From: Bacillota bacterium
GTDB lineage: Bacteria; Bacillota; DSM-12270; Thermacetogeniales; Thermacetogeniaceae
Reading direction: 5' to 3'
Length of the DNA: 64,000 bases
Assembly (NCBI GenBank): GCA_029907475.1
Contig: JARYLU010000004.1
Location: forward strand, 1 to 64,000
The notes under the pieces were generated by a model. That model saw nothing but the letters and a program-made list of their open reading frames with translations. It had not been told where the DNA came from and ran no database searches. The position numbers were made by a program, and so were the translations under genes. Positions within the stretch are counted from its first letter, which is position 1; the number at the start of each line of letters is the position of its first letter. This document shows, piece after piece, positions 1 to 64,000 of the stretch.

Positions 1-156
1 CCACCTGGCGGTTCGGTATCCGAGCAATCGGGCCTCGGTCTCGCTCATGCCGAGTTCCTCGATAAAACGAACGGCGAGCAGGCTCTCAAGAGTCTTCTTG
101 CGGGCCGATGCTACCTGGTACTTAAGGCGTTGACGGTATTCCTTGGCTCTTCCCAC
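1..156 (-). CDS. Partial unidentified protein, possibly mobile-element related
   Basis: An open frame starts at a GTG at 156-154 and runs off the window edge, giving 52 visible residues that begin VGRAKEYRQRLKYQ and are rich in Lys, Arg and Glu, so probably helical. A good ribosome site (AAGGAGGT) lies 5 bases before the GTG and overlaps the TAA of the upstream ORF, so the two look translationally linked. I do not recognise the family with confidence. A DUF1670-type protein, common near mobile DNA in clostridia, is one guess. The C-terminus is not visible. Confidence 0.5.
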   Translation of the reverse strand, partial: MGRAKEYRQRLKYQVASARKKTLESLLAVRFIEELGMSETEARLLGYRTARW

Positions 157-168
157 CAGTTTACCTCC

Positions 169-441
169 TTAACCCTTTCTGGACCCTGGCCGCAGTTTAA
201 ACCTGCGGCAGGATCCCATACATGGGAGTACTGGAGGATTCTTGATCTCGTTGATTACTTCCTGCATCCGTTTCAGTTTCTGCATGTCCCGGAGGATATC
301 CTGGATCTGTCTGTAACGGTCTTCGTCATAGCGTCCGAGTGATGAAATTACCTGATGCCTGGGATACCCTCCGCTAACATAATAGTTGTGTACCACTTGC
401 ATGTAACGGAGATTTCTGACTTTAACGATACGTATGTACAT
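169..441 (-). pseudogene. Remnant of an IS1634-like (IS4-superfamily) transposase, N-terminal piece
   Basis: The 90-residue ORF opens with MYIRIVKVRNLRYMQVVHNY and continues to a HQVISSLGRYDED stretch, resembling the N-terminus of IS1634-type transposases, which start with a short beta domain ending in a SLGR-like motif. The catalytic DDE domain of several hundred residues is missing, and the last 20 or so residues look unrelated, as expected after a deletion junction. No convincing ribosome site precedes the ATG. A small imperfect palindrome (GATGG/CCATC, 444-459) lies just upstream and could be a residue of the element end. An intact small gene cannot be excluded, because its stop overlaps the ribosome site of the next ORF. 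Confidence 0.5.
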
Positions 442-482
442 AGATGGTTTAATCCATCATATATCGGTTGAAGAAGACAAAC

Positions 483-507
483 AAAAACCCGGGCTTTAAA
501 AACCCGG
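483..507 (-). terminator. Rho-independent terminator after ymxH
   Basis: Reading the minus strand, CCGGGTT and GGCCCGG-type arms form a 7-bp stem (one U-G pair) with a 5-base loop, followed by GTTTTTGTTT. It lies 30 bases past the ymxH stop and closes the dacA-mlpA-ymxH group, separating it from the mobile-element remnant. Confidence 0.75.
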
Positions 508-536
508 CCTAAATCTCTGACTGGTCCGACTGGTTT

Positions 537-803
537 TTAGAAATACTTTTTGTGAAGGGTATATGTTCGGTCAAGTTCTACAATGATTACTTCGCTCCCA
601 ATTTTTTTTACAGTTTCCCATGGTACTACTAAATCCTGGCGATCTACCCAAAAATTCAAAAAATTTGCGCGTTGCGGAAGGATAATTGATTGAATTTCCC
701 CACTTTCAGGATCAATTACGAGATCTGAGTCGCCAATTGTACCTAAACGTGCACCATCAAAAATATTGATTATTTCTTTACCAATCAGGTCGCTGAGTCG
801 CAT
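537..803 (-). CDS. ymxH: PRC-barrel protein, YlmC/YmxH family
   Basis: Small PRC-barrel protein of the YlmC/YmxH sporulation-associated family; its molecular role is unknown. From the ATG at 803 it is 88 residues, close to the usual 80-90. It opens MRLSDLIGKEIINI and contains the barrel motif with GARLGTIGDSDLVID and a VVPWETVKKIG stretch near the C-terminus. An upstream ATG at 842 adds 13 residues but lacks a ribosome site, whereas a GGGGGG run precedes the 803 start. It follows the M16 peptidase mlpA, the same order as mlpA-ymxH in B. subtilis. Confidence 0.85.
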   Translation of the reverse strand: MRLSDLIGKEIINIFDGARLGTIGDSDLVIDPESGEIQSIILPQRANFLNFWVDRQDLVVPWETVKKIGSEVIIVELDRTYTLHKKYF

Positions 804-886
804 TTTAGAGCCCCCCGCCCCAACCACTTTTATCTTTTTCAATGTTATGTTCTAAAGATCAAGATTATGCCGGTGGCTCAATCACT

Positions 887-2149
887 TCAAAATCCCATTG
901 CCCAGGGCAGGAATACCCGATCTGTATCTAGATTTCCCAGTACAGTTCCGGTAAAACGGGACGAATCTAAAAGTTCAAGCGCTAACCTTTGGAGCTCTTC
1001 GCAACTCGCAAGAGCAACTTTCTCCAGGACCTCTTCCGTTGGAATTAACCGGTTATATATCAATTCGGATTTTCCAAGGCGGTGCATTCTATGTGTAACG
1101 TTTTCCGAGGCGAGGAGGATGCTTCCTTTAATCTGCTCTTTGCTCCGGTTGAGCTCTTCAGGGGAGATCCCCTCTTTAGCAATTTTCCTTACCTCTTGCC
1201 AGCTTAGCTGGAGCACGTCATGAAAATTATCCGGGTTTGTAGCGGCATAGATAGCAAATAATCCGGTGTCGCGATATGCCGTGTAATAACTATAAATTGA
1301 ATATACAAGAGCCCGTTCTTCCCGGATCTTTTGAAAGAGACGAGAGCTTGCCCCTCCCCCTAAAATGTTGTTTAAAATTTGTAAAGCGTAAATCTGTTCA
1401 TCTTTTTGCGACAGGCCGGGAACGCCTAAGCAAAGTTGTACTTGTTCTAAAGGTTTATAAAAGTGTTTGAAGATGGCGCGGGGTTGAGGCGGAGTAGTGT
1501 GATATTCAGGAGCTTTTTTTGATGTCGCTTCTGCAAAAAGGGGTTCCAGGAGTGAAAGGGCCTTTTCGTGCTTGATATTGCCGGCCAGAGCTAAAACCAG
1601 GTTGGCAGGACGATAATGTTTTTGATAAAAAGATGTTATTTTTTCTCGCGATAAAGCGGCGACCGAATCTCGTGTCCCGATTACCGGGCGGCCGAGCGGA
1701 TGTCCATCCCAGATTGTTTGGGTAAAAAGGTCGTGGATAATTTCGTCCGGAGAATCCTCATACATTCGAATTTCTTCCTGAACCACTTTCTTTTCTCGTT
1801 CGATATCTTCGGGAGTGAAAAGTGAGGAGAAGAACATATCAGCCAAGACATCTATGGCAATAGGAAGGTGTTCGTCTAAGACCCTGGCGTAGTAACAAGT
1901 ATATTCCTTACTTGTGAAAGCATTAAGATGCCCGCCTACAGATTCAATTGCCTCCGCAATTTCTTTGGCAGTCCGCTTTTCGGTTCCCTTGAAAAGGAGA
2001 TGCTCAATTAGGTGAGAAATCCCCGCTTCCGTATCGTCTTCGTAGTGCGAGCCGGTTCCAATCCAGATGCCAAAAGCAACAGAACGAACTCCGGGCATTT
2101 CTTCACTAACAATCCGTACCCCATTACTTAGAACAGTTTTGTTGTACAT
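887..2149 (-). CDS. mlpA: M16-family zinc peptidase (MlpA/YmxG, pitrilysin-like)
   Basis: Insulinase/mitochondrial-processing-peptidase type metalloprotease of 420 residues, a normal length. The inverted zinc motif HLIEH is at residues 46-50, and the downstream metal-binding Glu falls in a VVQEEIRMYED segment about 75 residues later. The C-terminal inactive M16 domain with the GGGASSRLFQKIREERALVYS signature is also complete. The ATG at 2149 is chosen because GAGGAGGT lies 7 bases upstream; the longer frame adds five residues and lacks this. Orthologues next to pnp are conserved in Firmicutes. The substrate is unknown. Confidence 0.93.
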   Translation of the reverse strand: MYNKTVLSNGVRIVSEEMPGVRSVAFGIWIGTGSHYEDDTEAGISHLIEHLLFKGTEKRTAKEIAEAIESVGGHLNAFTSKEYTCYYARVLDEHLPIAIDVLADMFFSSLFTPEDIEREKKVVQEEIRMYEDSPDEIIHDLFTQTIWDGHPLGRPVIGTRDSVAALSREKITSFYQKHYRPANLVLALAGNIKHEKALSLLEPLFAEATSKKAPEYHTTPPQPRAIFKHFYKPLEQVQLCLGVPGLSQKDEQIYALQILNNILGGGASSRLFQKIREERALVYSIYSYYTAYRDTGLFAIYAATNPDNFHDVLQLSWQEVRKIAKEGISPEELNRSKEQIKGSILLASENVTHRMHRLGKSELIYNRLIPTEEVLEKVALASCEELQRLALELLDSSRFTGTVLGNLDTDRVFLPWAMGF

Positions 2150-2205
2150 CAAGAACCTCCTCACCCGGGATAAAATTTTTAATTTTTTTGTTTCGCATTT
2201 GTTAA

Positions 2206-3339
2206 TTAGAGTCCTCTTCTAAACCACTTCTTCTGGGATACCGGTGTCAATGTTACCAGGTCTGTCTTGGCAAGACGCCTGTCTCCCAAGAAAACTTCCA
2301 TTTTTCCCGCCCGGGTTCCCGCTGGAAAAGGTGCTTTTAAAAAAGGTTCGAGGTGAACTCTTTTCTCAAGGAGAGGCAGTTGTTCGGGATTGATCGGAAA
2401 TACGAGGTCTTCTTGCGGACCAATTCCTACATTTGGAAACATCCCGTTCCAAACCGGTAATGTTAGGAAGGGCTCTCCTTTTTTTGCCACTTCAAACCAA
2501 CGGCATTTTTCAAAACCGTACTTTAAAAGGCGTAAAGTATCGGAGTAACGATCATCGCTGTGAAGGACAACACTAATTAAGATTCGGCCGTTCTGCTCCG
2601 CGGCAGCAACGAGGCACTGGCCTGCTGCACTTGTTGTGCCCGTCTTAACCCCGAAAATTTTTATCTCATGCCCTGTACCCCAAAGTAACCGGTTTGTATT
2701 ACTTAAGCCTATTGGGGTACCTGTTGTTAGCTCACGAATAGCTCCGGTCCTGGTTTTTACGATTTGTTGAAAATGTTTATTTTTTAAAGCATAACGCGCC
2801 ATTAAGGCAAGATCGTAGGCCGTGGAATAATGCCCGGGATCAGGTAGACCATGGGGATTGCAAAACTGGCTTTGCTTGGCTCCAATGACCTTGGCTTTAT
2901 AATTCATGAGGGAGGCGAAAAATTCCTTTTTCCCCCCAATGTGTTCTGCAATAGCTACCGCTGCGTCGTTACCGGAGTTAATTAAGGCCCCTTTAATTAA
3001 ATCATAAAGGTAGAAGGATTGACCTTGTTTTAAATAGAGACTTGCTCCCTCTGTACAGGCAGCATACCTGCTAATAGAAACAATTTCGTGTTTCGAGCCT
3101 AGCTCTAACCCCAGCACGGCAGTCAGAATTTTTGTGGTACTAGCAGGAGGGCGCTGCTGAGCTGCCTGATAGCTATAGAGAACCAGGCCTGTGTAATAAT
3201 CCATTAAAAGAGCTGAGTCCGCCGTAAGCTGTGGGGGTGTATCTGCTCCTGCTGAAGAAGGTTTAATGAAAACCAAAGCGAAGATCAAGACAATTTCATA
3301 CCAGATTACCCTGAAATTGCGAGAACACTGCTGGTACAA
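2206..3339 (-). CDS. D-alanyl-D-alanine carboxypeptidase (PBP5/DacF type)
   Basis: Serine DD-carboxypeptidase that trims peptidoglycan stem peptides outside the membrane. The three active-site motifs are in order: STTK at residues 67-70, SGN at 122-124 and KTG at 231-233. A hydrophobic signal segment (about 12-31) ends near a GADT cleavage site. After the catalytic domain a beta-rich PBP5 C-terminal domain is present. The start is TTG with AAGGAG 9 bases upstream. It could be dacA, dacB or dacF; the family alone does not decide this, so no symbol is given. It sits between the deacetylase ylxY and mlpA, consistent with a cell-wall or spore-cortex role. Confidence 0.93.
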   Translation of the reverse strand: MYQQCSRNFRVIWYEIVLIFALVFIKPSSAGADTPPQLTADSALLMDYYTGLVLYSYQAAQQRPPASTTKILTAVLGLELGSKHEIVSISRYAACTEGASLYLKQGQSFYLYDLIKGALINSGNDAAVAIAEHIGGKKEFFASLMNYKAKVIGAKQSQFCNPHGLPDPGHYSTAYDLALMARYALKNKHFQQIVKTRTGAIRELTTGTPIGLSNTNRLLWGTGHEIKIFGVKTGTTSAAGQCLVAAAEQNGRILISVVLHSDDRYSDTLRLLKYGFEKCRWFEVAKKGEPFLTLPVWNGMFPNVGIGPQEDLVFPINPEQLPLLEKRVHLEPFLKAPFPAGTRAGKMEVFLGDRRLAKTDLVTLTPVSQKKWFRRGL

Positions 3340-3373
3340 AAGCTATCGCTCCTTGACTTGAGAAATATCGAGG

Positions 3374-4081
3374 TTAGTCCTTGATTAGTTTTTCCAAAGG
3401 CTCTATTTGATAATCCTGGTCGGCAAGACCTTTAAAGATTTCGGGAAGTGCTTTTGCGATTGAAGCTGTAGGATGCATTAAAATTATTGCACCATTATGT
3501 ACCTTTGATAAAACCCGGGACGTAATCCATTCAGGCGGCGGGTTTTGCCAGTCTAAAGTATCAACAGTCCAGAGTATCGTCCGGTGATTTAACCTCCGTG
3601 CCGCCTCTAACACAACTTCATTATATTCCCCATAAGGTGGAGCAAAAAATTTTGTTCTCTTCTTCGTCAGATCGTAAATAATTTCCGAGGTTTGTTCGAT
3701 TTCTTTAATGTTATCTTCGAGTTTTAAATTATTTACATGGGGATGAGAAAAACCGTGATTCCCAATTTCATGGCCCGCTTTGGCAATTTTCAGAACCAGT
3801 TGGGGATTATTTTGGGCCCAACGCCCGGTTAAAAAAAATGTGCCTTTGATCTGATGCTTGTCAAAGAGAGTAAGGATTTGAGGAAGATATTCCTCCCCCC
3901 AATCTACATTTACCGTGAAAGAAACAGATTTTCTTGCATTACTTCCTTGATAGAACGGCTTTTGGTCTTGAAAGGTTTGTTCTGCGGAGTAGTTTGTGAG
4001 CCTGTAAAGACCTAAAGTTAAGATAACGATAACCACAAAAAAAAGGAGTTGTTTAAGCTTGAAACGGTAAAAGATCCACAC
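3374..4081 (-). CDS. ylxY: Polysaccharide deacetylase, YlxY-like
   Basis: NodB-homology carbohydrate esterase family 4 protein of 235 residues. It has one N-terminal membrane anchor (about 9-27), so the domain is extracytoplasmic. Motif 1 is VNVDWGEE (Asp60) instead of the classic TFDDG, as is typical of the YlxY branch. Motif 2 is HGFSH at 109-113, motif 3 APPYGEYN, and motif 5 ILMHPT. The GTG start has GGGAGGG 8 bases upstream. In B. subtilis ylxY also lies directly after pnp. The variant first motif leaves open whether it is an active deacetylase. Confidence 0.88.
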   Translation of the reverse strand: MWIFYRFKLKQLLFFVVIVILTLGLYRLTNYSAEQTFQDQKPFYQGSNARKSVSFTVNVDWGEEYLPQILTLFDKHQIKGTFFLTGRWAQNNPQLVLKIAKAGHEIGNHGFSHPHVNNLKLEDNIKEIEQTSEIIYDLTKKRTKFFAPPYGEYNEVVLEAARRLNHRTILWTVDTLDWQNPPPEWITSRVLSKVHNGAIILMHPTASIAKALPEIFKGLADQDYQIEPLEKLIKD

Positions 4082-4163
4082 TCCCTGAACCCTCCCCCAA
4101 TTTTGTAAAAGCCTTTAATATATATTCGGAAGGGAACAGAGATATTAAAACGGGCACTAATAA

Positions 4164-4192
4164 AAAAATAAACCGATTTTCGGTTTATTTTT
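4164..4192 (-). terminator. Terminator of rpsO-pnp (could act in both directions)
   Basis: A 12-bp perfect stem (AAAAATAAACCG with CGGTTTATTTTT) and a 5-base loop, ending two bases from the pnp stop and flanked by A and T runs on both sides. Confidence 0.85.
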
Positions 4193-4193
4193 G

Positions 4194-6308
4194 CTATTTC
4201 TCTGATTTCCTGAGGCTCCTGATGGCTTCTTTTCGAGATAAATTAATCCGGCCTTGTTTATCTATCTCTATCACTTTAACCAGAATTTCGTCCCCCTCTT
4301 TCAGGACGTCCCTTACCCTGCTTACCCTGCGTTCATCTAATTGAGAAATATGGACAAGCCCCTCTTTTCCCGGTAAACCTAAGACACCTGGAATAATTTC
4401 TACAAAAGCTCCAAAATCCATGAGGCGAACCACTTTACCCATATAAATCTTTCCTATCTCTACATCTTGTGTAAGACATTCAATGATGTGAACCGCGTTT
4501 TTGCCCGATTCCGCGTCTGTTGCCGCAATAAATGTTCTCCCATCATCTTCAATATCTATTTGAACGCCTGTTTCTTCGATGATCTTGCGAATTGTCTTTC
4601 CGGCAGGACCGATGACATCGCGGATTTTTTCCGGATCAATAGTCATTGTAATAATACGCGGGGCATAAGGGGAGAGCTCTTTTCGCGGTTCGGAGATTAC
4701 GCTTAGCATTTTTTCCAAAATAAATAGCCTTCCCTCTTTTGCCTGGGCAAGTGCTTGTTGTAAAATTGGTTGAGAAACACCCCGGACTTTAATATCCATT
4801 TGGAGGGCAGTAATTCCATTGGATGTTCCTGCCACCTTGAAGTCCATGTCCCCTAGTGCATCTTCGATTCCTTGAATGTCGCTTAGAATGGCAAACCGGT
4901 TGTTATCTGTTACCAGACCCATTGCGATTCCTGCCACAGGTGCAGAAATGGGAACTCCTGCGTCCATCAATGCCAGGGTACTCCCACAAGTACTTGCCAT
5001 CGAGGTGGAACCGTTGGATTCAAGCACTTCGGAAACGAGCCGAATTGTATAAGGAAATACATCTTCTTTAGGCAGAACGGGTTCCAGTGCCCTTTCGGCA
5101 AGGGCTCCATGCCCAATTTCCCGGCGGCCCGGCCCCCGGATCGGCCTTGTTTCTCCCACACTATATGGAGGAAAATTGTAATGATGTAAGTACCTTTTTG
5201 ATTCCTCGACTCCCAGGCCATCTAAGATCTGCTCATCACTTACTGCCCCTAGCGTTGCTACTGTTAGGACCTGGGTTTGCCCTCGCGTAAAAAGACCGCT
5301 TCCATGAGTCCGGGGTAAAATTCCAACTTCGCATGAAACCGGTCTAATCTCCGCAAAACTTCTTCCGTCGGGGCGGGTTTGCTCCTCGAGAATCATCTGC
5401 CGGACGGTTTCTTTAAGAACTTTCATAAACACTTCTTTTACGGCTTTTCCCTGTTCAGGAAAGATTTCCGCAAAGTGCTCGCATGTGTCTTTTTCTAATT
5501 CGTCAATAGATTCCTGTCTTGCAAGTTTATCGGGATTTCTTACTGCAGCAGATATTTTATCGGCAAGGTAACCGCGTACCGCTTGTTCCAATTCTGAATC
5601 CACTTTGTAAACCGGAATTACTAACTTTTCTTTTCCTACGGCTCGGACGATTTCCTCCTGAAATTTAATTGTTTCTTGAATTATTTGGTGGCCGAACTCT
5701 ATTCCTGCAAGGATTACATCTTCAGGGACTTCTTTTGCTCCAGCTTCAACCATCAGGACCGCGTCTTTCGTACCGGCAACAACAAGGTGCATCTCGCTTT
5801 TTTCAGATTGGGCGAGTGTAGGGTTAATGACGAATTCTCCATCCACTCTTCCTACAATGACACCTCCAATGGGGCCGGCAAAGGGGATGTCAGAAATCGA
5901 AAGAGCCGTAGAAGCTCCGAGCATTGCTGTAATATCGGGAGGGCAGTCTTGATCGACGGACATTACTGTTGCAACGACTTGAACATCATTACGAAATCCT
6001 TCAGGGAAGAGAGGACGAATTGGACGGTCGATCAGCCTTGCTGTCAAGATAGCCTTCTCACTCGGGCGCCCCTCCCTTTTAATAAATCCTCCCGGGATTT
6101 TGCCAACAGCGTATAAACGTTCTTCATAATCTACAAGAAGAGGAAAAAAATCAATTCCCTCCCGGGGTTCCTTTGCTACTGTTGCTGTAACAAGAACAAC
6201 TGTATCACCGTAACGTATCAGTACGGAACCATTCGCTTGTTTAGCAACCTTTCCTATTTCCATGCTTAGTAGGCGACCACCAAGAATCATTTGGAATGTC
6301 TCGTGCAT
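4194..6308 (-). CDS. pnp: Polyribonucleotide nucleotidyltransferase (PNPase)
   Basis: Phosphorolytic 3'-5' exoribonuclease of RNA turnover, 704 residues, full length. It has two RNase PH domains (about 1-220 and 310-530) joined by an alpha-helical linker, a KH domain with the [12 protein letters not shown] loop (about 560-610) and a C-terminal S1 domain (about 620-695). The [12 protein letters not shown] segment carries the catalytic aspartates of the second RNase PH domain. The ATG has GGAGGT nearby. It lies downstream of rpsO as in most bacteria, separated by a hairpin. Confidence 0.98.
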
Positions 6309-6376
6309 GATATACCTCCTGTTTCAATAAAAAAATGACTTTTTTAGTTTTTTATTTTTAGCTCAAGAATAATTAT

Positions 6377-6394
6377 AGAGCGGTGAACCGCTCT
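6377..6394 (-). other. Intercistronic hairpin between rpsO and pnp
   Basis: Perfect 8-bp stem AGAGCGGT/ACCGCTCT with a two-base centre, 16 bases past the rpsO stop. The bases after it (ATAATTATTC on the minus strand) are not a proper U-tract, so it is more likely an RNA-processing or stability element, or a leaky terminator, than a full stop. E. coli has an RNase III site at the equivalent place. Confidence 0.55.
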
Positions 6395-6410
6395 CTCTGT
6401 ATCTAAAAAA

Positions 6411-6680
6411 TTACCGCCGCAACCCAAGCTTTTCGATAATGGTACGGTATCTCAGGGGGTCGTTTTCCTTCAGGTAATTCAAAAGAGCACGCCTTTGACC
6501 GACCATCTTGAGGAGACCTCTTCTCGAATGATAGTCCTTACGGTGAACTTTGAGGTGTTCCGTCAGGTAGCTAATTCTTTCTGTAAGCAGAGCAATTTGA
6601 ACTTCAGGAGAGCCAGTATCGCGTTCGTGAATCTGATACTTTTGAATTATTTCTTTTTTTACTGTAGAACTGAAAACCAA
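6411..6680 (-). CDS. rpsO: 30S ribosomal protein S15
   Basis: Primary 16S rRNA-binding protein of the small-subunit platform, 89 residues, the normal length. The conserved core [19 protein letters not shown] and the [19 protein letters not shown] stretch are intact. The start codon is TTG with GGGAGG 7 bases upstream; no nearby in-frame ATG would keep the N-terminus. TTG is uncommon for a ribosomal protein gene and may tune its translation. Confidence 0.97.
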
Positions 6681-6721
6681 TTTGATACCTCCCTGTTGTT
6701 GTTGAAGATACTCTTTTTATT

Positions 6722-6943
6722 TTACTTACCAATAATTGTAATTACAAGCCGTCCTGCAGGAATATCCTTGACTACTAGATCGAACATCCTCCCTGACTTT
6801 GCAAAGAATCCACGAAACCTTGCGGCACTTGGGACCTGTGCGGGAATCTCTCTTGCGGCTCGAATAATATCATTGACTGTTATCTTCTCTTGACGGAGAT
6901 CATTTAACCTTTTTTTCGCATGTTCGGTAATAATTACTTTCAT
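6722..6943 (-). CDS. Unidentified 73-residue alpha/beta protein
   Basis: I do not recognise this gene. From the ATG at 6943 it begins MKVIITEHAKKRLNDL, then predicted helix, then two or three strands ending RLVITIIGK. The His-Ala...Arg pattern near the N-terminus followed by an EKITVNDIIRAARE helix recalls DUF4258/BrnT-like small RNase-fold proteins, but the match is only by eye. It follows another 73-residue ORF after 20 bases and precedes rpsO by 41 bases, so all three plus pnp may share the promoter at 7215-7243. A TTG two codons upstream is the alternative start. Confidence 0.7.
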   Translation of the reverse strand: MKVIITEHAKKRLNDLRQEKITVNDIIRAAREIPAQVPSAARFRGFFAKSGRMFDLVVKDIPAGRLVITIIGK

Positions 6944-6963
6944 TAACAATCCTGCTCCTCGCC

Positions 6964-7185
6964 CTAAACCTTAAATTGACGAAAATTCAGCTCCTTCTGG
7001 GCAATCAGTGCGTAAAGGGCATCTTGAAAAGCAAGGATTGATGCATGTTCTGCGCCGCAATTGGCGTAGATAATTTCTAATTCTTTTTTTAGAGCGAGAA
7101 ATTCTTCGCTCATACAAATATGAGAAATTCGCTGCACTATTTTTCTGAGATCCTGGTGATACTCATCTATCACCGGAAGTCTCAA
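6964..7185 (-). CDS. Unidentified 73-residue helical protein
   Basis: I do not recognise this gene. It starts at TTG with GGGGGA 6 bases upstream and 30 bases after a promoter -10 box. The product (MRLPVIDEYHQDLRKIVQRI at the start) looks wholly alpha-helical, with two Cys residues (24 and 43). There is no membrane segment or signal peptide. It is the first gene after the promoter at 7215-7243 and is paired with the similarly small ORF at 6722-6943. A partner or antitoxin-like role is possible but unproven. Confidence 0.68.
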   Translation of the reverse strand: MRLPVIDEYHQDLRKIVQRISHICMSEEFLALKKELEIIYANCGAEHASILAFQDALYALIAQKELNFRQFKV

Positions 7186-7214
7186 GCGGATTCCCCCTTA
7201 TTTATATTAAAATT

Positions 7215-7243
7215 ATCTTATCACAGTTTAAAACTTATGTAAA
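7215..7243 (-). promoter_or_regulatory. Sigma-A promoter for the two small ORFs and rpsO-pnp
   Basis: On the minus strand TTTACA (7238-7243), a 17-base spacer and TAAGAT (7215-7220), in a notably AT-rich gap of 118 bases after ribF. Confidence 0.65.
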
Positions 7244-7303
7244 TCTTCACTTTGCGACTTGAAGACTCTATCCATTACAAAATATACGGAATGGACATGG
7301 TAA

Positions 7304-8272
7304 TTATACCTGTCTCTTTGAGAGGAAGGTACAGGAGCTCCCATGCTTCTTACAAATTATAGCAGTTTCTTGGATATCTTTTTTAATTTGTTGAACCAGA
7401 TCTTGAACTTTATTAAATTTCTGTTCGGCCCGTAGCCTTTGGTATAATTCGACCTCTATTGCTTTGCCATAAGCAAACCCCCGGTAATTTATTAAATGCG
7501 CTTCAATGGTTTTTACATTTAGCTCATCAAAAGTCGGACAGTAACCAATGTTTAAAACTGCCGGGTAGTGCTTTCCCTCCAGGTAAGCCTGGCCCGCGTA
7601 AACTCCATCACCGGGAATGATCAGGTCGGGCGGCAAATCAATATTGGCGGTCGGAAACCCAAGCGACCTCCCCCGTTGATTTCCTTGAACGATCACTCCC
7701 TTTAGCAGCGGCCAGTATCCCAGCAATTGTTCGGCCTGAGTAATATCACCTGCTTCGAGGGCGGCCCGGATTGTTGTACTGCTAACCAGCGTACCCTCCA
7801 CTGTAATGGGTGGAATAACAGTAACAGAGAAATTAAACTTTTTTCCGTAATGGCTTAACATTTCCGGTGTTCCCTGACCCGCACGTCCGAAACGGTAATT
7901 AAAACCGACATATATCCTCAGTACTTTGAGTTTCTTAATTAAAATTTCTTTGATGAACTGTTCAGGACTAAGAATGGCAAAATCGTGGTTAAAAGGAATA
8001 ATAAAAACTACTTTTATACCCAATAATTCGAGAAGTTCAATTTTCTTATTTAAATCAATAAGCATTTTCGGCGCTCTCGCGGGGTCCAGGATTTTTTGGG
8101 GGTGAGGGTGAAAAAGGAAAACAGCCGGTATTGTTTTCGTTTGACGCGAGAACTTAACCATTTCACTTAGTAAGTGTTGGTGGCCAAGGTGAACTCCGTC
8201 AAAATTTCCGAGAGCTACAACCAACTTTTTATCCGGAAAAGGGATAGAATCTAATTTTTTAATCACCCTCAT
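7304..8272 (-). CDS. ribF: Bifunctional riboflavin kinase / FAD synthetase
   Basis: Makes FMN from riboflavin, then FAD. The N-terminal nucleotidyltransferase domain carries LGNFDGVHLGHQ (about residues 21-32) and the YVGFNYRFG loop. The C-terminal riboflavin kinase domain begins at the RGRSLGFPTANI motif (about 200). The full length is 322 residues from the ATG at 8272. That start is preferred because AAGGAG is 9 bases upstream; the ATG at 8278 would sit only 3 bases from it. It overlaps the end of truB by 14 bases, an arrangement shared with many bacteria. Confidence 0.96.
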   Translation of the reverse strand: MRVIKKLDSIPFPDKKLVVALGNFDGVHLGHQHLLSEMVKFSRQTKTIPAVFLFHPHPQKILDPARAPKMLIDLNKKIELLELLGIKVVFIIPFNHDFAILSPEQFIKEILIKKLKVLRIYVGFNYRFGRAGQGTPEMLSHYGKKFNFSVTVIPPITVEGTLVSSTTIRAALEAGDITQAEQLLGYWPLLKGVIVQGNQRGRSLGFPTANIDLPPDLIIPGDGVYAGQAYLEGKHYPAVLNIGYCPTFDELNVKTIEAHLINYRGFAYGKAIEVELYQRLRAEQKFNKVQDLVQQIKKDIQETAIICKKHGSSCTFLSKRQV

Positions 8273-9230
8273 CGGCATGAACTCCTTCTAATGGGTAATT
8301 TTGCTGTTGCCAGAAACGAAAGACTTTTTTGGGCTTATAAAGCCACCTTCCCCCCAGGTGGCTTTGATACTCTCCTAAAGCGAGAAAAATTCCATTGGGT
8401 GCGTAGAGCCGAACAAGGAGAGGTAAATTAGTGTTGCCAATTCCCCCCATAATTCCGGAAGGGGTAAGAGGTAAGCCGTTAACTATGTTACGTATTGCCT
8501 GCTCTTTTACTGTAAAAGCAGGCAAATCTTGTAACGCATAATCTATAGGGAGAAGAAAAGTAGAGTCTTCTTTGTCCCAAAGCTCTTTAATTTCTTCAAG
8601 GGTAAATGCGTTTTCGAGGCGGAAAGGTCCGCTTTCAGTCCTAATTAAAAAAGAAAGGCAGGCGCCAAAACCTAACCTCTCGCCAACTTCGGCGCAAATA
8701 CTTCTTACATAAGTTCCTTTAGAGCATATGATATCAAATAAAATGCTGGGATGCGGGTCATGATTTTTAATCCTGAGTACTTTCAGAGAATAGATAAAGA
8801 CCTTTCGCGGCTTTCTTTCCACTATTTTACCCTGGCGCGCCAGATCATAGAGCCTTTTTCCCTGGTAGTGAACTGCAGATACCATTGGGGGAACTTGCTT
8901 GATTTCTCCGGTCAAACTTTGAAAAATATCCTCGATTTGCTTTGGTTCAACCCGTACCGGAGCACTTTTATGTGTAATTTCCCCTCCGGTATCGTACGTT
9001 TCAGTGCGAATCCCAATAATCATTTCCCCCCGGTAACGCTTAGATTTATCCATGAGATATTCGGCAACCCGCGTTCCTTGCCCAATGCAAACAGGTAGCA
9101 CCCCGGCGGCCCCTGGATCAAGTGTCCCTGTATGGCCTATTTTTTGAGTATTAAATAATTTCCGCAGATATAAAACCAAGTCATGGGAGGTTATGCCTGG
9201 TGGCTTAAGAACATTAATTAATCCATCCAT
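8259..9230 (-). CDS. truB: tRNA pseudouridine-55 synthase
   Basis: Converts U55 in the T-loop of tRNA to pseudouridine. It has 323 residues from the ATG at 9230, opening MDGLINVLKPPGITSHD. The catalytic Asp38 is in GHTGTLDPGAAGVLP, and KGTYVRSICAEVG is also intact. A longer frame adds 32 residues that overlap nrnA and look unlike TruB, so it is rejected. There is a C-terminal PUA-like part from about residue 240. The start lies 5 bases past the nrnA stop. Confidence 0.96.
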   Translation of the reverse strand: MDGLINVLKPPGITSHDLVLYLRKLFNTQKIGHTGTLDPGAAGVLPVCIGQGTRVAEYLMDKSKRYRGEMIIGIRTETYDTGGEITHKSAPVRVEPKQIEDIFQSLTGEIKQVPPMVSAVHYQGKRLYDLARQGKIVERKPRKVFIYSLKVLRIKNHDPHPSILFDIICSKGTYVRSICAEVGERLGFGACLSFLIRTESGPFRLENAFTLEEIKELWDKEDSTFLLPIDYALQDLPAFTVKEQAIRNIVNGLPLTPSGIMGGIGNTNLPLLVRLYAPNGIFLALGEYQSHLGGRWLYKPKKVFRFWQQQNYPLEGVHADEGD

Positions 9231-9235
9231 TCTTG

Positions 9236-10222
9236 TCAATTCCCTCCTCCGCCTCGGGTAAGGAACTGTTCGGTTGCCTGAATTACTTTTCTTTCCACCT
9301 CTTTTAGATGTCCCCGGACCGTACACCCCGCAGCCCGTTCGTGGCCGCCACCTCCAAAGCAGGCGGCAAGTTGATTTACATCTAAAAATTTTTTCGAACG
9401 AAAACCAACTTTAATTTCATTGTTTTCCAGTTCTTTAAAGAGAATTCCTACTTCTACTCCAGCTAGAGATTTCGGATAATTTATAAAACCTTCACAGTCT
9501 TCAATTTTCCCCCCAACTTCGCGTAAAAACTGTTGAGACACTGTCATCCAGGCAACCAAACCGCTCTCGCTCACAGAAAGAGTGCCGAGACTTTTCCCTA
9601 ATAAGTGAATACTTGTTAAAGAGCGATTTTCATTCAAAAATTGGTGAATTTTTCGTTGGGTAGCTCCATATTCCAGGAGAGATGCTCCGGTCCGGTGGCA
9701 TCTGGGCGTTGTATTCTGATACTGAAAAAAGCCCGTATCGGTTACTAATGCAAAGTAAAGATTTGTAGCTATATCTGGAGTAATTTGAACTCCCATACCT
9801 ACGAGGATTTCAAAAACGAGTTCCCCGGTTGCCGCAGCGCCGGGGTCCACGACGTTGATGCTTCCGAAACCTGTATTACTGATATGATGATCAATATTAA
9901 TTACGGTTTTACATTTTTTCAATATATCTTCCAAATCTTTTCCAGTCCGGTTTAATTCTGTGCAGTCAAGGACAACTGCAATTTCAAAATGTATTTTTTT
10001 TAAATTACAAGGGAGTTGAATTAATTCGCTCCCCGGAAGAAACTGATAACTCTCGGATAGGGGATGGGGAGAAATTAATTCAACCTTTTTATCTAACTTT
10101 TTTAGCGCTAAACCGAGACCAAGCAGCGATCCTACCGCATCGCCGTCTGGATTAAGATGGGTAGTTATTAAAAATTCTCCGCCTTTCCGGAAGATGTTGC
10201 CGACTTCGTCGTGAATTTTCAC
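9236..10222 (-). CDS. nrnA: DHH-family oligoribonuclease / pAp phosphatase (NrnA)
   Basis: Degrades nano-RNAs and dephosphorylates pAp. It has 328 residues with an N-terminal DHH domain ([12 protein letters not shown] at 21-32, VVLDCTE about 83-89, DHH at 111-113) and a C-terminal DHHA1 domain with the [10 protein letters not shown] motif. The GTG start overlaps the rbfA stop by 4 bases, so the two are translationally coupled. This rbfA-nrnA-truB order is common in clostridia and takes up the place where a simple rbfA-truB pair is found in B. subtilis. Confidence 0.95.
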
Positions 10223-10590
10223 GTTTCCCCCGCCTCCTTTTCGTTAGAAACTTCGCGGAGGATTTGGGAAATTGCAATTCCCCTCTGTATTGAACGGTCG
10301 AGGCAAAAAGAAAGCTCGGGAAGATACCGTACGCGTATTCTTTTTCCAAGCTCCGCCCGGATAAATCCGCTTGCCTTTTTTAAACCTTCTAAAGTTCTGC
10401 TCTGGTCATTCTCAGACCCGAACACGCTTACGAACATTTTTGCGTGGCGCAGGTCTTTAGAGACTTCTACGCCTGTAATACTGGTAAATTTACTGATGCG
10501 AGGATCTTTTAATTCGAGCCGGAGAATATCAGTTACTTCACGCTTAATTTCTTCTGCAAGCCGACTTGTACGGAAGTTCACTTTACTCAC
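10219..10590 (-). CDS. rbfA: Ribosome-binding factor A
   Basis: Late 30S maturation factor that acts near the 5' end of 16S rRNA. It has 123 residues with a KH-like fold; the family features are the [18 protein letters not shown] stretch, [18 protein letters not shown] and [17 protein letters not shown]. The start is GTG (10590). It follows infB by 5 bases and is coupled to nrnA by a 4-base overlap. Confidence 0.96.
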
Positions 10591-10595
10591 CCTTT

Positions 10596-12752
10596 TTAAG
10601 AATGAAGCACCCTTTTTACCTCTTCAATGGTATAAGTTTCCAAGATGTCACCCTGTTTTAAATCTTGAAACTTGTCAAATCCGATTCCGCACTCGTGGCC
10701 CTGAGTTACCTCGCGAACATCGTCTTTGAAGCGTTTCAGGGAAGAAATACTACCTTCGTAAATTACAACACCATCACGTATGACACGGGCCTTGCTATTT
10801 CTGATCACCTTTCCTTCGGAAACATAACACCCCGCGACTAAACCTACTTTTGGAATGCGGAAGGTTTCTCTCACCTCGGCCCGGCCTAAAACGACCTCTT
10901 TCAGCTCCGGTTCTAAAAGACCTTCTAGAGCGGCTTTAATATCGTCAAGGGCTTCGTAAATAACGCGATAAAGTCTAATCTCTACTTGTTGCAATTCAGC
11001 GGCCTTTTTTACATTGCTATCAGGTCGCACGTTAAAGCCGATAATCAGGCCGGCGGAGGCACTTGCAAGCATGACATCTGTTTCCGTGATGGCCCCGACG
11101 CCGGAATGAATAAGATTGATCCTCACTTCCGAGGTATTTAATTTAGCAAGTGCCTGGGTGAGGGCTTCTACCGAACCTTGCACGTCAGCTTTAACTATAA
11201 GGTTTAATTCTTTTACCTTACCCTGTTGAATTTGCTTAAAGAGATCTTCCAAAGTAACTTTTCCGGTTACTGAGACATCTTGCTGGCGTTTAAGTTGAAC
11301 TCTTTCTTCTACAATTTGGCGGGCCAGCTTTTCATCCTGGACCACATAAAAAGAGTCGCCTGCATTAGGAACTTCTGAAAGACCTAATATTTCTACCGGA
11401 GTAGAGGGTGGTGCTTTTTTAATTCTTCGTCCTTTAAAGTCCATCATTGCTCTTACTCTTCCATGGGCAGTACCTGCTAAAACGTAATCGCTGATTTCGA
11501 GCGTTCCTTTTTGAATTAACACTGTAGCTACCGGTCCTCTTCCTTTATCTAATTGAGCCTCAATTATAGTTCCACGCGCGGGATGGTGGGGGTTTGCCTT
11601 TAATTCCTCCATTTCAGCAACAAGTAAAACCATTTCTAACAACTGGTCCAATCCTTCTTTTGTTGCGGCAGATACAGGAACGCAAATCGCATCTCCTCCC
11701 CATTCTTCGGGAACGAGACCGTGCTCGGCAAGTTGCTGCTTTACCCGCTCTGGATTTGATTGGGGTTTATCAATTTTGTTGATGGCAACTACAATCGGTA
11801 CCCCAGCTGCTTTTGCGTGGTTGATCGCTTCTATGGTTTGCGGCATCACTCCGTCGTCCGCTGCTACAACTAAAATAGCGATATCAGTAACCCTGGCCCC
11901 CCGTGCCCGCATCGCTGTAAAAGCTTCATGACCAGGTGTATCTAAAAAGGTAAGCTTTTTTCCTTTTAATTCAACTTGATATGCTCCGATGTGCTGCGTG
12001 ATCCCTCCTGCTTCGGTTGCGGTAACATTGGTTTGGCGAATTGCGTCAAGGAGAGAGGTTTTACCGTGGTCCACGTGACCCATTACTGTAATCACAGGCG
12101 GTCTTGGCTCAAGCTGCTCTTCTTCATCGGGAGTATCTTCCAGAATGATTTCCAGCTTTACGGTATCCTCCTGAACTTCAACCTCAACTCCAAACTCTTC
12201 TGCAACCAAAATTGCTGTTTCACTATCAATTTTCTGATTTAAGGGTGCCATTACCCCCAGTTCGATTAATTTCTTGATTACCTCACTGCCACTAACTCCT
12301 AATTGATTGGCTAATTCTTGAGGCGTAACCTGATTTCCAATTATAATTTTTGTTTGGGGGAGTTCACCGGGTGTCCGGTTGACTCCTTTACGCCTTCTTT
12401 TTCCTAAGGACTTGCGAGAAGAGATTGTGACCACTTTTGAAAGAAGCTTACGCTGGCTTTGTTCTTGGGAGCGACGCAACTCTTCTTTGCGCGCTAAAGC
12501 CCGCCTCCGGTATTCTTCTCGGTCAAACTTAGGTTCTTTTCCAGCCTGAGGTTCTGGTTCTCTGTGAGGTCCCTTTGGGGATTTTGCGAGGTCTTTTTTA
12601 CCAAATATTTTTTTAACCCGTCTAACCTCTTCGTCCTCTAAAGTACTCATATGATTTTTTACTGTTAATCCCATTTGGTGTAAACGGGTAAGAAGATCCT
12701 TGCTATTCATTTCCAGTTCTTTTGCTAGTTGATGGACACGAGTTTTTGCCAT
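10596..12752 (-). CDS. infB: Translation initiation factor IF-2
   Basis: GTPase that places fMet-tRNA in the 30S P site. It has 718 residues, at the short end for the family owing to a modest basic linker. The N-terminal IF2N domain (about 1-50) is followed by a charged linker (50-125) and a second IF2N domain (about 140-190). The G domain has GHVDHGKT at 225-232, DTPGHEAF near 270 and NKID near 326. Domains II, III and IV are complete to the C-terminus. It lies between ylxQ and rbfA, the standard place in the nusA-infB operon. Confidence 0.98.
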
Positions 12753-12781
12753 TAAATCACCCCCAGTTTAAACAGGTTTAA

Positions 12782-13105
12782 TTAAGATTTTATTTCCTTA
12801 TCTTTAAAAAATTCTGCTTCTATTTTTTTAAGGATATGCCGGGCAAAATCTTCGCAAAGGACTGTCCAGATACATGAAGAGCGACCCAGGAACTTGAGGA
12901 ATTGCCGTTTAGAACCAAACTCGAAAAAGGGTATTTGTTCCGAAAGGCAAGCTTTAATTATTTTTTTTCTGTTGCTTCCGGTATCGTCTGCGAATATTAC
13001 AAGCCTGGCTTTTTGTTGGGAGATCGCGTGAAGACAACTTGTTATTCCAGAGGTAAGCTTGCCTGCCCGCTTCGCAAGACCCAGCAAAGAAAAAAAGGAT
13101 GTCAT
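12782..13105 (-). CDS. ylxQ: L7Ae/L30e/S12e-family RNA-binding protein (YlxQ)
   Basis: Small L7Ae-fold protein that, in the family, binds kink-turn RNA. It has 107 residues opening FFSLLGLAKRAGKLTSG, the family signature, with LVIFADDTGSNRKKI in the middle. The start overlaps the ylxR stop by 4 bases. The C-terminal 30 residues are more charged and divergent. It is conserved in nusA-infB operons and its cellular role is unclear. Confidence 0.9.
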   Translation of the reverse strand: MTSFFSLLGLAKRAGKLTSGITSCLHAISQQKARLVIFADDTGSNRKKIIKACLSEQIPFFEFGSKRQFLKFLGRSSCIWTVLCEDFARHILKKIEAEFFKDKEIKS

Positions 13106-13377
13106 TTTGCTACACCCGAAAGCGTTTTTTTAAGTTCTTCGACAATTTCTGAAGGCAATTCAACACGTAAAGCTCGTTGCAGTTGTTTTCCCGCGACAGC
13201 AGCTTCCAGGCACTTTAGATCCCGGCAAATATAAGCACCCCGGCCGGACCGTTTTCCGGTCGGATCAATTACTACGTGAAGATCGGGTGTCCGAACAATC
13301 CTGATTAATTCCCTTTTCCCTTTGGTTTGCTGGCAGCCCACACAGATGCGCTGAGGAATTTTTTTAATTCTAGGCAT
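13102..13377 (-). CDS. ylxR: YlxR (RnpM) RNA-binding protein
   Basis: DUF448 protein; B. subtilis YlxR has been described as an RNase P modulator (RnpM). From the ATG at 13377 it has 91 residues, with the conserved RICVGCQQTKGKRELIRIVR and the GRGAYICRDLKCLE motif. The longer frame adds 11 residues lying inside nusA and is not needed. The start overlaps the end of nusA by 8 bases. Confidence 0.93.
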   Translation of the reverse strand: MPRIKKIPQRICVGCQQTKGKRELIRIVRTPDLHVVIDPTGKRSGRGAYICRDLKCLEAAVAGKQLQRALRVELPSEIVEELKKTLSGVAK

Positions 13378-14461
13378 CGTAGGTTTCCACCCCACGTTCC
13401 TGCTCATCAAGAACTAGATTTTTACTCTCGCGAACCTGGGATTCGCTTTTGATGTCAATTTTCCAACCCGTCAGACGTGCCGCTAAGCGGGCATTTTGTC
13501 CTTCTTTACCAATTGCCAGGGAAAGTTGGAAGTCGGGTACAATTACCCTTGCGATTTTTTCGTTTTCGTTGATCTCGACCGAAAGAACTTTTGCAGGACT
13601 TAGAGCATTGGCAACAAAAACTTTTGGATCGCTGTCCCACTTCACAATGTCAATTTTTTCCCCCCGGAGTTCATTGACGATTGCCTGGACACGCATTCCC
13701 TTAGGTCCCACGCAGGCCCCGACTGAGTCCACGTTTTCGTCTCTAGAGTGAACAGCAATCTTTGAGCGGGCGCCTGGTTCGCGGGCAACCGCCTTTAATT
13801 CGACAATACCTTCATAAATCTCAGGAACTTCTAATTCGAAGAGACGCTTTAGAAGTCCCGGGTGAGTACGAGACACTAAAATTTGAGGACCCTTTGTAGT
13901 TTTTTTAACTTCGACCACATATGTTTTAATGCGATCACCCCGGTTGTATTTTTCACCAGGAATTTGTTCCGCCGGGGCAAGGAGGGCTTCGGCACGACCT
14001 AAATCAATATAAATGTTTTTTGCCTCTTGCCGGCGGATCACGCCCGTAACAATATCTCCCTCGCGGCTTAAAAACTCTTCATAGATGAGTCCCCGCTCTG
14101 CCTCCCGGATTCTCTGAACAACTACCTGCTTTGCTGTTTGAGCTGCAATCCGTCCAAAGTTTTGGGGAGTCACCTCCACTTCTATTGCATCACTCAAGTT
14201 TACTTCGGCGTTTATATTTTTAGCATTCTCCAAATCAATTTCAAGCCTGGGGTCCGTGACCGTATCTACCACCGTTTTTCTGGCAAAGACTTTAATTTCG
14301 CCTGTTTCCCTTGCAATTTCTACGCGTGCATTTTGAACTGAACCAAAATTTTTTCGGTATGCGGACAGCAGAGCAACTTCGATGGCTTCTAAAAGAGTGT
14401 CTATATTAATTCCCTTTTCCTTTTCGATATCTTTTAGAGCATTGATAAATTCAATATTCAT
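13370..14461 (-). CDS. nusA: Transcription termination/antitermination factor NusA
   Basis: RNA-polymerase-bound pausing and termination factor. It has 363 residues, the short Gram-positive form without C-terminal acidic repeats. The N-terminal polymerase-binding domain (1-125) is followed by S1 (about 135-200), KH1 (VGACVGPKGMRVQAI) and KH2 (AIGKEGQNARLAARLTGWKID). It follows rimP by 28 bases. Many NusA operons are autoregulated through a leader hairpin, and one is seen upstream of rimP here. Confidence 0.97.
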   Translation of the reverse strand: MNIEFINALKDIEKEKGINIDTLLEAIEVALLSAYRKNFGSVQNARVEIARETGEIKVFARKTVVDTVTDPRLEIDLENAKNINAEVNLSDAIEVEVTPQNFGRIAAQTAKQVVVQRIREAERGLIYEEFLSREGDIVTGVIRRQEAKNIYIDLGRAEALLAPAEQIPGEKYNRGDRIKTYVVEVKKTTKGPQILVSRTHPGLLKRLFELEVPEIYEGIVELKAVAREPGARSKIAVHSRDENVDSVGACVGPKGMRVQAIVNELRGEKIDIVKWDSDPKVFVANALSPAKVLSVEINENEKIARVIVPDFQLSLAIGKEGQNARLAARLTGWKIDIKSESQVRESKNLVLDEQERGVETYDA

Positions 14462-14489
14462 GTCTTGTTCACCTCCCTACTGTGAAGAA

Positions 14490-14948
14490 CTAAAACACTT
14501 TCAGCCTTGCGTGACTGATTAATTCATATGGTATCATAAAATTACCTTCATCTGTTTGAATGATTACCTCGTCGTTAAGATAATCAACAAGCTCGCCCTC
14601 GAACTTCCTTTTGCCATGAACTTTGTGAAAAGTTTTTAATGAAATTTGAGAACCCCGGTAACGGATAAAATCCGAGGGTCTCGTCAACGGCCTTTCAATC
14701 CCGGGTGATGAAACTTCCAGGACATATTGATGAGGAATGAGATCTAACATGTCTAACCTTGGACTTAAAAAGTTGCTGACATTTTCACAATCCGCGAGTT
14801 GAATACCGCCCGGTTTATCTATAAAGACACGCAAAAACCACTTCTTTCCTTCCTTTCGGTATTCTACATCAACAAGTTCGAGCGCACCACCGGTTAAAAG
14901 AGGTTCAAGCAATTTTACAATTGCATCGTAAAGTGTTGATTTTTTCAA
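14490..14948 (-). CDS. rimP: Ribosome maturation factor RimP
   Basis: Assists early 30S assembly. It has 152 residues with the N-terminal domain motif LELVDVEYRKEGKKWFLRVFIDKPGG, the YVLEVSSPGIERPL signature and a C-terminal Sm-like barrel. The ATG has GGAGGG upstream. It is the first standard gene of the operon, 107 bases downstream of the -10 box, and its start is overlapped by the leader ORF at 14905-15012. Confidence 0.96.
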   Translation of the reverse strand: MKKSTLYDAIVKLLEPLLTGGALELVDVEYRKEGKKWFLRVFIDKPGGIQLADCENVSNFLSPRLDMLDLIPHQYVLEVSSPGIERPLTRPSDFIRYRGSQISLKTFHKVHGKRKFEGELVDYLNDEVIIQTDEGNFMIPYELISHARLKVF

Positions 14949-15012
14949 GAAAAACCCTCCGTTTGCTGAAAAAATAATATGAAAGAGTGGGTAAAACCCA
15001 CTCTCTGTTCAA
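14905..15012 (-). CDS. Candidate leader peptide ORF before rimP-nusA
   Basis: A 35-codon frame opens at TTG (15012) with GGGGAGG 4 bases upstream, crosses the whole leader hairpin, and ends 43 bases inside rimP in another frame. The peptide begins LNREWVLPTLSYYFFSKRR. The short spacing to a strong Shine-Dalgarno and the overlap with rimP fit a regulatory leader peptide coupled to rimP. There is no homology evidence, and it may be chance. Confidence 0.25.
   Translation of the reverse strand: MNREWVLPTLSYYFFSKRRVFLEKINTLRCNCKIA
14984..15004 (-). terminator. Leader hairpin, likely attenuator of the rimP-nusA-infB operon
   Basis: Perfect 9-bp stem AGAGTGGGT/ACCCACTCT with a 3-base loop, followed on the minus strand by TTCATATTATTTTTTC. 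It lies downstream of the promoter at 15055-15083, so it can interrupt the operon's own transcript; it could also stop read-through from proS. The imperfect U-tract suggests a conditional, NusA-sensitive stop. Confidence 0.6.
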
Positions 15013-15054
15013 ACAACCTCCCCTGAGCCTTTCAGCGCACTTTCCTCTCTTTGA

Positions 15055-15083
15055 ATTATAACAAAATATAAAAATTTCTGCAA
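15055..15083 (-). promoter_or_regulatory. Sigma-A promoter of the rimP-nusA-infB operon
   Basis: TTGCAG (15078-15083), a 17-base AT-rich spacer and a consensus TATAAT (15055-15060) on the minus strand, placed 28 bases past the proS stop. Transcription should begin near 15048, giving a leader of about 100 bases. Confidence 0.85.
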
Positions 15084-15110
15084 CAAAAAGGGACCCTCTA
15101 CTTGAGGAGG

Positions 15111-16838
15111 TTATTCTCCTTTTCGGAGGGTTTTTAAAGTGCCGGCCAGGTAAGCGATGGCATCCTCTTTTTCTTTCAGGATAATTTTTCCCGTAGCACG
15201 CCATTTAATTTCAACCAGACCTTCGGTAATTGCTTGTGCTCCCACTACTAAACGAACTGGATAACCGATTAAATCCGCATCTTTAAATTTTACACCGACG
15301 CGCTCCGACCGGTCATCATAAATAGCATCTACGCCGGCAGCCAGGAGTTTTTGATAAATCTCCTCGGCCAATTTTACTTGTAAAGAATCCCGGTGACTGA
15401 CTGGAATCACGACTACCTCGTAAGGTGCGAGAGATACAGGCCAGATTATTCCATTTTCGTCATACCTTTGTTCTACAGCCGCGGCCATTGTCCTGGTGAT
15501 ACCGATTCCATAGCAACCCATGATTATGGGAATTTCTTTTCCTGTTTCGTCAAGAATGGTGGCCCCCAGTGCTTTGCTGTATTTAACACCTAGTTTAAAG
15601 ATTTGGCCAACTTCAATTCCCCTTTTCAAATGAAGGAGGGCACCACATTTTGGACATGGATCTCCCTCTTCTGCAATCCGGAGATCGCCCATGGCATCAA
15701 CATCATAATCGCGGCCAAAATTCACATTTAGATAATGATTATCTACCCGGTTTGCTCCAGCAACGGCATTAACTAAATATTTAACCTCGTAATCCCCGAT
15801 AATTTTTAAGGGAGCCCTTTCTTTTAAACCAACAGGCCCTGCATAACCGAGCGGAATCTGAAAGCAGCGGGTAACTTCTAATTCTGAAGCAATCTCAAGT
15901 TGATTCGCTGCCAGGAAGTTTTTTAATTTGGTTTCGTTTACAGCGCGATCTCCCCGGACAAGAACTGCCACCAGTTCCCCGTCTGCGTAATAAAATAAGG
16001 TTTTAAGAATTGCCCGGGGTTCTTCACCTAAAAAAGCGGCTAATTCTTGAACAGTGCGAACCCCCGGAGTTGGTATAAGTTCCAATGCTTTTGCTTCCCG
16101 AGCAGGAGGAAAATTCTGCGGTTGGCACGGGGCCTTTTCGACATTTGCGGCATAATCACAGGAAGAACAAAAAACAAGCTCTGCCTCCCCGGTATCTGCA
16201 AGGACCATAAACTCATGGGTATCACTGCCCCCGATTGCACCAGGATCTGCTTCAACGATTCTAAAAGAGAGACCGCAACGACTGAAAATCCGGCTGTAAG
16301 CATTATACATTTTCTGGTAATTAGTTTCTAGACCGTTCTCATCTTTGTCAAAGGAGTAGAGGTCCTTCATAATAAATTCTCGTCCTCGCATCAAACCGAA
16401 ACGCGGGCGGCGTTCATCCCGGTATTTGTTTTGAATTTGGTAAAGAAGGAGAGGAAGCTGGCGATATGATTTGACCTCCTGGCGGATTAAATCTGTAATA
16501 ATTTCTTCATGGGTTGGCCCCAAACAAAAGTTGCGTCCGTGGCGGTCCTGCAAGCGAAACATTTCAGGACCATATACATCCCAGCGCCCTGTTTCATGCC
16601 ATATTTCTGCCGGCTGGATGATCGGAAGTAAAAGTTCTATTCCCCCCGCTTTGTTCATTTCTTCGCGGACAATCTGCTTAATTTTTTCTACTACCCGATA
16701 CCCCAAGGGGAGAAGTGTATAGATACCGGCGGCCACTTTCCGGAGCATACCTGCACGAAGTAAAAGCTGGTGACTGATTGTATCTGCTTCCGCAGGCACC
16801 TCCCTGAGAGTCGGAATAAGATTTTCTGTTACCCGCAC
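15111..16838 (-). CDS. proS: Prolyl-tRNA synthetase (long bacterial type)
   Basis: Class II aminoacyl-tRNA synthetase of 575 residues. Motif 1 is in the N-terminal third, motif 2 is in [18 protein letters not shown], a YbaK-like editing insertion spans about 230-390 and motif 3 is [15 protein letters not shown]-terminal anticodon domain starts near 470. The GTG start has AGGAGG 11 bases upstream. It follows ispG by 15 bases. In B. subtilis polC comes next; here the rimP operon promoter follows at once. Confidence 0.97.
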
Positions 16839-16853
16839 CCCGTAATATCCCTC

Positions 16854-17906
16854 CTAATCCTCTAATATCTCCTTAATTTCGGTAATTAGAGCTTCAACCA
16901 GTTTTTCCTCGGGAACTTTTCGGATCAATTTTCCTTTTTTAAATAAAAACCCAGATCCCTTCCCCCCGGCAATTCCTACATCAGCTTCACGGGCCTCTCC
17001 GGGCCCGTTCACGGTACAACCCATTACGGCAACGCGCAAGGGTTTAGTCGAAGCGGGAAGACGCTCCTCCACGGCACGTGCGATTTCAACCAGATTTATC
17101 TGACAGCGTCCGCAAGTAGGGCACGAAATAATCTCAATACCTTCTCTCCCGAGACCCAAACTCTTTAAAATTTGGGCTCCCACCCTTACTTCTTCATGTG
17201 GTGTACCTGTTAAGGAAACCCGAATTGTATCTCCAATACCCTCTGCAAGCAGGGTACCAATTCCGACTGCGGATTTAATCGTCCCCGCCCAGGGCCCCCC
17301 TGCTTCGGTAACTCCTAAATGAAGCGGATAATCGACGCGTTTTGATAAAATCCTATATGCTTCGACTGTAAGCGGAACATCGGCGGCTTTAACGGAAATT
17401 TTCAAGTTGTAGTAATTTTCTCTTTCTAACAGAGCAACGTGAGATAAAGCACTTTCCACCAGTCCGATGGCCGTTCTTCCGTATTTCGCCAGGATTTCGG
17501 AAGCCAGGGACCCTGCGTTAACACCAATCCGGATCGGGATATTTTTTTCAACTGCGGCTTTTACAACTGCTCGAACACGCTCTTGACTCCCGATGTTCCC
17601 GGGATTAATTCGAAGCCCATCGGCACCGTTTTCAACTGCAAGAAGTGCGAGCCGGTGATCGAAATGAATATCTGCTACAAGGGGAACCCTAATTTGCTCT
17701 TTAATTTTTTTAATTGCTCTTGCTGCCTCCTGATCGGGTACGGCAACCCTGATGATGTCACACCCGAGTTGTTCCAGTTCTCTGATTTGGGCTACGGTTG
17801 AGCTAATATCTCGGGTATCTGTTTTCGTCATTGTTTGCACCGAAACCGGCGCTCCCCCACCGACAGGTATATTACCCAGCATAATTTTTTTCGTGATTCT
17901 TCGCAT
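16854..17906 (-). CDS. ispG: 4-hydroxy-3-methylbut-2-enyl diphosphate synthase (flavodoxin)
   Basis: The [4Fe-4S] enzyme of the MEP isoprenoid pathway, 350 residues from the ATG at 17906. A TIM-barrel N-terminal domain is followed by the iron-sulfur domain, with cluster Cys residues in SCPTCGRC and in GCTVNGPGEA. AGGGTGG is 5 bases before this ATG; a GTG three codons further up sits inside that sequence and is less likely. Neighbours dxr and uppS make the same pathway's precursor and a downstream product. Confidence 0.97.
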   Translation of the reverse strand: MRRITKKIMLGNIPVGGGAPVSVQTMTKTDTRDISSTVAQIRELEQLGCDIIRVAVPDQEAARAIKKIKEQIRVPLVADIHFDHRLALLAVENGADGLRINPGNIGSQERVRAVVKAAVEKNIPIRIGVNAGSLASEILAKYGRTAIGLVESALSHVALLERENYYNLKISVKAADVPLTVEAYRILSKRVDYPLHLGVTEAGGPWAGTIKSAVGIGTLLAEGIGDTIRVSLTGTPHEEVRVGAQILKSLGLGREGIEIISCPTCGRCQINLVEIARAVEERLPASTKPLRVAVMGCTVNGPGEAREADVGIAGGKGSGFLFKKGKLIRKVPEEKLVEALITEIKEILED

Positions 17907-17916
17907 CCAAACCACC

Positions 17917-18951
17917 CTATTGTCCGGTTAATAAGCGGGCGAGATCGTTATAAGTAATGAGGAGGATCAGCACCATTAAAAGTGCAAAACCAATTAAATG
18001 AATAAAATTTTCTTTTTCCGGGTCTACCGGTTTACCCCTAATTCCTTCTAACAAAAGAAATACTAACCTACTTCCGTCCAAAGCAGGAATTGGAAGAAGA
18101 TTAACAAGGGCAAGATTGATTCCCAGGATTGCCGTGAAACTGAGGAGGTAACCAAGCCCCCCCTGGGCCGCTTCTCCGATCATCTGTGTGATCCCGACGG
18201 GTCCGGCGATCTCTTCAGGGGGCACCGCACCTATCACCGTTCCGAAAAGTCCTTGTAAAATCAAGTGAGCAAAGGTGAAGGCCCGGTTCAGGCCCAATCT
18301 TACCGCATTTGAGAAATTTTGCTTTTCCCAGATAAGACTTGGTCTAATTCCAATTTGACCAACCTGAAGCCTGGGCTCAAATTGTGGAGTAACAAAAACA
18401 GGATATTTTTTCTCATTTCTTTCGATAACAAGGCGCGTTTCCTGCTGGGCTCTTTTATGAATATTTAAAGCAATTTCCTCCCAGGTTTTTGTTGCGGCAT
18501 CATTTACCTGGATAATTTTATCACCCGGTTTCAGCCCGACCTGGGCAGCAGGGCTTCCCGGAATTACTTCTCCAATGATATTTGAATTAGAAGGAGTGGG
18601 AATTCCAATCACGCTAAAAGTAAAAATAAAAAGAATGATCCCGATCAGGAAATTAGCAATAGACCCTGCAGAAATAACGGCGAGTCGATCTCTCAAAGGT
18701 TTTTTGTTAAATCCTTTTACATGGTCGCTGGTCGGGTCCATCCCGGCCATTTTTACGAACCCGCCTAAAGGTAAGCAGCGGAAAGAATACCTGGTTTGGC
18801 CTGCTACCGGTTGAAAACTAAAAAGCTTTGGCCCAAAACCTATACTGAATTCTTCGACTTGAATGTCAACCAGTTTTGCAACAAGAAAGTGGCCCAGTTC
18901 GTGAATACAAATCAGAAAACCCAAAACCAGGACGGAAATAAGAATAGGCAT
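17917..18951 (-). CDS. rseP: Site-2 intramembrane zinc protease RseP/RasP
   Basis: Membrane protease of 344 residues that cleaves anti-sigma factors and signal-peptide remnants. The HELGH zinc motif is at about residues 16-20 in the first membrane helix, a PDZ domain is at about 125-205 (VIPGSPAAQVGLKPGDKI) and the LDG motif is in PIPALDGSRL near the C-terminus. The ATG at 18951 is preceded by AGGAGGT; the longer frame inside dxr is rejected. The dxr-rseP order is the usual one. Confidence 0.96.
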   Translation of the reverse strand: MPILISVLVLGFLICIHELGHFLVAKLVDIQVEEFSIGFGPKLFSFQPVAGQTRYSFRCLPLGGFVKMAGMDPTSDHVKGFNKKPLRDRLAVISAGSIANFLIGIILFIFTFSVIGIPTPSNSNIIGEVIPGSPAAQVGLKPGDKIIQVNDAATKTWEEIALNIHKRAQQETRLVIERNEKKYPVFVTPQFEPRLQVGQIGIRPSLIWEKQNFSNAVRLGLNRAFTFAHLILQGLFGTVIGAVPPEEIAGPVGITQMIGEAAQGGLGYLLSFTAILGINLALVNLLPIPALDGSRLVFLLLEGIRGKPVDPEKENFIHLIGFALLMVLILLITYNDLARLLTGQ

Positions 18952-18962
18952 GAAAAACCTCC

Positions 18963-20117
18963 TTAACCTCTCATATTGATGAGTTGCTGGGTCCGGTCGC
19001 GAGCCCACTCATCTACGGCAAGAATCTCGTCTAATTCTAAGCCAGGTTTTGTAACATGAAAGCTCATTACTTCGGAGGTGAGTTCGCAAATAGCTAAAAA
19101 GGAAATTTTTCTTTCTAAGAAGGCCTTTACTGCAACCTCGTTGGCCGCATTTAATACAACAGGCATTGTCCCTCCAATTTTCCCGGCTTCGCGGGCTAAC
19201 TTCAGGCACGGAAAGGTATCGAAATCTGGAGATTCAAAAGTAAGTTGCCCCACCTTAACGAGGTCTAAAGCGGTAATCCCATTCTTTCTTCGCCCGGGGA
19301 ACAAAAGTGCATATTGAATTGGGAGGCGCATATCCGGCCAGCTCATTTGGGCAAGTACACTTCCATCTTTAAAAGCAACAAGGCCATGAACGATACTCTG
19401 GGGGTGAATTAACACTTCAATCCGGTCATACTCGATTCCGAACAGCCATTTTGCCTCGATTACCTCGAGCCCTTTATTCATTAAAGTTGCAGAATCAATG
19501 GTGATTTTGGGTCCCATTTGCCAGGTTGGGTGACGCAAAGCCATTTCAGGTGTTACTTTTTCAAGTTCTTCACGTGAAAACCCCCGAAAGGGGCCGCCTG
19601 AACCTGTCAGGATGACACGTGCGATATCTTCGGTTTTTCCCCAACACTGAAAGATCGCGGAGTGTTCGCTGTCTACCGGAATAATTTGAATTCCCACTTT
19701 GTGGGCCGCATCCATGACCAGTTTTCCCCCTGCAACCAGGGTTTCCTTATTTGCTAAAGCAACATTCTTCCGCGCGTAAACTGCTTCGAGGGTCGGGCGG
19801 AGCCCTGTAATTCCTGTAACTGCTACAAGAATTAACTCAGACTCCGGAAGTCTTGCCAGTTCTAACAGCCCTTCCGCTCCTTGCAGGCAAGTAACCTTAG
19901 AACCCCCGAGTCGTTCGGAAAAAACCCGAGCAGCATCAGGGTCCACCACTGCGACATAGGGAACGTTAAATAAACGAACCTGTTTTTCTAATAAGTCAAT
20001 ATTTCGCTGGGCAGCGAGCCCTATCACCCGAAAAGTCCGGGGAAAACAGCTAATTACTTCAAGAGCTTGTCTCCCGATGGAACCGGTAGAACCGAGGATT
20101 ACAATATTTTTTTTCAC
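18963..20117 (-). CDS. dxr: 1-deoxy-D-xylulose 5-phosphate reductoisomerase
   Basis: NADPH-dependent enzyme that makes MEP, the committed step of the isoprenoid pathway. It has 384 residues with the NADPH site GSTGSIGRQ at 9-17 and the metal and substrate motifs PVDSEHSAIFQ and ATLMNKGLEVIEAKWLF intact. The start is GTG. It lies between an AI-2E-family membrane gene and rseP; in most Firmicutes dxr directly follows cdsA, so the membrane gene is an insertion. Confidence 0.97.
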   Translation of the reverse strand: MKKNIVILGSTGSIGRQALEVISCFPRTFRVIGLAAQRNIDLLEKQVRLFNVPYVAVVDPDAARVFSERLGGSKVTCLQGAEGLLELARLPESELILVAVTGITGLRPTLEAVYARKNVALANKETLVAGGKLVMDAAHKVGIQIIPVDSEHSAIFQCWGKTEDIARVILTGSGGPFRGFSREELEKVTPEMALRHPTWQMGPKITIDSATLMNKGLEVIEAKWLFGIEYDRIEVLIHPQSIVHGLVAFKDGSVLAQMSWPDMRLPIQYALLFPGRRKNGITALDLVKVGQLTFESPDFDTFPCLKLAREAGKIGGTMPVVLNAANEVAVKAFLERKISFLAICELTSEVMSFHVTKPGLELDEILAVDEWARDRTQQLINMRG

Positions 20118-20120
20118 CGG

Positions 20121-21221
20121 TTAAACGCCCGCCTTTTTTTCGTCGAAAAATGCTTTAAAGGCAATTACCACTGCTGGCCCCAAAATTAAACCCCATAACC
20201 CTAACAGAGAAAAGCCAAAGTAGAGGGCCATGAGTGTGGTAAGAGGATGAAGCCCAAGATTCTGACCAATTACCTTGGGCTCCAGTAACTGCCTCACCAC
20301 AATGATTATACCATAAAGAATCAACAGGCCGACCCCCAGGCGAAGTTTTCCGGAAAAAAACAGCCAGAGGGCCCAGGGGATGTAAAGGGAGCCGGGCCCT
20401 AAGACTGGTAAGAGGTCTACAAAAGCGGCTACCAGGGCGAGGATGTGAGCATAGCTTATACCCAGGATTGAGAGCCCCACTAAACTCTCAAGACCTGTTA
20501 AACTAATCAAAAATAACTGGGCCTTTAAGTACCCATGGAAGGCATTGAGAAGATCGGTGCTTACCTTTGTAAAGGGTGTCCGCCATCGTTCCGGCATCAA
20601 GCGCAACATATTACTTTTAATCAAATGGTAATCACGGGCGAAGAAAAAACTGCCGACCAGTGTGATGATTAAAAGAATAAAGTAACGAGGTAGAGATGCG
20701 ATAAAATGAAATAGTTGTGTTAAGACGACACCTATAATATTTTTCATAAAATCAACAACCTGCCAGAGATTCCGAACAGCTTCTTGAATAAAATCTCCGG
20801 GAATGTGAAGGTTGGATAGAAATAATTGAAATCGTTCCACGAGCAGGTTCAAGTTCCATACTTCTAAATCCTGAGAAAGAGTGGCAAGGGTTTGGGATAA
20901 TTGTACAAGTTCCTGGATTAAGTTCGAGATAAGCAGGAAAAGAAGCCCTCCTATTAAGGCGATAGACAAAAAGAGGGCAGAAAGAGTCCCCCAGGTGCGT
21001 GGTATATGCAACCTGCGTTCTAAAAAGGTAATTGAGGGGTCAAGGAGCGAAGCAAAAAGGTATGCAACCAAAAAGGGAAGCACTGCCTTGATTCCTGCAC
21101 CAAGTAAATAAGCAAAAAATGGCCAAAAATATTTAATAAAAAAATAAATACCTGAACCGGCGAGGATAAAAATTAAAATTCTTAAAATTATTAGGAGATT
21201 CTTTTCTAAAGAAGGTGTCAC
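20121..21221 (-). CDS. AI-2E/YtvI-family membrane permease, function unknown
   Basis: Predicted integral membrane protein of about 366 residues with six or more hydrophobic segments, including paired helices near the N-terminus and a cluster after residue 230. The family signatures include LLPVLGPGSLYIPW and the C-terminal KVIGQNLGLHPLTTLMALYFG. It resembles B. subtilis YtvI, and many clostridia carry such a gene near sporulation or envelope loci. Two GTG starts 9 bases apart are possible; the downstream one (21221) has AGAGG 8 bases upstream. The transported compound is unknown. Confidence 0.85.
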   Translation of the reverse strand: MTPSLEKNLLIILRILIFILAGSGIYFFIKYFWPFFAYLLGAGIKAVLPFLVAYLFASLLDPSITFLERRLHIPRTWGTLSALFLSIALIGGLLFLLISNLIQELVQLSQTLATLSQDLEVWNLNLLVERFQLFLSNLHIPGDFIQEAVRNLWQVVDFMKNIIGVVLTQLFHFIASLPRYFILLIITLVGSFFFARDYHLIKSNMLRLMPERWRTPFTKVSTDLLNAFHGYLKAQLFLISLTGLESLVGLSILGISYAHILALVAAFVDLLPVLGPGSLYIPWALWLFFSGKLRLGVGLLILYGIIIVVRQLLEPKVIGQNLGLHPLTTLMALYFGFSLLGLWGLILGPAVVIAFKAFFDEKKAGV

Positions 21222-21233
21222 CCTATTCACCTC

Positions 21234-22034
21234 TTAATGTACCAAAAAAATCTTTAAATAAAAATATGCGGCGGGAGCGCTGAAAAGAAGGCTGTCAAAA
21301 CGATCCAAAATTCCCCCGTGACCAGGGATTAACTCACTAGAGTTTTTTACCCTCCCCAGTCTCTTGATCGCAGATTCCACAAGGTCTCCCACCTGGACGA
21401 AAGTGCCAATTAACAGGCCCAGGTAGAGGGCATTAAAAAAAGAAAACAAAGGGTGAATTAGTTGAAAGAGAAGTGCTGCTCCAATGCTTGACACTAAACC
21501 TCCGACAGATCCTTCTATAGTTTTCTGAGGGCTTAAATTATACCATAAAGGGTGGCGCCCCCAAAGCCTGCCGCTGAAGTAGGCACCTGTATCACAAGCC
21601 CAGGTTATAATAAATACAAAAAGTAAATATGCAAACCCAAAAGGCTCTATTTTTCTGATTAAGATGAGGTAGCTTAGTAAGAAGCTTACATAGCAACCCC
21701 CAAAAAAAGATGAGGCCAGATCACTGACTGAATATTGAGGAAAAGCAATAATTAGGGTAACAAGGTGAACTAATAACAAAAGTGTAAAACCCGTCAGGAA
21801 AGTGTTCTCCTGACCGTGCGCAAAGAAAGCAAGAACAGGAAAGAAAATACCACTTGCGTAAACCAGAAGAGGATGGGATTTGAGATTTATCCGTACCATA
21901 ATACGGCGGAACTCGCGGAGGCCCATCAGGGATAAAAGAATCACACCCGACAGAAAAAGAAATTTCCCCTCGTAAGCAAGGTAAATTAAAATAGGGATGC
22001 CCAGGATGGCACTTATGATACGCTTTAAAAGCAA
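21234..22034 (-). CDS. cdsA: Phosphatidate cytidylyltransferase
   Basis: Makes CDP-diacylglycerol for phospholipid synthesis. About 266 residues, with multiple membrane helices and the family signature near the C-terminus (VESAIKRLGRVKNSSELIPGHGGILDRFDS) plus the central KTIEGSVGGL stretch. The best start is a TTG at 22034, preceded by GAGGAGG 9 bases away and 5 bases past the uppS stop. An earlier TTG at 22061 would overlap uppS and has no ribosome site. Confidence 0.95.
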   Translation of the reverse strand: MLLKRIISAILGIPILIYLAYEGKFLFLSGVILLSLMGLREFRRIMVRINLKSHPLLVYASGIFFPVLAFFAHGQENTFLTGFTLLLLVHLVTLIIAFPQYSVSDLASSFFGGCYVSFLLSYLILIRKIEPFGFAYLLFVFIITWACDTGAYFSGRLWGRHPLWYNLSPQKTIEGSVGGLVSSIGAALLFQLIHPLFSFFNALYLGLLIGTFVQVGDLVESAIKRLGRVKNSSELIPGHGGILDRFDSLLFSAPAAYFYLKIFLVH

Positions 22035-22038
22035 GGGT

Positions 22039-22827
22039 CTAGGCCTCCTCAAGTCCTCCAAACCGTCGCTTTCGTTGCTGAAAGGAAACCAGCGCCTGAA
22101 GAAAGTGGACCGCTCGAAAATCAGGCCAAAAGACAGGAGTACTCCAAAATTCCGTATAAGCCATCTGCCAGAGCAAAAAGTTGCTGATCCGAAGTTCTCC
22201 TGCCGGTCGAATTAAAAGGTCAGGATTTGGGAGATCCGCCGTATAAAGGTGTTTTTCGAAAATTGTTTCGTTGATCTCGGCTGCATCCAACTCACCGTTT
22301 TTAACGCGCTGGACAATTTTCCGGGCGGCATCCACAATTTCCAAGCGACCTCCGTAATTCAAGGCGAGATTTAAAATAAGTTCGCTGTTTTCGGATGTTA
22401 ACTCCTGGGCTCTCATGAGTTCCTTTTGAGCCGCAGGGGGTAGTTCGTGAATGTGGCCGATTGCTCTAATTTGGATCCGTTGTCTATGCAGGTCGTTTAA
22501 TTCTTTTTGGATGTACTCACATAATAAGTCCATTAATATATTAATCTCTTCTAGCGGTCGCTTCCAGTTCTCAGTGGAGAATGCAAAAGCAGTTAGAATT
22601 TTTATCTTCAATTCTAAACACAACTTGACGATGTTGCGAAGTGTTTCCACGCCTGCCCGGTGACCAAGTACCCGGGGGAGTCCTCTTACCTGGGCCCAGC
22701 GCCCGTTACCGTCCATAATGATGGCTACATGAACGGGAAGGCGGGCTAAATCAAGCCTTTTTCGTAGTTTTTCTTCTTCACTGGTTCTTTTTTTGACACT
22801 AATTCGATTGAAAAGACGTTCGATCAA
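22039..22827 (-). CDS. uppS: Undecaprenyl diphosphate synthase
   Basis: Cis-prenyltransferase of 262 residues that makes the C55 carrier lipid of wall synthesis. The active-site region is IIMDGNGRWA (Asp near residue 39), followed by GHRAGVETLR, the AFSTENWKRP stretch, and a C-terminal DLLIRPAGELRISNFLLWQ. Usual enzymes have GGE in place of AGE here. The TTG start has GGGAGAG nearby. It follows a terminator that closes the ferredoxin gene. Confidence 0.97.
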   Translation of the reverse strand: MIERLFNRISVKKRTSEEEKLRKRLDLARLPVHVAIIMDGNGRWAQVRGLPRVLGHRAGVETLRNIVKLCLELKIKILTAFAFSTENWKRPLEEINILMDLLCEYIQKELNDLHRQRIQIRAIGHIHELPPAAQKELMRAQELTSENSELILNLALNYGGRLEIVDAARKIVQRVKNGELDAAEINETIFEKHLYTADLPNPDLLIRPAGELRISNFLLWQMAYTEFWSTPVFWPDFRAVHFLQALVSFQQRKRRFGGLEEA

Positions 22828-22856
22828 AGCTCACTCTCCCGGTTAATTTTCGTTAA

Positions 22857-22879
22857 GAAAAACCCCCTCCATGAGGGGG
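22857..22879 (-). terminator. Terminator after the ferredoxin gene
   Basis: On the minus strand a 7-bp GC stem (CCCCCTC/GAGGGGG) with a three-base loop is followed by five T. It would separate ferredoxin from uppS, although read-through may occur because uppS shows no obvious promoter of its own. Confidence 0.8.
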
Positions 22880-22895
22880 GAAGGCAGGGTCCTGC

Positions 22896-23066
22896 TTACT
22901 CTTCAATGATTGCCTCGTTGGGACAGGCATCTACACAGGATCCGCAATCTTCGCATTTTTCCGTGTTTATTCGGTAGGTGCCATCTACCTCTTCGATTGC
23001 TCCATTCGGACACTCATCCAGGCAAGTCCCGCAAGCCTCACATTTATCGGTAATTTTAAAGGGCAT
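22896..23066 (-). CDS. 2[4Fe-4S] ferredoxin
   Basis: Clostridial-type electron carrier of 56 residues from the ATG at 23066. Two complete cluster-binding sets are visible: CEACGTCLDECP and CEDCGSCVDACP, giving eight Cys with CxxCxxCxxxCP spacing. AAGGAGGTG precedes this ATG; a longer frame from 23108 overlaps the PASTA gene and is rejected. A possible partner is the iron-sulfur enzyme IspG encoded downstream, but that is inference. Confidence 0.95.
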   Translation of the reverse strand: MPFKITDKCEACGTCLDECPNGAIEEVDGTYRINTEKCEDCGSCVDACPNEAIIEE

Positions 23067-23082
23067 TTTTTCACCTCCTTTT

Positions 23083-23295
23083 CTAGATGGGGTTTGGATA
23101 AAATTCATAACCTATAGTTAATTCCACATTCTTTTCCTCAACTAAGCGCTGACGTAAAATCCTGGTTTTTTCGCTGAACGGCCGTTGGAAGGATAGCCCC
23201 GTAAAATGGGTTTGAATCTTATATCCCGCTTTTTGAAGGATGTCAGTTGCTTCTTCATAGGAATAACCAAGAACATCGGGAACCTCAGATTCCAT
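23083..23295 (-). CDS. Orphan single PASTA-domain protein
   Basis: A 70-residue protein that is almost all one PASTA domain: VPDVLGYSYEEATDILQKAGYKI is followed by a charged stretch and a closing beta strand (VELTIGYEF). PASTA repeats usually occur at the ends of Ser/Thr kinases and penicillin-binding proteins and sense muropeptides. Here there is no kinase, membrane helix or signal peptide. The ATG at 23295 has AAGGAG 9 bases upstream; a TTG two codons earlier is too close. It lies between frr and the ferredoxin. Confidence 0.8.
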   Translation of the reverse strand: MESEVPDVLGYSYEEATDILQKAGYKIQTHFTGLSFQRPFSEKTRILRQRLVEEKNVELTIGYEFYPNPI

Positions 23296-23314
23296 CGTCA
23301 ACTACTCCTTAAAA

Positions 23315-24647
<1,333 letters not shown>

Positions 24648-24665
24648 TCATAGGTCGTAAATTTT

Positions 24666-25262
24666 TTATGATTCTTCACCCAGGCGGAACCTGCAAAAAC
24701 GACGCACCACGATATTTTCTCCTAACCGAGCGATAAATTCATTGACTAAATCTTTTACTGAACGTTCAGGGTCTCTGATATACGGCTGTTCCAGAAGGCA
24801 AACCTCCTGGAAATATTTCTCGAGCCTTCCCGAAACGATTTTCTCGATCACTTTTTCAGGTTTGCCTTCGTTAACGGCTTGAGTTCGAAGAATTTCCCTT
24901 TCTTTTTCTAGTTGGTCAGGGGGGATGTCGTTACGGTCAACATAGAGGGGATTGGATGCTGCTACTTGCATGGCTAATTCCCGGCAAAGGGACTGGTAAT
25001 CCTCGGTTTTGGCAACAAAGTCAGTTTCGCAGTTGACTTCAATCAGTACTCCTAACCGGCCTCCAGCGTGAATATAAGCCTCAATTCTACCCTCTTTAGC
25101 TAATCTTCCCGCTTTTTTAGCAGCAGCAGCAAGTCCCCGTTCTCTCAGGTAAATAATGGCCTTTTCAAGGTCTCCGTCTGTTTCCATGAGGGCCTTTTTA
25201 CAATCCATCATTCCGGCTCCCGTACGCTCTCGCAACTCTTTTACAAGATTGGCTTTAATCAA
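24666..25262 (-). CDS. tsf: Elongation factor Ts (short form)
   Basis: Nucleotide exchange factor for EF-Tu. It has 198 residues, shorter than the E. coli protein because the second half-domain is reduced, as in Thermus and many clostridia. The N-terminal UBA-like part carries [16 protein letters not shown], and the core has [13 protein letters not shown]-type residues ([12 protein letters not shown]). The TTG start has GGAGG 7 bases upstream. It lies 42 bases after rpsB. Confidence 0.97.
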
Positions 25263-25304
25263 AAGGATCCCTCCGATCTCCTTTATCGTTTGTTTTTTAA
25301 GTTT

Positions 25305-26003
25305 TCAGGCTTGTTCTTGTTCGCCCTGTTTAGCTTCAAGCACCGCATCCGCGATCTTCGACGTAAGCAAGCGAACTGCCCTGATGGCATCATCATTTCC
25401 GGGGATCACGTAATCAATTTCGTCAGGATCACAGTTAGTATCAACAATTCCAACTGTAGGTATTCCCAATTTTCTGGCTTCGCAGACAGCAATCCGTTCT
25501 TTTCGAGAATCCACAATAAAGAGCGCTCCCGGGAGGTCGTTCATCTCTTTGATTCCTCTAAGAAATCTTAGCAATTTATCTTTTTCAGCTCTGAGTTTGA
25601 TGACTTCTTTTTTGGGAAGGAGATCAAAATAACCTGTTTCTTCCATTTTTTCGAGTTCTTTCAATCGATCAACACGTTTCCGAATTGTGGCAAAATTCGT
25701 TAACATGCCTCCGAGCCAACGGACATTTACGTAAAACATCCCACATCTTTCTGCCTCTTCGCGAACCGATTCCTGGGCCTGCTTTTTTGTTCCCACGAAG
25801 AGAATACCTTTTCCTTCTTTAACCACATCTTTTATAAAATTATAGGCTTCATCGATTTTTTTGACTGTTTTTTGAAGATCGATAATGTAGATTCCATTCC
25901 GCTCCGTGAAAATATAGGGAGCCATTTTTGGGTTCCAGCGCCTTGTTTGGTGGCCGAAGTGAACCCCTGCCTCGAGTAATTGCTTCATGGAAATAACTGC
26001 CAT
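25305..26003 (-). CDS. rpsB: 30S ribosomal protein S2
   Basis: Small-subunit protein needed for S1 binding. It has 232 residues from the ATG at 26003, opening [19 protein letters not shown], with [20 protein letters not shown] and the VDTNCDPD stretch. AAAGGAGGAA precedes this ATG. A frame extending 21 residues upstream reads through the leader hairpin and is rejected. It has its own promoter at 26105-26134. Confidence 0.97.
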
Positions 26004-26043
26004 TAAAATTCCTCCTTTAGGTTTTTCCTCCGCTACTTTCATC

Positions 26044-26073
26044 ACAGCCGGACCCGGTGGGACCACCGGCTGT
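26044..26073 (-). promoter_or_regulatory. Structured leader of rpsB-tsf
   Basis: An 8-bp outer stem (ACAGCCGG/CCGGCTGT) can form with a 14-base loop. A competing inner stem (CCGGTGG/CCACCGG at 26054-26060 and 26063-26069) shares bases with the outer arm. There is no U-tract, so translational or processing control is more likely than termination. Confidence 0.5.
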
Positions 26074-26104
26074 ATTCAGTAGCGTGTGTTTTATGCCATC
26101 GGTA

Positions 26105-26134
26105 AGTATAACACAAAAATCTACCTCCTGGCAA
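26105..26134 (-). promoter_or_regulatory. Sigma-A promoter of rpsB-tsf-pyrH-frr
   Basis: TTGCCA (26129-26134), an 18-base spacer and TATACT (26105-26110) on the minus strand, beginning directly after the terminator of the flagellar operon. The leader would be about 95 bases. Confidence 0.7.
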
Positions 26135-26136
26135 TG

Positions 26137-26167
26137 AAAAAGGCATCTGTTAAGGCTAACAGATGCC
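26137..26167 (-). terminator. Terminator of the flagellar/chemotaxis operon
   Basis: Perfect 11-bp stem (GGCATCTGTTA with its complement) and a 4-base loop followed by five T on the minus strand, 15 bases past the last gene of the operon. Confidence 0.92.
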
Positions 26168-26181
26168 CTATTTTCTCTTTC

Positions 26182-26754
26182 TTAAGAAAGCCGTTTTCCC
26201 TTCAAGCCGAGCACGAGTTCTACTTCATCATAACCCAAATTTAACTGTTGGGCAATTTCCTGAGGACTTAACCCCCTGTCGGCCAGTTCGTAAAGTTTCG
26301 CGTATTTTTCTCCGTCGTTAATCTTAACGAATTCCTCTTTCCCCGATTTGCTCGGAGTCTGGTCCTTTTGTTTTAATTCCCGACCGTTTCCGCGGGGTTT
26401 CCCCTTTCCCTGGGGTCTTTGATTTTTTTCTCTTTCTTTGCTTATATTTCGTTTTTCTGCACTCGAGCTGACAACGTGAAGGCGTTGTTCAAGGTGCGCG
26501 ACCGAGTTCCTGACTTGTTTAACCTGTCCTTCAACTTGTGATACAGCTAAATCGGTATGTTTTCGGGCCGCGGTAAGCATTTTTTCGATTTCTTCTTTTA
26601 TCTGGTAAATCTCTTTAAGGGATTCTTCAAATCGGGATATTTCTTTTGTAATTTGATTTAATTTTAGCTCCCGCCTGTCACGCCACACAGTTAGAAAAAC
26701 CAGGGCAATAATACACAATGTTAGTATTCCCAAGATAATAATTAATTGTTCCAT
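26182..26754 (-). CDS. DUF6115/SwrB-like membrane protein
   Basis: Last gene of the flagellar operon, 190 residues. One N-terminal membrane helix (about 4-23) is followed by a coiled coil (about 30-95), a basic low-complexity linker (100-140) and a C-terminal helix-turn-helix-like tail with LADRGLSPQEIAQQLNLGYDEVE. This layout and the place after sigD match B. subtilis SwrB, which promotes assembly of the flagellar export gate. The C-terminal tail belongs to the DUF6115 type; direct equivalence to SwrB is inferred from layout and position. Confidence 0.75.
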   Translation of the reverse strand: MEQLIIILGILTLCIIALVFLTVWRDRRELKLNQITKEISRFEESLKEIYQIKEEIEKMLTAARKHTDLAVSQVEGQVKQVRNSVAHLEQRLHVVSSSAEKRNISKEREKNQRPQGKGKPRGNGRELKQKDQTPSKSGKEEFVKINDGEKYAKLYELADRGLSPQEIAQQLNLGYDEVELVLGLKGKRLS

Positions 26755-26777
26755 ATTGTCGTCTTACACCTCTAAAT

Positions 26778-27116
26778 TCAAATTTTAAGATCAACTACCT
26801 GGCCCAGAGGTAAGTTTGTAAGAAACTCTTGTGTTTTTCCCGGCGCGGGTTCCTTTTTCTCCTGGGGTGTCCCCTTTTTTTGGCCTTTTTTCTCGGTTAA
26901 GGATTGCCTGTCTTCGCGGGTTCGTTCCTTAATTCTTCCCTCTCTTGACTGAGAAAGGTTTTGGACCGTTTGCTGGGTAGCTTCGGATTCCTTCAAAAGA
27001 TGGGCCGCAAAATTTAGCTGCTGGTTTTGTTCATTTATTTGTTGAACATGTTGAATTCGACCTACCTCCTGGACCCTGGGAAGAAGAACTTGGAGGTCGA
27101 GAGATTTCAGGGTCAT
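26778..27116 (-). CDS. Unidentified 112-residue polar protein in flagellar operon
   Basis: I do not recognise this gene. From the ATG at 27116 (GGAGG 6 bases upstream) it is rich in Gln, Glu and Lys. An N-terminal region with LDLQVLLPRVQEVGRIQHVQ precedes a helical Gln-rich stretch, a basic linker (about 55-95) and a short conserved-looking end, LGQVVDLKI. There are no Cys residues and no membrane helix. It lies between fapA and the SwrB-like gene, so it probably serves flagella or FapA. About 96 AT-rich bases separate it from fapA. Confidence 0.7.
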   Translation of the reverse strand: MTLKSLDLQVLLPRVQEVGRIQHVQQINEQNQQLNFAAHLLKESEATQQTVQNLSQSREGRIKERTREDRQSLTEKKGQKKGTPQEKKEPAPGKTQEFLTNLPLGQVVDLKI

Positions 27117-27212
27117 TGCCAACCTCCTGCCCCGGAATACGCTCCCTTTTTTTTGATTTTTTCTTAATTATTGTTTGTTGTTGACTATGTAAATAACAAG
27201 ATAAAATTGGCA

Positions 27213-28922
27213 TTAAGAATACGGAGAGATTTTAATTTCTCCTCCTGCCTGGGAGATTGTAAGATATTGCATTTCATCTCGCACATAATACGTTAACTGA
27301 CCAATCCGGATGATCACACCAGGATGAAGGAGGTTCTTTACTTTAACTTTGCCTTTATCGAGGGAATCGAGAAGCTCTGATAATTTAACCTCCTCTTCCC
27401 TCACTTCCTCGTGTTTGCGTTTGAGCTGAAGTTGGGTTCGGGTTAACTTGATCAAGAGCGTCTTTTTGTCCTGGGGAAGTTCCTTCCCTTCAGCTTCCAA
27501 AGCCCGTAACAAATTAAGGGCCTTTTCCACTTTATCAAGGTTAGCTTCAATTCCGGTTCGTTCAGTTAAAATTTGATTAAGAGCGATCCGGAGTTCCGGA
27601 TTAACACCGACCTCTAATTCAGTAGTTGTTGCGAGTTTCGAACCGATAATTTTTGCTTCAATATCTTCCCCCGCGCGGCATATTCCACCTACAAGAAGTC
27701 CCTTTCGACCGTTGACCAAGATCTTACCCCCGGCATTAACGTGGCTGTGCATGATTGCTTCTCCGACAACTACATCTTGCCCTGCCTGGACATGGGCATT
27801 TTCCAGGAATTTAGCATAAATATTACCCTTTGCAACAATGCGACCCTTTCCTAGCCCGCGTATCCCCTCCTTTACAATGACATTACCTCCGGCAATAATG
27901 GAACCCCCTTCAATCGTTTCGCGTACCTCTACATCACCTTCAGCCCGAACTGTGAATCCAAATTTAATGCTCCCGCGGACCTGAACGCTGCCGACAAAAT
28001 CAATATTTCCTGTTGAGAAATCTACATTGCCGGCTATTTCGTAAACAGGTAAGACGTGGATTTTATTTCCCTGAACCACGACGTGGCCGCGGGCCGATGC
28101 AATGAGAGTCGACCCTTCGTCCATTAATTCAGTATTTTTACCTGCGCGAAGTTGGCAATCTCTCCCAGGCCGGGGGAGGAGCGGTTTTCCTGTTACCGTT
28201 GAACCGGATTCCCCTTGGGTTGCCGGAGTTTTAGTTGCTAGAACTTGCCCTATTTCTACATTGTAAATTAAATTTAAGTTGTAATAATCAACTCTTCCAT
28301 TTTCTAATTCGGCGGGTTTAAGCCGAGTACCTTCAACAGGGAAATAATAAACAAATTGGGCATCTCGTCCGTCTTCAGCAGGTTTCCCGCGTGCAACAAG
28401 GACCGGTTCATTTGCGTTTGCCGCCTTCAATGCTTCTTCAACACTTGCCTGATCAATGCCATATACCACCCCGGCTTTTTCTAAGGCTTCGTAAACCATT
28501 CTTGAAGTAACGGGACTTCCATTAATAGGTGGAAATATCGTTACAAAAGCTTCCATTTCATCTTTACTCACTTTTACGATTACTTCACCGTTTTTTTTCA
28601 AGCCTTCTTGTGCCGGAGCAATCTGGATTCTTGTTGATTTCTCTATGAAAGCGTGCTGTACCTTGTTCCAGTCTACTTGTTGAAGCGAGAGTGCCCTTAT
28701 TTCTTGTTCTAAATCTGTCAAGGTAAGAGCTTTTCCCGATCCTTCAGGAGGAAGAACCGTAAGAAAAGTGCCCTCATCTGTAAATTCCAAAAGACGTAAT
28801 CCGTCAAAATCTTTAAATCCGGAGAGAGCTTTCTCGCAGATCTTTTCGATCTCGTCCTGATGATTTTTATCATCTTGATAATTCTTTAGTTCTCCCGCAT
28901 CTGATTTTTTTCCTGCCTGCAT
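27213..28922 (-). CDS. fapA: FapA-type DUF342 protein
   Basis: Protein of 569 residues. An N-terminal part (about 1-220) is followed by a long parallel beta-helix with repeating GGNVIVKEGIRG, RIVAKGNIYAKF and HVQAGQDVVVG-type turns (about 250-430), then a coiled coil (about 455-530) and a small C-terminal domain. DUF342 proteins called FapA are found in flagellar regions, and in Vibrio one affects flagellar assembly. The N-terminal repeat resembles tandem domains that may bind membrane or nucleic acid. It lies directly after sigD, as in many clostridia. Confidence 0.85.
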   Translation of the reverse strand: MQAGKKSDAGELKNYQDDKNHQDEIEKICEKALSGFKDFDGLRLLEFTDEGTFLTVLPPEGSGKALTLTDLEQEIRALSLQQVDWNKVQHAFIEKSTRIQIAPAQEGLKKNGEVIVKVSKDEMEAFVTIFPPINGSPVTSRMVYEALEKAGVVYGIDQASVEEALKAANANEPVLVARGKPAEDGRDAQFVYYFPVEGTRLKPAELENGRVDYYNLNLIYNVEIGQVLATKTPATQGESGSTVTGKPLLPRPGRDCQLRAGKNTELMDEGSTLIASARGHVVVQGNKIHVLPVYEIAGNVDFSTGNIDFVGSVQVRGSIKFGFTVRAEGDVEVRETIEGGSIIAGGNVIVKEGIRGLGKGRIVAKGNIYAKFLENAHVQAGQDVVVGEAIMHSHVNAGGKILVNGRKGLLVGGICRAGEDIEAKIIGSKLATTTELEVGVNPELRIALNQILTERTGIEANLDKVEKALNLLRALEAEGKELPQDKKTLLIKLTRTQLQLKRKHEEVREEEVKLSELLDSLDKGKVKVKNLLHPGVIIRIGQLTYYVRDEMQYLTISQAGGEIKISPYS

Positions 28923-28943
28923 AAATATTTTGTGCCCTCCTGT

Positions 28944-29729
28944 TTAGACAATCAAGCCCTTTTTCTTTCTACTTAAGTACCCTCTTAAACGTAAGATGGC
29001 TTTCGTATGAAGTTGAGAGACCCGGGATTCCGAAACCCCGAGTACCTTCCCGATTTCTTTTAATGTTAAACCTTCGTAGTAATATAGGGTCGTCACAAGC
29101 TTTTCTTTTTCAGGTAGCCTTGCAATTGCCTGCGCGAGCACCTCTTTAATTTCTTCAAATTCGAGGTACTCAACAGGATCCTTTGCTTTCGGGTCGGCAA
29201 TTACATCTCCCAAAGAGTAGGGCTCATTTTCTGAATCTGAATATAAGGAGTCTTCGAAGGAGAGCAAGGTGACCGGGGCAACTTCATCCGTCATTTGATG
29301 GAACTGCTTTAGCGTGAGACCCAGATAATTTGCAATTTCTTGATCTTCTGGTGGTCTACCTAAACTCTGTTCGAGATTCACAAAGGCTTTTTCCAAGGTC
29401 CGTGCTTTACTTCGAATTGATTGCGGTACCCAATTTAAGGCACGTAACCAGTCTAAGATTGCTCCCTTAATGCGCGCGAGGGCGAAAGTCTCGAATTTGA
29501 ACCCTCTCTCCGGATCAAACCTGTCAACCGCGCTAATTAATCCGTAAACTCCTGCACTGATTAGATCGTCTAATTCACAAGAACCTTTTATCCCGATGGC
29601 CAGGCGCCCCGCGACATATTTTACAAGAGAAACATAGTGAAGGATTAATTTCTCCCGGGCTTTTAAATCATTTTCTTTTTTAAATTTATGCCAGAGCAAG
29701 ACCAATTCTTGCGTATTTGTTGCTTGCAT
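28944..29729 (-). CDS. sigD: Flagellar sigma factor sigma-D (FliA/WhiG family)
   Basis: Sigma-70 family factor for late flagellar and chemotaxis genes, 261 residues. Region 2 includes VKYVAGRLAIG and RFDPERGFKFETFALARIKGAILDWLR. Region 3 carries the SIRSKARTLEKAF stretch, and region 4 the helix-turn-helix LTLKEIGKVLGVSESRVSQLH. It is late in the operon, so it is expressed only after the upstream genes are transcribed, as in B. subtilis where position limits SigD levels. No flgM-like anti-sigma gene is seen in this window. Confidence 0.96.
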   Translation of the reverse strand: MQATNTQELVLLWHKFKKENDLKAREKLILHYVSLVKYVAGRLAIGIKGSCELDDLISAGVYGLISAVDRFDPERGFKFETFALARIKGAILDWLRALNWVPQSIRSKARTLEKAFVNLEQSLGRPPEDQEIANYLGLTLKQFHQMTDEVAPVTLLSFEDSLYSDSENEPYSLGDVIADPKAKDPVEYLEFEEIKEVLAQAIARLPEKEKLVTTLYYYEGLTLKEIGKVLGVSESRVSQLHTKAILRLRGYLSRKKKGLIV

Positions 29730-29749
29730 CGAGGGTCTTCCGTTCTCTC

Positions 29750-30124
29750 TTAAAATTGATTTTTAAACTGATCGTCGAGAGCCATCTTCCGGACCAATTC
29801 GGCACCGCGCACCGGGTCCTGGCTTAAACGAGCGATCAAATCACGGTCAACTTGGGAACTCTTCATTTTACTGCCCTCCGCTGCATCGTCTAAATCTGAA
29901 GGCGACTGCTCTTTTGTATAGTTTTGGGTCGCTTTGTCGCGCTCATGTGTAGATAAATTTTCGATTCTTTTTAAACCGAAGCTTAACAAAGATATCAGAA
30001 TATAAATGATTAGGCCTGAAAGAAAGGAGCGTACTATTAGAACCAACAACGACACTTGTTTGAAAAAACCAGTTAAAAATGCGATAATTCCAAAAATCAA
30101 AGCCACCCAAAGTGCCAGATTCAT
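29750..30124 (-). CDS. Unidentified small membrane protein between cheD and sigD
   Basis: A 124-residue protein with two N-terminal membrane helices (about 4-20 and 27-48) and a polar cytoplasmic tail with a SQDPVRGAELVRKMALDDQ segment near the end. The start overlaps the cheD stop by 4 bases, so it is coupled to cheD. The family is unknown to me. Conserved placement before sigD would suggest a flagellar or chemotaxis role, but the sequence alone does not show one. Confidence 0.75.
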   Translation of the reverse strand: MNLALWVALIFGIIAFLTGFFKQVSLLVLIVRSFLSGLIIYILISLLSFGLKRIENLSTHERDKATQNYTKEQSPSDLDDAAEGSKMKSSQVDRDLIARLSQDPVRGAELVRKMALDDQFKNQF

Positions 30125-30606
30125 ATGATCTTCTCTCCATGCTCTATCGTTCTAATGTAAAGTTTACCTGTTGTTGTGCAGAGCTCGATGCTGCGACCGT
30201 AATTCCCTCCAACATCCTGGGCAATTAAGGAAATCTGCTCCTTTTCTAAGGTGTTCTTTGTAGCTTCTATATTCCGCTCGCCGATTCGCATAAAATCTGA
30301 TGACCCCGGGGAAGCAAACATTTGGGCTCCACCTGCAATTTTGGCCACAATCCTGTTTTTTAGCGCACCCAGCTTGAGCATCTCGGAAACAAGGGCGCCA
30401 ACCGCGGTGTTGGCAAATTTTGCTTTGTTATCGGAATTTCTTGCCTGTGTACTGTCAGGCAACATAATATGCGCCAAACCGCCAACTTTCGCGGCAGGAT
30501 CATAGAGGCAGATTCCAACGCAAGAACCAAGTCCCGCACTGGAAAGATTGGTAGGCGATTTCACGACTTTTAGTTCTGCGATTCCTACTTTTAAAATTTC
30601 TCCCAC
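30121..30606 (-). CDS. cheD: Chemoreceptor glutamine deamidase CheD
   Basis: Deamidates receptor glutamines and is a partner of CheC. It has 161 residues with the catalytic Cys in SAGLGSCVGICLYD (about 26-34) and the His in GGLAHIMLPDS. Thr/Ser and later GGAQMF residues of the fold are present. The GTG start overlaps the last base of the cheC stop (TAGTG), so the two are coupled; the upstream GGTGAG serves as ribosome site. Confidence 0.95.
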   Translation of the reverse strand: MGEILKVGIAELKVVKSPTNLSSAGLGSCVGICLYDPAAKVGGLAHIMLPDSTQARNSDNKAKFANTAVGALVSEMLKLGALKNRIVAKIAGGAQMFASPGSSDFMRIGERNIEATKNTLEKEQISLIAQDVGGNYGRSIELCTTTGKLYIRTIEHGEKII

Positions 30607-31235
30607 TAAGTACTCACCCCAAGTGTGCTTAAGATGCGATCTAGCGAGTCCGCCTCCGGAAGGAAAAAAAGATATCCTACAACATGATTCGTTTGATACC
30701 GAAATTCAGTTTCAATAAAAAGGGCATAATCACCTGTTTTTCCAAGATCGTAAAAAACAGTTCCCAGCAAGGCACCTGCCATATCCGCGCTGAGAGCAGG
30801 TACCGACGGGAAGTACGATAAAGAAGTAAACATCGCCAGAGCGTTGAGAAAAGAACCAGTTAAAATATTTCCTACCTCCATAAGCGCTGAACGCTCGAGT
30901 TCGCTAAGAGGTTGAACAGATTCTCCTGCCTGGCTTTGAAGCAAAATATTAACAAGTTGTTTTGCATCGGAAAAAGGAAGAAGAAATAAAATTCCTCCGG
31001 GTGCTGAACCTGAAATTTTTAAATAGATGCCGGCCACAAGTGTTTCTGCCCCACCTACAATTTCGGCTACTTTAGCAAAAGGAAGAATCCTAACCCGGGG
31101 AACACTCATTTGAACCCGGTCATTAATAAGTTTAGAAAGGGCTGTCGCCGCATTCCCCGCTCCAATATTTCCAATTTCTTTTAATGCGTCAACTTGTAAA
31201 GGACTTAAAGAGCAAAAATCGTTCACCAAGGCCAT
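30606..31235 (-). CDS. cheC: CheY-P phosphatase CheC
   Basis: Chemotaxis phosphatase of 209 residues. Two active-site repeats are present, each with Glu and Asn in the pattern ALKEIGNIGAGNAATALS and ALMEVGNILTGSFLNALA. The CheC-CheD-CheY-P trio forms the adaptation loop of Gram-positive chemotaxis, and all three genes are in this operon. Confidence 0.95.
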   Translation of the reverse strand: MALVNDFCSLSPLQVDALKEIGNIGAGNAATALSKLINDRVQMSVPRVRILPFAKVAEIVGGAETLVAGIYLKISGSAPGGILFLLPFSDAKQLVNILLQSQAGESVQPLSELERSALMEVGNILTGSFLNALAMFTSLSYFPSVPALSADMAGALLGTVFYDLGKTGDYALFIETEFRYQTNHVVGYLFFLPEADSLDRILSTLGVST

Positions 31236-31244
31236 CTCTCCGAT

Positions 31245-31715
31245 CTATGAAACCATCTCACCCAGTTCTTCAAGATTCAAAAGGGAATCCAGATCTAGCA
31301 GGAGAATGAGGCGTTCGTTAATCTTCCCTACCCCCTGCAAATATCCGGCGTTTGATGTTACCCCCGGCATCGCATGGGGTTCAACCGCGCTACTACTTAA
31401 ACAAAGGACTTCTAAAACTTCATCGACGATGAGACCAACCGGGATTCCTTGAGCCCGGACAACGACGATACGGGTGCGATCCGTATTTGTTCTCATTCCC
31501 AGCTTCAAACGAGAATGCAAGTTTACAACCGGGACGACATTCCCCCTCAGGTTGATGACCCCTTCGATATAAGCAGGAGCGCGAGGCACTCTTGTAATGG
31601 GCAGAAGGCGGTTGATTTCTTGAACTTGACTAATTTCTAAACCATATTCTTCTTTTTCCACTGAAAAGACTACCAGTTGAATTTCGTCCTTAAAATTCAC
31701 TTGACCTTCAGACAT
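31245..31715 (-). CDS. cheW: Chemotaxis coupling protein CheW
   Basis: SH3-like adaptor that links receptors with CheA. It has 156 residues with the family pattern YGLEISQVQEINR, ITRVPRAPAYIEGVINLRGNVVPVVNL and IVVVRAQGIPVGLIVDEVLEVL. It is followed closely by cheC and preceded by cheA, the usual order. Confidence 0.96.
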   Translation of the reverse strand: MSEGQVNFKDEIQLVVFSVEKEEYGLEISQVQEINRLLPITRVPRAPAYIEGVINLRGNVVPVVNLHSRLKLGMRTNTDRTRIVVVRAQGIPVGLIVDEVLEVLCLSSSAVEPHAMPGVTSNAGYLQGVGKINERLILLLDLDSLLNLEELGEMVS

Positions 31716-31732
31716 TTCTATCCCTTCCTTAT

Positions 31733-33715
31733 TTAAAACAGCGTGTTTACATCAAGGATTAAAGACACTTCGCCATTTCCTAAAATTGTAGCTCCGGCAA
31801 TACCGGGAATGCCCGTAAGGAGTTTACCCAGCGATTTAATGACAATATCCTGCTGCCCTACGAGAAGGTCTACAACGAGCCCGATCCGGTGCTCTCCTTT
31901 TCGAACGACAACAACGTATAACTCTTCATTTTCCGAGGTTGTCATCGAAACCTCAAGCACGCGTTGGAGCCGGACCAATGGTAAAACTATTCCCCGGAGT
32001 ACCATCACCTCTTGATTTTGCACGGTCTTGATTTGCTCAGGTAAAACAAAAGTAGTTTCGTCAATCGAACTAAGTGGAATTGCGTATTGCTCGTGCCCCA
32101 CGCTTACGAGGAGGGCCTGAATAATTGCAAGGGTCAGTGGAAGACTTATTTTTACTTTTGTTCCCATCTTTTTTTTCGTTTCAACTTCAATACTTCCATT
32201 TAAGGATTCAATTTTAGACTTTACAACATCAAGTCCTACCCCCCGGCCGGATATATCGGTTACAACATCGGCGGTGCTGAACCCGGGCTGGAAGATTACT
32301 TTTAAAAGCGCATTATCGTCTAGATATTCCCTTTCTTTTTCCGTAAAAAAGCCTTTATTAATTGCTTGAGTCCGTACTTTCTCAATGTCAATGCCCCTGC
32401 CGTCGTCTTCAACTTCAATAATCACATTGTTTCCTTCATGGTAAGCCGCAAGGCGAAGATAGGCTGTTTTTTCCTTGCCCGCCTGTACCCTTTCTTCGGG
32501 GGATTCAATGCCATGGTCAATTGCGTTTCTAATTAGATGGACAAGGGGATCACCGATTTCGTCAATTACAGTACGGTCCAGTTCTGTTTCCTTTCCTTCC
32601 ATTATAAATTGCACATCTTTGCCCATTTCTCTGGCAAGATCTCTTACCATGCGGGGGAACCTGTTAAAGACCTGTTCAATAGGAACCATTCTGACTTTCA
32701 TTACAAGAGACTGGAGATCAGTTGTGAGCCGCCCCATTTGTTCGATCGCTTCAAGAAGATCTGTAATCCGGTGAGTCAACCCAATTTGTTCAAGTCGTGT
32801 TTTATTAATTACCAGTTCTCCGACCAGATTCATTAAATTATCGAGGCGTTCGATATCAACCCTGACCGTTCTTAAAGTTCGACCGGCACCGGACGAAAAA
32901 GAAGGAGCTCGATTTCCAGGAGATTCGATTTTATCCTGGTGGGACCCTATTTGTTGGTTTTCCAGCTTTTTGGTGTTAAGTTCCTGAAGAGCTAAAACAC
33001 GTACTTCTGCAATTTTTTCTAAAGCTTGAGAAATGGTTTCGGGAGGTGCTTGGGAAACAAAGACAACTTCAAAGCTGTCTTCAAACTGTTCTTCTTCGAG
33101 ATCTTGAACAGGAGGTTGACATTTAATAATTTGTCCGTATTCTTCCAGGCTTCGAAAAACCATAAAGGCACGTACCGATTTCATAATCGTATCCGGAGAT
33201 AACCCGATTTTAATGTGATAAACCCGGTATTTACTATTTTCAGCGGCTTTCAGAACCGAGATCTCGTATTCATTAAACTCTAGAGGCTTAGGAGGAAGTT
33301 GCTCCGCGTGGGAGGGTAAATCCGATTTACTCCAGGATAGCTTGCTGAGGTCCTGTAGTTTGCCGAGAAGGGGTTGATAAGGAAAGGGTTGCTCACCGCT
33401 GTTTCTTAAATCTTTCATCATTACGTCAAGGGCGTCTAGACATCTTAAAAGCACGTCAATGACTTCAGGGGTAACGTAAAGTTTACCCTCTTTCAGAAGA
33501 GTAAGGGCATTTTCCATTTCATGGGTTAGTTCGGTAATTTGTTCAAAACCCATGGTAGCAGCCATACCTTTCAGTGTATGGGCAGACCGAAAGATTTCAT
33601 TTAACACCTCGTGATCTGCGGGATTCTCTTCCAGCTTAAGAAGATTTTCATTTAAAGATTCTAAATGTTCTTTAGCCTCGGCTAAAAATAAATCCATATA
33701 TTGAGATAGGTCCAA
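31733..33715 (-). CDS. cheA: Chemotaxis histidine kinase CheA
   Basis: Signal-transducing kinase of 660 residues. The P1 domain has phospho-acceptor His46 in SAHTLKGMA. A P2-like region follows (about 155-255), then the P3 dimer helix pair (about 290-345), the ATP-binding P4 domain (N box HLIRNAIDHGIE, G1 DDGRGID, G2 GRGVGLDVV) and the P5 CheW-like domain from about 525. Single P1, P2 and regulatory domains match the B. subtilis layout. Confidence 0.97.
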   Translation of the reverse strand: MDLSQYMDLFLAEAKEHLESLNENLLKLEENPADHEVLNEIFRSAHTLKGMAATMGFEQITELTHEMENALTLLKEGKLYVTPEVIDVLLRCLDALDVMMKDLRNSGEQPFPYQPLLGKLQDLSKLSWSKSDLPSHAEQLPPKPLEFNEYEISVLKAAENSKYRVYHIKIGLSPDTIMKSVRAFMVFRSLEEYGQIIKCQPPVQDLEEEQFEDSFEVVFVSQAPPETISQALEKIAEVRVLALQELNTKKLENQQIGSHQDKIESPGNRAPSFSSGAGRTLRTVRVDIERLDNLMNLVGELVINKTRLEQIGLTHRITDLLEAIEQMGRLTTDLQSLVMKVRMVPIEQVFNRFPRMVRDLAREMGKDVQFIMEGKETELDRTVIDEIGDPLVHLIRNAIDHGIESPEERVQAGKEKTAYLRLAAYHEGNNVIIEVEDDGRGIDIEKVRTQAINKGFFTEKEREYLDDNALLKVIFQPGFSTADVVTDISGRGVGLDVVKSKIESLNGSIEVETKKKMGTKVKISLPLTLAIIQALLVSVGHEQYAIPLSSIDETTFVLPEQIKTVQNQEVMVLRGIVLPLVRLQRVLEVSMTTSENEELYVVVVRKGEHRIGLVVDLLVGQQDIVIKSLGKLLTGIPGIAGATILGNGEVSLILDVNTLF

Positions 33716-33747
33716 GGTATACCACCCTCCTTGATCTTTTTCTTTTC

Positions 33748-34818
33748 TTAAGTACTATTCACTAGATGGATGATCTCCGGTGCTACCGCGTGAAGGGGAA
33801 GCACGCGATCAACGAGTTTCGCCTCAATTACAGCCTTTGGCATTCCAAAGACGACTGCGGTTGTTTCGTTCTCTGCAATGATTTTCGCCTGCTTTTCCTT
33901 AATTGCCCGGATCCCCTCTCGTCCGTCGTGGCCCATTCCTGTTAGGATAACACCTATCAATTCCCAGCCATTGGCCCTTGCTGCCGACTGCATCATGACA
34001 TCTACAGAAGGGCGATGTCCGTTTACCGGCGGATCCTTGCTTAACCGCAACACAGGATCACTGTGTTGAGGAGAAATGCGCTCCACAAGCAGGTGGTAAT
34101 CACCAGGTGCGATATAGGCGGTGCCTGACACAACTCTTTCCCGGTCTTCGGCCTCTTTAACGCGTATTTCAGAAATTTGATCAAGGCGTTCTGCTAATGA
34201 GCGCGTAAACCCTGCGGGCATATGTTGAACAATAACTACTGCTGCAGGGATATTTTTTGGTAACTTGGGTAAGATTTCATTAAGTGCTTTCGGCCCTCCC
34301 GTTGAAGTCCCGATGAGTATTAATTTCCTTGGTACTGTTTGAACGGTTGAGTGAAAAAGTGTTGGCGGGGACTTTCCCGGTCCAGGTACGGGTGTTCGCT
34401 GAACCTTAACCGTTGCGGCAATTTTAACCTTGCCGATCAGGTCATCCTTAACCTTTGCGAGATTAAGGGAAATGGTTCCGGAAGGTTTGGGAACAAAATC
34501 AACGGCACCCTTTTGGAGCGCTTTAATTGTAATTTCTGCTCCCTTTTGAGTTAAGCTACTGAGCATGATTACCGGAAGAGGCTTTTGCTGCATGATTTTT
34601 TCTAGTGTAACGAGACCGTCTATTACTGGCATTTCTACATCAAGGGTAACGACGTCGGGACTGAGCTCAGATATTTTTTTTAAAGCATCTTCCCCATTCC
34701 GCGCCGTACCCACTACTTTGAGGGCAGGATCTGTTTCCAATAAATCAGAAATAATTTTTCGCATAAAAGGAGAGTCGTCAACAACGAGAACTTTAATCTG
34801 TGAAAAAATCTGGAGCAC
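33748..34818 (-). CDS. cheB: Receptor methylesterase/deamidase CheB
   Basis: Response regulator with receiver domain (about 8-125, phospho-site Asp60 in VVTLDVEMP) and C-terminal methylesterase domain whose catalytic Ser lies in GTSTGGP, His in VQHMPAGF and Asp in TGMGHDG. It has 356 residues from a GTG at 34818. That GTG is itself part of the strong Shine-Dalgarno (TAGGAGGTG) directly after the stop of the PilZ gene, so it may not be the true start. The in-frame ATT four codons on, 8 bases after GGAGG, is an alternative. Confidence 0.94.
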   Translation of the reverse strand: MLQIFSQIKVLVVDDSPFMRKIISDLLETDPALKVVGTARNGEDALKKISELSPDVVTLDVEMPVIDGLVTLEKIMQQKPLPVIMLSSLTQKGAEITIKALQKGAVDFVPKPSGTISLNLAKVKDDLIGKVKIAATVKVQRTPVPGPGKSPPTLFHSTVQTVPRKLILIGTSTGGPKALNEILPKLPKNIPAAVVIVQHMPAGFTRSLAERLDQISEIRVKEAEDRERVVSGTAYIAPGDYHLLVERISPQHSDPVLRLSKDPPVNGHRPSVDVMMQSAARANGWELIGVILTGMGHDGREGIRAIKEKQAKIIAENETTAVVFGMPKAVIEAKLVDRVLPLHAVAPEIIHLVNST

Positions 34819-34821
34819 CTC

Positions 34822-35526
34822 CTACATTAAACCTTTTCGCCTCAATTCGCGCTGGCGTTCGAACACGAAAGCGATGATTTTATCTCGATCTGACTCATCA
34901 ATAACCTCGAAATCAATTCCGGTTAAATATATTAATCCAGTGCTACCTTTTTTAGTTTCCTGTGTTCGAACAACTCTTCCTACTATGTTAATAGTACCTT
35001 TGCGCGGCAGGGTCAGTTCCATTTCCAGATACTCATCTTTCGAAAGCTTTACCGGGGTTTTAATCATTGCCCCTCCCCCGCTGAGATCGACTGTTTCTGT
35101 ATGAAAAATTTCAGGTCGCGAGACGCGTTCCGGGCCCTCTAAAATACTGAACGTAAGCGGGAGAACAGCAGGGATCCGTAAAAAATTTCTTCTTTGAATC
35201 CTCGTCACTTTTTTAGGTCTTTCCACGATAATAACAGGTAGTACTCGCTTAAACCTTGTCTCAATTACTTTTGTGGTAAAGCTATAACCTGCTGTCTGTC
35301 CCCAGTAATTAACAGTAATGGGGTCCCCTTTTCGCAGGGGAATCGGGATTCCCTTCTTGATAGGCGCGGCAAAAAATATCTTATCCGAAAGAATTTCTTC
35401 AACCCTGCTGGGATAACTTCCGGCATAATTACTATCATAAGCACTATTTTGAAGTAGAATTTCTACCCTCTGGTTAATTCTTAACTCTTCTTTTATCAAG
35501 GCCCCCGCTCCTTTCCTTAACTGCAT
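34822..35526 (-). CDS. PilZ-domain flagellar brake protein (YcgR/YpfA-like)
   Basis: c-di-GMP-responsive protein of 234 residues. An N-terminal YcgR-type domain (about 1-105) is followed by a PilZ domain whose RxxxR motif is in RRNFLRI (about residue 111) and whose DxSxGG motif is in VDLSGGGAMI. These are the c-di-GMP ligand residues. In B. subtilis the family brakes the flagellar motor by binding MotA. It lies between flhG and cheB, so motor braking is likely; binding itself has not been shown. Confidence 0.88.
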   Translation of the reverse strand: MQLRKGAGALIKEELRINQRVEILLQNSAYDSNYAGSYPSRVEEILSDKIFFAAPIKKGIPIPLRKGDPITVNYWGQTAGYSFTTKVIETRFKRVLPVIIVERPKKVTRIQRRNFLRIPAVLPLTFSILEGPERVSRPEIFHTETVDLSGGGAMIKTPVKLSKDEYLEMELTLPRKGTINIVGRVVRTQETKKGSTGLIYLTGIDFEVIDESDRDKIIAFVFERQRELRRKGLM

Positions 35527-35529
35527 CTT

Positions 35530-36423
35530 TTATTTCCCTTTGACTCTGATAAAGGAAACCAGATGTTCGAAGAAACCTTGAATCCCGCGTGTTGGGTTCC
35601 CGGCGCGTTCACCGAGGGATGAAGCAATTTTAATGGTGCTTAAAGAAGCTGGGGCCCGGGGGGAAGCCAGAATGTAGGCTTGATGTCGTCGGACTGCTTC
35701 TTGAACCGCTGCGTCAGCAGGAATAAAACCTGCAACCTCAATTTTTATGTTCAAAAACTGCTGAACAACAGTGGTTAGTTTTTGAGCGGCATCGTAACCT
35801 TCTTGTTCACTTCTTACCATATTGATGATTAGCTTTAGTTTTCCCTTTCCTTGATGGCGGCTAAAAACTTTAATTAATCCGTAGGCATCAGTGAGAGCAG
35901 TAGGTTCAGGGGTAGTCACTAAAAGAATTTCATCTGCTGCCAGGATAAAAGCCAGTACTTGCCTGGAGATTCCCGCGCCGGTATCGACAAAAAGATAATC
36001 TAACCTTTGATCAAATACAGCGATTTCCTTGAGCAGTTTTGTGAGAGCTAAGGGCTCAAGATTTGCGAGTTCTTCAATCCCCGATCCCCCTGGAACAATC
36101 CGGAGTCCGGCAGGACCTGCCTGGAGAATGTCTTCGATCTTTTTTTCTCCCGCAAAAACGTGTGCAAGGTTGTAGCGCGGGACTAACCCCAAAATGACGT
36201 CAATATTAGCTAAACCCATGTCTGCATCCAGGATCATGACTTGGTACCCTGCCTTTGCAAGGGCAAGGGATAATCCCAGGGCGAGGTTGGTCTTGCCAAC
36301 CCCCCCCTTACCGCTAGTTACTGCAACTACCCGACAGGTTTTCGTGGAGTTCCGAATTTGACTCCGAATTTGCTCTTGTAAGGACTTGGCGATCAGTCTT
36401 AATCTTTCAGCCTGATCCTTCAC
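35530..36423 (-). CDS. flhG: Flagellar number regulator FlhG (MinD-like ATPase)
   Basis: ParA/MinD-family ATPase of 297 residues with the deviant Walker A motif SGKGGVGKTN at 37-46 and a Walker B-like VMILDADMGLANID. The FlhG family controls flagellar number and pairs with FlhF. The GTG start overlaps the flhF stop by 4 bases. The C-terminal amphipathic part is shorter than in MinD. Confidence 0.93.
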   Translation of the reverse strand: MKDQAERLRLIAKSLQEQIRSQIRNSTKTCRVVAVTSGKGGVGKTNLALGLSLALAKAGYQVMILDADMGLANIDVILGLVPRYNLAHVFAGEKKIEDILQAGPAGLRIVPGGSGIEELANLEPLALTKLLKEIAVFDQRLDYLFVDTGAGISRQVLAFILAADEILLVTTPEPTALTDAYGLIKVFSRHQGKGKLKLIINMVRSEQEGYDAAQKLTTVVQQFLNIKIEVAGFIPADAAVQEAVRRHQAYILASPRAPASLSTIKIASSLGERAGNPTRGIQGFFEHLVSFIRVKGK

Positions 36424-37559
36424 TTTTCTTTCACCCGCAAAATCTTTTTTGCAATTTTGACAGGATCCGGGACTTCAATGTCATCGGGAACGTTTTGTCC
36501 GGCTGTTACATAGGCTAGAGTTTTTCGCAAGCGATTGACAACATTTAAAATCACGCCGTAGCTTTGGGTTTCATCGAGTTTAGTAAAAATTAAGCGTTTG
36601 ATTGAAAGCTGGCTGAACCGTGCAACAGCATCCCATAAATCTGTTTGTTTGGTGGTAGCCCCCAAAACGAGGAAAATCTCTATTTCACTGGACGGCTCTA
36701 AAAAGGCTTTCAGTTCAGCCATTTGCACTTCGTTGAGCGGGCTCCGTCCAGCCGTATCAATGAGAATCAGATCTTTTTCTCCATGTTTTGCAAGGGCATC
36801 CTGGAGTTCTTTCGGGGTATAGGCCACTTCGAGAGGAACGGCGATAATTTCTGCGTAAGTTTTCAACTGATCCACAGCGGCAACACGATAAGTATCGACA
36901 GTTGCAAGGGCGACCTCTTTTTTTTCGAGAATAGCAAAAATTGCGGCAAGTTTTGCTATTGTTGTGGTCTTTCCAACCCCTGTGGGACCCACCACGGCGA
37001 TCCTCTTTTTCTCTCCCGCTTTTTTAAAAATGATCGGGTGCGGGCGAAGCAAACGCCGCGCGATTAGAGTTTCCAGGGTTCGATGGATCTCCGTGACGTC
37101 CTGCCACTGTTCCGGTTGGAGAAGCTGAAGAGCCTCATGAATAATTTTATGAGCAAGTTTTTCTTCGACCTCACTCGCTCTTAAAACTCGATAAGCCTGC
37201 TCAAAATACTTTGGATAGGAACTCCCTTGGAAAGTACTCAATTCTAACTCCTCGATCATCTGTCCCAGCAAGGTTTTCACTTCAGCGATTTCTTTTTTTA
37301 CTTCGAGATTTTCTACCTTTAAAGGGCCGGAGGCAAGGATAGGAGAAAGGCTAGGGGAAGGAGTTTTGTTCGTGGAATGATTAAAGTCGCCATCATCAAC
37401 TGCTGCGATCACTTCAACGAGATCGCGTCCAAAAAAACCAAATATGCCGCCCTCCCGAAACTTTCGGGTATGTAAAATAACGGCATCTTTGCCCAGCGCG
37501 GCCTTTACTTTGAGCATTGCCTCCTGCATGTCATTTGCGATAAAACGTCTAACTTTCAA
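36420..37559 (-). CDS. flhF: Flagellar placement GTPase FlhF (SRP-like)
   Basis: SRP-GTPase relative that localises flagella, 379 residues. The N-terminal basic/variable domain (1-90) is followed by the helical N domain (about 90-180) and the G domain with GPTGVGKTTTI (from 191), DTYRVAAVDQL and LILIDTAGRSPLN motifs. The TTG start overlaps the end of flhA by 11 bases and has GGTGAG 5 bases upstream. Confidence 0.95.
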   Translation of the reverse strand: MKVRRFIANDMQEAMLKVKAALGKDAVILHTRKFREGGIFGFFGRDLVEVIAAVDDGDFNHSTNKTPSPSLSPILASGPLKVENLEVKKEIAEVKTLLGQMIEELELSTFQGSSYPKYFEQAYRVLRASEVEEKLAHKIIHEALQLLQPEQWQDVTEIHRTLETLIARRLLRPHPIIFKKAGEKKRIAVVGPTGVGKTTTIAKLAAIFAILEKKEVALATVDTYRVAAVDQLKTYAEIIAVPLEVAYTPKELQDALAKHGEKDLILIDTAGRSPLNEVQMAELKAFLEPSSEIEIFLVLGATTKQTDLWDAVARFSQLSIKRLIFTKLDETQSYGVILNVVNRLRKTLAYVTAGQNVPDDIEVPDPVKIAKKILRVKEK

Positions 37560-39615
37560 GAGTGCTCACCATCCCTAGTGACTCAACTTGAATGTTCGAT
37601 TGAAGTTCGTTAAAAGAGAGGACGACGAGACCCGGTAATACTCTTTCCGTTAAACGCTTCAAGTAAGGTCTGATTCCAGGTGGACAAAGGACAACAGGTT
37701 GGTGTCCTGCCTCGATCATCTTTTGCGCCATGATGTGTAACCGGTTCAAAATTTGCTGGACCGTTTGGGGGTCTATCGTAAGATATGAACCGTGTTCGGT
37801 TTTTTGGATCCCCTCCTTTACGGCCTGTTCCACTTCAGGATCGAGAGTCAAGACGTAAAGTTTATGATCCTCGAGGTATTGTCCCACGATTTGCCTCCCT
37901 AGAGCCTGGCGCACGTGTTCAGTGAGGAGATCAGGGTCTCTCGTCAGGCGCGCGTAGTCTGCTAAAGTTTCGAGAATAGTAACCAAATCTCGAATTGATA
38001 CTTTTTCTCTTAAAAGATTTCCGAGCACCTTCTGAATCTCTCCAAGTGTGAGTAAATCAGGATAGAGCTCGTTTACTACAGCGGCGTAACTTTTTTTAAC
38101 GTGATCAAGCAGGTTTTGGACATCTTGTCTGCTCAGCAATTCGTGGGCATAGTTTCTAATGATTTCTGTGAGATGGGTGGCAATTACCGATGTTGGGTCC
38201 ACCACTGTAAAACCGGCCAACTCAGCATCCTCTCGATGGTAGGCCGGAATCCATAAAGCCGGTAAACCAAAGGTCGGCTCTCGGGTCTTAATCCCCTCCA
38301 GTCTTGTTTGAACTTCGGGTCCGAGGGCGAGGAGGTGATCCAGCATCAAATCACCGCGCGTTACCTCTACTCCTTTTACCTTAATTACGTAGGTATTCGG
38401 GTTTAACTGCATGTTATCGCGGATGCGGACAGGAGGAACGATAAAACCTAACTCTAAAACACATTGCCGCCTGATCATCACAACCCGGTCCAGCAGGTCT
38501 CCTCCCTGTTTTGTATCTACGAGGGGAATCAGGTTATAGCCTAATTCGATTTCTAGCGGATCTACCTGAACAAGAGATAAAACATGTTCAGGCTTCTTGG
38601 CTTCTTCGAATTCTTGAACCCTTGCCCTTTCTTCCTCCTGCCTCCGAGTTTCTTTCAAGGAGCGATCGAGGGTATAAGCTAAGCCCCCAAGAATCCCGGA
38701 AATCAAAAGGATCGGGATAGGAGGGAGACCTAAAAGGGCGAGGAGGAGTAAAATACCTCCGGCAATCCCCAGAGCTTTTGGATAACTTAGTAATTGCCTG
38801 GAAAGATCCAAGCCGAAACTAGCTTCCGCTGCTGCCCGGGTGACAATAATCCCTGCCGAGGTCGAGACGAGGAGGGCGGGAATCTGGGTAACGAGACCGT
38901 CACCTACGGTGAGTACAGTATATGTCTGGAGGGCCTGTTGGAAAGACATTCCTTTCTGGATCAGACCTATTATAAAACCACCTAAAATGTTAATTATAAT
39001 GATTACCAGGGCAGCAATCGCGTCGCCCCGGACAAATTTGCTGGCTCCGTCCATTGCCCCGTAAAAATCCGCCTCTTGCTGGATTTTGCGGCGCCGTGCC
39101 CGGGCCTCGTTTTCTGTAATCAAACCCGCGTTCAGGTCCGCATCTATACTCATTTGCTTTCCCGGCATTGCGTCTAAAGTAAACCTGGCGGCGACTTCCG
39201 AGACCCGTTCTGCCCCCCGCGTAATTACAATAAACTGGATTACGATGAGTATTAAGAAGATGATAAACCCAACTGCAGGGTTTCCCCCGATTACAAAACC
39301 ACCGAACTTTTGGACCACCTCCCCGGCGTACGCGTAGAGAAGAATGAGCCGGGTTGTAGAAATATTAAGGCAGAGACGAAATAGCGTCATGATCAGAAGG
39401 AGAGACGGAAATACGGAAAACTCTAACGGTTCCTGCGTAAAGAGGGAGACAAGTAAGATTAACAGGGATAGGGTGATATTGAAGATCAGAAGTGCGCTGA
39501 GTAGTCCGGACGGTACTGGAATAATCATCATGACTACAGCCAGGATAACAGCTACGGCTACCACAACATCGATGTATTTAAAATAACGGTTTTGGCCTAA
39601 AGGAATCGCGGCCAA
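37549..39615 (-). CDS. flhA: Flagellar export gate protein FlhA
   Basis: Large export-gate protein of 688 residues. About eight N-terminal membrane helices (1-330), with the conserved cytoplasmic loop containing RFTLDAMPGKQMSIDADLN, precede a large cytoplasmic domain (about 350-680) that docks chaperone-substrate complexes. The start is TTG with AAGGTG 8 bases upstream. It is adjacent to flhB, overlapping none of it. Confidence 0.97.
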   Translation of the reverse strand: MAAIPLGQNRYFKYIDVVVAVAVILAVVMMIIPVPSGLLSALLIFNITLSLLILLVSLFTQEPLEFSVFPSLLLIMTLFRLCLNISTTRLILLYAYAGEVVQKFGGFVIGGNPAVGFIIFLILIVIQFIVITRGAERVSEVAARFTLDAMPGKQMSIDADLNAGLITENEARARRRKIQQEADFYGAMDGASKFVRGDAIAALVIIIINILGGFIIGLIQKGMSFQQALQTYTVLTVGDGLVTQIPALLVSTSAGIIVTRAAAEASFGLDLSRQLLSYPKALGIAGGILLLLALLGLPPIPILLISGILGGLAYTLDRSLKETRRQEEERARVQEFEEAKKPEHVLSLVQVDPLEIELGYNLIPLVDTKQGGDLLDRVVMIRRQCVLELGFIVPPVRIRDNMQLNPNTYVIKVKGVEVTRGDLMLDHLLALGPEVQTRLEGIKTREPTFGLPALWIPAYHREDAELAGFTVVDPTSVIATHLTEIIRNYAHELLSRQDVQNLLDHVKKSYAAVVNELYPDLLTLGEIQKVLGNLLREKVSIRDLVTILETLADYARLTRDPDLLTEHVRQALGRQIVGQYLEDHKLYVLTLDPEVEQAVKEGIQKTEHGSYLTIDPQTVQQILNRLHIMAQKMIEAGHQPVVLCPPGIRPYLKRLTERVLPGLVVLSFNELQSNIQVESLGMVSTLES

Positions 39616-40728
39616 CTAGATCACACCTTTTTTCTTGAAGTGATTCGGGTGCAACTGGTAGACGAAAGCCAGGACCTGTGCTACTGCTTCATAAAGTTCC
39701 GGCGGGATCAAATCACCCACCTCAACAGTTTTATATAAGGTCTGGGCCAGGGGAGGGTCCTCAAAAACAGTGATTCCATACTCTTGGGCAATTGCTTTAA
39801 TTCTTAAAGCTACTTCATCAACACCTTTCGCCAGGACAAGCGGAGCCGCCATTTGTTCCGGCACGTACTGGAGTGCCACGGCATAATGAGTAGGGTTAGT
39901 AATCACGACATCTGCTTTAGGGACTTGTTGCATCATACGGTGGTACGAGATTTGCCTCTGGCGTTGCCGGATTCGAGCGCGAATCTGGGGGTCTCCCTCG
40001 TACTGGCGGAATTCCTCTTTTACTTCTTGTTTTGTCATCCGGAGAGATTTCTCGTGCTCCCAGTATTGAAAAACGTAGTCAAAGATCGCGAGAGCGAGCA
40101 AAAAAAGCCCGATCCGTAGGATGATGTTAGTGCTTAACTCTCCGATGTGTTTTACTGCCTCTGCAATACTTATATCCAGGAGGCGGGGGAAAAGGATAAA
40201 ATTGGCTCGAACCGTACTGTATGCCAGGTAGCCTGCAACCCCTACCTTTGCTATCGATTTCACCAGTTCAAGTAAGGCCCGCCGGGAAAAAATTCGTTTA
40301 AATCCTTCAATCGGATTAATCCGGTTCAACCTTGGGGCAAGAGGTTCTGACGTAAAAAGGAAGCCTACTTGAAGGAAATTTGCTGCAAGACCTGCCCCCA
40401 GGGCAATTCCCATTACGGGGAGAGAGATCTGGAAAAAAGCTACTGCACTGAAAAACAGGATAGAGTAAACCGTTTTTGTGCCCCATTCCTCAAGAATTAA
40501 ATCGGTGAGTACCAGATTCGCAAAATTCCCGACCTGATTACCTACCCAGGGGCCGAATATTTTAAGAAAAAGGAAGGTGCACAGGAGGATTACTGCTGAA
40601 TTTACTTCTATGCTCCGCGTTACCTGGCCTTTTTTCCGGGCTTCTTCCCGGCGTCGGGGCGTTGCCTTTTCTGTACGTTCTTCCGCAAAGAGTTGTAAAT
40701 TCAGCGGTTCCACAAAGTTCTTCAACAA
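39616..40728 (-). CDS. flhB: Flagellar export switch protein FlhB
   Basis: Export substrate-switch protein of 370 residues. The N-terminal basic region has ERTEKATPRRREEARKKG, four membrane helices follow, and the cytoplasmic domain carries the self-cleaving NPTH motif at 278-281. Cleavage there switches export from hook to filament substrates. The TTG start is read after GGTGA. The length is typical. Confidence 0.97.
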   Translation of the reverse strand: MLKNFVEPLNLQLFAEERTEKATPRRREEARKKGQVTRSIEVNSAVILLCTFLFLKIFGPWVGNQVGNFANLVLTDLILEEWGTKTVYSILFFSAVAFFQISLPVMGIALGAGLAANFLQVGFLFTSEPLAPRLNRINPIEGFKRIFSRRALLELVKSIAKVGVAGYLAYSTVRANFILFPRLLDISIAEAVKHIGELSTNIILRIGLFLLALAIFDYVFQYWEHEKSLRMTKQEVKEEFRQYEGDPQIRARIRQRQRQISYHRMMQQVPKADVVITNPTHYAVALQYVPEQMAAPLVLAKGVDEVALRIKAIAQEYGITVFEDPPLAQTLYKTVEVGDLIPPELYEAVAQVLAFVYQLHPNHFKKKGVI

Positions 40729-40732
40729 ATTT

Positions 40733-41515
40733 TCACCGTCCCAGAATTACCATGAGCTTATTAAGATCCTCAAAAAGACCGGTGAAGAGTAAATTAAAAA
40801 TCCAGATAAAAAGGGGCATAATTAGCATTAATAAACCCAATCCAACCCCGATTTTAAGGGGCAACCCGACAATAAAAACATTCATTTGAGGGACAGTGCG
40901 AGCAACGATTCCTAAAGCAAGATCTGTAATGAATAAAGCCCCCAGCACCGGTAGGGAAATTTTCAAAGCTGTGCTGAACAATTCACCTGCAAGGGTAAAG
41001 ATAAATGAATAAAAAGTGCCAGAAAAATGTAGATTCCCAATGGGTATAGTATGGTAACTCCGGGTGAGAGCCGTTAAGAGTAGGTGATGTCCGTTAATCA
41101 CAAAAAAGAAAAGAACCGCTAAAATGTATTTAAAGTTACCCAATACTGGAATTTGAATTCCGTACTGTGGATCGATCACGTTCACGATGCCGAAACCGAT
41201 CTGCATATCAATCATCTGCCCTGCGAGTTGCAGCGTACTAAAAACTAATTGTGTAAGGAATCCAATAATTGCTCCAATCAGTACCTCTCCAAGAAATTGA
41301 AAAAGATAAGTCATCACTGTTTGAGCGATTTGGAGGTTTTCGCGGGGGTGGATCATAAAAATTAGAAAAGTAATCAGTGCCGCCAACCAAATCTTTACTT
41401 GAGCAGGGATATTCCGATTGTTGAAGGGAATGGCTGTGAGCAAAAAACCGGTTATTCTACCCCAGATCAAAAAATAAAGATCGATTTCGTTAAAGAGTGA
41501 CCCCAGAAAATCCAT
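40733..41515 (-). CDS. fliR: Flagellar export gate protein FliR
   Basis: Export-gate membrane protein of 260 residues from the ATG at 41515, opening MDFLGSLFNEIDLYFLIWGRITG, with about six hydrophobic segments and the central LAGQMIDMQIGFGIVNVIDP loop. GGTGG precedes this ATG. The longer frame (to 41545) overlaps fliQ by 29 bases and is rejected. Confidence 0.95.
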   Translation of the reverse strand: MDFLGSLFNEIDLYFLIWGRITGFLLTAIPFNNRNIPAQVKIWLAALITFLIFMIHPRENLQIAQTVMTYLFQFLGEVLIGAIIGFLTQLVFSTLQLAGQMIDMQIGFGIVNVIDPQYGIQIPVLGNFKYILAVLFFFVINGHHLLLTALTRSYHTIPIGNLHFSGTFYSFIFTLAGELFSTALKISLPVLGALFITDLALGIVARTVPQMNVFIVGLPLKIGVGLGLLMLIMPLFIWIFNLLFTGLFEDLNKLMVILGR

Positions 41516-41516
41516 C

Positions 41517-41792
41517 TTAACCACCGCCCGCCAAACGGTGAACATTTAGATAAAGGTTCTGGGTGAAGGAAACCAGAATCTGAAGTATCCAGGGAGCAAA
41601 AATTACGGCTGTCACCAAAACGGCAATAATTTTCGGGACAAAAGTTAGGGTTTGCTCCTGGATCTGAGTTGTTGCTTGGAAAATACTGATAAGCAAACCC
41701 ACCAGCAGACTGACTCCCAAGAGGGGAGCGGAAACAAGCAGAACTGCATATAATGCCTCTCGACCTAAAGTAATTACAAATTCTTCCGTCAT
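41517..41792 (-). CDS. fliQ: Flagellar export gate protein FliQ
   Basis: Small export-gate subunit of 91 residues with two membrane helices (about 14-36 and 51-75) and the QATTQIQEQTLTFVPKI loop between them, which is the family signature. It lies between fliP and fliR in the standard P-Q-R order. Confidence 0.96.
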   Translation of the reverse strand: MTEEFVITLGREALYAVLLVSAPLLGVSLLVGLLISIFQATTQIQEQTLTFVPKIIAVLVTAVIFAPWILQILVSFTQNLYLNVHRLAGGG

Positions 41793-41804
41793 CTTCCGGG
41801 CTCC

Positions 41805-42581
41805 TTAAGAAAAACTCATAATTAAAGAACGAACCAGTAAATGCCAGCCATCCACCATAATAAACAAAAGAATCTTAAATGGAAGCGAGATCATCATCGG
41901 AGGTAACATCAGCATTCCCATGGACATTAGAGTGCTTGCGACGATCATATCGATTACTAAAAAAGGAATAAAGAGGACGAACCCGATTTGAAAGGCTGTT
42001 TTTAATTCGCTGATGATAAAAGCAGGGATTAAAATATAATTTGGGATATCCTGGTAGTTGCGAGGCCGGGGAATTTGCGCAAGGGAAACGAAAAGGGCGA
42101 GATCTTTTTCCCTGGTTTGTTTAAATAAGAATTGCCGGATAGGTTCCATCCCTTGCGTTAAAGCCTCTTGCTGGGTGATTTGCCCTTTTAAATAGGGCTG
42201 TACAGCACCACGGTTTACTGCCTGCCAGGTTGGGGCCATGATGAAAAAAGTGAGAAATAAGGCAAGCCCGATGAGTACCTGGTTAGGAGGCATTTGTTGC
42301 GTGGCGAGGGCGCTTCTCATGAACGAGAGAACGACGATGACACGTGTAAAGGAGGTTATCATCATCAAAATTGCCGGGGCCAGTGAAAGTAGAGTAATGA
42401 TCAAGAGAATCTGGAGGCTTTGGGCTACCTCTTCAGGTTTTTCAGCACTGCCGATTTCGAAATTAACCCGGGGGAAGGGTACGGGCTGGGCTGCCGCGAT
42501 TTGAGCGCGAAACATCAAGGTGTATATCAGCAGTACAGTTATTATAAGAGAAATAACCAGAATTTTTTTCTTACTTTGCAT
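41805..42581 (-). CDS. fliP: Flagellar export gate protein FliP
   Basis: Core export-gate protein of 258 residues from the ATG at 42581, with a cleavable signal-like N-terminus (about 4-28, then AAAQPVP). The SFTRVIVVLSFMRSALATQQMPPNQ signature and LKTAFQIGFVLFIPFLVIDM are intact. The start is 4 bases past the fliO stop and follows GGAAGGGGA; a longer frame overlaps fliO and is rejected. Confidence 0.96.
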   Translation of the reverse strand: MQSKKKILVISLIITVLLIYTLMFRAQIAAAQPVPFPRVNFEIGSAEKPEEVAQSLQILLIITLLSLAPAILMMITSFTRVIVVLSFMRSALATQQMPPNQVLIGLALFLTFFIMAPTWQAVNRGAVQPYLKGQITQQEALTQGMEPIRQFLFKQTREKDLALFVSLAQIPRPRNYQDIPNYILIPAFIISELKTAFQIGFVLFIPFLVIDMIVASTLMSMGMLMLPPMMISLPFKILLFIMVDGWHLLVRSLIMSFS

Positions 42582-42585
42582 TCTG

Positions 42586-43155
42586 TTATTCCCCTTCCTG
42601 GTCATCAAAAACACGTCTGCTTAAACGTTCTTTGTTCGTTAACAAGATATTTTGGAAGGTTTTTACCCAAAAAGGGCGCCACATCTTTTTTCCCGGTAAA
42701 GGAAGACCCGCCAAAGCATCTTCCTCTTCGAGAAGCGATGTAATATAGGATGGATCTTCAATTTCAAGCAATTTCGTAATGCTGTGCTCAGTGAGCGCAA
42801 GGACGTAAATTCTTCCTGCAATTTCAGCCAGTAAAAGCCCCCGGTTGGGACCGATCGCCACTTGATCCAGGATTCTGATCCAATGACTGGGGCGCGGGAT
42901 AAAGGGGCGTCGCTGGATAAACTTGATCACAATAAGAGCAAGCCCGATGACGACCAAGAGGCTGATTATCAACCGCAAAAGTAGGGTACCCATCTGCGGT
43001 GGCGCCAGGGGGCCAGGATCTTGGTAATCTAGATTAGGAAGCGCTGTAGCCCGGACAGGGAGCGTTATCGTATAGAGAATGAGGGAGCTTACTAAGAACT
43101 TGGAGGCTTTTATGATAACAGCAAATTTCATAGTAGGCCATGCCCTCGTTGTCAT
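42586..43155 (-). CDS. fliO: Flagellar export scaffold protein FliO
   Basis: Assists FliP ring assembly. It has 189 residues with an N-terminal signal-like segment and one main membrane helix (about 57-80), then a cytoplasmic domain with the ILDQVAIGPNRGLLLAEIAGRIYVLALTE-type beta stretch characteristic of FliO. Identified by this pattern and by position before fliP. It overlaps the cheY stop by 4 bases. In B. subtilis the gene is called fliZ. Confidence 0.88.
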   Translation of the reverse strand: MTTRAWPTMKFAVIIKASKFLVSSLILYTITLPVRATALPNLDYQDPGPLAPPQMGTLLLRLIISLLVVIGLALIVIKFIQRRPFIPRPSHWIRILDQVAIGPNRGLLLAEIAGRIYVLALTEHSITKLLEIEDPSYITSLLEEEDALAGLPLPGKKMWRPFWVKTFQNILLTNKERLSRRVFDDQEGE

Positions 43156-43514
43156 CCTAATACCTTCGCGACAGCCTCCAATACCCTTTCAGGCTGAAAA
43201 GGCTTGACAATAAAATCACGGGCACCCGCCTGAATTGAATCAATAACCATTGCCTGCTGACCCATTGCGCTGCACATGATGATTTTTGCCTGGGCATCAA
43301 TTTTTTGAATTTCCCTGACAGCAGTAATGCCATCCATCTCCGGCATTGTAATGTCCATGGTGACCAGATCGGGACGCAATTCCTTGAATTTATCTATGGC
43401 CGCGGCGCCGTTTTCTGCTTCCCCCACCACAATGTAGCCGTTTTTCGTGAGAATATCCTTGAGCATCATCCGCATAAAAGCCGCATCGTCTACAATTAAA
43501 ATCCGTTTCCCCAA
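43152..43514 (-). CDS. cheY: Chemotaxis response regulator CheY
   Basis: Single receiver domain of 120 residues. The phosphorylation site is Asp54 (VTMDITMPEMDG) with acidic pocket Asp9-Asp10, conserved Ser/Thr in IIMCSAMGQ and Lys in DFIVKPF. The TTG start has GGGAGG 5 bases upstream. It lies next to the switch genes fliY and fliM whose products it controls. CheY-P binds FliM and, by analogy, FliY. Confidence 0.97.
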   Translation of the reverse strand: MGKRILIVDDAAFMRMMLKDILTKNGYIVVGEAENGAAAIDKFKELRPDLVTMDITMPEMDGITAVREIQKIDAQAKIIMCSAMGQQAMVIDSIQAGARDFIVKPFQPERVLEAVAKVLG

Positions 43515-43541
43515 GGGTCTCCCTCCTGCTCAATGATGATG

Positions 43542-44660
43542 TTATTGAAGGCTGCTAACCCGGTCTGCAGTACTCAAAATTTCAGTTATTCTCACTCCAT
43601 AACTCTCGTCGATGACTACAACTTCTCCTTTCGCAATCGGTTTCCCGTTCACGAGAATATCAACGGGTTCCCCGGCCAGCTTGTCAAGTTCTACAATTGC
43701 ACCAGGTCCCAGCTCGAGAATCTCTTTGATAGTTTTCTGAGTCCTTCCTAATTCCACCGTGAATTGAAGCGGAACATCTAAAATTAAGGTGAGGTTGGCT
43801 GTCTCTTTAGGCGTTGAAGTTGCCGAAAAGGAGGCAAATTCTACAGGTTGGACCATGACACTCCCTGCTGCTACTTCCTGGCGTGCTGCAGTGATGTGAG
43901 AATTACCGGGTTTAATTGGTATTTCCGGTTCGGAATAAGAAGCTGTTTCCGTCTCTTTTGTTTTTGATTCCTTCGGTTCGGAGGGAATTTTCTCTTCAAA
44001 TTCCCCAAGCAGGCCAAGGCTCATTTCTTTCGCGAAGTGAAGTGGAATAATCTGCATCATTTCGCTTTTTATGAGGTTTTCAATGGAGATTTGAAACACA
44101 ATTTTCACTAATTGCTCGTTTCCATATTCGATCGTTGGATCGAGTTGCTCCTTGGCAAAATTGATCAGCCGCAAGGAGGGAGGAGAGATATTTACCGTTT
44201 GATGAAAAATTGTAGACATGGATGTAGCAGCGGAACCCATCATCTGGTTCATGGCCTCGCTGACTGCGCTTAAATGGAGATCGTTTAGTTCTTCCGGCGG
44301 ATTACTCGCATCTCCCCCCATCATCAGGTCTACAATCACCGCGGCATCCTGCTTTTTAATAACTAAAAGGTTTTCTCCCGTAAGTCCTGCGGTATAACGG
44401 ACACTAACCACAACATAAGGTAAAGGGTATTCGGTTTGCAGTTCGCTTCGGGTCGTAATTGTCACCCGGGGCGTTGTGATTTCTACCCTTTTACCGATGA
44501 GACTGGAGAGGGTCGTAGCTGCCGCACCCATCGAAATGTTGGCAACTTCTCCTATGGCGTCTTTTTCGAGGTCCGAAAGGGTTTCCTCCTGTTTTTCCCT
44601 CGCTGTCTTTCCCCGCACCAGGATATCAATTTCTTCTTGGGATAAGATCTGCTCACTCAG
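43542..44660 (-). CDS. fliY: Flagellar switch phosphatase FliY, probable CUG start
   Basis: Switch protein with a CheC-like phosphatase half and a C-terminal FliN domain, 372 residues. The two CheC-like active sites are in IGEVANISMGAAATTLS and VSEAMNQMMGSAATSMS; the FliN part lies at about 290-370. A GTG at 44618 is the first standard start, but the bases upstream encode LSEQILSQEEIDILV, the conserved CheY-binding N-terminus. A CTG at 44660 begins this stretch. It has GGGGGAG 7 bases upstream and overlaps the fliM stop as CTGA. No ATG, GTG or TTG lies in this frame between it and fliM's coding body. Confidence 0.88.
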   Translation of the reverse strand: MSEQILSQEEIDILVRGKTAREKQEETLSDLEKDAIGEVANISMGAAATTLSSLIGKRVEITTPRVTITTRSELQTEYPLPYVVVSVRYTAGLTGENLLVIKKQDAAVIVDLMMGGDASNPPEELNDLHLSAVSEAMNQMMGSAATSMSTIFHQTVNISPPSLRLINFAKEQLDPTIEYGNEQLVKIVFQISIENLIKSEMMQIIPLHFAKEMSLGLLGEFEEKIPSEPKESKTKETETASYSEPEIPIKPGNSHITAARQEVAAGSVMVQPVEFASFSATSTPKETANLTLILDVPLQFTVELGRTQKTIKEILELGPGAIVELDKLAGEPVDILVNGKPIAKGEVVVIDESYGVRITEILSTADRVSSLQ

Positions 44661-45649
44661 GAAAAGTCTCCCCCTTTCTCTTGAAAGCTTGTAATTTGTA
44701 CGGCAAGCCGGTTGTTTTGAATTCCCGGTTTCGCGTAGAATTTCAGCCGGTTGCCAACCAGTACCTCCAGAGGAGAATTAACGCTGCGATCCAGCGGAAC
44801 AACATCCCCAACCTGGAGGTCGAGGAGTTCCCGGACTGTAATCGAGGTGGTTCCTAAAATAACCCGAAAGGAAATTTGGGCAGACTCAATCTTCTGCTTA
44901 AGGTAGAGAACATTTTCCTGTTTGTGTTCTTTTGGAGTTCTTGCAAACCAGTAATGGACGCTCAATTTTTCGATGATCGGTTCGAGCACAATGTAGGGAA
45001 TGCAAAAGTTAATAATGCCCTCCAGGTCTCCCACTCTCGTTTCTAAGGAAATTAAGATTACCATTTCCATTGGGGAAACGATCTGCGCAAACTGGGGATT
45101 GGATTCGATAAACTCCACCCGGGGGGTCAATTCTGTAATGTTTTCCCAGGCTTCTTTAGAGAGATCCAGCATCCGCTGGCTGATCCGTTCGACAATAGTC
45201 CGTTCAATTTCTGTGAGGGGACGCGTTTTCGCGGGGGTCCGGCCCGGTCCCCCAAAGAGCCGATCAATCATACCAAATACGATGGGAGGTTGGATTTCCA
45301 TAATTCCATTCCCCTCAAGGGGAGTCATGTTGAAAATAACAATGATCGACGGATCGGGCAGGGAGCGAATAAATTCTTCATATGTTAATTGTTCAACGGA
45401 AAGGACTGAAATTTGTACCGGGCTCCGCAGTTGGGCCGACAGAAAAGTTGTCAGCGACCTTGCATAATTCTCGTAAATCACTTGAAATGTATTAATTTGT
45501 TCCTTAGAAAATTTGTTGGGCCTGCGGAAATCATATACTCTTACTTTTTTTACCTGTTCCTCTTGTTTGAGTTCGTCTGCTGTTACCTCCCCTGTCGTAA
45601 GTACGGCCAACAAGGCGTCGATTTCAGCCTGGGACAGAATTTCAGCCAA
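44657..45649 (-). CDS. fliM: Flagellar motor switch protein FliM
   Basis: C-ring switch protein of 330 residues. The N-terminal CheY-P-binding motif is EILSQAEIDALLA (residues 3-15), followed by a CheC-like middle domain (about 40-225, with GGPGRTPAKTRPLTEIERTI) and a C-terminal SpoA/FliN-type domain (about 245-325). The TTG start has GGGGGTG upstream. It lies between fliL and fliY. Confidence 0.97.
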   Translation of the reverse strand: MAEILSQAEIDALLAVLTTGEVTADELKQEEQVKKVRVYDFRRPNKFSKEQINTFQVIYENYARSLTTFLSAQLRSPVQISVLSVEQLTYEEFIRSLPDPSIIVIFNMTPLEGNGIMEIQPPIVFGMIDRLFGGPGRTPAKTRPLTEIERTIVERISQRMLDLSKEAWENITELTPRVEFIESNPQFAQIVSPMEMVILISLETRVGDLEGIINFCIPYIVLEPIIEKLSVHYWFARTPKEHKQENVLYLKQKIESAQISFRVILGTTSITVRELLDLQVGDVVPLDRSVNSPLEVLVGNRLKFYAKPGIQNNRLAVQITSFQEKGGDFS

Positions 45650-45662
45650 AATTTCACCCCCT

Positions 45663-46154
45663 TTACTGCATCACCAAATCGGAAAAGTACAGGTTCGTAA
45701 TCTTTCCTGCGGTTAGGTAGCGGTTGAGGTCCGTTAGGAGTTCATTTTTTAAATGAGGGCGTTCCGTTGCGCTCAGGTCGTCGCTGGTTTTGCTGTTAAG
45801 AAACAATAAAATGCGATCCTGCAGCACAGGCAGCTTTTGTTTGATCTCTTCTGCTAGAGGTTGGTGGCCCAATTCAAACACTATTTTTACTTTAACGAAC
45901 CTTTTTTCTCCTCCCTGGGCGAGGTTAGTGGTAAATTCTCCTGCCTCAAAAAGCGGGCCGATCTGAGAAAGATCGTTTTTGGCCTGGTCGGGGTGCGCCG
46001 GGTTCTGCCTCATAACTAAGAAAGATACAGTGAAGACAACTAACGCGCAGATCATAATTGCACCGAATCCCAGGATGAGAAATTTTTGATCTAGAATGAT
46101 CCCTCGTTTTCCTTTGTTCTGATCAGCTTGTTCAGCGGTTGCTTCTGGAGCCAT
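45663..46154 (-). CDS. fliL: Flagellar basal body protein FliL
   Basis: Stator-associated protein of 163 residues with one membrane helix (about 28-50) and an extracytoplasmic domain ending IL-FLNSKTSDDL and LNRYLTAGKITNLYFSDLVMQ, as typical of FliL. It is next to motB and fliM, fitting its role at the stator-rotor interface. Confidence 0.93.
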   Translation of the reverse strand: MAPEATAEQADQNKGKRGIILDQKFLILGFGAIMICALVVFTVSFLVMRQNPAHPDQAKNDLSQIGPLFEAGEFTTNLAQGGEKRFVKVKIVFELGHQPLAEEIKQKLPVLQDRILLFLNSKTSDDLSATERPHLKNELLTDLNRYLTAGKITNLYFSDLVMQ

Positions 46155-46182
46155 AACTTACCTCCTCTGATTTTCTATCAAA

Positions 46183-46947
46183 TTAGTTCGGGCTGATTTG
46201 GACCTCTGCTGCTTCTTCGTCTTCCCGGGTCACCGGTGCCGGTTCCTTTTCTCCCAACTCTTGTTTTAAGATCAAAATGTCTACCCGCCTGTTTTGTCTT
46301 CTTTTCTCTTCACTGGTGTTAGGAGCAACCGGACGGTATTCACCGTAGCCCACAGCAGAGAGACGTTCTCCCGGGATGCCCAGGGAAATAAAATATTGAA
46401 TTACTGTTGTAGCTCTTGCTGTAGAAAGTTCCCAGTTTGAAGGATACAAACGGGTTTTAATAGGGAGGTCGCAGGTGTGCCCTTCAATTCGAACCTGATT
46501 CGGAATTTGCCTGAGGAAGGCCGCGACCACCTTTAAAGCTCTCTCGGCTTCTGGTTTTAAAACGGCTTTTCCGGGATCAAAGAGAACGGTTTCTTGAAAC
46601 CTAAAAATCAGACCCCTTTCATCCAAAACCAGCTTTACTTTCCCCTGGAAGCTCTGATTTTGCAGGAATTTTTCCGCCCCTTCTTTTACCCCCTGCAGCT
46701 GGGCATCGGCCAGAAGCTGTTCTTCCAGACTCTGTCCCTTCGGGAGCACCCCGGTCTGACCCTCAAAGAAACCAAGGGACCCCCGGATCGAGAGCAGGGC
46801 TGCCTGGAAACGCTCTGCATCGATGACAGAAAACGCGTAAAGAGCCACAAAGAAGGCAAGAAGAAGGGTCACCATATCCCCGTAGGTGATCATCCAGTAC
46901 GGGGACCCAACCTTGGGGGGATCTCTTCTCATCCGGTTCGCTCTCAT
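46183..46947 (-). CDS. motB: Flagellar stator protein MotB
   Basis: Peptidoglycan-anchored stator subunit, 254 residues. One membrane helix (about 18-42) carries the proton-channel Asp in YGDMVTLLLAFFVALYA, and the C-terminal OmpA domain has RVEGHTCDLPI and SNWELSTARATTV. In many MotB proteins the OmpA motif reads GHTDN; here it is GHTCD, a known variant in clostridia. The start is 1 base past the motA stop. Confidence 0.95.
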   Translation of the reverse strand: MRANRMRRDPPKVGSPYWMITYGDMVTLLLAFFVALYAFSVIDAERFQAALLSIRGSLGFFEGQTGVLPKGQSLEEQLLADAQLQGVKEGAEKFLQNQSFQGKVKLVLDERGLIFRFQETVLFDPGKAVLKPEAERALKVVAAFLRQIPNQVRIEGHTCDLPIKTRLYPSNWELSTARATTVIQYFISLGIPGERLSAVGYGEYRPVAPNTSEEKRRQNRRVDILILKQELGEKEPAPVTREDEEAAEVQISPN

Positions 46948-47742
46948 TTAAAGACCCCCTGTTGAGCGTGCTTCCCGGGCGTAGTGAATGTTCTCTCGCA
47001 AACGCGGAGCCAGGAAAACCTTCATCTTTTCCTCAACAATCCGGGGGTTTTCCCCGGCCTGGATGGAAAGAATTCCTTCGATCATCACTTCCCGCAAAAG
47101 CATCTCTTCGCTGGTTCTCACCCTCAATTTTCCGGCAATCGGGTTAAAGATCAGATTTGCCAGCAGCGCCCCGTAAAAGGTTGTAATCAGTGCAGTGGCC
47201 ATTCCCGGACCGATTTGTTCAGGTTTATCGAGCACTCCCAACATCTGAATTAAACCGATGAGGGTTCCGATCATTCCGAAGGCCGGAGCAAGAAGACCCA
47301 TTGTTTCAAAAATGGCCTGGCCCGCTTTATGGCGGTCTTCCAGAAAGGTAAGGTCTGTTTCCAAAATGCTTCGCACGAGCTCTGGGTCCGTCCCATCCAC
47401 TACGAGCTGGATACCTTTCTGAAGAAATTTATCATCTATAGATTCCGCCTCAACCTCAAGCGCCAGCAATCCTTCCCGTCTTGCCTTTTCGGCGAAACCT
47501 ACTAAAATCCGGATAATTTCAGTAGGGTCCTTAACCTTCGTAAAGAAAGCGTTTTTAAGAACCCGGGTGACTCCAATCACTTTTTTTAAGGGGTAGTTGA
47601 TTAGGGTGCTCGCTAGCGTTCCCCCAAGCACGATCATGACTGAAGGGGGGTTCCAGAAAGTCCCAACAGAGCCTCCTAGTTTTATTGCCCAAATGAGAAG
47701 GAATAAACCCGAAAAGAGACCAAGCGCAGTTGCAAAGTCCAT
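46948..47742 (-). CDS. motA: Flagellar stator protein MotA
   Basis: Stator channel protein of 264 residues with four membrane helices and the cytoplasmic RKAGQAIFETMGLLAPAFGMIGTLIGLIQ-type stretch (DRHKAGQAIFETMGLLAPAFG). The ATG at 47742 is preferred because GAGG lies 8 bases upstream; a GTG three codons earlier is inside that Shine-Dalgarno. With MotB it forms the proton-driven motor stator. Confidence 0.95.
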   Translation of the reverse strand: MDFATALGLFSGLFLLIWAIKLGGSVGTFWNPPSVMIVLGGTLASTLINYPLKKVIGVTRVLKNAFFTKVKDPTEIIRILVGFAEKARREGLLALEVEAESIDDKFLQKGIQLVVDGTDPELVRSILETDLTFLEDRHKAGQAIFETMGLLAPAFGMIGTLIGLIQMLGVLDKPEQIGPGMATALITTFYGALLANLIFNPIAGKLRVRTSEEMLLREVMIEGILSIQAGENPRIVEEKMKVFLAPRLRENIHYAREARSTGGL

Positions 47743-47768
47743 CCCCTCCACCTCGTCTTAACCGTTCT

Positions 47769-47996
47769 TCATTTTTCTTTGTTTATTCCCTGACCCATGC
47801 TTTCTTCCAAAGGCACCCGATCAAAGGACCCCCGGAACTCTACGATCCGTCTGATGATTTCAGGTATATCTTCCTTGACGATAATTTTTCTTCCTGTCGT
47901 AAGCGATAAAACTGTATCAGGAGTCTTTTCGATGAACTCGATCAAATCGGAGTTAACGTAAAACTCCTCCCCATTTAAACGCGTTACTTTAATCAC
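47769..47996 (-). CDS. flbD: FlbD/SwrD motor power protein
   Basis: Small flagellar protein of 75 residues, called SwrD in B. subtilis where it raises motor torque. It opens MIKVTRLNGEEFYVNSDLIEFIE-like (V at the first position, GTG), followed by TPDTVLSLTTGRKIIVKE. The start at 47996 has AGGAG 11 bases upstream. A longer frame adds 41 Arg/Pro-rich residues through a GC-rich spacer and is rejected. It lies between flgE and motA, the usual place. Confidence 0.9.
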   Translation of the reverse strand: MIKVTRLNGEEFYVNSDLIEFIEKTPDTVLSLTTGRKIIVKEDIPEIIRRIVEFRGSFDRVPLEESMGQGINKEK

Positions 47997-48128
47997 TCTG
48001 TTTCTCACTCCTGCCCCCGTCCCTACCCGGGGGAGCGGGTCACGCCGGCGCGGGCGTGTTTGCTCCTCTCGGGTACTAACGGGGCAAAGTAGGCGTATCA
48101 GAAGAGAACGCCAGTTCATTTAAGTCAC

Positions 48129-49391
48129 CTAGCGCTTCAGATTAACAAGTTCCTGAAGCATTTCATCAGAAGCTGTAATCACCCGGGAATTAGCCTGAAA
48201 TCCCCGCTGAGTGACAATCAGGTCCGTGAACTCCGAGGAAAGATCCACGTTTGACATCTCCAGCGACCCCGGCTTGACCGTCCCATAACCGCTTGTACCA
48301 GGCGGCGCCGGCTTTATCCTTCCTGAGTTGCTGGATTCGGTAAAAAGGGAGTTGCCTGCTTTCAGAAGCCCTGCCGGGTTGGTGAAGCGCCTTAAGGCTA
48401 CTTGGGCGAGCACGCGCGATGTCCCGTTTGAGAAGACTCCGACGATCGCCCCTGTCTGGTCGATGGTCAGACTTTCAAGCACCCCGGAGGAGTAGCCGTC
48501 CTGAGACTGCACCGTGGCTGTGGTCTCCGCAGCGTACTGCGTCATTTTCGAAAAATCAAGAGTGATGTTGACTTCTGCTAAATACCCGGTTCCGTCAGGA
48601 TCAAACTTAAAGGGGTTAGTTTCTGAATAACTTTGCCATTTACCCTCATCATTGAACGAAACAGTACCTTCACCTTGAAATGTCCCAGGTGGATCGATAC
48701 TATTTCCTGCGGAGTTAAGCATATCAATTAACTTGCAAGTCCAATCTCCTCCTCCAGTGTTTGTAAATTCTATCACAGCCGTATATGTGTTGCCCAGGGA
48801 ATCGTACACAGTTTGGCGAACTGTTACCTTGTCACTCGTAAGACGAGAATCAAGGTTGCCAGCAAAAACTATATTTTCTGTGGGTTTTGCTGGCTCCGTT
48901 TCATTTAAATTAATTTTCAAGATTACGGGATCTTGTTCTGAGTTGATTTTCCCTGTGGTATCCGCGAGCCAGCCCAGGACGTGCATCCCGTTCAGGTTGC
49001 TGACAAGGTTGCCGTTACTGTCGAAGTCGAACGAGCCGACCCTGGTATAGAACTCTCTACCACCTTCTTTTTCGGCGAGGATGAAGAAACCTTCGCCGTC
49101 AATCCCCAGGTCCGTCATTTTCCCTGTTTCCTGGAGGCTGGTGCTGGTCATGATTGTGTCAATGCTTCCCGTGGTGACCCCAAGCCCGATCTGGATCGGG
49201 TTTGTACCCCCGCGGCCTCCTTCCACCGGGCGGCTGGCGCCCCGGATCGTCTGGTTGAGCATGTCCTGAAAGGTGACGCGGCTCCGCTTAAATCCCGGTG
49301 TATTCACGTTGGCGATGTTGTTGCCGATTACGTCCATCCGCTGCTGGTGAGTTTTTAAGCCAGAAACAGCGGAGAACAAGGAACGCATCAT
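48129..49391 (-). CDS. flgE: Flagellar hook protein FlgE
   Basis: Hook subunit of 420 residues. The conserved N-terminal rod segment has MRSLFSAVSGLKTHQQRMDVIGNNIANVNT and the C-terminal one GSLEMSNVDLSSEFTDLIVTQRGFQANSRVI. These pair in the hook core. The middle (about 150-300) is the variable surface domain. By my count the coding DNA drops to about 35 percent G+C there (48601-48660) against about 67 to 72 percent in flanking parts. Two ATG codons in tandem start it. Confidence 0.96.
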   Translation of the reverse strand: MMRSLFSAVSGLKTHQQRMDVIGNNIANVNTPGFKRSRVTFQDMLNQTIRGASRPVEGGRGGTNPIQIGLGVTTGSIDTIMTSTSLQETGKMTDLGIDGEGFFILAEKEGGREFYTRVGSFDFDSNGNLVSNLNGMHVLGWLADTTGKINSEQDPVILKINLNETEPAKPTENIVFAGNLDSRLTSDKVTVRQTVYDSLGNTYTAVIEFTNTGGGDWTCKLIDMLNSAGNSIDPPGTFQGEGTVSFNDEGKWQSYSETNPFKFDPDGTGYLAEVNITLDFSKMTQYAAETTATVQSQDGYSSGVLESLTIDQTGAIVGVFSNGTSRVLAQVALRRFTNPAGLLKAGNSLFTESSNSGRIKPAPPGTSGYGTVKPGSLEMSNVDLSSEFTDLIVTQRGFQANSRVITASDEMLQELVNLKR

Positions 49392-49420
49392 TTTAAAATC
49401 TGACCTCCTTATTTCAGGGT

Positions 49421-49446
49421 GGTTTACTTCGGTCCTTCGGTAAACC
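49421..49446 (-). other. Hairpins between the TIGR02530 gene and flgE
   Basis: The 92-base gap before flgE holds a 7-bp stem (GGTTTAC/GTAAACC) and a second GC stem (GGGCC/GGCCC, 49448-49473), neither followed by U. They may stabilise the flgE message or define a processing site. Confidence 0.4.
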
Positions 49447-49483
49447 CGGGCCCCCTTTCATGAGGTCCGGCCCTCTTCCCCTT

Positions 49484-49852
49484 TTAGATAATCACAGCAC
49501 TGTCGATGTTCGTGAAAACATTTCCCCGCAAACTTTTTTCATCGAGAGCGGTAATTACCGTACGGTTTTTGATGCTGACCACAAAGGCCAGGTTATCTAC
49601 CAGTATCAAGGAGTCGTGTGCCCCCTTCGCTGCTGCCTTTTCCACGGCAGTGTTAATGCGCTGCAGGTGGCCTGCGTCTAAAGAAATTTCCCTTTTTGCT
49701 ATTCGCTCCTGGGCGTGGCGGGAAAATTTTAAAGTATGCTGGTTAAGAATTTCCGCGAAAGAAGCAGATTGCTTGATTTCTTTTTGTGCTTTTCCCCCTT
49801 GTTCGGGTGCAGACGGCAGGATCGGTTGGGGAAAATAGACCCTCTCCGTCAT
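49484..49852 (-). CDS. Flagellar operon protein, TIGR02530 type
   Basis: A 122-residue cytoplasmic protein found between flgD and flgE in clostridial flagellar operons (TIGR02530 family, no established function). The conserved core is FAEILNQ, LKFSRHAQERIAKREISL and LRGNVFTNIDSAVII. The start abuts the end of flgD with no gap, and the family may help hook assembly. Confidence 0.85.
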   Translation of the reverse strand: MTERVYFPQPILPSAPEQGGKAQKEIKQSASFAEILNQHTLKFSRHAQERIAKREISLDAGHLQRINTAVEKAAAKGAHDSLILVDNLAFVVSIKNRTVITALDEKSLRGNVFTNIDSAVII

Positions 49853-50296
49853 TTATGACCCACCACCTTGAGGTGCAACTCCAACCTGGTAAACCCACGA
49901 AATGGGGATTTCTTTTTCCGGCAGCATCAGCCAGATTTCTCCTGCTTTGAGGTAATAACCCTGCACCTGACCCCCGAATAGTTCTCCAGTTTCCGGATTT
50001 TGTGCTTCTACCACTCTTCCCAGCAAATTTGCAGCGAAAAGGAGGGGTTCCCTTACCCTTGAGAGTTCCTGAAGGTAAACCAGGTAACTCAAATTGTTGT
50101 TTAAGTCCTGCAACTGCTCAAGTGAGGTTAATTGGGCCATCTGGGCGATGAATTCCGTGTTTTTCACCGGTTCTAGAGGATCCTGGTGCCGGAGCTGGCT
50201 GATCAGCAGTTTCAAAAAATCTTCTTTTCCGAGCACCTGTTTTGTCTCTAACGTCGATTGTTGAGACAGCGCCGAAACTGCATTCGTGGTCGTCAT
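49853..50296 (-). CDS. flgD: Flagellar hook cap protein FlgD
   Basis: Hook-assembly scaffold, 147 residues, so short: it has the N-terminal signature GKEDFLKLLISQLRHQDPLEPVKNTEF followed by LTSLEQLQDLNN and ends without the Tudor/Fn3 cap domains of the longer enteric protein. The ATG at 50296 has GGGAGGTG 6 bases upstream; the longer frame lacks one. It follows fliK by 50 bases. Confidence 0.95.
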   Translation of the reverse strand: MTTTNAVSALSQQSTLETKQVLGKEDFLKLLISQLRHQDPLEPVKNTEFIAQMAQLTSLEQLQDLNNNLSYLVYLQELSRVREPLLFAANLLGRVVEAQNPETGELFGGQVQGYYLKAGEIWLMLPEKEIPISWVYQVGVAPQGGGS

Positions 50297-50346
50297 GTTT
50301 TCACCTCCCATCAAAATGGAAGAACCCAAATACTTTTCCTGCATGA

Positions 50347-51798
50347 TTAAACGAGGTAATCCACCAACCCTAATAATCCCGCAGTTGAGGCTCCGTTCTC
50401 TCTCCTTTCAGAATTACCTTCGTGAACGCCGGCATACGGAAGCAAGTCATGTTGAGGAAGGCTTTGAGCTTCTGGACCTGTCTGAGAAAATTCTCCGGAA
50501 CCTGCCTGGCTGTCTACAGATACACTTACCTGATGCCAGGAAATTCCTTGCTGCTCAAGAGACTGCCGCAGATCGGGAAGCCGCGTTTCGATCAGGTTAG
50601 CTACCGCCGGGTTCTCTGCCAGGAAACGGGCATGAAGCAACCCCTTTTCCAAACTGATTACCAGGTCCAGTTTTCCGAGAAATTCCGGTTTGAGTTGGAG
50701 CTTAAGAGTAGCCGTCTCCTTCCCGGTGGACAAGTACGCCTTTTCCACGATTTGTTTAATAATTTCCCGGCCCACTGGTTCCCTCAATTGACCGTTTAGA
50801 TCCTTTATCTGAGGGTCAGAACCAAAACGCGTTTCCGGGCGGGCCGCAGCCTGGTACTGGTTCTCTTTTGGCAGGGCGATCTTCTCCTGCGGCCCGGGAA
50901 TTGCTTCCTTTTCAGATGCCTGCTTTTCCATCATCTCTGCGTCCGTTTCGCCAGAGAAATTAGAAGTTAAGGATTGCAGCTTTTTTGTCGATCCTCCTCT
51001 CGAGAGGAAGGCCTGGCTGCTTGAGAGTTCCGGTTTTTCGTTCATAACTTGTGGTGCCTGTGCAGCCGGTTCAGGTAGAACCCCCCGCTCAGCGAGGGTC
51101 AGGTCCCGCCTTGAAGAAATAAGCCACTCACCCTCATGCTTTCCTGTACCGGTAGAAGGAAAACCAGAAAATTTCGTCTCAGAAGGGTTTTTTGCGTCCG
51201 AGAGCAAGTTTGAGAAATCTGTGTTTTCGATGCTGGGTGATTTTAGATGTACATCCGAGCGACTCGCCGCTTGATCTGCGTTGGCGCTTAAACTCCTGGA
51301 CATTCCTTCCCCTTCACCCCCTTCAATTACAGAGAGACAACCGGGTTCTGGGTTAAGAATACCGCCTTGAGAAAAGATACCCTTTTCCGAAATGTTCGAG
51401 AGGACTGGACCATTCCAGCACTGTGCTATTGGTTCCGCAGTGATTTCCCGGGACGATGGAAATGCCTGAATGAGGCAAGATAGGACAGCTAAAAGGCCGG
51501 AGTCGGAACCGGTTAATAGTTTATTTTCGTTGCTTGCCTGCTCTTCATCCCCGGGATTTTGGCGCGCGAAGGTTTCTCGAAGTAATGGGCCTTGATTTGT
51601 AATGAGATTGAGATTCGTGAGATGGCCAACGGAGCCAACTTCTCCTTCTGCAACGCCCTGGTGTTGTAAGAGAGTGAAAAGCAGGTGGAGAAAGGGAGAG
51701 CTTGATGCGTTACAGGGGCCCTCTCCAGTTTTTGAAAAGGATGCATGAGTTAGGTTAATTAGGGGGCCTACCGGACAGGACGGGGTTTCAATTCCCAC
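50347..51798 (-). CDS. fliK: Hook-length control protein FliK
   Basis: Exported ruler and substrate-switch protein, 483 residues, of low conservation. The only clear domain is the C-terminal Flg_hook part (about 345-440) with LKLQLKPEFLGKLDLVISL and LIETRLPDLRQSLEQQGI. The long N-terminal half is rich in Ser, Glu and Gly, as expected of a tape-measure. The GTG start has AAGGAGGTG 6 bases upstream. It is located between a MotE-like gene and flgD. Confidence 0.9.
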   Translation of the reverse strand: MGIETPSCPVGPLINLTHASFSKTGEGPCNASSSPFLHLLFTLLQHQGVAEGEVGSVGHLTNLNLITNQGPLLRETFARQNPGDEEQASNENKLLTGSDSGLLAVLSCLIQAFPSSREITAEPIAQCWNGPVLSNISEKGIFSQGGILNPEPGCLSVIEGGEGEGMSRSLSANADQAASRSDVHLKSPSIENTDFSNLLSDAKNPSETKFSGFPSTGTGKHEGEWLISSRRDLTLAERGVLPEPAAQAPQVMNEKPELSSSQAFLSRGGSTKKLQSLTSNFSGETDAEMMEKQASEKEAIPGPQEKIALPKENQYQAAARPETRFGSDPQIKDLNGQLREPVGREIIKQIVEKAYLSTGKETATLKLQLKPEFLGKLDLVISLEKGLLHARFLAENPAVANLIETRLPDLRQSLEQQGISWHQVSVSVDSQAGSGEFSQTGPEAQSLPQHDLLPYAGVHEGNSERRENGASTAGLLGLVDYLV

Positions 51799-51828
51799 GG
51801 AATCACCTCCTTTCTTCTTGGGTTTATT

Positions 51829-52386
51829 TCAGGTACTGGCCTGAGCGGCATTCCTTGCGATTACTTCCAGCAATTCTGCCGCACGGACCGGTTCCATCGC
51901 GGCCAAAATTTGCCCTGCTTGTTCCTTATCCATAGCCTGCAAAATTTCTGCGACCACCTCGGAATTGAGATTATTTAAAATCGCCACTGCGGCACCGGGT
52001 TTCATATCGGCGTAATAAGCCGCCAGGGCGCGGTACCCCTCTTTTTTTGCTTGATCTTGTGCAAGCTTTTCCTCTTTGAAGGCGGCACTTTCCTCAAGTT
52101 CTTTTTGAATTTGCTGGAAAGCTACTTCACGCTCCTTAAGGCGCTTCACTTCTTTTTCTAGTTCTCCAATCCGGGACCTGAGCAGTTTATTTTCCTCGGC
52201 CAGGGAAACGGGGTCTTTTTTTCCGACTGCCTCTTCTTGGGCCCACCGGTCCAAAAAAGGCACTTTTGTTACCCAACCTTTTATATCGAACCAGCCCGTC
52301 GTAGAGGCTGCTACGATTCCCCCACCGGCGATTACAATTAAACAAACAACGAAAAGTTTCCAGGATACCGGGTACGCTCGAGCCAT
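51829..52386 (-). CDS. ylxF: MotE/YlxF-like membrane protein with MgtE_N domain
   Basis: Protein of 185 residues from the ATG at 52386 (GGGAGG upstream). One N-terminal membrane helix (about 9-28), a coiled coil (about 60-115) and a C-terminal helical MgtE_N-like part with MKPGAAVAILNNLNSEVVAEILQAMDKEQAGQILAAM. This layout matches YlxF/MotE, the chaperone of motility proteins. It lies between fliJ and fliK as in B. subtilis. The longer frame to 52482 overlaps fliJ and is rejected. Confidence 0.88.
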   Translation of the reverse strand: MARAYPVSWKLFVVCLIVIAGGGIVAASTTGWFDIKGWVTKVPFLDRWAQEEAVGKKDPVSLAEENKLLRSRIGELEKEVKRLKEREVAFQQIQKELEESAAFKEEKLAQDQAKKEGYRALAAYYADMKPGAAVAILNNLNSEVVAEILQAMDKEQAGQILAAMEPVRAAELLEVIARNAAQAST

Positions 52387-52397
52387 TTTCCGCCTCC

Positions 52398-52838
52398 CTA
52401 TGTTCTCAAAAAACGGATTGTTCCTATTTCGTCCAGGTATTTTTGTTCTTCGCGCAAGAGTGCTTCCCAATAAGATGACCAAACCCGCTCCTGGAGGCGC
52501 TCTAGGCTCTTTTTTTCCCTGTGAACATCAAGAAATTCCTGCTGCTGTAGCAACACTTTATTTCTGGCTTCTGCAACTACCAGGGACTGCTGTTCTTCCC
52601 TTTCTTTTTGAAACTGGGTATATTGCGTACCTAGAGAGATTAAATCGATCTGAATCGGACCACAACGCGCATTCCGGCTGAATTTTAACGATTCCCTGAA
52701 GTCGTTTTGAATCTTAACCAGCATTTCTACTTCCTTTTGATATTCGGCCTGCACGCGGGCAAGCTTCAGAAGGTTGATATTTTCCTGCTGTTCCTTTAAA
52801 TTAAGGTAGTTTTGAAAGCGAAAACGAAACCGCTTCAA
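52398..52838 (-). CDS. fliJ: Flagellar export chaperone-escort protein FliJ
   Basis: Coiled-coil export protein of 146 residues, helical almost throughout, opening KRFRFRFQNYLNLKEQQEN. The FliJ family links the FliI ATPase with the FlhA gate. The TTG start has AGGAGAA upstream. Sequence conservation is low; the identification rests on the N-terminus, coiled coil and place after fliI. Confidence 0.9.
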   Translation of the reverse strand: MKRFRFRFQNYLNLKEQQENINLLKLARVQAEYQKEVEMLVKIQNDFRESLKFSRNARCGPIQIDLISLGTQYTQFQKEREEQQSLVVAEARNKVLLQQQEFLDVHREKKSLERLQERVWSSYWEALLREEQKYLDEIGTIRFLRT

Positions 52839-52885
52839 GATTTATCCGTTCTCCTCTCAATCTCGCCAGAGTTTAATAATTGTCT

Positions 52886-54187
52886 TTATGAAAGCAAATG
52901 AAAGAGTTGCTGCTGCGTTTCTTCGAAACTGTATTTTTCCCCGGTACCTTGCTGCAGAAAGGCCCGGCATTTTTCAATCATTTTGATTGCCTCGTCAATT
53001 TTTGGATTGGAGCCGGGTTGGTAGGCTCCGATCTCGATCAGGTCCTTTGCCTCACGATAAGTTGCGAGAATGCTCTTGAAACGTCCCGCCTTTGCTAAAT
53101 GTTCGGAAGAAACGAGATCCACCATTGCTCTGCTGACTGAATTCAGAACGTCAATCGCGGGATAGTGGTTCTGAGCAGCCAGTTCCCGTGAAAGGACAAT
53201 ATGCCCATCTAGAGTTCCGCGTACAGCGTCTGTAACCGGTTCGTTCAAGTCGTCTCCATCTACTAAAACTGCGTAGAGTCCAGTGATCGTTCCTGTTAAA
53301 GCAGTACCGGCCCTTTCAAGTAGTTTCGGCAACAGAGCGAAAACCGAGGGGGTGTAACCCCTTGTAGCCGGAGGCTCCCCAATTGCCAGACCAACTTCGC
53401 GCTGCGCCATCGCAAACCGTGTCACGGAATCCATGATCAAAAGCACATCTTTCCCCTGGTCCCGGAAATACTCGGCAATTGCTGTAGCCAGAAGTGCTCC
53501 CTTTAAGCGGACGAGTGCGGGCTGGTCTGAAGTTGCTACAACAACCACAGAACGGGCTAAGCCCTCCTCGCCTAAATCCCTTTCGATAAATTCCCTGACC
53601 TCACGGCCGCGCTCACCGATTAGTGCAATTACATTTACATCTGCCATCGTATTACGGGCCGCCATTCCTAAAAGAACACTCTTTCCGACGCCGCTCCCAG
53701 CAAAAATCCCGATCCGCTGTCCCTTTCCACAGGTAAGGAGTCCATCAATTGCTTTAATTCCTAAGGGTAAGACTTCATGAATTCTTCTTCTTTCCAGGGG
53801 ATTGCGTGCCTCGGTAGTAACGGGAGACCACTCCCTGAACGGAGCAGGTCCCTGTCCGTCGAGGGGCCTCCCCAGACCGTCCAGGACGCGTCCGATCAGT
53901 TCTGGGCCTACGCCAGTTTTAAATACCTCTCCTGACGCCACAACTTCACAACCCGGTCCGATGCCGGTCATTTCTCCCAACGGCATGAGGATTGTATGTT
54001 GTCCCCTAAAACCGACGATTTCTGCCTTAAGCCTTCCCTCGGGTGTAATGATGTAACAGAGTTCCCCCACATTTCCCCGGGGACCCAATGCTTCTATTGT
54101 AAGTCCGATGATCTGAACAATTTTGCCACGATGCTTAATGGGGTTAAATTCCTTGCTACGTATGAGGTACTTTTCGAGGCTAACCAC
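52886..54187 (-). CDS. fliI: Flagellar export ATPase FliI
   Basis: F1-beta-like ATPase of 433 residues. Walker A GSGVGKSVLL at 164-173, the Walker B-like LLIMDSVTRFAMAQRE and arginine-finger region are present, and the N-terminal domain is complete. It powers export with FliH and FliJ. The GTG start overlaps the end of fliH by 8 bases. Confidence 0.97.
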   Translation of the reverse strand: MVSLEKYLIRSKEFNPIKHRGKIVQIIGLTIEALGPRGNVGELCYIITPEGRLKAEIVGFRGQHTILMPLGEMTGIGPGCEVVASGEVFKTGVGPELIGRVLDGLGRPLDGQGPAPFREWSPVTTEARNPLERRRIHEVLPLGIKAIDGLLTCGKGQRIGIFAGSGVGKSVLLGMAARNTMADVNVIALIGERGREVREFIERDLGEEGLARSVVVVATSDQPALVRLKGALLATAIAEYFRDQGKDVLLIMDSVTRFAMAQREVGLAIGEPPATRGYTPSVFALLPKLLERAGTALTGTITGLYAVLVDGDDLNEPVTDAVRGTLDGHIVLSRELAAQNHYPAIDVLNSVSRAMVDLVSSEHLAKAGRFKSILATYREAKDLIEIGAYQPGSNPKIDEAIKMIEKCRAFLQQGTGEKYSFEETQQQLFHLLS

Positions 54188-54965
54188 CCTGGCTCACCTC
54201 TAAAAGGTCATATGCTACCGCCTGTAACTGTCCCTCTACAGTACCGTCAACAATCCCGTAAGGTGTTTCTGCAAGACAGCCTCCGTTCTGGAGCGAGTTA
54301 TCAACTTCTACTTTCACGATCTTTCCATTTTGACCGTTTTTTTCCAGGACGTCTCCAACATGTTCGTAATCGCCGGAATGGACCCTCAGGGTGACCTCCC
54401 CGCACTCTAAGGCCTTTGCCAGGGTCGCTTTCGCGATTGCTGCTATTTGCTCGGGAGCAAGACGGAGTTCGGCATGAATGATTTGCCTTGCAATATTTAC
54501 GGCAAGTTCAACCAACTCCTGCTCGGTTTGCTGGATTAAGCGGCGCCTTCTCTCTTCAAGAGCGGTTTCTTCTGAGGCTTTAAACGCGTTAAATTTTTTC
54601 CATTCCTCTTCGAGAGCCTGTTTACCTGCGGCAAAACCCGCTTCAAATCCAGCTTTTTCGGCCTCTTTCTTGAAGGCATCTATTTCTTCACGCGCTTCCT
54701 GCAAAAGCGCTTGTGCTTCCGCTCTGGCATCGGAAATGATCTTCTTTGCCTGGATCCTGGCTTCGCATAAAAGTTGCTGGACCATTTCTTCCGTTTCTGC
54801 GACAATCGCCTGGGCCGTCTCAGAATCAAAGGGTTCATCATCTGGAACTTCATGTTCCAGATCGCTTTTTCTTACTTCCTCACGATATTTCTGCTGGAAC
54901 TCAATCAGCCTGGGGAGTGTTATTACAAGATGGGTTGCCTTGATCACCTTGGATGTCTTAGACAA
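54180..54965 (-). CDS. fliH: Flagellar export protein FliH
   Basis: Regulator of the FliI ATPase, 261 residues. A long Ala/Glu-rich coiled coil (about 55-145) contains AxxxG-like repeats such as GFEAGFAAGKQALEEEWKKF; the C-terminal V-ATPase E-like domain (about 150-255) has ELAVNIARQIIHAELRL. The TTG start overlaps the fliG stop by 8 bases. Confidence 0.93.
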   Translation of the reverse strand: MSKTSKVIKATHLVITLPRLIEFQQKYREEVRKSDLEHEVPDDEPFDSETAQAIVAETEEMVQQLLCEARIQAKKIISDARAEAQALLQEAREEIDAFKKEAEKAGFEAGFAAGKQALEEEWKKFNAFKASEETALEERRRRLIQQTEQELVELAVNIARQIIHAELRLAPEQIAAIAKATLAKALECGEVTLRVHSGDYEHVGDVLEKNGQNGKIVKVEVDNSLQNGGCLAETPYGIVDGTVEGQLQAVAYDLLEVSQGG

Positions 54966-55959
54966 TAATTTCCTCCCTCCCTCCCCGCGTGATAATAATC
55001 TGCCCCTGCTCTTCTAATTTTCGGATAATTGCCACAATTTTTTGCTGGGCCTCTTCCACATCCCGGAGACGAACGGGACCCATATATTCAATGTCCTCTT
55101 TCAGCATTTGAGCGGCCCGTTTTGAAATATTCCGCTCTATTTTACTCATTACTTCCTCTCCAGCCCCTTTCAGGGCCAGTGCCAGATCGTGAGAATCAAC
55201 CTCTCGCAGGACTAGTTGAACCGCGCGGTCATCCAGCTGGACAATGTCTTCAAAAACAAACATCAGTTTTTTAACTTCCTCGGCAAGTTCCGGGTCCTGA
55301 ATTTCAAGTGTTTCGATAATTGTTTTCTCCGTGCTCCGGTCAACCCTGTTGAGTACCTCAACAAGTGCCTTGACTCCTCCGGCAATTGTATAATCCTGTG
55401 TTACTATTGAGGATAGTTTACGCTCTAAGACCTTCTCGACCTCTCTTACAATTTCTGGAGAAGTACGGTCCATTAATGCCACCCGCCTGGCGACTTCACT
55501 TTGGTGTTCTGGGGGAAGAGCCGACAGGACTGCGGCAGCCTGATCCGGATCCAGATAAGCCATGATTAGAGCAATGGTTTGTGGGTGTTCACCTTGAATA
55601 AAGTTAAGGACCTGTCCTGGGTCGGCTTTCCTGATAAAGTCGAATGGACGGACCTGCAGAGAGGCCGTGAGACGCCCGATGATCTCCGCCGCTTTTTGAG
55701 GTCCCAGGGCCTTTTCTAGGAGTTCGCGGGCGTAGTCAATGCCTCCCTGACTGATGTACTCGTTCGCAACGCACATCTGGTAAAACTCCTGATAAACCTC
55801 ATCCCGCTTTTCCGAAGGCACCTTTCTGATGTTCGCAATTTCTAGTGTTAGTTGTTCAATCTCCTCTTCTTGAAGATGTTTAAAGATTTGGGCTGAAAGC
55901 TCGGGTCCTAATGAGATGAGAAGAATCGCGGCTTTTTGCTTTCCCGTTAGGCCTCTCAT
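54958..55959 (-). CDS. fliG: Flagellar motor switch protein FliG
   Basis: Switch protein of 333 residues that couples stator and rotor. The N-terminal domain contacts FliF, the middle domain has the EHPQTIALIMAYLDP motif, and the C-terminal torque helix carries FEDIVQLDDRAVQLVLREVDSHDLALALKGA-like charged residues. It follows fliF by 6 bases. Confidence 0.97.
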   Translation of the reverse strand: MRGLTGKQKAAILLISLGPELSAQIFKHLQEEEIEQLTLEIANIRKVPSEKRDEVYQEFYQMCVANEYISQGGIDYARELLEKALGPQKAAEIIGRLTASLQVRPFDFIRKADPGQVLNFIQGEHPQTIALIMAYLDPDQAAAVLSALPPEHQSEVARRVALMDRTSPEIVREVEKVLERKLSSIVTQDYTIAGGVKALVEVLNRVDRSTEKTIIETLEIQDPELAEEVKKLMFVFEDIVQLDDRAVQLVLREVDSHDLALALKGAGEEVMSKIERNISKRAAQMLKEDIEYMGPVRLRDVEEAQQKIVAIIRKLEEQGQIIITRGGREEIIV

Positions 55960-55965
55960 TCTACC

Positions 55966-57504
55966 TCACCTCGACTCTTCGGTTAACCAGGTCTTAAGGA
56001 GTTGGGCAACATCTTTGGGGCTCTGACGTACAAGCCGTTGAATTTGTTCAAAAATTCTGAGTCTTTCCTTCTCCTCTTCAGTTAATTCTGGTTCTTGGGT
56101 TGCGAGAATCTCTCCTACGGTCCTTTGTGTACCGGCAAGATAATCGATCTCTGCCTGGGGACGGCGCCGCCGGAGAAGCCAGCTCAGGAGAATAAGGACT
56201 CCCACGAGGACTCCTGCAATTAGTCCGTAGGTAGCAATTTGCTCCCGGCTGCGTGCTGCAGACATCTCTTTTTCAAGCTGGCGCGCCCAGGCTGTGTTGA
56301 AGGGCATACTCGTGACTGTCAGGGTATCTCCTCTTTCGGGGCGGATTCCCGCGGCAGCCGTCACCAGCCCCTCAATCTCACGTTGCTGCTGCAAATCAAG
56401 TTGTCCATCTACAACGACGGAGACGGAGAGCTGTTTAATTTGACCAGGAGCAATTACTCTGTATTCTTCTTGTCTGTCAAGTTCGTAATTTGTGATTTTT
56501 TCTGTCTTCTGGTGCTGGCTTGTTCCCTGTCCCTCCAGCTGTTCATATGTTGGGATATTACTGCCCGGGCCGGGTTCCCCTTCCGGAGTAAGGTTTCCCG
56601 AGGAAGTTTCCTCTTTTGTTTGCTGGCTCCTTACTGCTTTATCCCCGAAGTCCTCTTTCCGGATTTCAACCCGGTCGAAATCGAGGGAAGCGTTTGCGCG
56701 CACAACAGCTTTCCCTTGCCCAACAATCCGTTCCAACATTGACTGAATCGATTTTTCCAATTTTTCCTCATAATCTCGCACAACTTGAAGTTGGTTGGCC
56801 GTGAGTCTGGTCGTTGAGGGTAATTCCTCAATATCATCGAGCACCTCCGAAAGAATGTTTCCCTGGGTATCTACTACCGTGACATTTTCAGGTTTTAAGC
56901 CTTCCACCCCGCTCGCAACAAGGTGCATAATCCCCGCAATTTGGTGGTTTTTTAAACTGCGGCCTGGTTTTAGTTTTAGAAGGACAGATGCCGAAGCATC
57001 CTTTTCTTTTTCAATAAAGAGAGATGGCTCGGGAATTACAATGTGAATGCGGACATCTTCGACAACTTCAAGTTTGCGAATCGTTCGCTCCAGTTCTCCT
57101 TGCAGGGCAACCAGATACTTAATCCTGCGCTCACTTTCTGTTTCCCCAAAACGCGTCTGGTTGAAGGATTCAAAACCGACGCTTCCCCCTTTTGGCAGCC
57201 CTTCATTTGCCAGATCAAGGCGGAGTTGGTACTTTTGTGACGCAGGAACAAGAATCGTACTCCCTTCGTTACTTAACTGGTAAGGAATTTTTTTCTCTTT
57301 CAAGTATTCGGTTACCGCAGCGGCATCTTGAGGATCGAGATTTGTATATAAGGGTACAAAGTCAGGTTTGCCGGCTTGAGTAATCAGGAAAACAGAAATG
57401 ATTGCGATTAACAAGATACCACTGCTGAAGAGAACCTTTTGGTTAATTGTTAACCTGCTCCAGAAGTTGAAGATTGCTTCCTTCTGCTTTAACCAGCCTT
57501 GCAT
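55966..57504 (-). CDS. fliF: MS-ring protein FliF
   Basis: Basal-body membrane ring of 512 residues, with membrane helices at about 26-46 and 432-452. Between them are the secretin-like YscJ domain (about 48-220) and the C-terminal ring-building module (about 225-400). The cytoplasmic C-terminus ends with an LTEEEKERLRIFEQIQRLVR-type FliG-binding stretch. It starts the export-and-motor core directly after fliE. Confidence 0.97.
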   Translation of the reverse strand: MQGWLKQKEAIFNFWSRLTINQKVLFSSGILLIAIISVFLITQAGKPDFVPLYTNLDPQDAAAVTEYLKEKKIPYQLSNEGSTILVPASQKYQLRLDLANEGLPKGGSVGFESFNQTRFGETESERRIKYLVALQGELERTIRKLEVVEDVRIHIVIPEPSLFIEKEKDASASVLLKLKPGRSLKNHQIAGIMHLVASGVEGLKPENVTVVDTQGNILSEVLDDIEELPSTTRLTANQLQVVRDYEEKLEKSIQSMLERIVGQGKAVVRANASLDFDRVEIRKEDFGDKAVRSQQTKEETSSGNLTPEGEPGPGSNIPTYEQLEGQGTSQHQKTEKITNYELDRQEEYRVIAPGQIKQLSVSVVVDGQLDLQQQREIEGLVTAAAGIRPERGDTLTVTSMPFNTAWARQLEKEMSAARSREQIATYGLIAGVLVGVLILLSWLLRRRRPQAEIDYLAGTQRTVGEILATQEPELTEEEKERLRIFEQIQRLVRQSPKDVAQLLKTWLTEESR

Positions 57505-57524
57505 AAGCTCAACCAGTCCCGACC

Positions 57525-57836
57525 TTAAACTTGAAGACGCATAATTTCATGGTAAGCATCAAGTAACTTGTTCTGAAACTGTACCAAGAGCTGTAAAGCA
57601 AGTGTAGCCTTTTCCGTCGCAATAATTACTTCGTGAAAACTTTCAGCCTCCCCCAGGGCCACTTCTATTGATTTTTGTTCCGCTTCTTTTTGGAGAGCAT
57701 TTACTTCCTGCCAGGCGCGGGAGAAAATTTCCCTAAATGGAACATCGGGGGTATTTGTGGCTCCTGTCCCGTACCCCCGGCCTCTCATGAGAGTTTCGCT
57801 TAGATGTAGGGTCGTTCCTAAAAGGGGCTCCGGCAT
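57525..57836 (-). CDS. fliE: Hook-basal body adaptor FliE
   Basis: Rod-MS ring adaptor of 103 residues. The conserved C-terminal half has HEVIIATEKATLALQLLVQFQNKLLDAYHEIMR-like sequence; the N-terminal part is variable. AGGAGAGG precedes the ATG. Identified by C-terminus and by position between flgC and fliF. Confidence 0.94.
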   Translation of the reverse strand: MPEPLLGTTLHLSETLMRGRGYGTGATNTPDVPFREIFSRAWQEVNALQKEAEQKSIEVALGEAESFHEVIIATEKATLALQLLVQFQNKLLDAYHEIMRLQV

Positions 57837-57873
57837 TTGGCACCTCTCCTTTTAAACTCCAGATCTCATATTT

Positions 57874-58326
57874 TTATCTCCGTCCGATTTCCAGCGCACG
57901 TATCATCATTTCCTTTGTTGCATTAAGTGCTGTTACATTCGCCTCGTAGGCCCTGCTTGCACTGATAAGATCCACCATTTCTTCGATAATGTTAACATTT
58001 GGCATCCGGACATACCCTCGCGCGTCCGCATCCGGGTGGTCCGGATTGTAAACAACGGGAAAAGGCCGCGGATCCGCCTCAATTGCCTTCACCCTGACGC
58101 CCCGGCCTTCAGCGGCTTTGCTACCTTTCAGGACTGAGGCAAAGTCCGAACTGCGGGTCTCAAAAATCACCCTTCGCCGGCGGTACGGCAGGGGACGACC
58201 GGCGGGGTCAACCTCGCCTGATCTGGTGGTTTCTGCATTGGCAATGTTGTCTGCAATTACATCCAGGCGTAATCGCTGCGCGGTTAGGCCGCTCCCGCTG
58301 ATCTCAAATCCGGTGAAAAGACCCAT
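57874..58326 (-). CDS. flgC: Proximal rod protein FlgC
   Basis: Rod subunit of 150 residues. The flagellar N-terminal motif is in GSGLTAQRLRLDVIADNIANAET and the C-terminal coiled region is in MVDLISASRAYEANVTALNATKEM. It lies after flgB by 5 bases in the standard B-C-fliE order. Confidence 0.97.
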   Translation of the reverse strand: MGLFTGFEISGSGLTAQRLRLDVIADNIANAETTRSGEVDPAGRPLPYRRRRVIFETRSSDFASVLKGSKAAEGRGVRVKAIEADPRPFPVVYNPDHPDADARGYVRMPNVNIIEEMVDLISASRAYEANVTALNATKEMMIRALEIGRR

Positions 58327-58331
58327 GATTA

Positions 58332-58745
58332 CTAACGCCTCCCTTCGGAAATCGCGATCCGCAGCATCCCAAGCTGATCGGTTACAAGGCGAGTAAGAAG
58401 GTTGTAGTTTAAAAGATTTGCCGCCTGTTGCGCCATTTCTGCTTCAATATCTACGTTGTTGCCATCATTCCGCCAACTGGATTCATAAGATCGTGTAATA
58501 ACCGGCTGTACTTCGTCCAGGCATGGTACTGCTGCAAGATGGCGCGGGTTGGTTCTAACTAGTGAAACGGTCGAAGTGTTCCCCAGTACTTCTTTTAGTT
58601 TCTCTTCGAAGATTACATCCCGGCGTTTATATTTAGGAGTATCAACGTTCGCAATATTGTTGCTGATCACTTGCTGGCGCAGCCAGTTACCGTCAAGCGC
58701 CCGCTCCAGCAGCGGAATAAGCGGGGCTCCTAATTGCAACCACAT
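58332..58745 (-). CDS. flgB: Proximal rod protein FlgB
   Basis: Rod subunit of 137 residues and first gene of the fla/che operon. The N-terminal NWLRQQVISNNIANVDTPKYKRRDVIFEEKL matches the family. The C-terminus carries NNVDIEAEMAQQAANLLNYNLLTRLV. The 261-base gap upstream holds the codY terminator and a possible CodY site but no promoter I can call. Confidence 0.97.
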   Translation of the reverse strand: MWLQLGAPLIPLLERALDGNWLRQQVISNNIANVDTPKYKRRDVIFEEKLKEVLGNTSTVSLVRTNPRHLAAVPCLDEVQPVITRSYESSWRNDGNNVDIEAEMAQQAANLLNYNLLTRLVTDQLGMLRIAISEGRR

Positions 58746-58802
58746 TTTTTCTTCCCCCCGTTAAATCCCAGACTTAAATAGGAACTTGTTACCAGATCAA
58801 AC

Positions 58803-58817
58803 AATTTTCAAAATAAT
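58803..58817. promoter_or_regulatory. Possible CodY-binding site before the flagellar operon
   Basis: The plus-strand 15-mer starting AATTTTC matches the CodY consensus (AATTTTCWGAAAATT) at 12 of 15 positions. It lies 58 to 72 bases before the flgB ATG and downstream of codY itself. The region is AT-rich, so a chance match is quite possible. CodY represses the fla/che operon in B. subtilis. Confidence 0.35.
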
Positions 58818-58898
58818 TACAAGTTAAAAACAGGTCTCCAGGCTTGGTAAATTAATTAATAGTTTCTAGGTCACTTTCCAAAATCCTTCTTTTTCGAC

Positions 58899-58949
58899 AA
58901 AAAAATGAAGCAGTGGCCAAATATTTCTATCCTAATTTACCACCGCTTC
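58899..58949 (-). terminator. Terminator of the hslVU-codY operon
   Basis: Minus-strand arms GAAGCGGTGG and CCACTGCTTC form a 10-bp stem with one G-U pair and a 23-base loop, followed by ATTTTTTT. It lies about 57 bases past the codY stop. Confidence 0.75.
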
Positions 58950-59006
58950 GGGACCTGTTCCAGATTACTTTTTTCCTAACTTTATAGTACTTAAGACCTA
59001 TAAAAG

Positions 59007-59804
59007 TTAGCGGATCTTTTTATTCCACCTAATTCTTTTTAGTTCCTCAAGGAGATTCTCGTTAAGAACCCGGATGTAAGTTCCTTTCATTCCCAGGGAC
59101 TTTGCTTCAATTACTCCTGCGCTCTCGAGCTTACGTAAAGCATTTACAATTACAGAACGGGTAATCCCAACCCGATCTGCAATCCGGCTAGCCACAAGTA
59201 ACCCTTCGGAGCTTCCCAGTTCAAAAAAGATGTGTTCGGCGGCCTCCATTTCCGAAAAGGAAAGTGTCCCCAAAGCAATCTGTACGGCCGCCTTCTTTCT
59301 TGTATCCGCCTCCACACGCTCGGTTTTAATCCGCATGATTTCCATTCCTACGACGGTAGCTCCGTGCTCAGCCAGGACCAATTCAGCCGGTCCTACATCA
59401 GACCCAATTTTTGTTAGAATCAAACTTCCCAGGCGTTCTCCTCCCCCGAAAATGGGGATAATAGTCATTTTTTTGTCGTTTAATGGGCATTTTTCGGAGG
59501 AGTGAAAAAAACAGGTATTGGCCTGCTGGGAAATGTTTGCCTTTGTTTCTGTGATGAGAAGGAGTTCCTGGTTGTAGCTCTCCGGAAAACATTCACTATG
59601 CAGAATAATATCCGTCATAATGTCACAGGTGAAGCCTTCCAAAAAATTATACCCTAAAATTTTTCCCCGCCGCCCGACCAAATAAATGTTTACCTCAATG
59701 TTTTCGCTGAGAACCTGAGCTATTGCCGGGAAATCTACCGGATTACCTGCCGCTTTTTGAATTAATTTATTAAGTGTCCGGGTTTTCTCTAATAGGGCCT
59801 CCAT
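59007..59804 (-). CDS. codY: Global nutrient regulator CodY
   Basis: GTP- and branched-chain-amino-acid-sensing repressor, 265 residues from the ATG at 59804. The N-terminal GAF domain (about 1-155) is followed by a linker helix and a winged helix-turn-helix with VASRIADRVGITRSVIVNALRKLESAGVI, which matches the B. subtilis DNA-binding helix almost exactly, and GMKGTYIRVLN. The ATG two codons upstream (59810) touches GAGAGGGG with no spacing and is less likely. Confidence 0.97.
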   Translation of the reverse strand: MEALLEKTRTLNKLIQKAAGNPVDFPAIAQVLSENIEVNIYLVGRRGKILGYNFLEGFTCDIMTDIILHSECFPESYNQELLLITETKANISQQANTCFFHSSEKCPLNDKKMTIIPIFGGGERLGSLILTKIGSDVGPAELVLAEHGATVVGMEIMRIKTERVEADTRKKAAVQIALGTLSFSEMEAAEHIFFELGSSEGLLVASRIADRVGITRSVIVNALRKLESAGVIEAKSLGMKGTYIRVLNENLLEELKRIRWNKKIR

Positions 59805-59823
59805 TATCATCCCCTCTCCGCTT

Positions 59824-61224
59824 CTAGAGTATGTATCTACTTAAATCATCGTCTTTGAGAATCTCGGCCAGTCGCGTCGCAACATAGTCTTTGTCAATGG
59901 TTATTTTCTTTTTATTTTGAGAGATTTCAGGTGCCTGGAAAGAAATTTCTTCGAGTATTTTTTCCAGTACAGTGTGGAGCCGGCGTGCTCCAATGTTTTC
60001 TGTTCTGGCGTTAACAAGGTAAGCTATTTCTGCAATTTCTGCGAGTGCATCCGGAGCAAATTCGATTTCCAGGCCCTCAGTACGCAAAAGCTCAGTATAC
60101 TGCCGGATCAAAGAATTATGAGGCTCTGTTAAGATTCGCAAAAAGTCGTCTTTAGTCAGGGGTTTAAGTTCAACTCTAATCGGAAACCGTCCTTGCAGTT
60201 CAGGAATTAAGTCAGATGGTTTAGCAAAATGAAAAGCGCCTGCGGCGATAAATAAAATATAGTCGGTTTTTACCGGACCATATTTTGTCATTACCGTAGA
60301 ACCCTCTACAATGGGTAAAATATCCCGTTGGACCCCACCCCGCGAAACATCGGGCCCGTAATTTGTTTCACGACCTGCGATCTTATCAATCTCGTCCAGG
60401 AAAATAATACCCGTCTGTTCCGCGCGTTCAATTGCCTGCGCGACCACTTCATCCATATCAATTAGTTTTTGGGCCTCTTCCTGGGCTAAGATCCGGCGTG
60501 CCTCCTTAATTGGCACCTGACGTTTCCTTTTCTTCTTAGGTAAAATGTTACCTAGCATATCCTGGAGATTAATGCCCATTTCTTCCATTCCCCCGGCAGA
60601 GAAAACCTCTAACATTTGCGGGGCCCTTTCTTCGACTTCTATTTCAATATATTTCTCTTCTAGTTCTCCCCTCCGCAACTTTTCTGCAAGTTGCTGGCGC
60701 CGCTGCGTTCTGATGATTTTCTCTTCTTCGTGTTCTTCGTTGCTCTGCATCTTTTCGATTTCGCCAAATAAAAGCTCAAGCGGGTTTTTTGGTGCCTGCT
60801 GACGCCGGTAGGGAGGAAGCAGGAGGTCCAGAATCTTTTCTTCGGCTAATTTTTCGGCTTTTTCGGCTACCTTTGCCAGTTTCTCATTTTTTACCATGCG
60901 AATGGAAACTTCTACTAAATCCCGTATCATTGATTCCACATCGCGTCCTACATATCCGACCTCTGTAAATTTTGTAGCCTCTACCTTAACAAAAGGAGCA
61001 TTTACCAGCTTCGCCAGGCGCCGTGCGATTTCCGTTTTCCCGATTCCAGTTGGCCCGATCATGATGATATTTTTTGGAACAATCTCATCCTGAAGTTCTG
61101 CGGGCAATCGCCGCCTGCGGTATCTGTTTCTCAAGGCAATTGCAACGGCTTTCTTAGCTTCTTCCTGACCTACAATGTACCGGTCGAGCTCTGCAACAAT
61201 TTGTTGTGGAGTCAGTTCTTCCAT
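59824..61224 (-). CDS. hslU: HslU (ClpY) ATPase subunit of the HslUV protease
   Basis: AAA+ unfoldase of 466 residues. The Walker A motif is GPTGIGKT (57-64), Walker [11 protein letters not shown], and sensor regions with the [11 protein letters not shown] arginine. The inserted I-domain is about 105-245 and highly charged. The C-terminal tail ends in SRYIL, consistent with docking on HslV. It follows hslV by 12 bases. Confidence 0.97.
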
Positions 61225-61236
61225 CCCTTTTCTCCC

Positions 61237-61779
61237 CTATATTTTTTCAACGGTAATAAAGTCGTTCGTATAAACACAAATCGAAGCTGCAATTTCTAAG
61301 GCTGAATGAACAATGCGAGAGGCTTCTAAGGAAGTGTGACGGAGAAGCGCCCGTGCCGCAGCTAAAGCATAGGGTGCACCCGATCCGGCTGCGGCAATCC
61401 CATCATCAGGCTCGATAACTTCCCCGCTTCCCGATATGATCAGGAGGTGTTCCCGGTCCGCAACGACCAGTAAAGCTTCTAAACGTCGCAGCATACGGTC
61501 CAGGCGCCACTCCCGCGCCAATTCTACTGCTGCACGCAAGAGATTACCACGGTACTCATCAAGTCTTCTTTCAAATTTATCAAAAAGGGTTAGAGCGTCG
61601 GCTACAGAACCAGCGAACCCTGCCAAAACCTGGTCGTTGTACAGCTTTCGGATCTTGCACGCACGTTCTTTCATGATCGTATTATTTCCCAGGGTAACCT
61701 GTCCGTCACCCCCTATTGCGACCTGTTCCCCTCGTTTGACGGCAATTATCGTTGTTCCGAAAATCAATTGGCCGGTCAC
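61237..61779 (-). CDS. hslV: HslV (ClpQ) peptidase subunit with short propeptide
   Basis: N-terminal nucleophile protease ring, 180 residues from a GTG at 61779. This start has AAGGAGGAGG a few bases upstream and gives an eight-residue lead before the catalytic Thr9 in [11 protein letters not shown], like the six-residue lead in B. subtilis CodW. The rest of the family pattern ([42 protein letters not shown]) is intact. A longer frame from 61863 would place a 29-residue extension before it and is rejected. The start lies inside xerC. Confidence 0.94.
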
Positions 61780-62713
61780 TCCCTCCTCCTTTAATCTCTG
61801 GTAAAGTTTTTGCTCTTGGGTGAGACTTTTCGTAAACCAATTTGATCCGTTCACCTGAGACATGTGTATAAATTTGAGTACTCGATATTCTCTGGTGTCC
61901 TAAAAGTTCTTGAACAGACCGGAGATCTGCTCCTCCTTCTAAAAGGTGCGTGGCAAAAGTATGGCGTAGAGCATGGGGTGTTAGATTGCGGTTTGGGCTA
62001 ATCTGTCTTAAATATTTCGAAATTATACCATAGGCGCCGCGCGTGCTTAAACGCTTTCCTCTCCAATTGACAAAAAGGGGTTCCGAGGTAACAGTTTGTA
62101 ACTTTTTAGTAATAAGCGGGCGTGCCCTGGTTACGTAAGTTTCCAGCGCTTCTGCCGCGAAAGAGCCAAAAGGTACAATCCGCTCCCTCTTCCCCTTTCC
62201 TTTTAATAAAAGACAACGAAGCGAAAAATCTATATCTCCGAGGTTAATTTGGACTGCTTCACCGACCCTTAACCCCGAACTGTAAAGTAACTCCAACAGG
62301 GCCCGGTCTCGCAGGTCCAGAACGCTCTTTTGTTCCAGCGATGAGAAGAGATTGTTAATTTCTTGCGGGTAAAGAAAATGAGGTAAGCGTTTAGTTCTTT
62401 TAGGGGTACGAATTAAATTTAAAGGGTTTGCCTCAATTATTTTTTGTTCTGAAAGATATTTAAAAAAAGTACGCAAGCAGGCAAGCCTGCGGGCAACCGT
62501 ACTCCGCGCATAGCCGGCCTCATACAAGGCGGACAGGTACTCCCGGATATTTTTTGTATCTACCTGGGCAGGTGCTGCGATTTTTATAGACTTTAAAAAA
62601 TTAAAAAAATGTTCTAGATCTGAAAGATAGTTAAGAATGGTCTTTTTGCTCAGGCCTTTATGGTTCTTCAAATAATTATCAAATTGATTTTCCAATTCTT
62701 GAAAAATGCCCAT
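61706..62713 (-). CDS. xerC: Tyrosine recombinase XerC (CodV type)
   Basis: Chromosome-dimer recombinase of 335 residues from the ATG at 62713. The N-terminal SAM-like domain opens [19 protein letters not shown]; the catalytic domain has Arg in [40 protein letters not shown] and Tyr in QIYTHVSGE. The usual end is [11 protein letters not shown]; here about 31 further residues follow that overlap the hslV start in another frame. The ATG has AAAGG about 12 bases upstream; a GTG at 62743 would add 10 residues. Confidence 0.95.
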
Positions 62714-62743
62714 TATCAAACAAAACCTTTCTGTATACAACAC

Positions 62744-62772
62744 ATGCTAGCATAGAATACGAAATTCGACAA
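62744..62772 (-). promoter_or_regulatory. Weak promoter candidate for xerC-hslVU-codY
   Basis: TTGTCG (62767-62772), a 17-base spacer and TAGCAT (62744-62749) in the 61-base gap after trmFO. The -10 falls in a 10-base palindrome ATGCTAGCAT. Each hexamer matches the consensus at four of six positions. Confidence 0.35.
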
Positions 62773-62774
62773 GT

Positions 62775-64000
62775 CTATTTGTCTAAATTTTCTAGGAATT
62801 TAGTCCAAGCATTAAGCGCTCTTTGAAGAATGACATTAGTCCTATCATGACGCCTGATTTGCTTTGGAAGGGGAGGAAAGATGCCAAAATTAATATTCAT
62901 TGGTTGAAAATTGGGACTTGCTGAAGTCGTAACATACCAGCATAAAGCTCCATGCGCCGATTCAGGGGGAGGGATTAAGGGTTCCTTGCTTTGAGCGAGC
63001 CGCGCGCCGTTAATCCCTGCAATAAACCCGCTGGCAGCAGACTCCACGTATCCTTCTACTCCTGTAAGCTGCCCCGCGCAGAAAATGCCGGGATCTGAGT
63101 TCAACTGCAGGGTTTCCCGGAGCAGCCTGGGACTGTTGAGAAAGGTATTCCTGTGCATAACACCGTAGCGAACGAAGTCCGCCTGCTCTAATCCCGGAAT
63201 GAGCCGGAAAACGCGTTTCTGCTCCTTCCACTTGAGTTGGGTTTGAAAACCTACCAGGTTATAAAGCGTACCGGCGCGGTTATCCTGCCTTAACTGGGCC
63301 ACCGCGAAAGGCTTTTTACCAGTTTGTGGGTCCACCAGTCCAACTGGTTTTAGGGGGCCGTAGCGGAGGGTTTCCGGACCGCGCCTTGCCATTACTTCGA
63401 TCGGTAAACATCCTTCGAAAAAACAGTTTTTTTCAAAAGCCTTGGGCTCGTAAACCTCCGCAGTGATAAGAGCTTGCCAAAAACGAACATATTCCTCTTC
63501 AGTCATGGGTGCATTTAAATAAGCACCTTCTCCTTTTCCGTAGCGTGATGCTGCAAATAATTTATCCATATTTAGAGATTCTTGAGTTACAATGGGAGCC
63601 GCAGCATCATAAAAAGAGAGATACCGTTCGCCCGTCAGGCGTACAAGGCTCTCACTGAAAGCACCCGCGGTCAAAGGACCGGTAGCGATGACCAAAGGTC
63701 GAAAAGGAGGGATTTCTTTGATTTCTTCTCTAATTACAGTAATCCGGGGATGCTGTAGGATCGCTTCGGTGACGGCTCGTGCAAACTCGGTGCGGTCAAC
63801 AGCCAGTGCCCCTCCTGCCGGAACCGCAGTTTTTTCAGCACACTTGATAATTAGCGATCCACCTTGTCGCATTTCTTCTTTTAGTAAACCCACGGCATTT
63901 TCTAAAGACTGGGCGCGCAGCGAATTGCTGCACACAAGTTCCGCCAGCAGACCTGTATGATGGGCGGGTGTCTGTTTGACGGGGCGCATTTCGAACAGAG
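62775..64000 (-). CDS. trmFO: tRNA (uracil-54-C5)-methyltransferase TrmFO, 5' end cut off
   Basis: Folate- and FAD-dependent enzyme that makes ribothymidine 54 in tRNA. The window holds about 408 residues; the frame stays open to 64000 and continues upstream. The visible N-terminal part reads [26 protein letters not shown], which is about residue 30 of the family, so the GxGxxG FAD motif lies outside the window. CSNSLR, the [12 protein letters not shown] Cys and the C-terminal GYVESAASG part are intact. trmFO precedes xerC/codV in B. subtilis as well. Confidence 0.96.

What the first reader, a model, noticed from the sequence alone, without database searches (positions are those of the whole stretch)
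44640..44680. FliY appears to start at a CUG codon overlapping the fliM stop
The sequence shows the conserved FliY N-terminal CheY-binding motif (LSQEEIDILV) upstream of the first standard start. The frame offers no ATG, GTG or TTG before it, but a CTG sits 7 bases after GGGGGAG and overlaps the fliM TGA as CTGA. That is the same geometry as a coupled ATGA. If true, it is a non-canonical start that would lower FliY and tie it to FliM translation.
Basis: partly seen in the sequence, partly recalled or inferred. Interest (0 to 1): 0.55.

Follow-up and report, generated by a model that had tools for sequence, protein, structure and literature searches.

The report
Conserved CUG start codon of fliY
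A gene for a part of the bacterial flagellar motor switch appears to begin with the very rare start codon CUG, which relatives in three genera keep at the same place, so gene finders that allow only the three usual start codons would clip off the part that senses the chemotaxis signal.

Summary
On the minus strand fliY has no ATG, GTG or TTG before its CheY-binding motif. CTG at 44660-44658 overlaps the fliM TGA and follows GGGGGAG by 7 bases. Relatives settle most of the rest. The same codon is CTG in 7 of the 12 family genomes where a fliM-linked fliY start was read, in three genera; the other five have TTG (2), GTG (1) or ATG-GTG (2). One pattern finds a standard start there in 52 of 398 phylum genomes, 51 of them FliY and one FliM; with C it finds 6 of 398, all in this family. 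Protein-level constraint begins at the CTG. Among the candidate starts compared, CTG alone has a strong Shine-Dalgarno, in 7 of 7. GTG 44618 is not conserved. The overlap with fliM occurs in two phases, so one programmed frameshift cannot explain it. FliY very probably starts at this CUG. That the codon holds FliY low is inferred and untested. Rare-codon starts are a known kind (RepFIB rep CTG, sigR GTC, infC AUU); no CUG start of fliY appeared in the paper listings searched.

The parts
43542..44660 (-). fliY coding sequence as proposed, CTG to stop, 372 residues; flagellar motor switch phosphatase FliY
   Evidence: NCBIfam NF005995 FliY 4.1e-140, above its cut-off; Pfam CheC 2.3e-26 and FliMN_C 6.2e-27; the only match over the fliN model's cut-off in the genome
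44658..44660 (-). CTG (CUG) start codon of fliY
   Evidence: CTG in 7 of 7 genomes of genera g1, g3, g4 that could be read; standard start at the same codon in other relatives
44668..44674 (-). Shine-Dalgarno GGGGGAG (core AAAGGGGG 44677-44670), 7 bases before the CTG, inside the end of fliM
   Evidence: duplex with an assumed anti-SD -11.5 kcal/mol; -11.5 to -13.0 in 7 of 7 CTG genomes
44657..44659 (-). fliM stop TGA, sharing two bases with the CTG (CTGA)
44616..44645 (-). codons 6-15 of fliY, LSQEEIDILV, CheY-binding (EIDALL-type) motif
   Evidence: codon columns; EIDALL as CheY-P binding site of FliM and FliY in passages of PMC9126983
44616..44618 (-). GTG at codon 15, first standard start codon in the frame; rejected as the main start
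   Evidence: duplex -2.5 kcal/mol; CTG, CTT or TTA at this codon in the 6 CTG relatives
44657..45649 (-). fliM, TTG 45649 to TGA; upstream partner of the overlapping pair
   Evidence: TIGR01397 fliM_switch 4.7e-109; duplex -16.7 kcal/mol at its TTG

Best explanation
fliY is translated from the CUG at 44660, read by initiator tRNA as formyl-methionine, giving an N-terminus MSEQILSQEEIDILV. A ribosome that has just ended fliM, or a new 30S subunit held by the AAAGGGGGAG Shine-Dalgarno inside the fliM end, initiates there. Shown by computation: the codon's place, its conservation, where coding constraint begins, the Shine-Dalgarno, and the lack of a conserved alternative. Inferred: that fliM translation feeds it (termination-reinitiation), that CUG makes initiation inefficient and open to IF3 discrimination, and that FliY is thereby held at or below FliM as a limiting C-ring subunit. 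Confidence is 0.93 for the CUG as the principal start and about 0.4 for the dosage role; the number given in this field is for the start.
For: CTG at the aligned codon in 7 of 7 genomes of g1, g3, g4; FliY identity of the six relatives to the window 65-80%. Same pattern with A, G or T first: 52 of 398 phylum genomes, of which 51 are FliY (42 ATG, 6 GTG, 3 TTG) and 1 FliM; with C first: 6 of 398, all in family f1. Constraint starts at the CTG: codons 2-13, pairwise among 5 genomes, 47 identical, 46 synonymous, 27 non-synonymous; codons -6 to -1 give 25, 2, 33. SD duplex -11.5 to -13.0 in 7 of 7; -2.5 for GTG 44618; -0.9 to -4.6 for the Ile codon 5. In G004 and G015 the next standard start is codon 44. 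The fliM stop lies at +1 in 5 genomes and +5 in 2, so the CTG follows the fliY frame and SD, not the fliM stop. Control: ATT stands in the usual infC start region of the 17 infC genes found in the family, so the approach sees the known non-AUG start. The SD at the fliM start is stronger (-16.7).
Against: No protein or ribosome data. CUG starts are weak: a paper citing Hecht et al. gives about tenfold below TTG (PMC11983097 passage). Retention of the C alone is modest evidence: of 83 fliM codons ending in C in the window, 12 keep that C in all 5 CTGA genomes and 6 in all 7. G002 has in-frame TTGs 15 and 32 codons upstream inside fliM, and G011 a TTG at codon 6. The fliY SD is ordinary for this window: 27 of 73 other genes have one at least as strong, counting each gene's best candidate start, so no compensation is shown. 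The anti-SD was assumed: one search did not find the 16S end in this genome, and one search found CCTCC in 1 of 20 family genomes (G018). Very low output sits awkwardly with FliY being the only protein over the fliN cut-off in the genome.
Confidence: 0.93

Rival explanations
1. FliY starts at the standard GTG at 44618 (codon 15) and lacks the CheY-binding motif in this organism.
For: It is the first standard start codon in the frame.
Against: No Shine-Dalgarno (-2.5). The codon is CTG, CTT or TTA in the 6 CTG relatives, whose first standard starts fall at codons 6, 13, 14, 14, 44 and 44. Codons 2-13 are under protein-level constraint.
Confidence: 0.02
2. Initiation at the Ile codon 5 (ATC here, ATT or ATC in all 7), an infC-like start giving MLSQEEID.
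For: ATC or ATT in 7 of 7 CTG genomes, and ACT, AGT, GAA, GGC or GAT at that codon in the five family genomes with standard starts; infC in this family shows a start of that type.
Against: 19 bases from the SD; duplex only -0.9 to -4.6 in the right place. Codons 2 and 3 are conserved (S/T, E) with synonymous change. Relatives with standard starts have one at codon 1, and several of those also have Ile at codon 5.
Confidence: 0.03
3. A programmed frameshift at the fliM end makes a FliM-FliY fusion, so no start codon is needed.
For: The two frames overlap at the end of fliM.
Against: The phase differs: fliM stop at +1 in 5 genomes and +5 in 2, so one shift direction cannot serve all; TTTTCCTGA is not a good slippery site by inspection; standard starts occupy the place elsewhere.
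Confidence: 0.01
4. The C is a sequencing or assembly error in one draft genome.
For: The genome is a 114-contig draft.
Against: Seven separately held genomes share it, most with different flanking sequence.
Confidence: 0.005

Closest known systems
RepFIB rep gene of F-like plasmids, CTG start (PMC11983097, passages seen)
   Same: CTG start that works with a good ribosome-binding site; commonly annotated instead at a GTG 14 codons downstream, the same distance as GTG 44618 here; thought to be kept for just enough expression.
   Different: Plasmid replication gene whose start was shown by N-terminal analysis and by mutation (CTG to CTC abolished function); here a chromosomal flagellar gene and no experiment.
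sigR GTC start in Streptomyces (PMC5472188, passages seen)
   Same: Non-canonical start kept across a genus, extensive RBS, in a translationally coupled operon where subunit ratio matters; IF3 represses it.
   Different: GTC, not CTG; two species have GTT; IF3 control shown there, not here.
infC non-AUG start (IF3 autoregulation; as described in PMC5472188 passages)
   Same: Conserved non-AUG start under initiation-fidelity control; ATT in the start region in this family too.
   Different: Different codon and gene; an autoregulatory loop.
Stop-start overlapping gene pairs with termination-reinitiation (PMC6728339, abstract and outline seen)
   Same: Co-directed genes with overlapping stop and start and an SD inside the upstream gene.
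   Different: Described for ATGA and TGATG; here CTGA, or CTGAGTGA/CTGACTGA in two relatives.

Membership tests
FliY (CheC-like, FliN-domain switch protein) | CheC-like and FliN C-terminal domains, FliY equivalog model | tested here: met
   NF005995 4.1e-140 over cut-off; CheC 2.3e-26; FliMN_C 6.2e-27
FliY (CheC-like, FliN-domain switch protein) | N-terminal EIDALL-type CheY-P binding motif | tested here: met
   LSQEEIDILV at codons 6-15; motif as described in PMC9126983 passages; binding itself not tested
Genes with a CUG start codon | CTG at the conserved start position with no conserved standard start in reach | tested here: met
   7 of 7 genomes; no standard start upstream in 6 of 7 (G002 has two TTGs inside fliM); downstream ones not conserved
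Genes with a CUG start codon | Suitably spaced Shine-Dalgarno | tested here: met
   7-base gap; duplex -11.5 to -13.0 in 7 of 7, with an anti-SD typed from general knowledge
Genes with a CUG start codon | Start shown by N-terminal peptide or start-codon mutation | not testable with these tools
   needs an experiment
Termination-reinitiation coupled pairs | Overlapping stop and start of co-directed genes | tested here: met
   CTGA in 5 of 7 CTG genomes, 8-base overlap in 2 of 7
Termination-reinitiation coupled pairs | Downstream translation depends on upstream translation | not testable with these tools
   needs reporter mutants
IF3-repressed non-canonical starts (infC, sigR) | Expression rises in IF3 fidelity mutants | not testable with these tools
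   infC found in 17 of 20 family genomes; no expression data

The most novel reading that the evidence does not exclude
In this family the CUG is a retained governor: IF3-sensitive, inefficient re-initiation after fliM makes FliY the limiting switch subunit and so ties the number of completed C-rings, hence flagella, to the state of the translation machinery. In B. subtilis lacking EF-P, FliY is halved and the authors infer incomplete C-rings (PMC6613710 passages), which gives the idea footing.
Probability: 0.2. Interest if true: 0.65.

Novelty: new member of a known kind. Interest (0 to 1): 0.48.

Why it matters
[quoted passage not shown] a paper citing Hecht et al. gives 20 annotated CTG starts in nearly 85,000 genes (PMC11983097 passage). 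A CUG held at one place in three genera, in a core motor gene, is a natural case for asking whether weak starts are kept for dosage. It also warns that gene callers restricted to ATG, GTG and TTG would remove FliY's CheY-binding helix in these genomes and so mislead models of their chemotaxis. How public annotations of these genomes actually place the start was not checked.

Tried and rejected
Compensating strong SD: not supported; fliY's SD is ordinary (27 of 73 other window genes as strong). Relaxed initiator tRNA (an M1-like change at pair 30-40): the stem GGG-CTCATAA-CCC is present in 20 of 20 family genomes, so not supported, though other copies are not excluded. Wide use of CTG starts in this genome: 74 window genes were compared with five relatives, and 139 genes of the 138-kb contig with G001. 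Only genes with at least 10 open upstream codons were informative (26 and 31). Of those 31, 14 had half or more of the upstream residues alike; fliY is one, and the other 13 were looked at. Apart from one single-genome candidate (listed in passing) none gave a convincing non-standard start; several share a standard start, and a few look like overlapping or spurious frames. The output was cut, so part of its 14 genes was not seen; fliY scored low against G005 and G006, which I put down to indels. An internal FliN-like start inside fliY (as suggested for T. maritima FliY in PMC4832279 passages): ATG in the window genome only; of six relatives readable, G005 has GTGs there without an SD and the other five have no standard start next to the motif; dropped. 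Single origin of the CTG: the FliM tree needs 2 changes, one origin not ruled out. Own-genome anti-SD: not found; seen in 1 of 20. Order-level search held the same 20 genomes as the family. Papers: searches listed no report of a CUG start of fliY; I saw titles and abstract starts, and the lists of 21, 24, 26, 50 and 51 were capped (25 of 45, 25 of 7,429, 20 of 289, 10 of 24, 10 of 273). The hits were eukaryotic or viral by title. Most subscription papers are not in that library.

Full report
What is there. On the minus strand the window carries fliM (44657-45649, TTG start) followed by fliY. fliY belongs to the FliY family (NF005995, 4.1e-140; CheC and FliN domains). At the join: GGGGGAG 44674-44668, seven bases, CTG 44660-44658, with the fliM TGA at 44659-44657. 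Reading from the CTG gives L(M)SEQILSQEEIDILV. The frame is open for 39 codons upstream without ATG, GTG or TTG; the first standard start is GTG 44618, codon 15.

Relatives. The genome's family (f1) has 20 genomes held; 13 have a fliY-like match at 1e-40, and in 12 of them a fliM-linked fliY start could be read; in G003 the two matches have no fliM in the fetched stretch. Seven have CTG: G000, G001, G002 (genus g1), G004, G011, G015 (g3) and G005 (g4). G006 and G007 have TTG, G012 GTG, G013 and G016 ATG followed by GTG.

Outside the family. A pattern for CTG plus the FliY N-terminus matched 6 of 398 phylum genomes, all in f1 (G002 was not in that sample). The same pattern with A, G or T matched 52 of 398, none in f1. 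When these 52 places were fetched and compared, 51 encode FliY (42 ATG, 6 GTG, 3 TTG) and 1 encodes FliM. Many FliY genes in the sample do not fit this strict pattern, so the numbers are a like-for-like comparison, not a census. Of 80 loci from named genomes, 79 have a standard start within nine codons before the motif, and the last (L034) was missed by the motif expression though its duplicate G012 has GTG; of 19 loci from other families of the phylum, 19 have one.

Is the CTG the start? Coding constraint begins there. Among five divergent CTG genomes, codons 2-13 show 47 identical, 46 synonymous and 27 non-synonymous pairs, while codons -6 to -1 show 25, 2 and 33. Codon 1 is CTG in 7 of 7, while Leu codons 6 and 14 vary. 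The Shine-Dalgarno duplex is -11.5 to -13.0 kcal/mol for the CTG in 7 of 7, -2.5 for GTG 44618, and -0.9 to -4.6 for the Ile codon 5 (anti-SD assumed). GTG 44618 is not conserved; in G004 and G015 no standard start occurs before codon 44. Exceptions: G002 has in-frame TTGs 15 and 32 codons upstream inside fliM, and G011 a TTG at codon 6. Ile at codon 5 is shared by the seven and absent from the five family members with standard starts, which keeps an AUC/AUU start at codon 5 as a weak rival.

Relation to fliM. The fliM stop is at +1 (CTGA) in five CTG genomes and at +5 (CTGAGTGA, CTGACTGA) in two. So the CTG goes with the fliY frame and the SD rather than with the exact stop, and a fixed frameshift cannot explain all seven. 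In the five CTGA genomes the C is a third codon base of fliM that could change silently to T and give TTG. Of 83 fliM codons ending in C in the window, the C is invariant in 12 over these five genomes and in 6 over all seven, so retention of C is suggestive, not strong. On a FliM tree the CTG genomes need two changes, one origin not ruled out, and the five non-CTG genomes form a supported clade.

Is it special in its genome? First-standard-codon counts in the window were ATG 33, TTG 21, GTG 20 of 74 genes. Among 74 window genes against five relatives (26 informative) and 139 contig genes against G001 (31 informative), fliY was the one case with many synonymous changes before the first standard start that recurs in several relatives. 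One other gene on the contig may have a non-standard start in this genome alone. In infC, ATT stands in the usual start region in the 17 family genomes where it was found, in some with a TTG a few codons on; it serves as a positive control and suggests that start-codon fidelity control operates there. The initiator tRNA stem is ordinary in 20 of 20.

How it probably works. Ribosomes ending fliM, or subunits captured by the SD, start fliY at CUG with fMet. Published work: stop-start overlaps were strictly coupled in 13 of 14 pairs tested (PMC6728339, abstract); CUG initiation complexes are less stable than those at AUG, GUG or UUG (PMC11497404, passages); CTG gives about tenfold less than TTG in a reporter (cited in PMC11983097, passage); a sigR GTC start sets a subunit ratio and is held down by IF3 (PMC5472188, passages). 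In B. subtilis without EF-P, FliY falls by half and the authors infer incomplete C-rings that make no hooks (PMC6613710, passages). So a weak start could set flagellar number. None of this is shown for this organism, and FliY is the only protein over the fliN model's cut-off in the genome, fliM being the other, weaker match, so output cannot be very low in a motile cell.

Verdict. Observation confirmed; CUG start very probable; dosage role plausible and open. It is a new member of a known kind, notable for conservation across genera in a core flagellar gene. Searches for a printed report of a CUG fliY start (titles and abstract starts, several lists capped) showed none.

Noticed in passing
G000 contig C4 about 111654-112508 minus (outside the window; L182 7654-8508): ARMT1-like phosphatase gene (PF01937) in which the codon that is ATG in 11 of 11 homologous loci viewed (12 loci viewed of 20 fetched, own included) reads ACT, with ATA and CTG just upstream after AGAGGTGGG; a possible second non-standard start, in this genome only.
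   Followed up: partly
window 43854-43865, minus, inside fliY: ATG (43856-43854) before VQPVEF at the FliN domain with GGGAG just upstream, resembling the internal start suggested for T. maritima FliY; not conserved as ATG in the six relatives readable, though G005 has GTGs there.
   Followed up: yes
L162-L178, infC loci: infC in this family shows ATT (often ATA-ATT) in the start region, as known for IF3 genes.
   Followed up: partly
window, 74 genes compared: TTG or GTG is the first standard start codon in 41 of 74 genes; the first standard codon is not always the true start, so this is an upper estimate of non-ATG starts.
   Followed up: no
G003:C30 (L114) and G003:C63 (L115): Two fliY-like matches in one family genome with no fliM in the fetched stretches; the first has an ATG start.
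   Followed up: no
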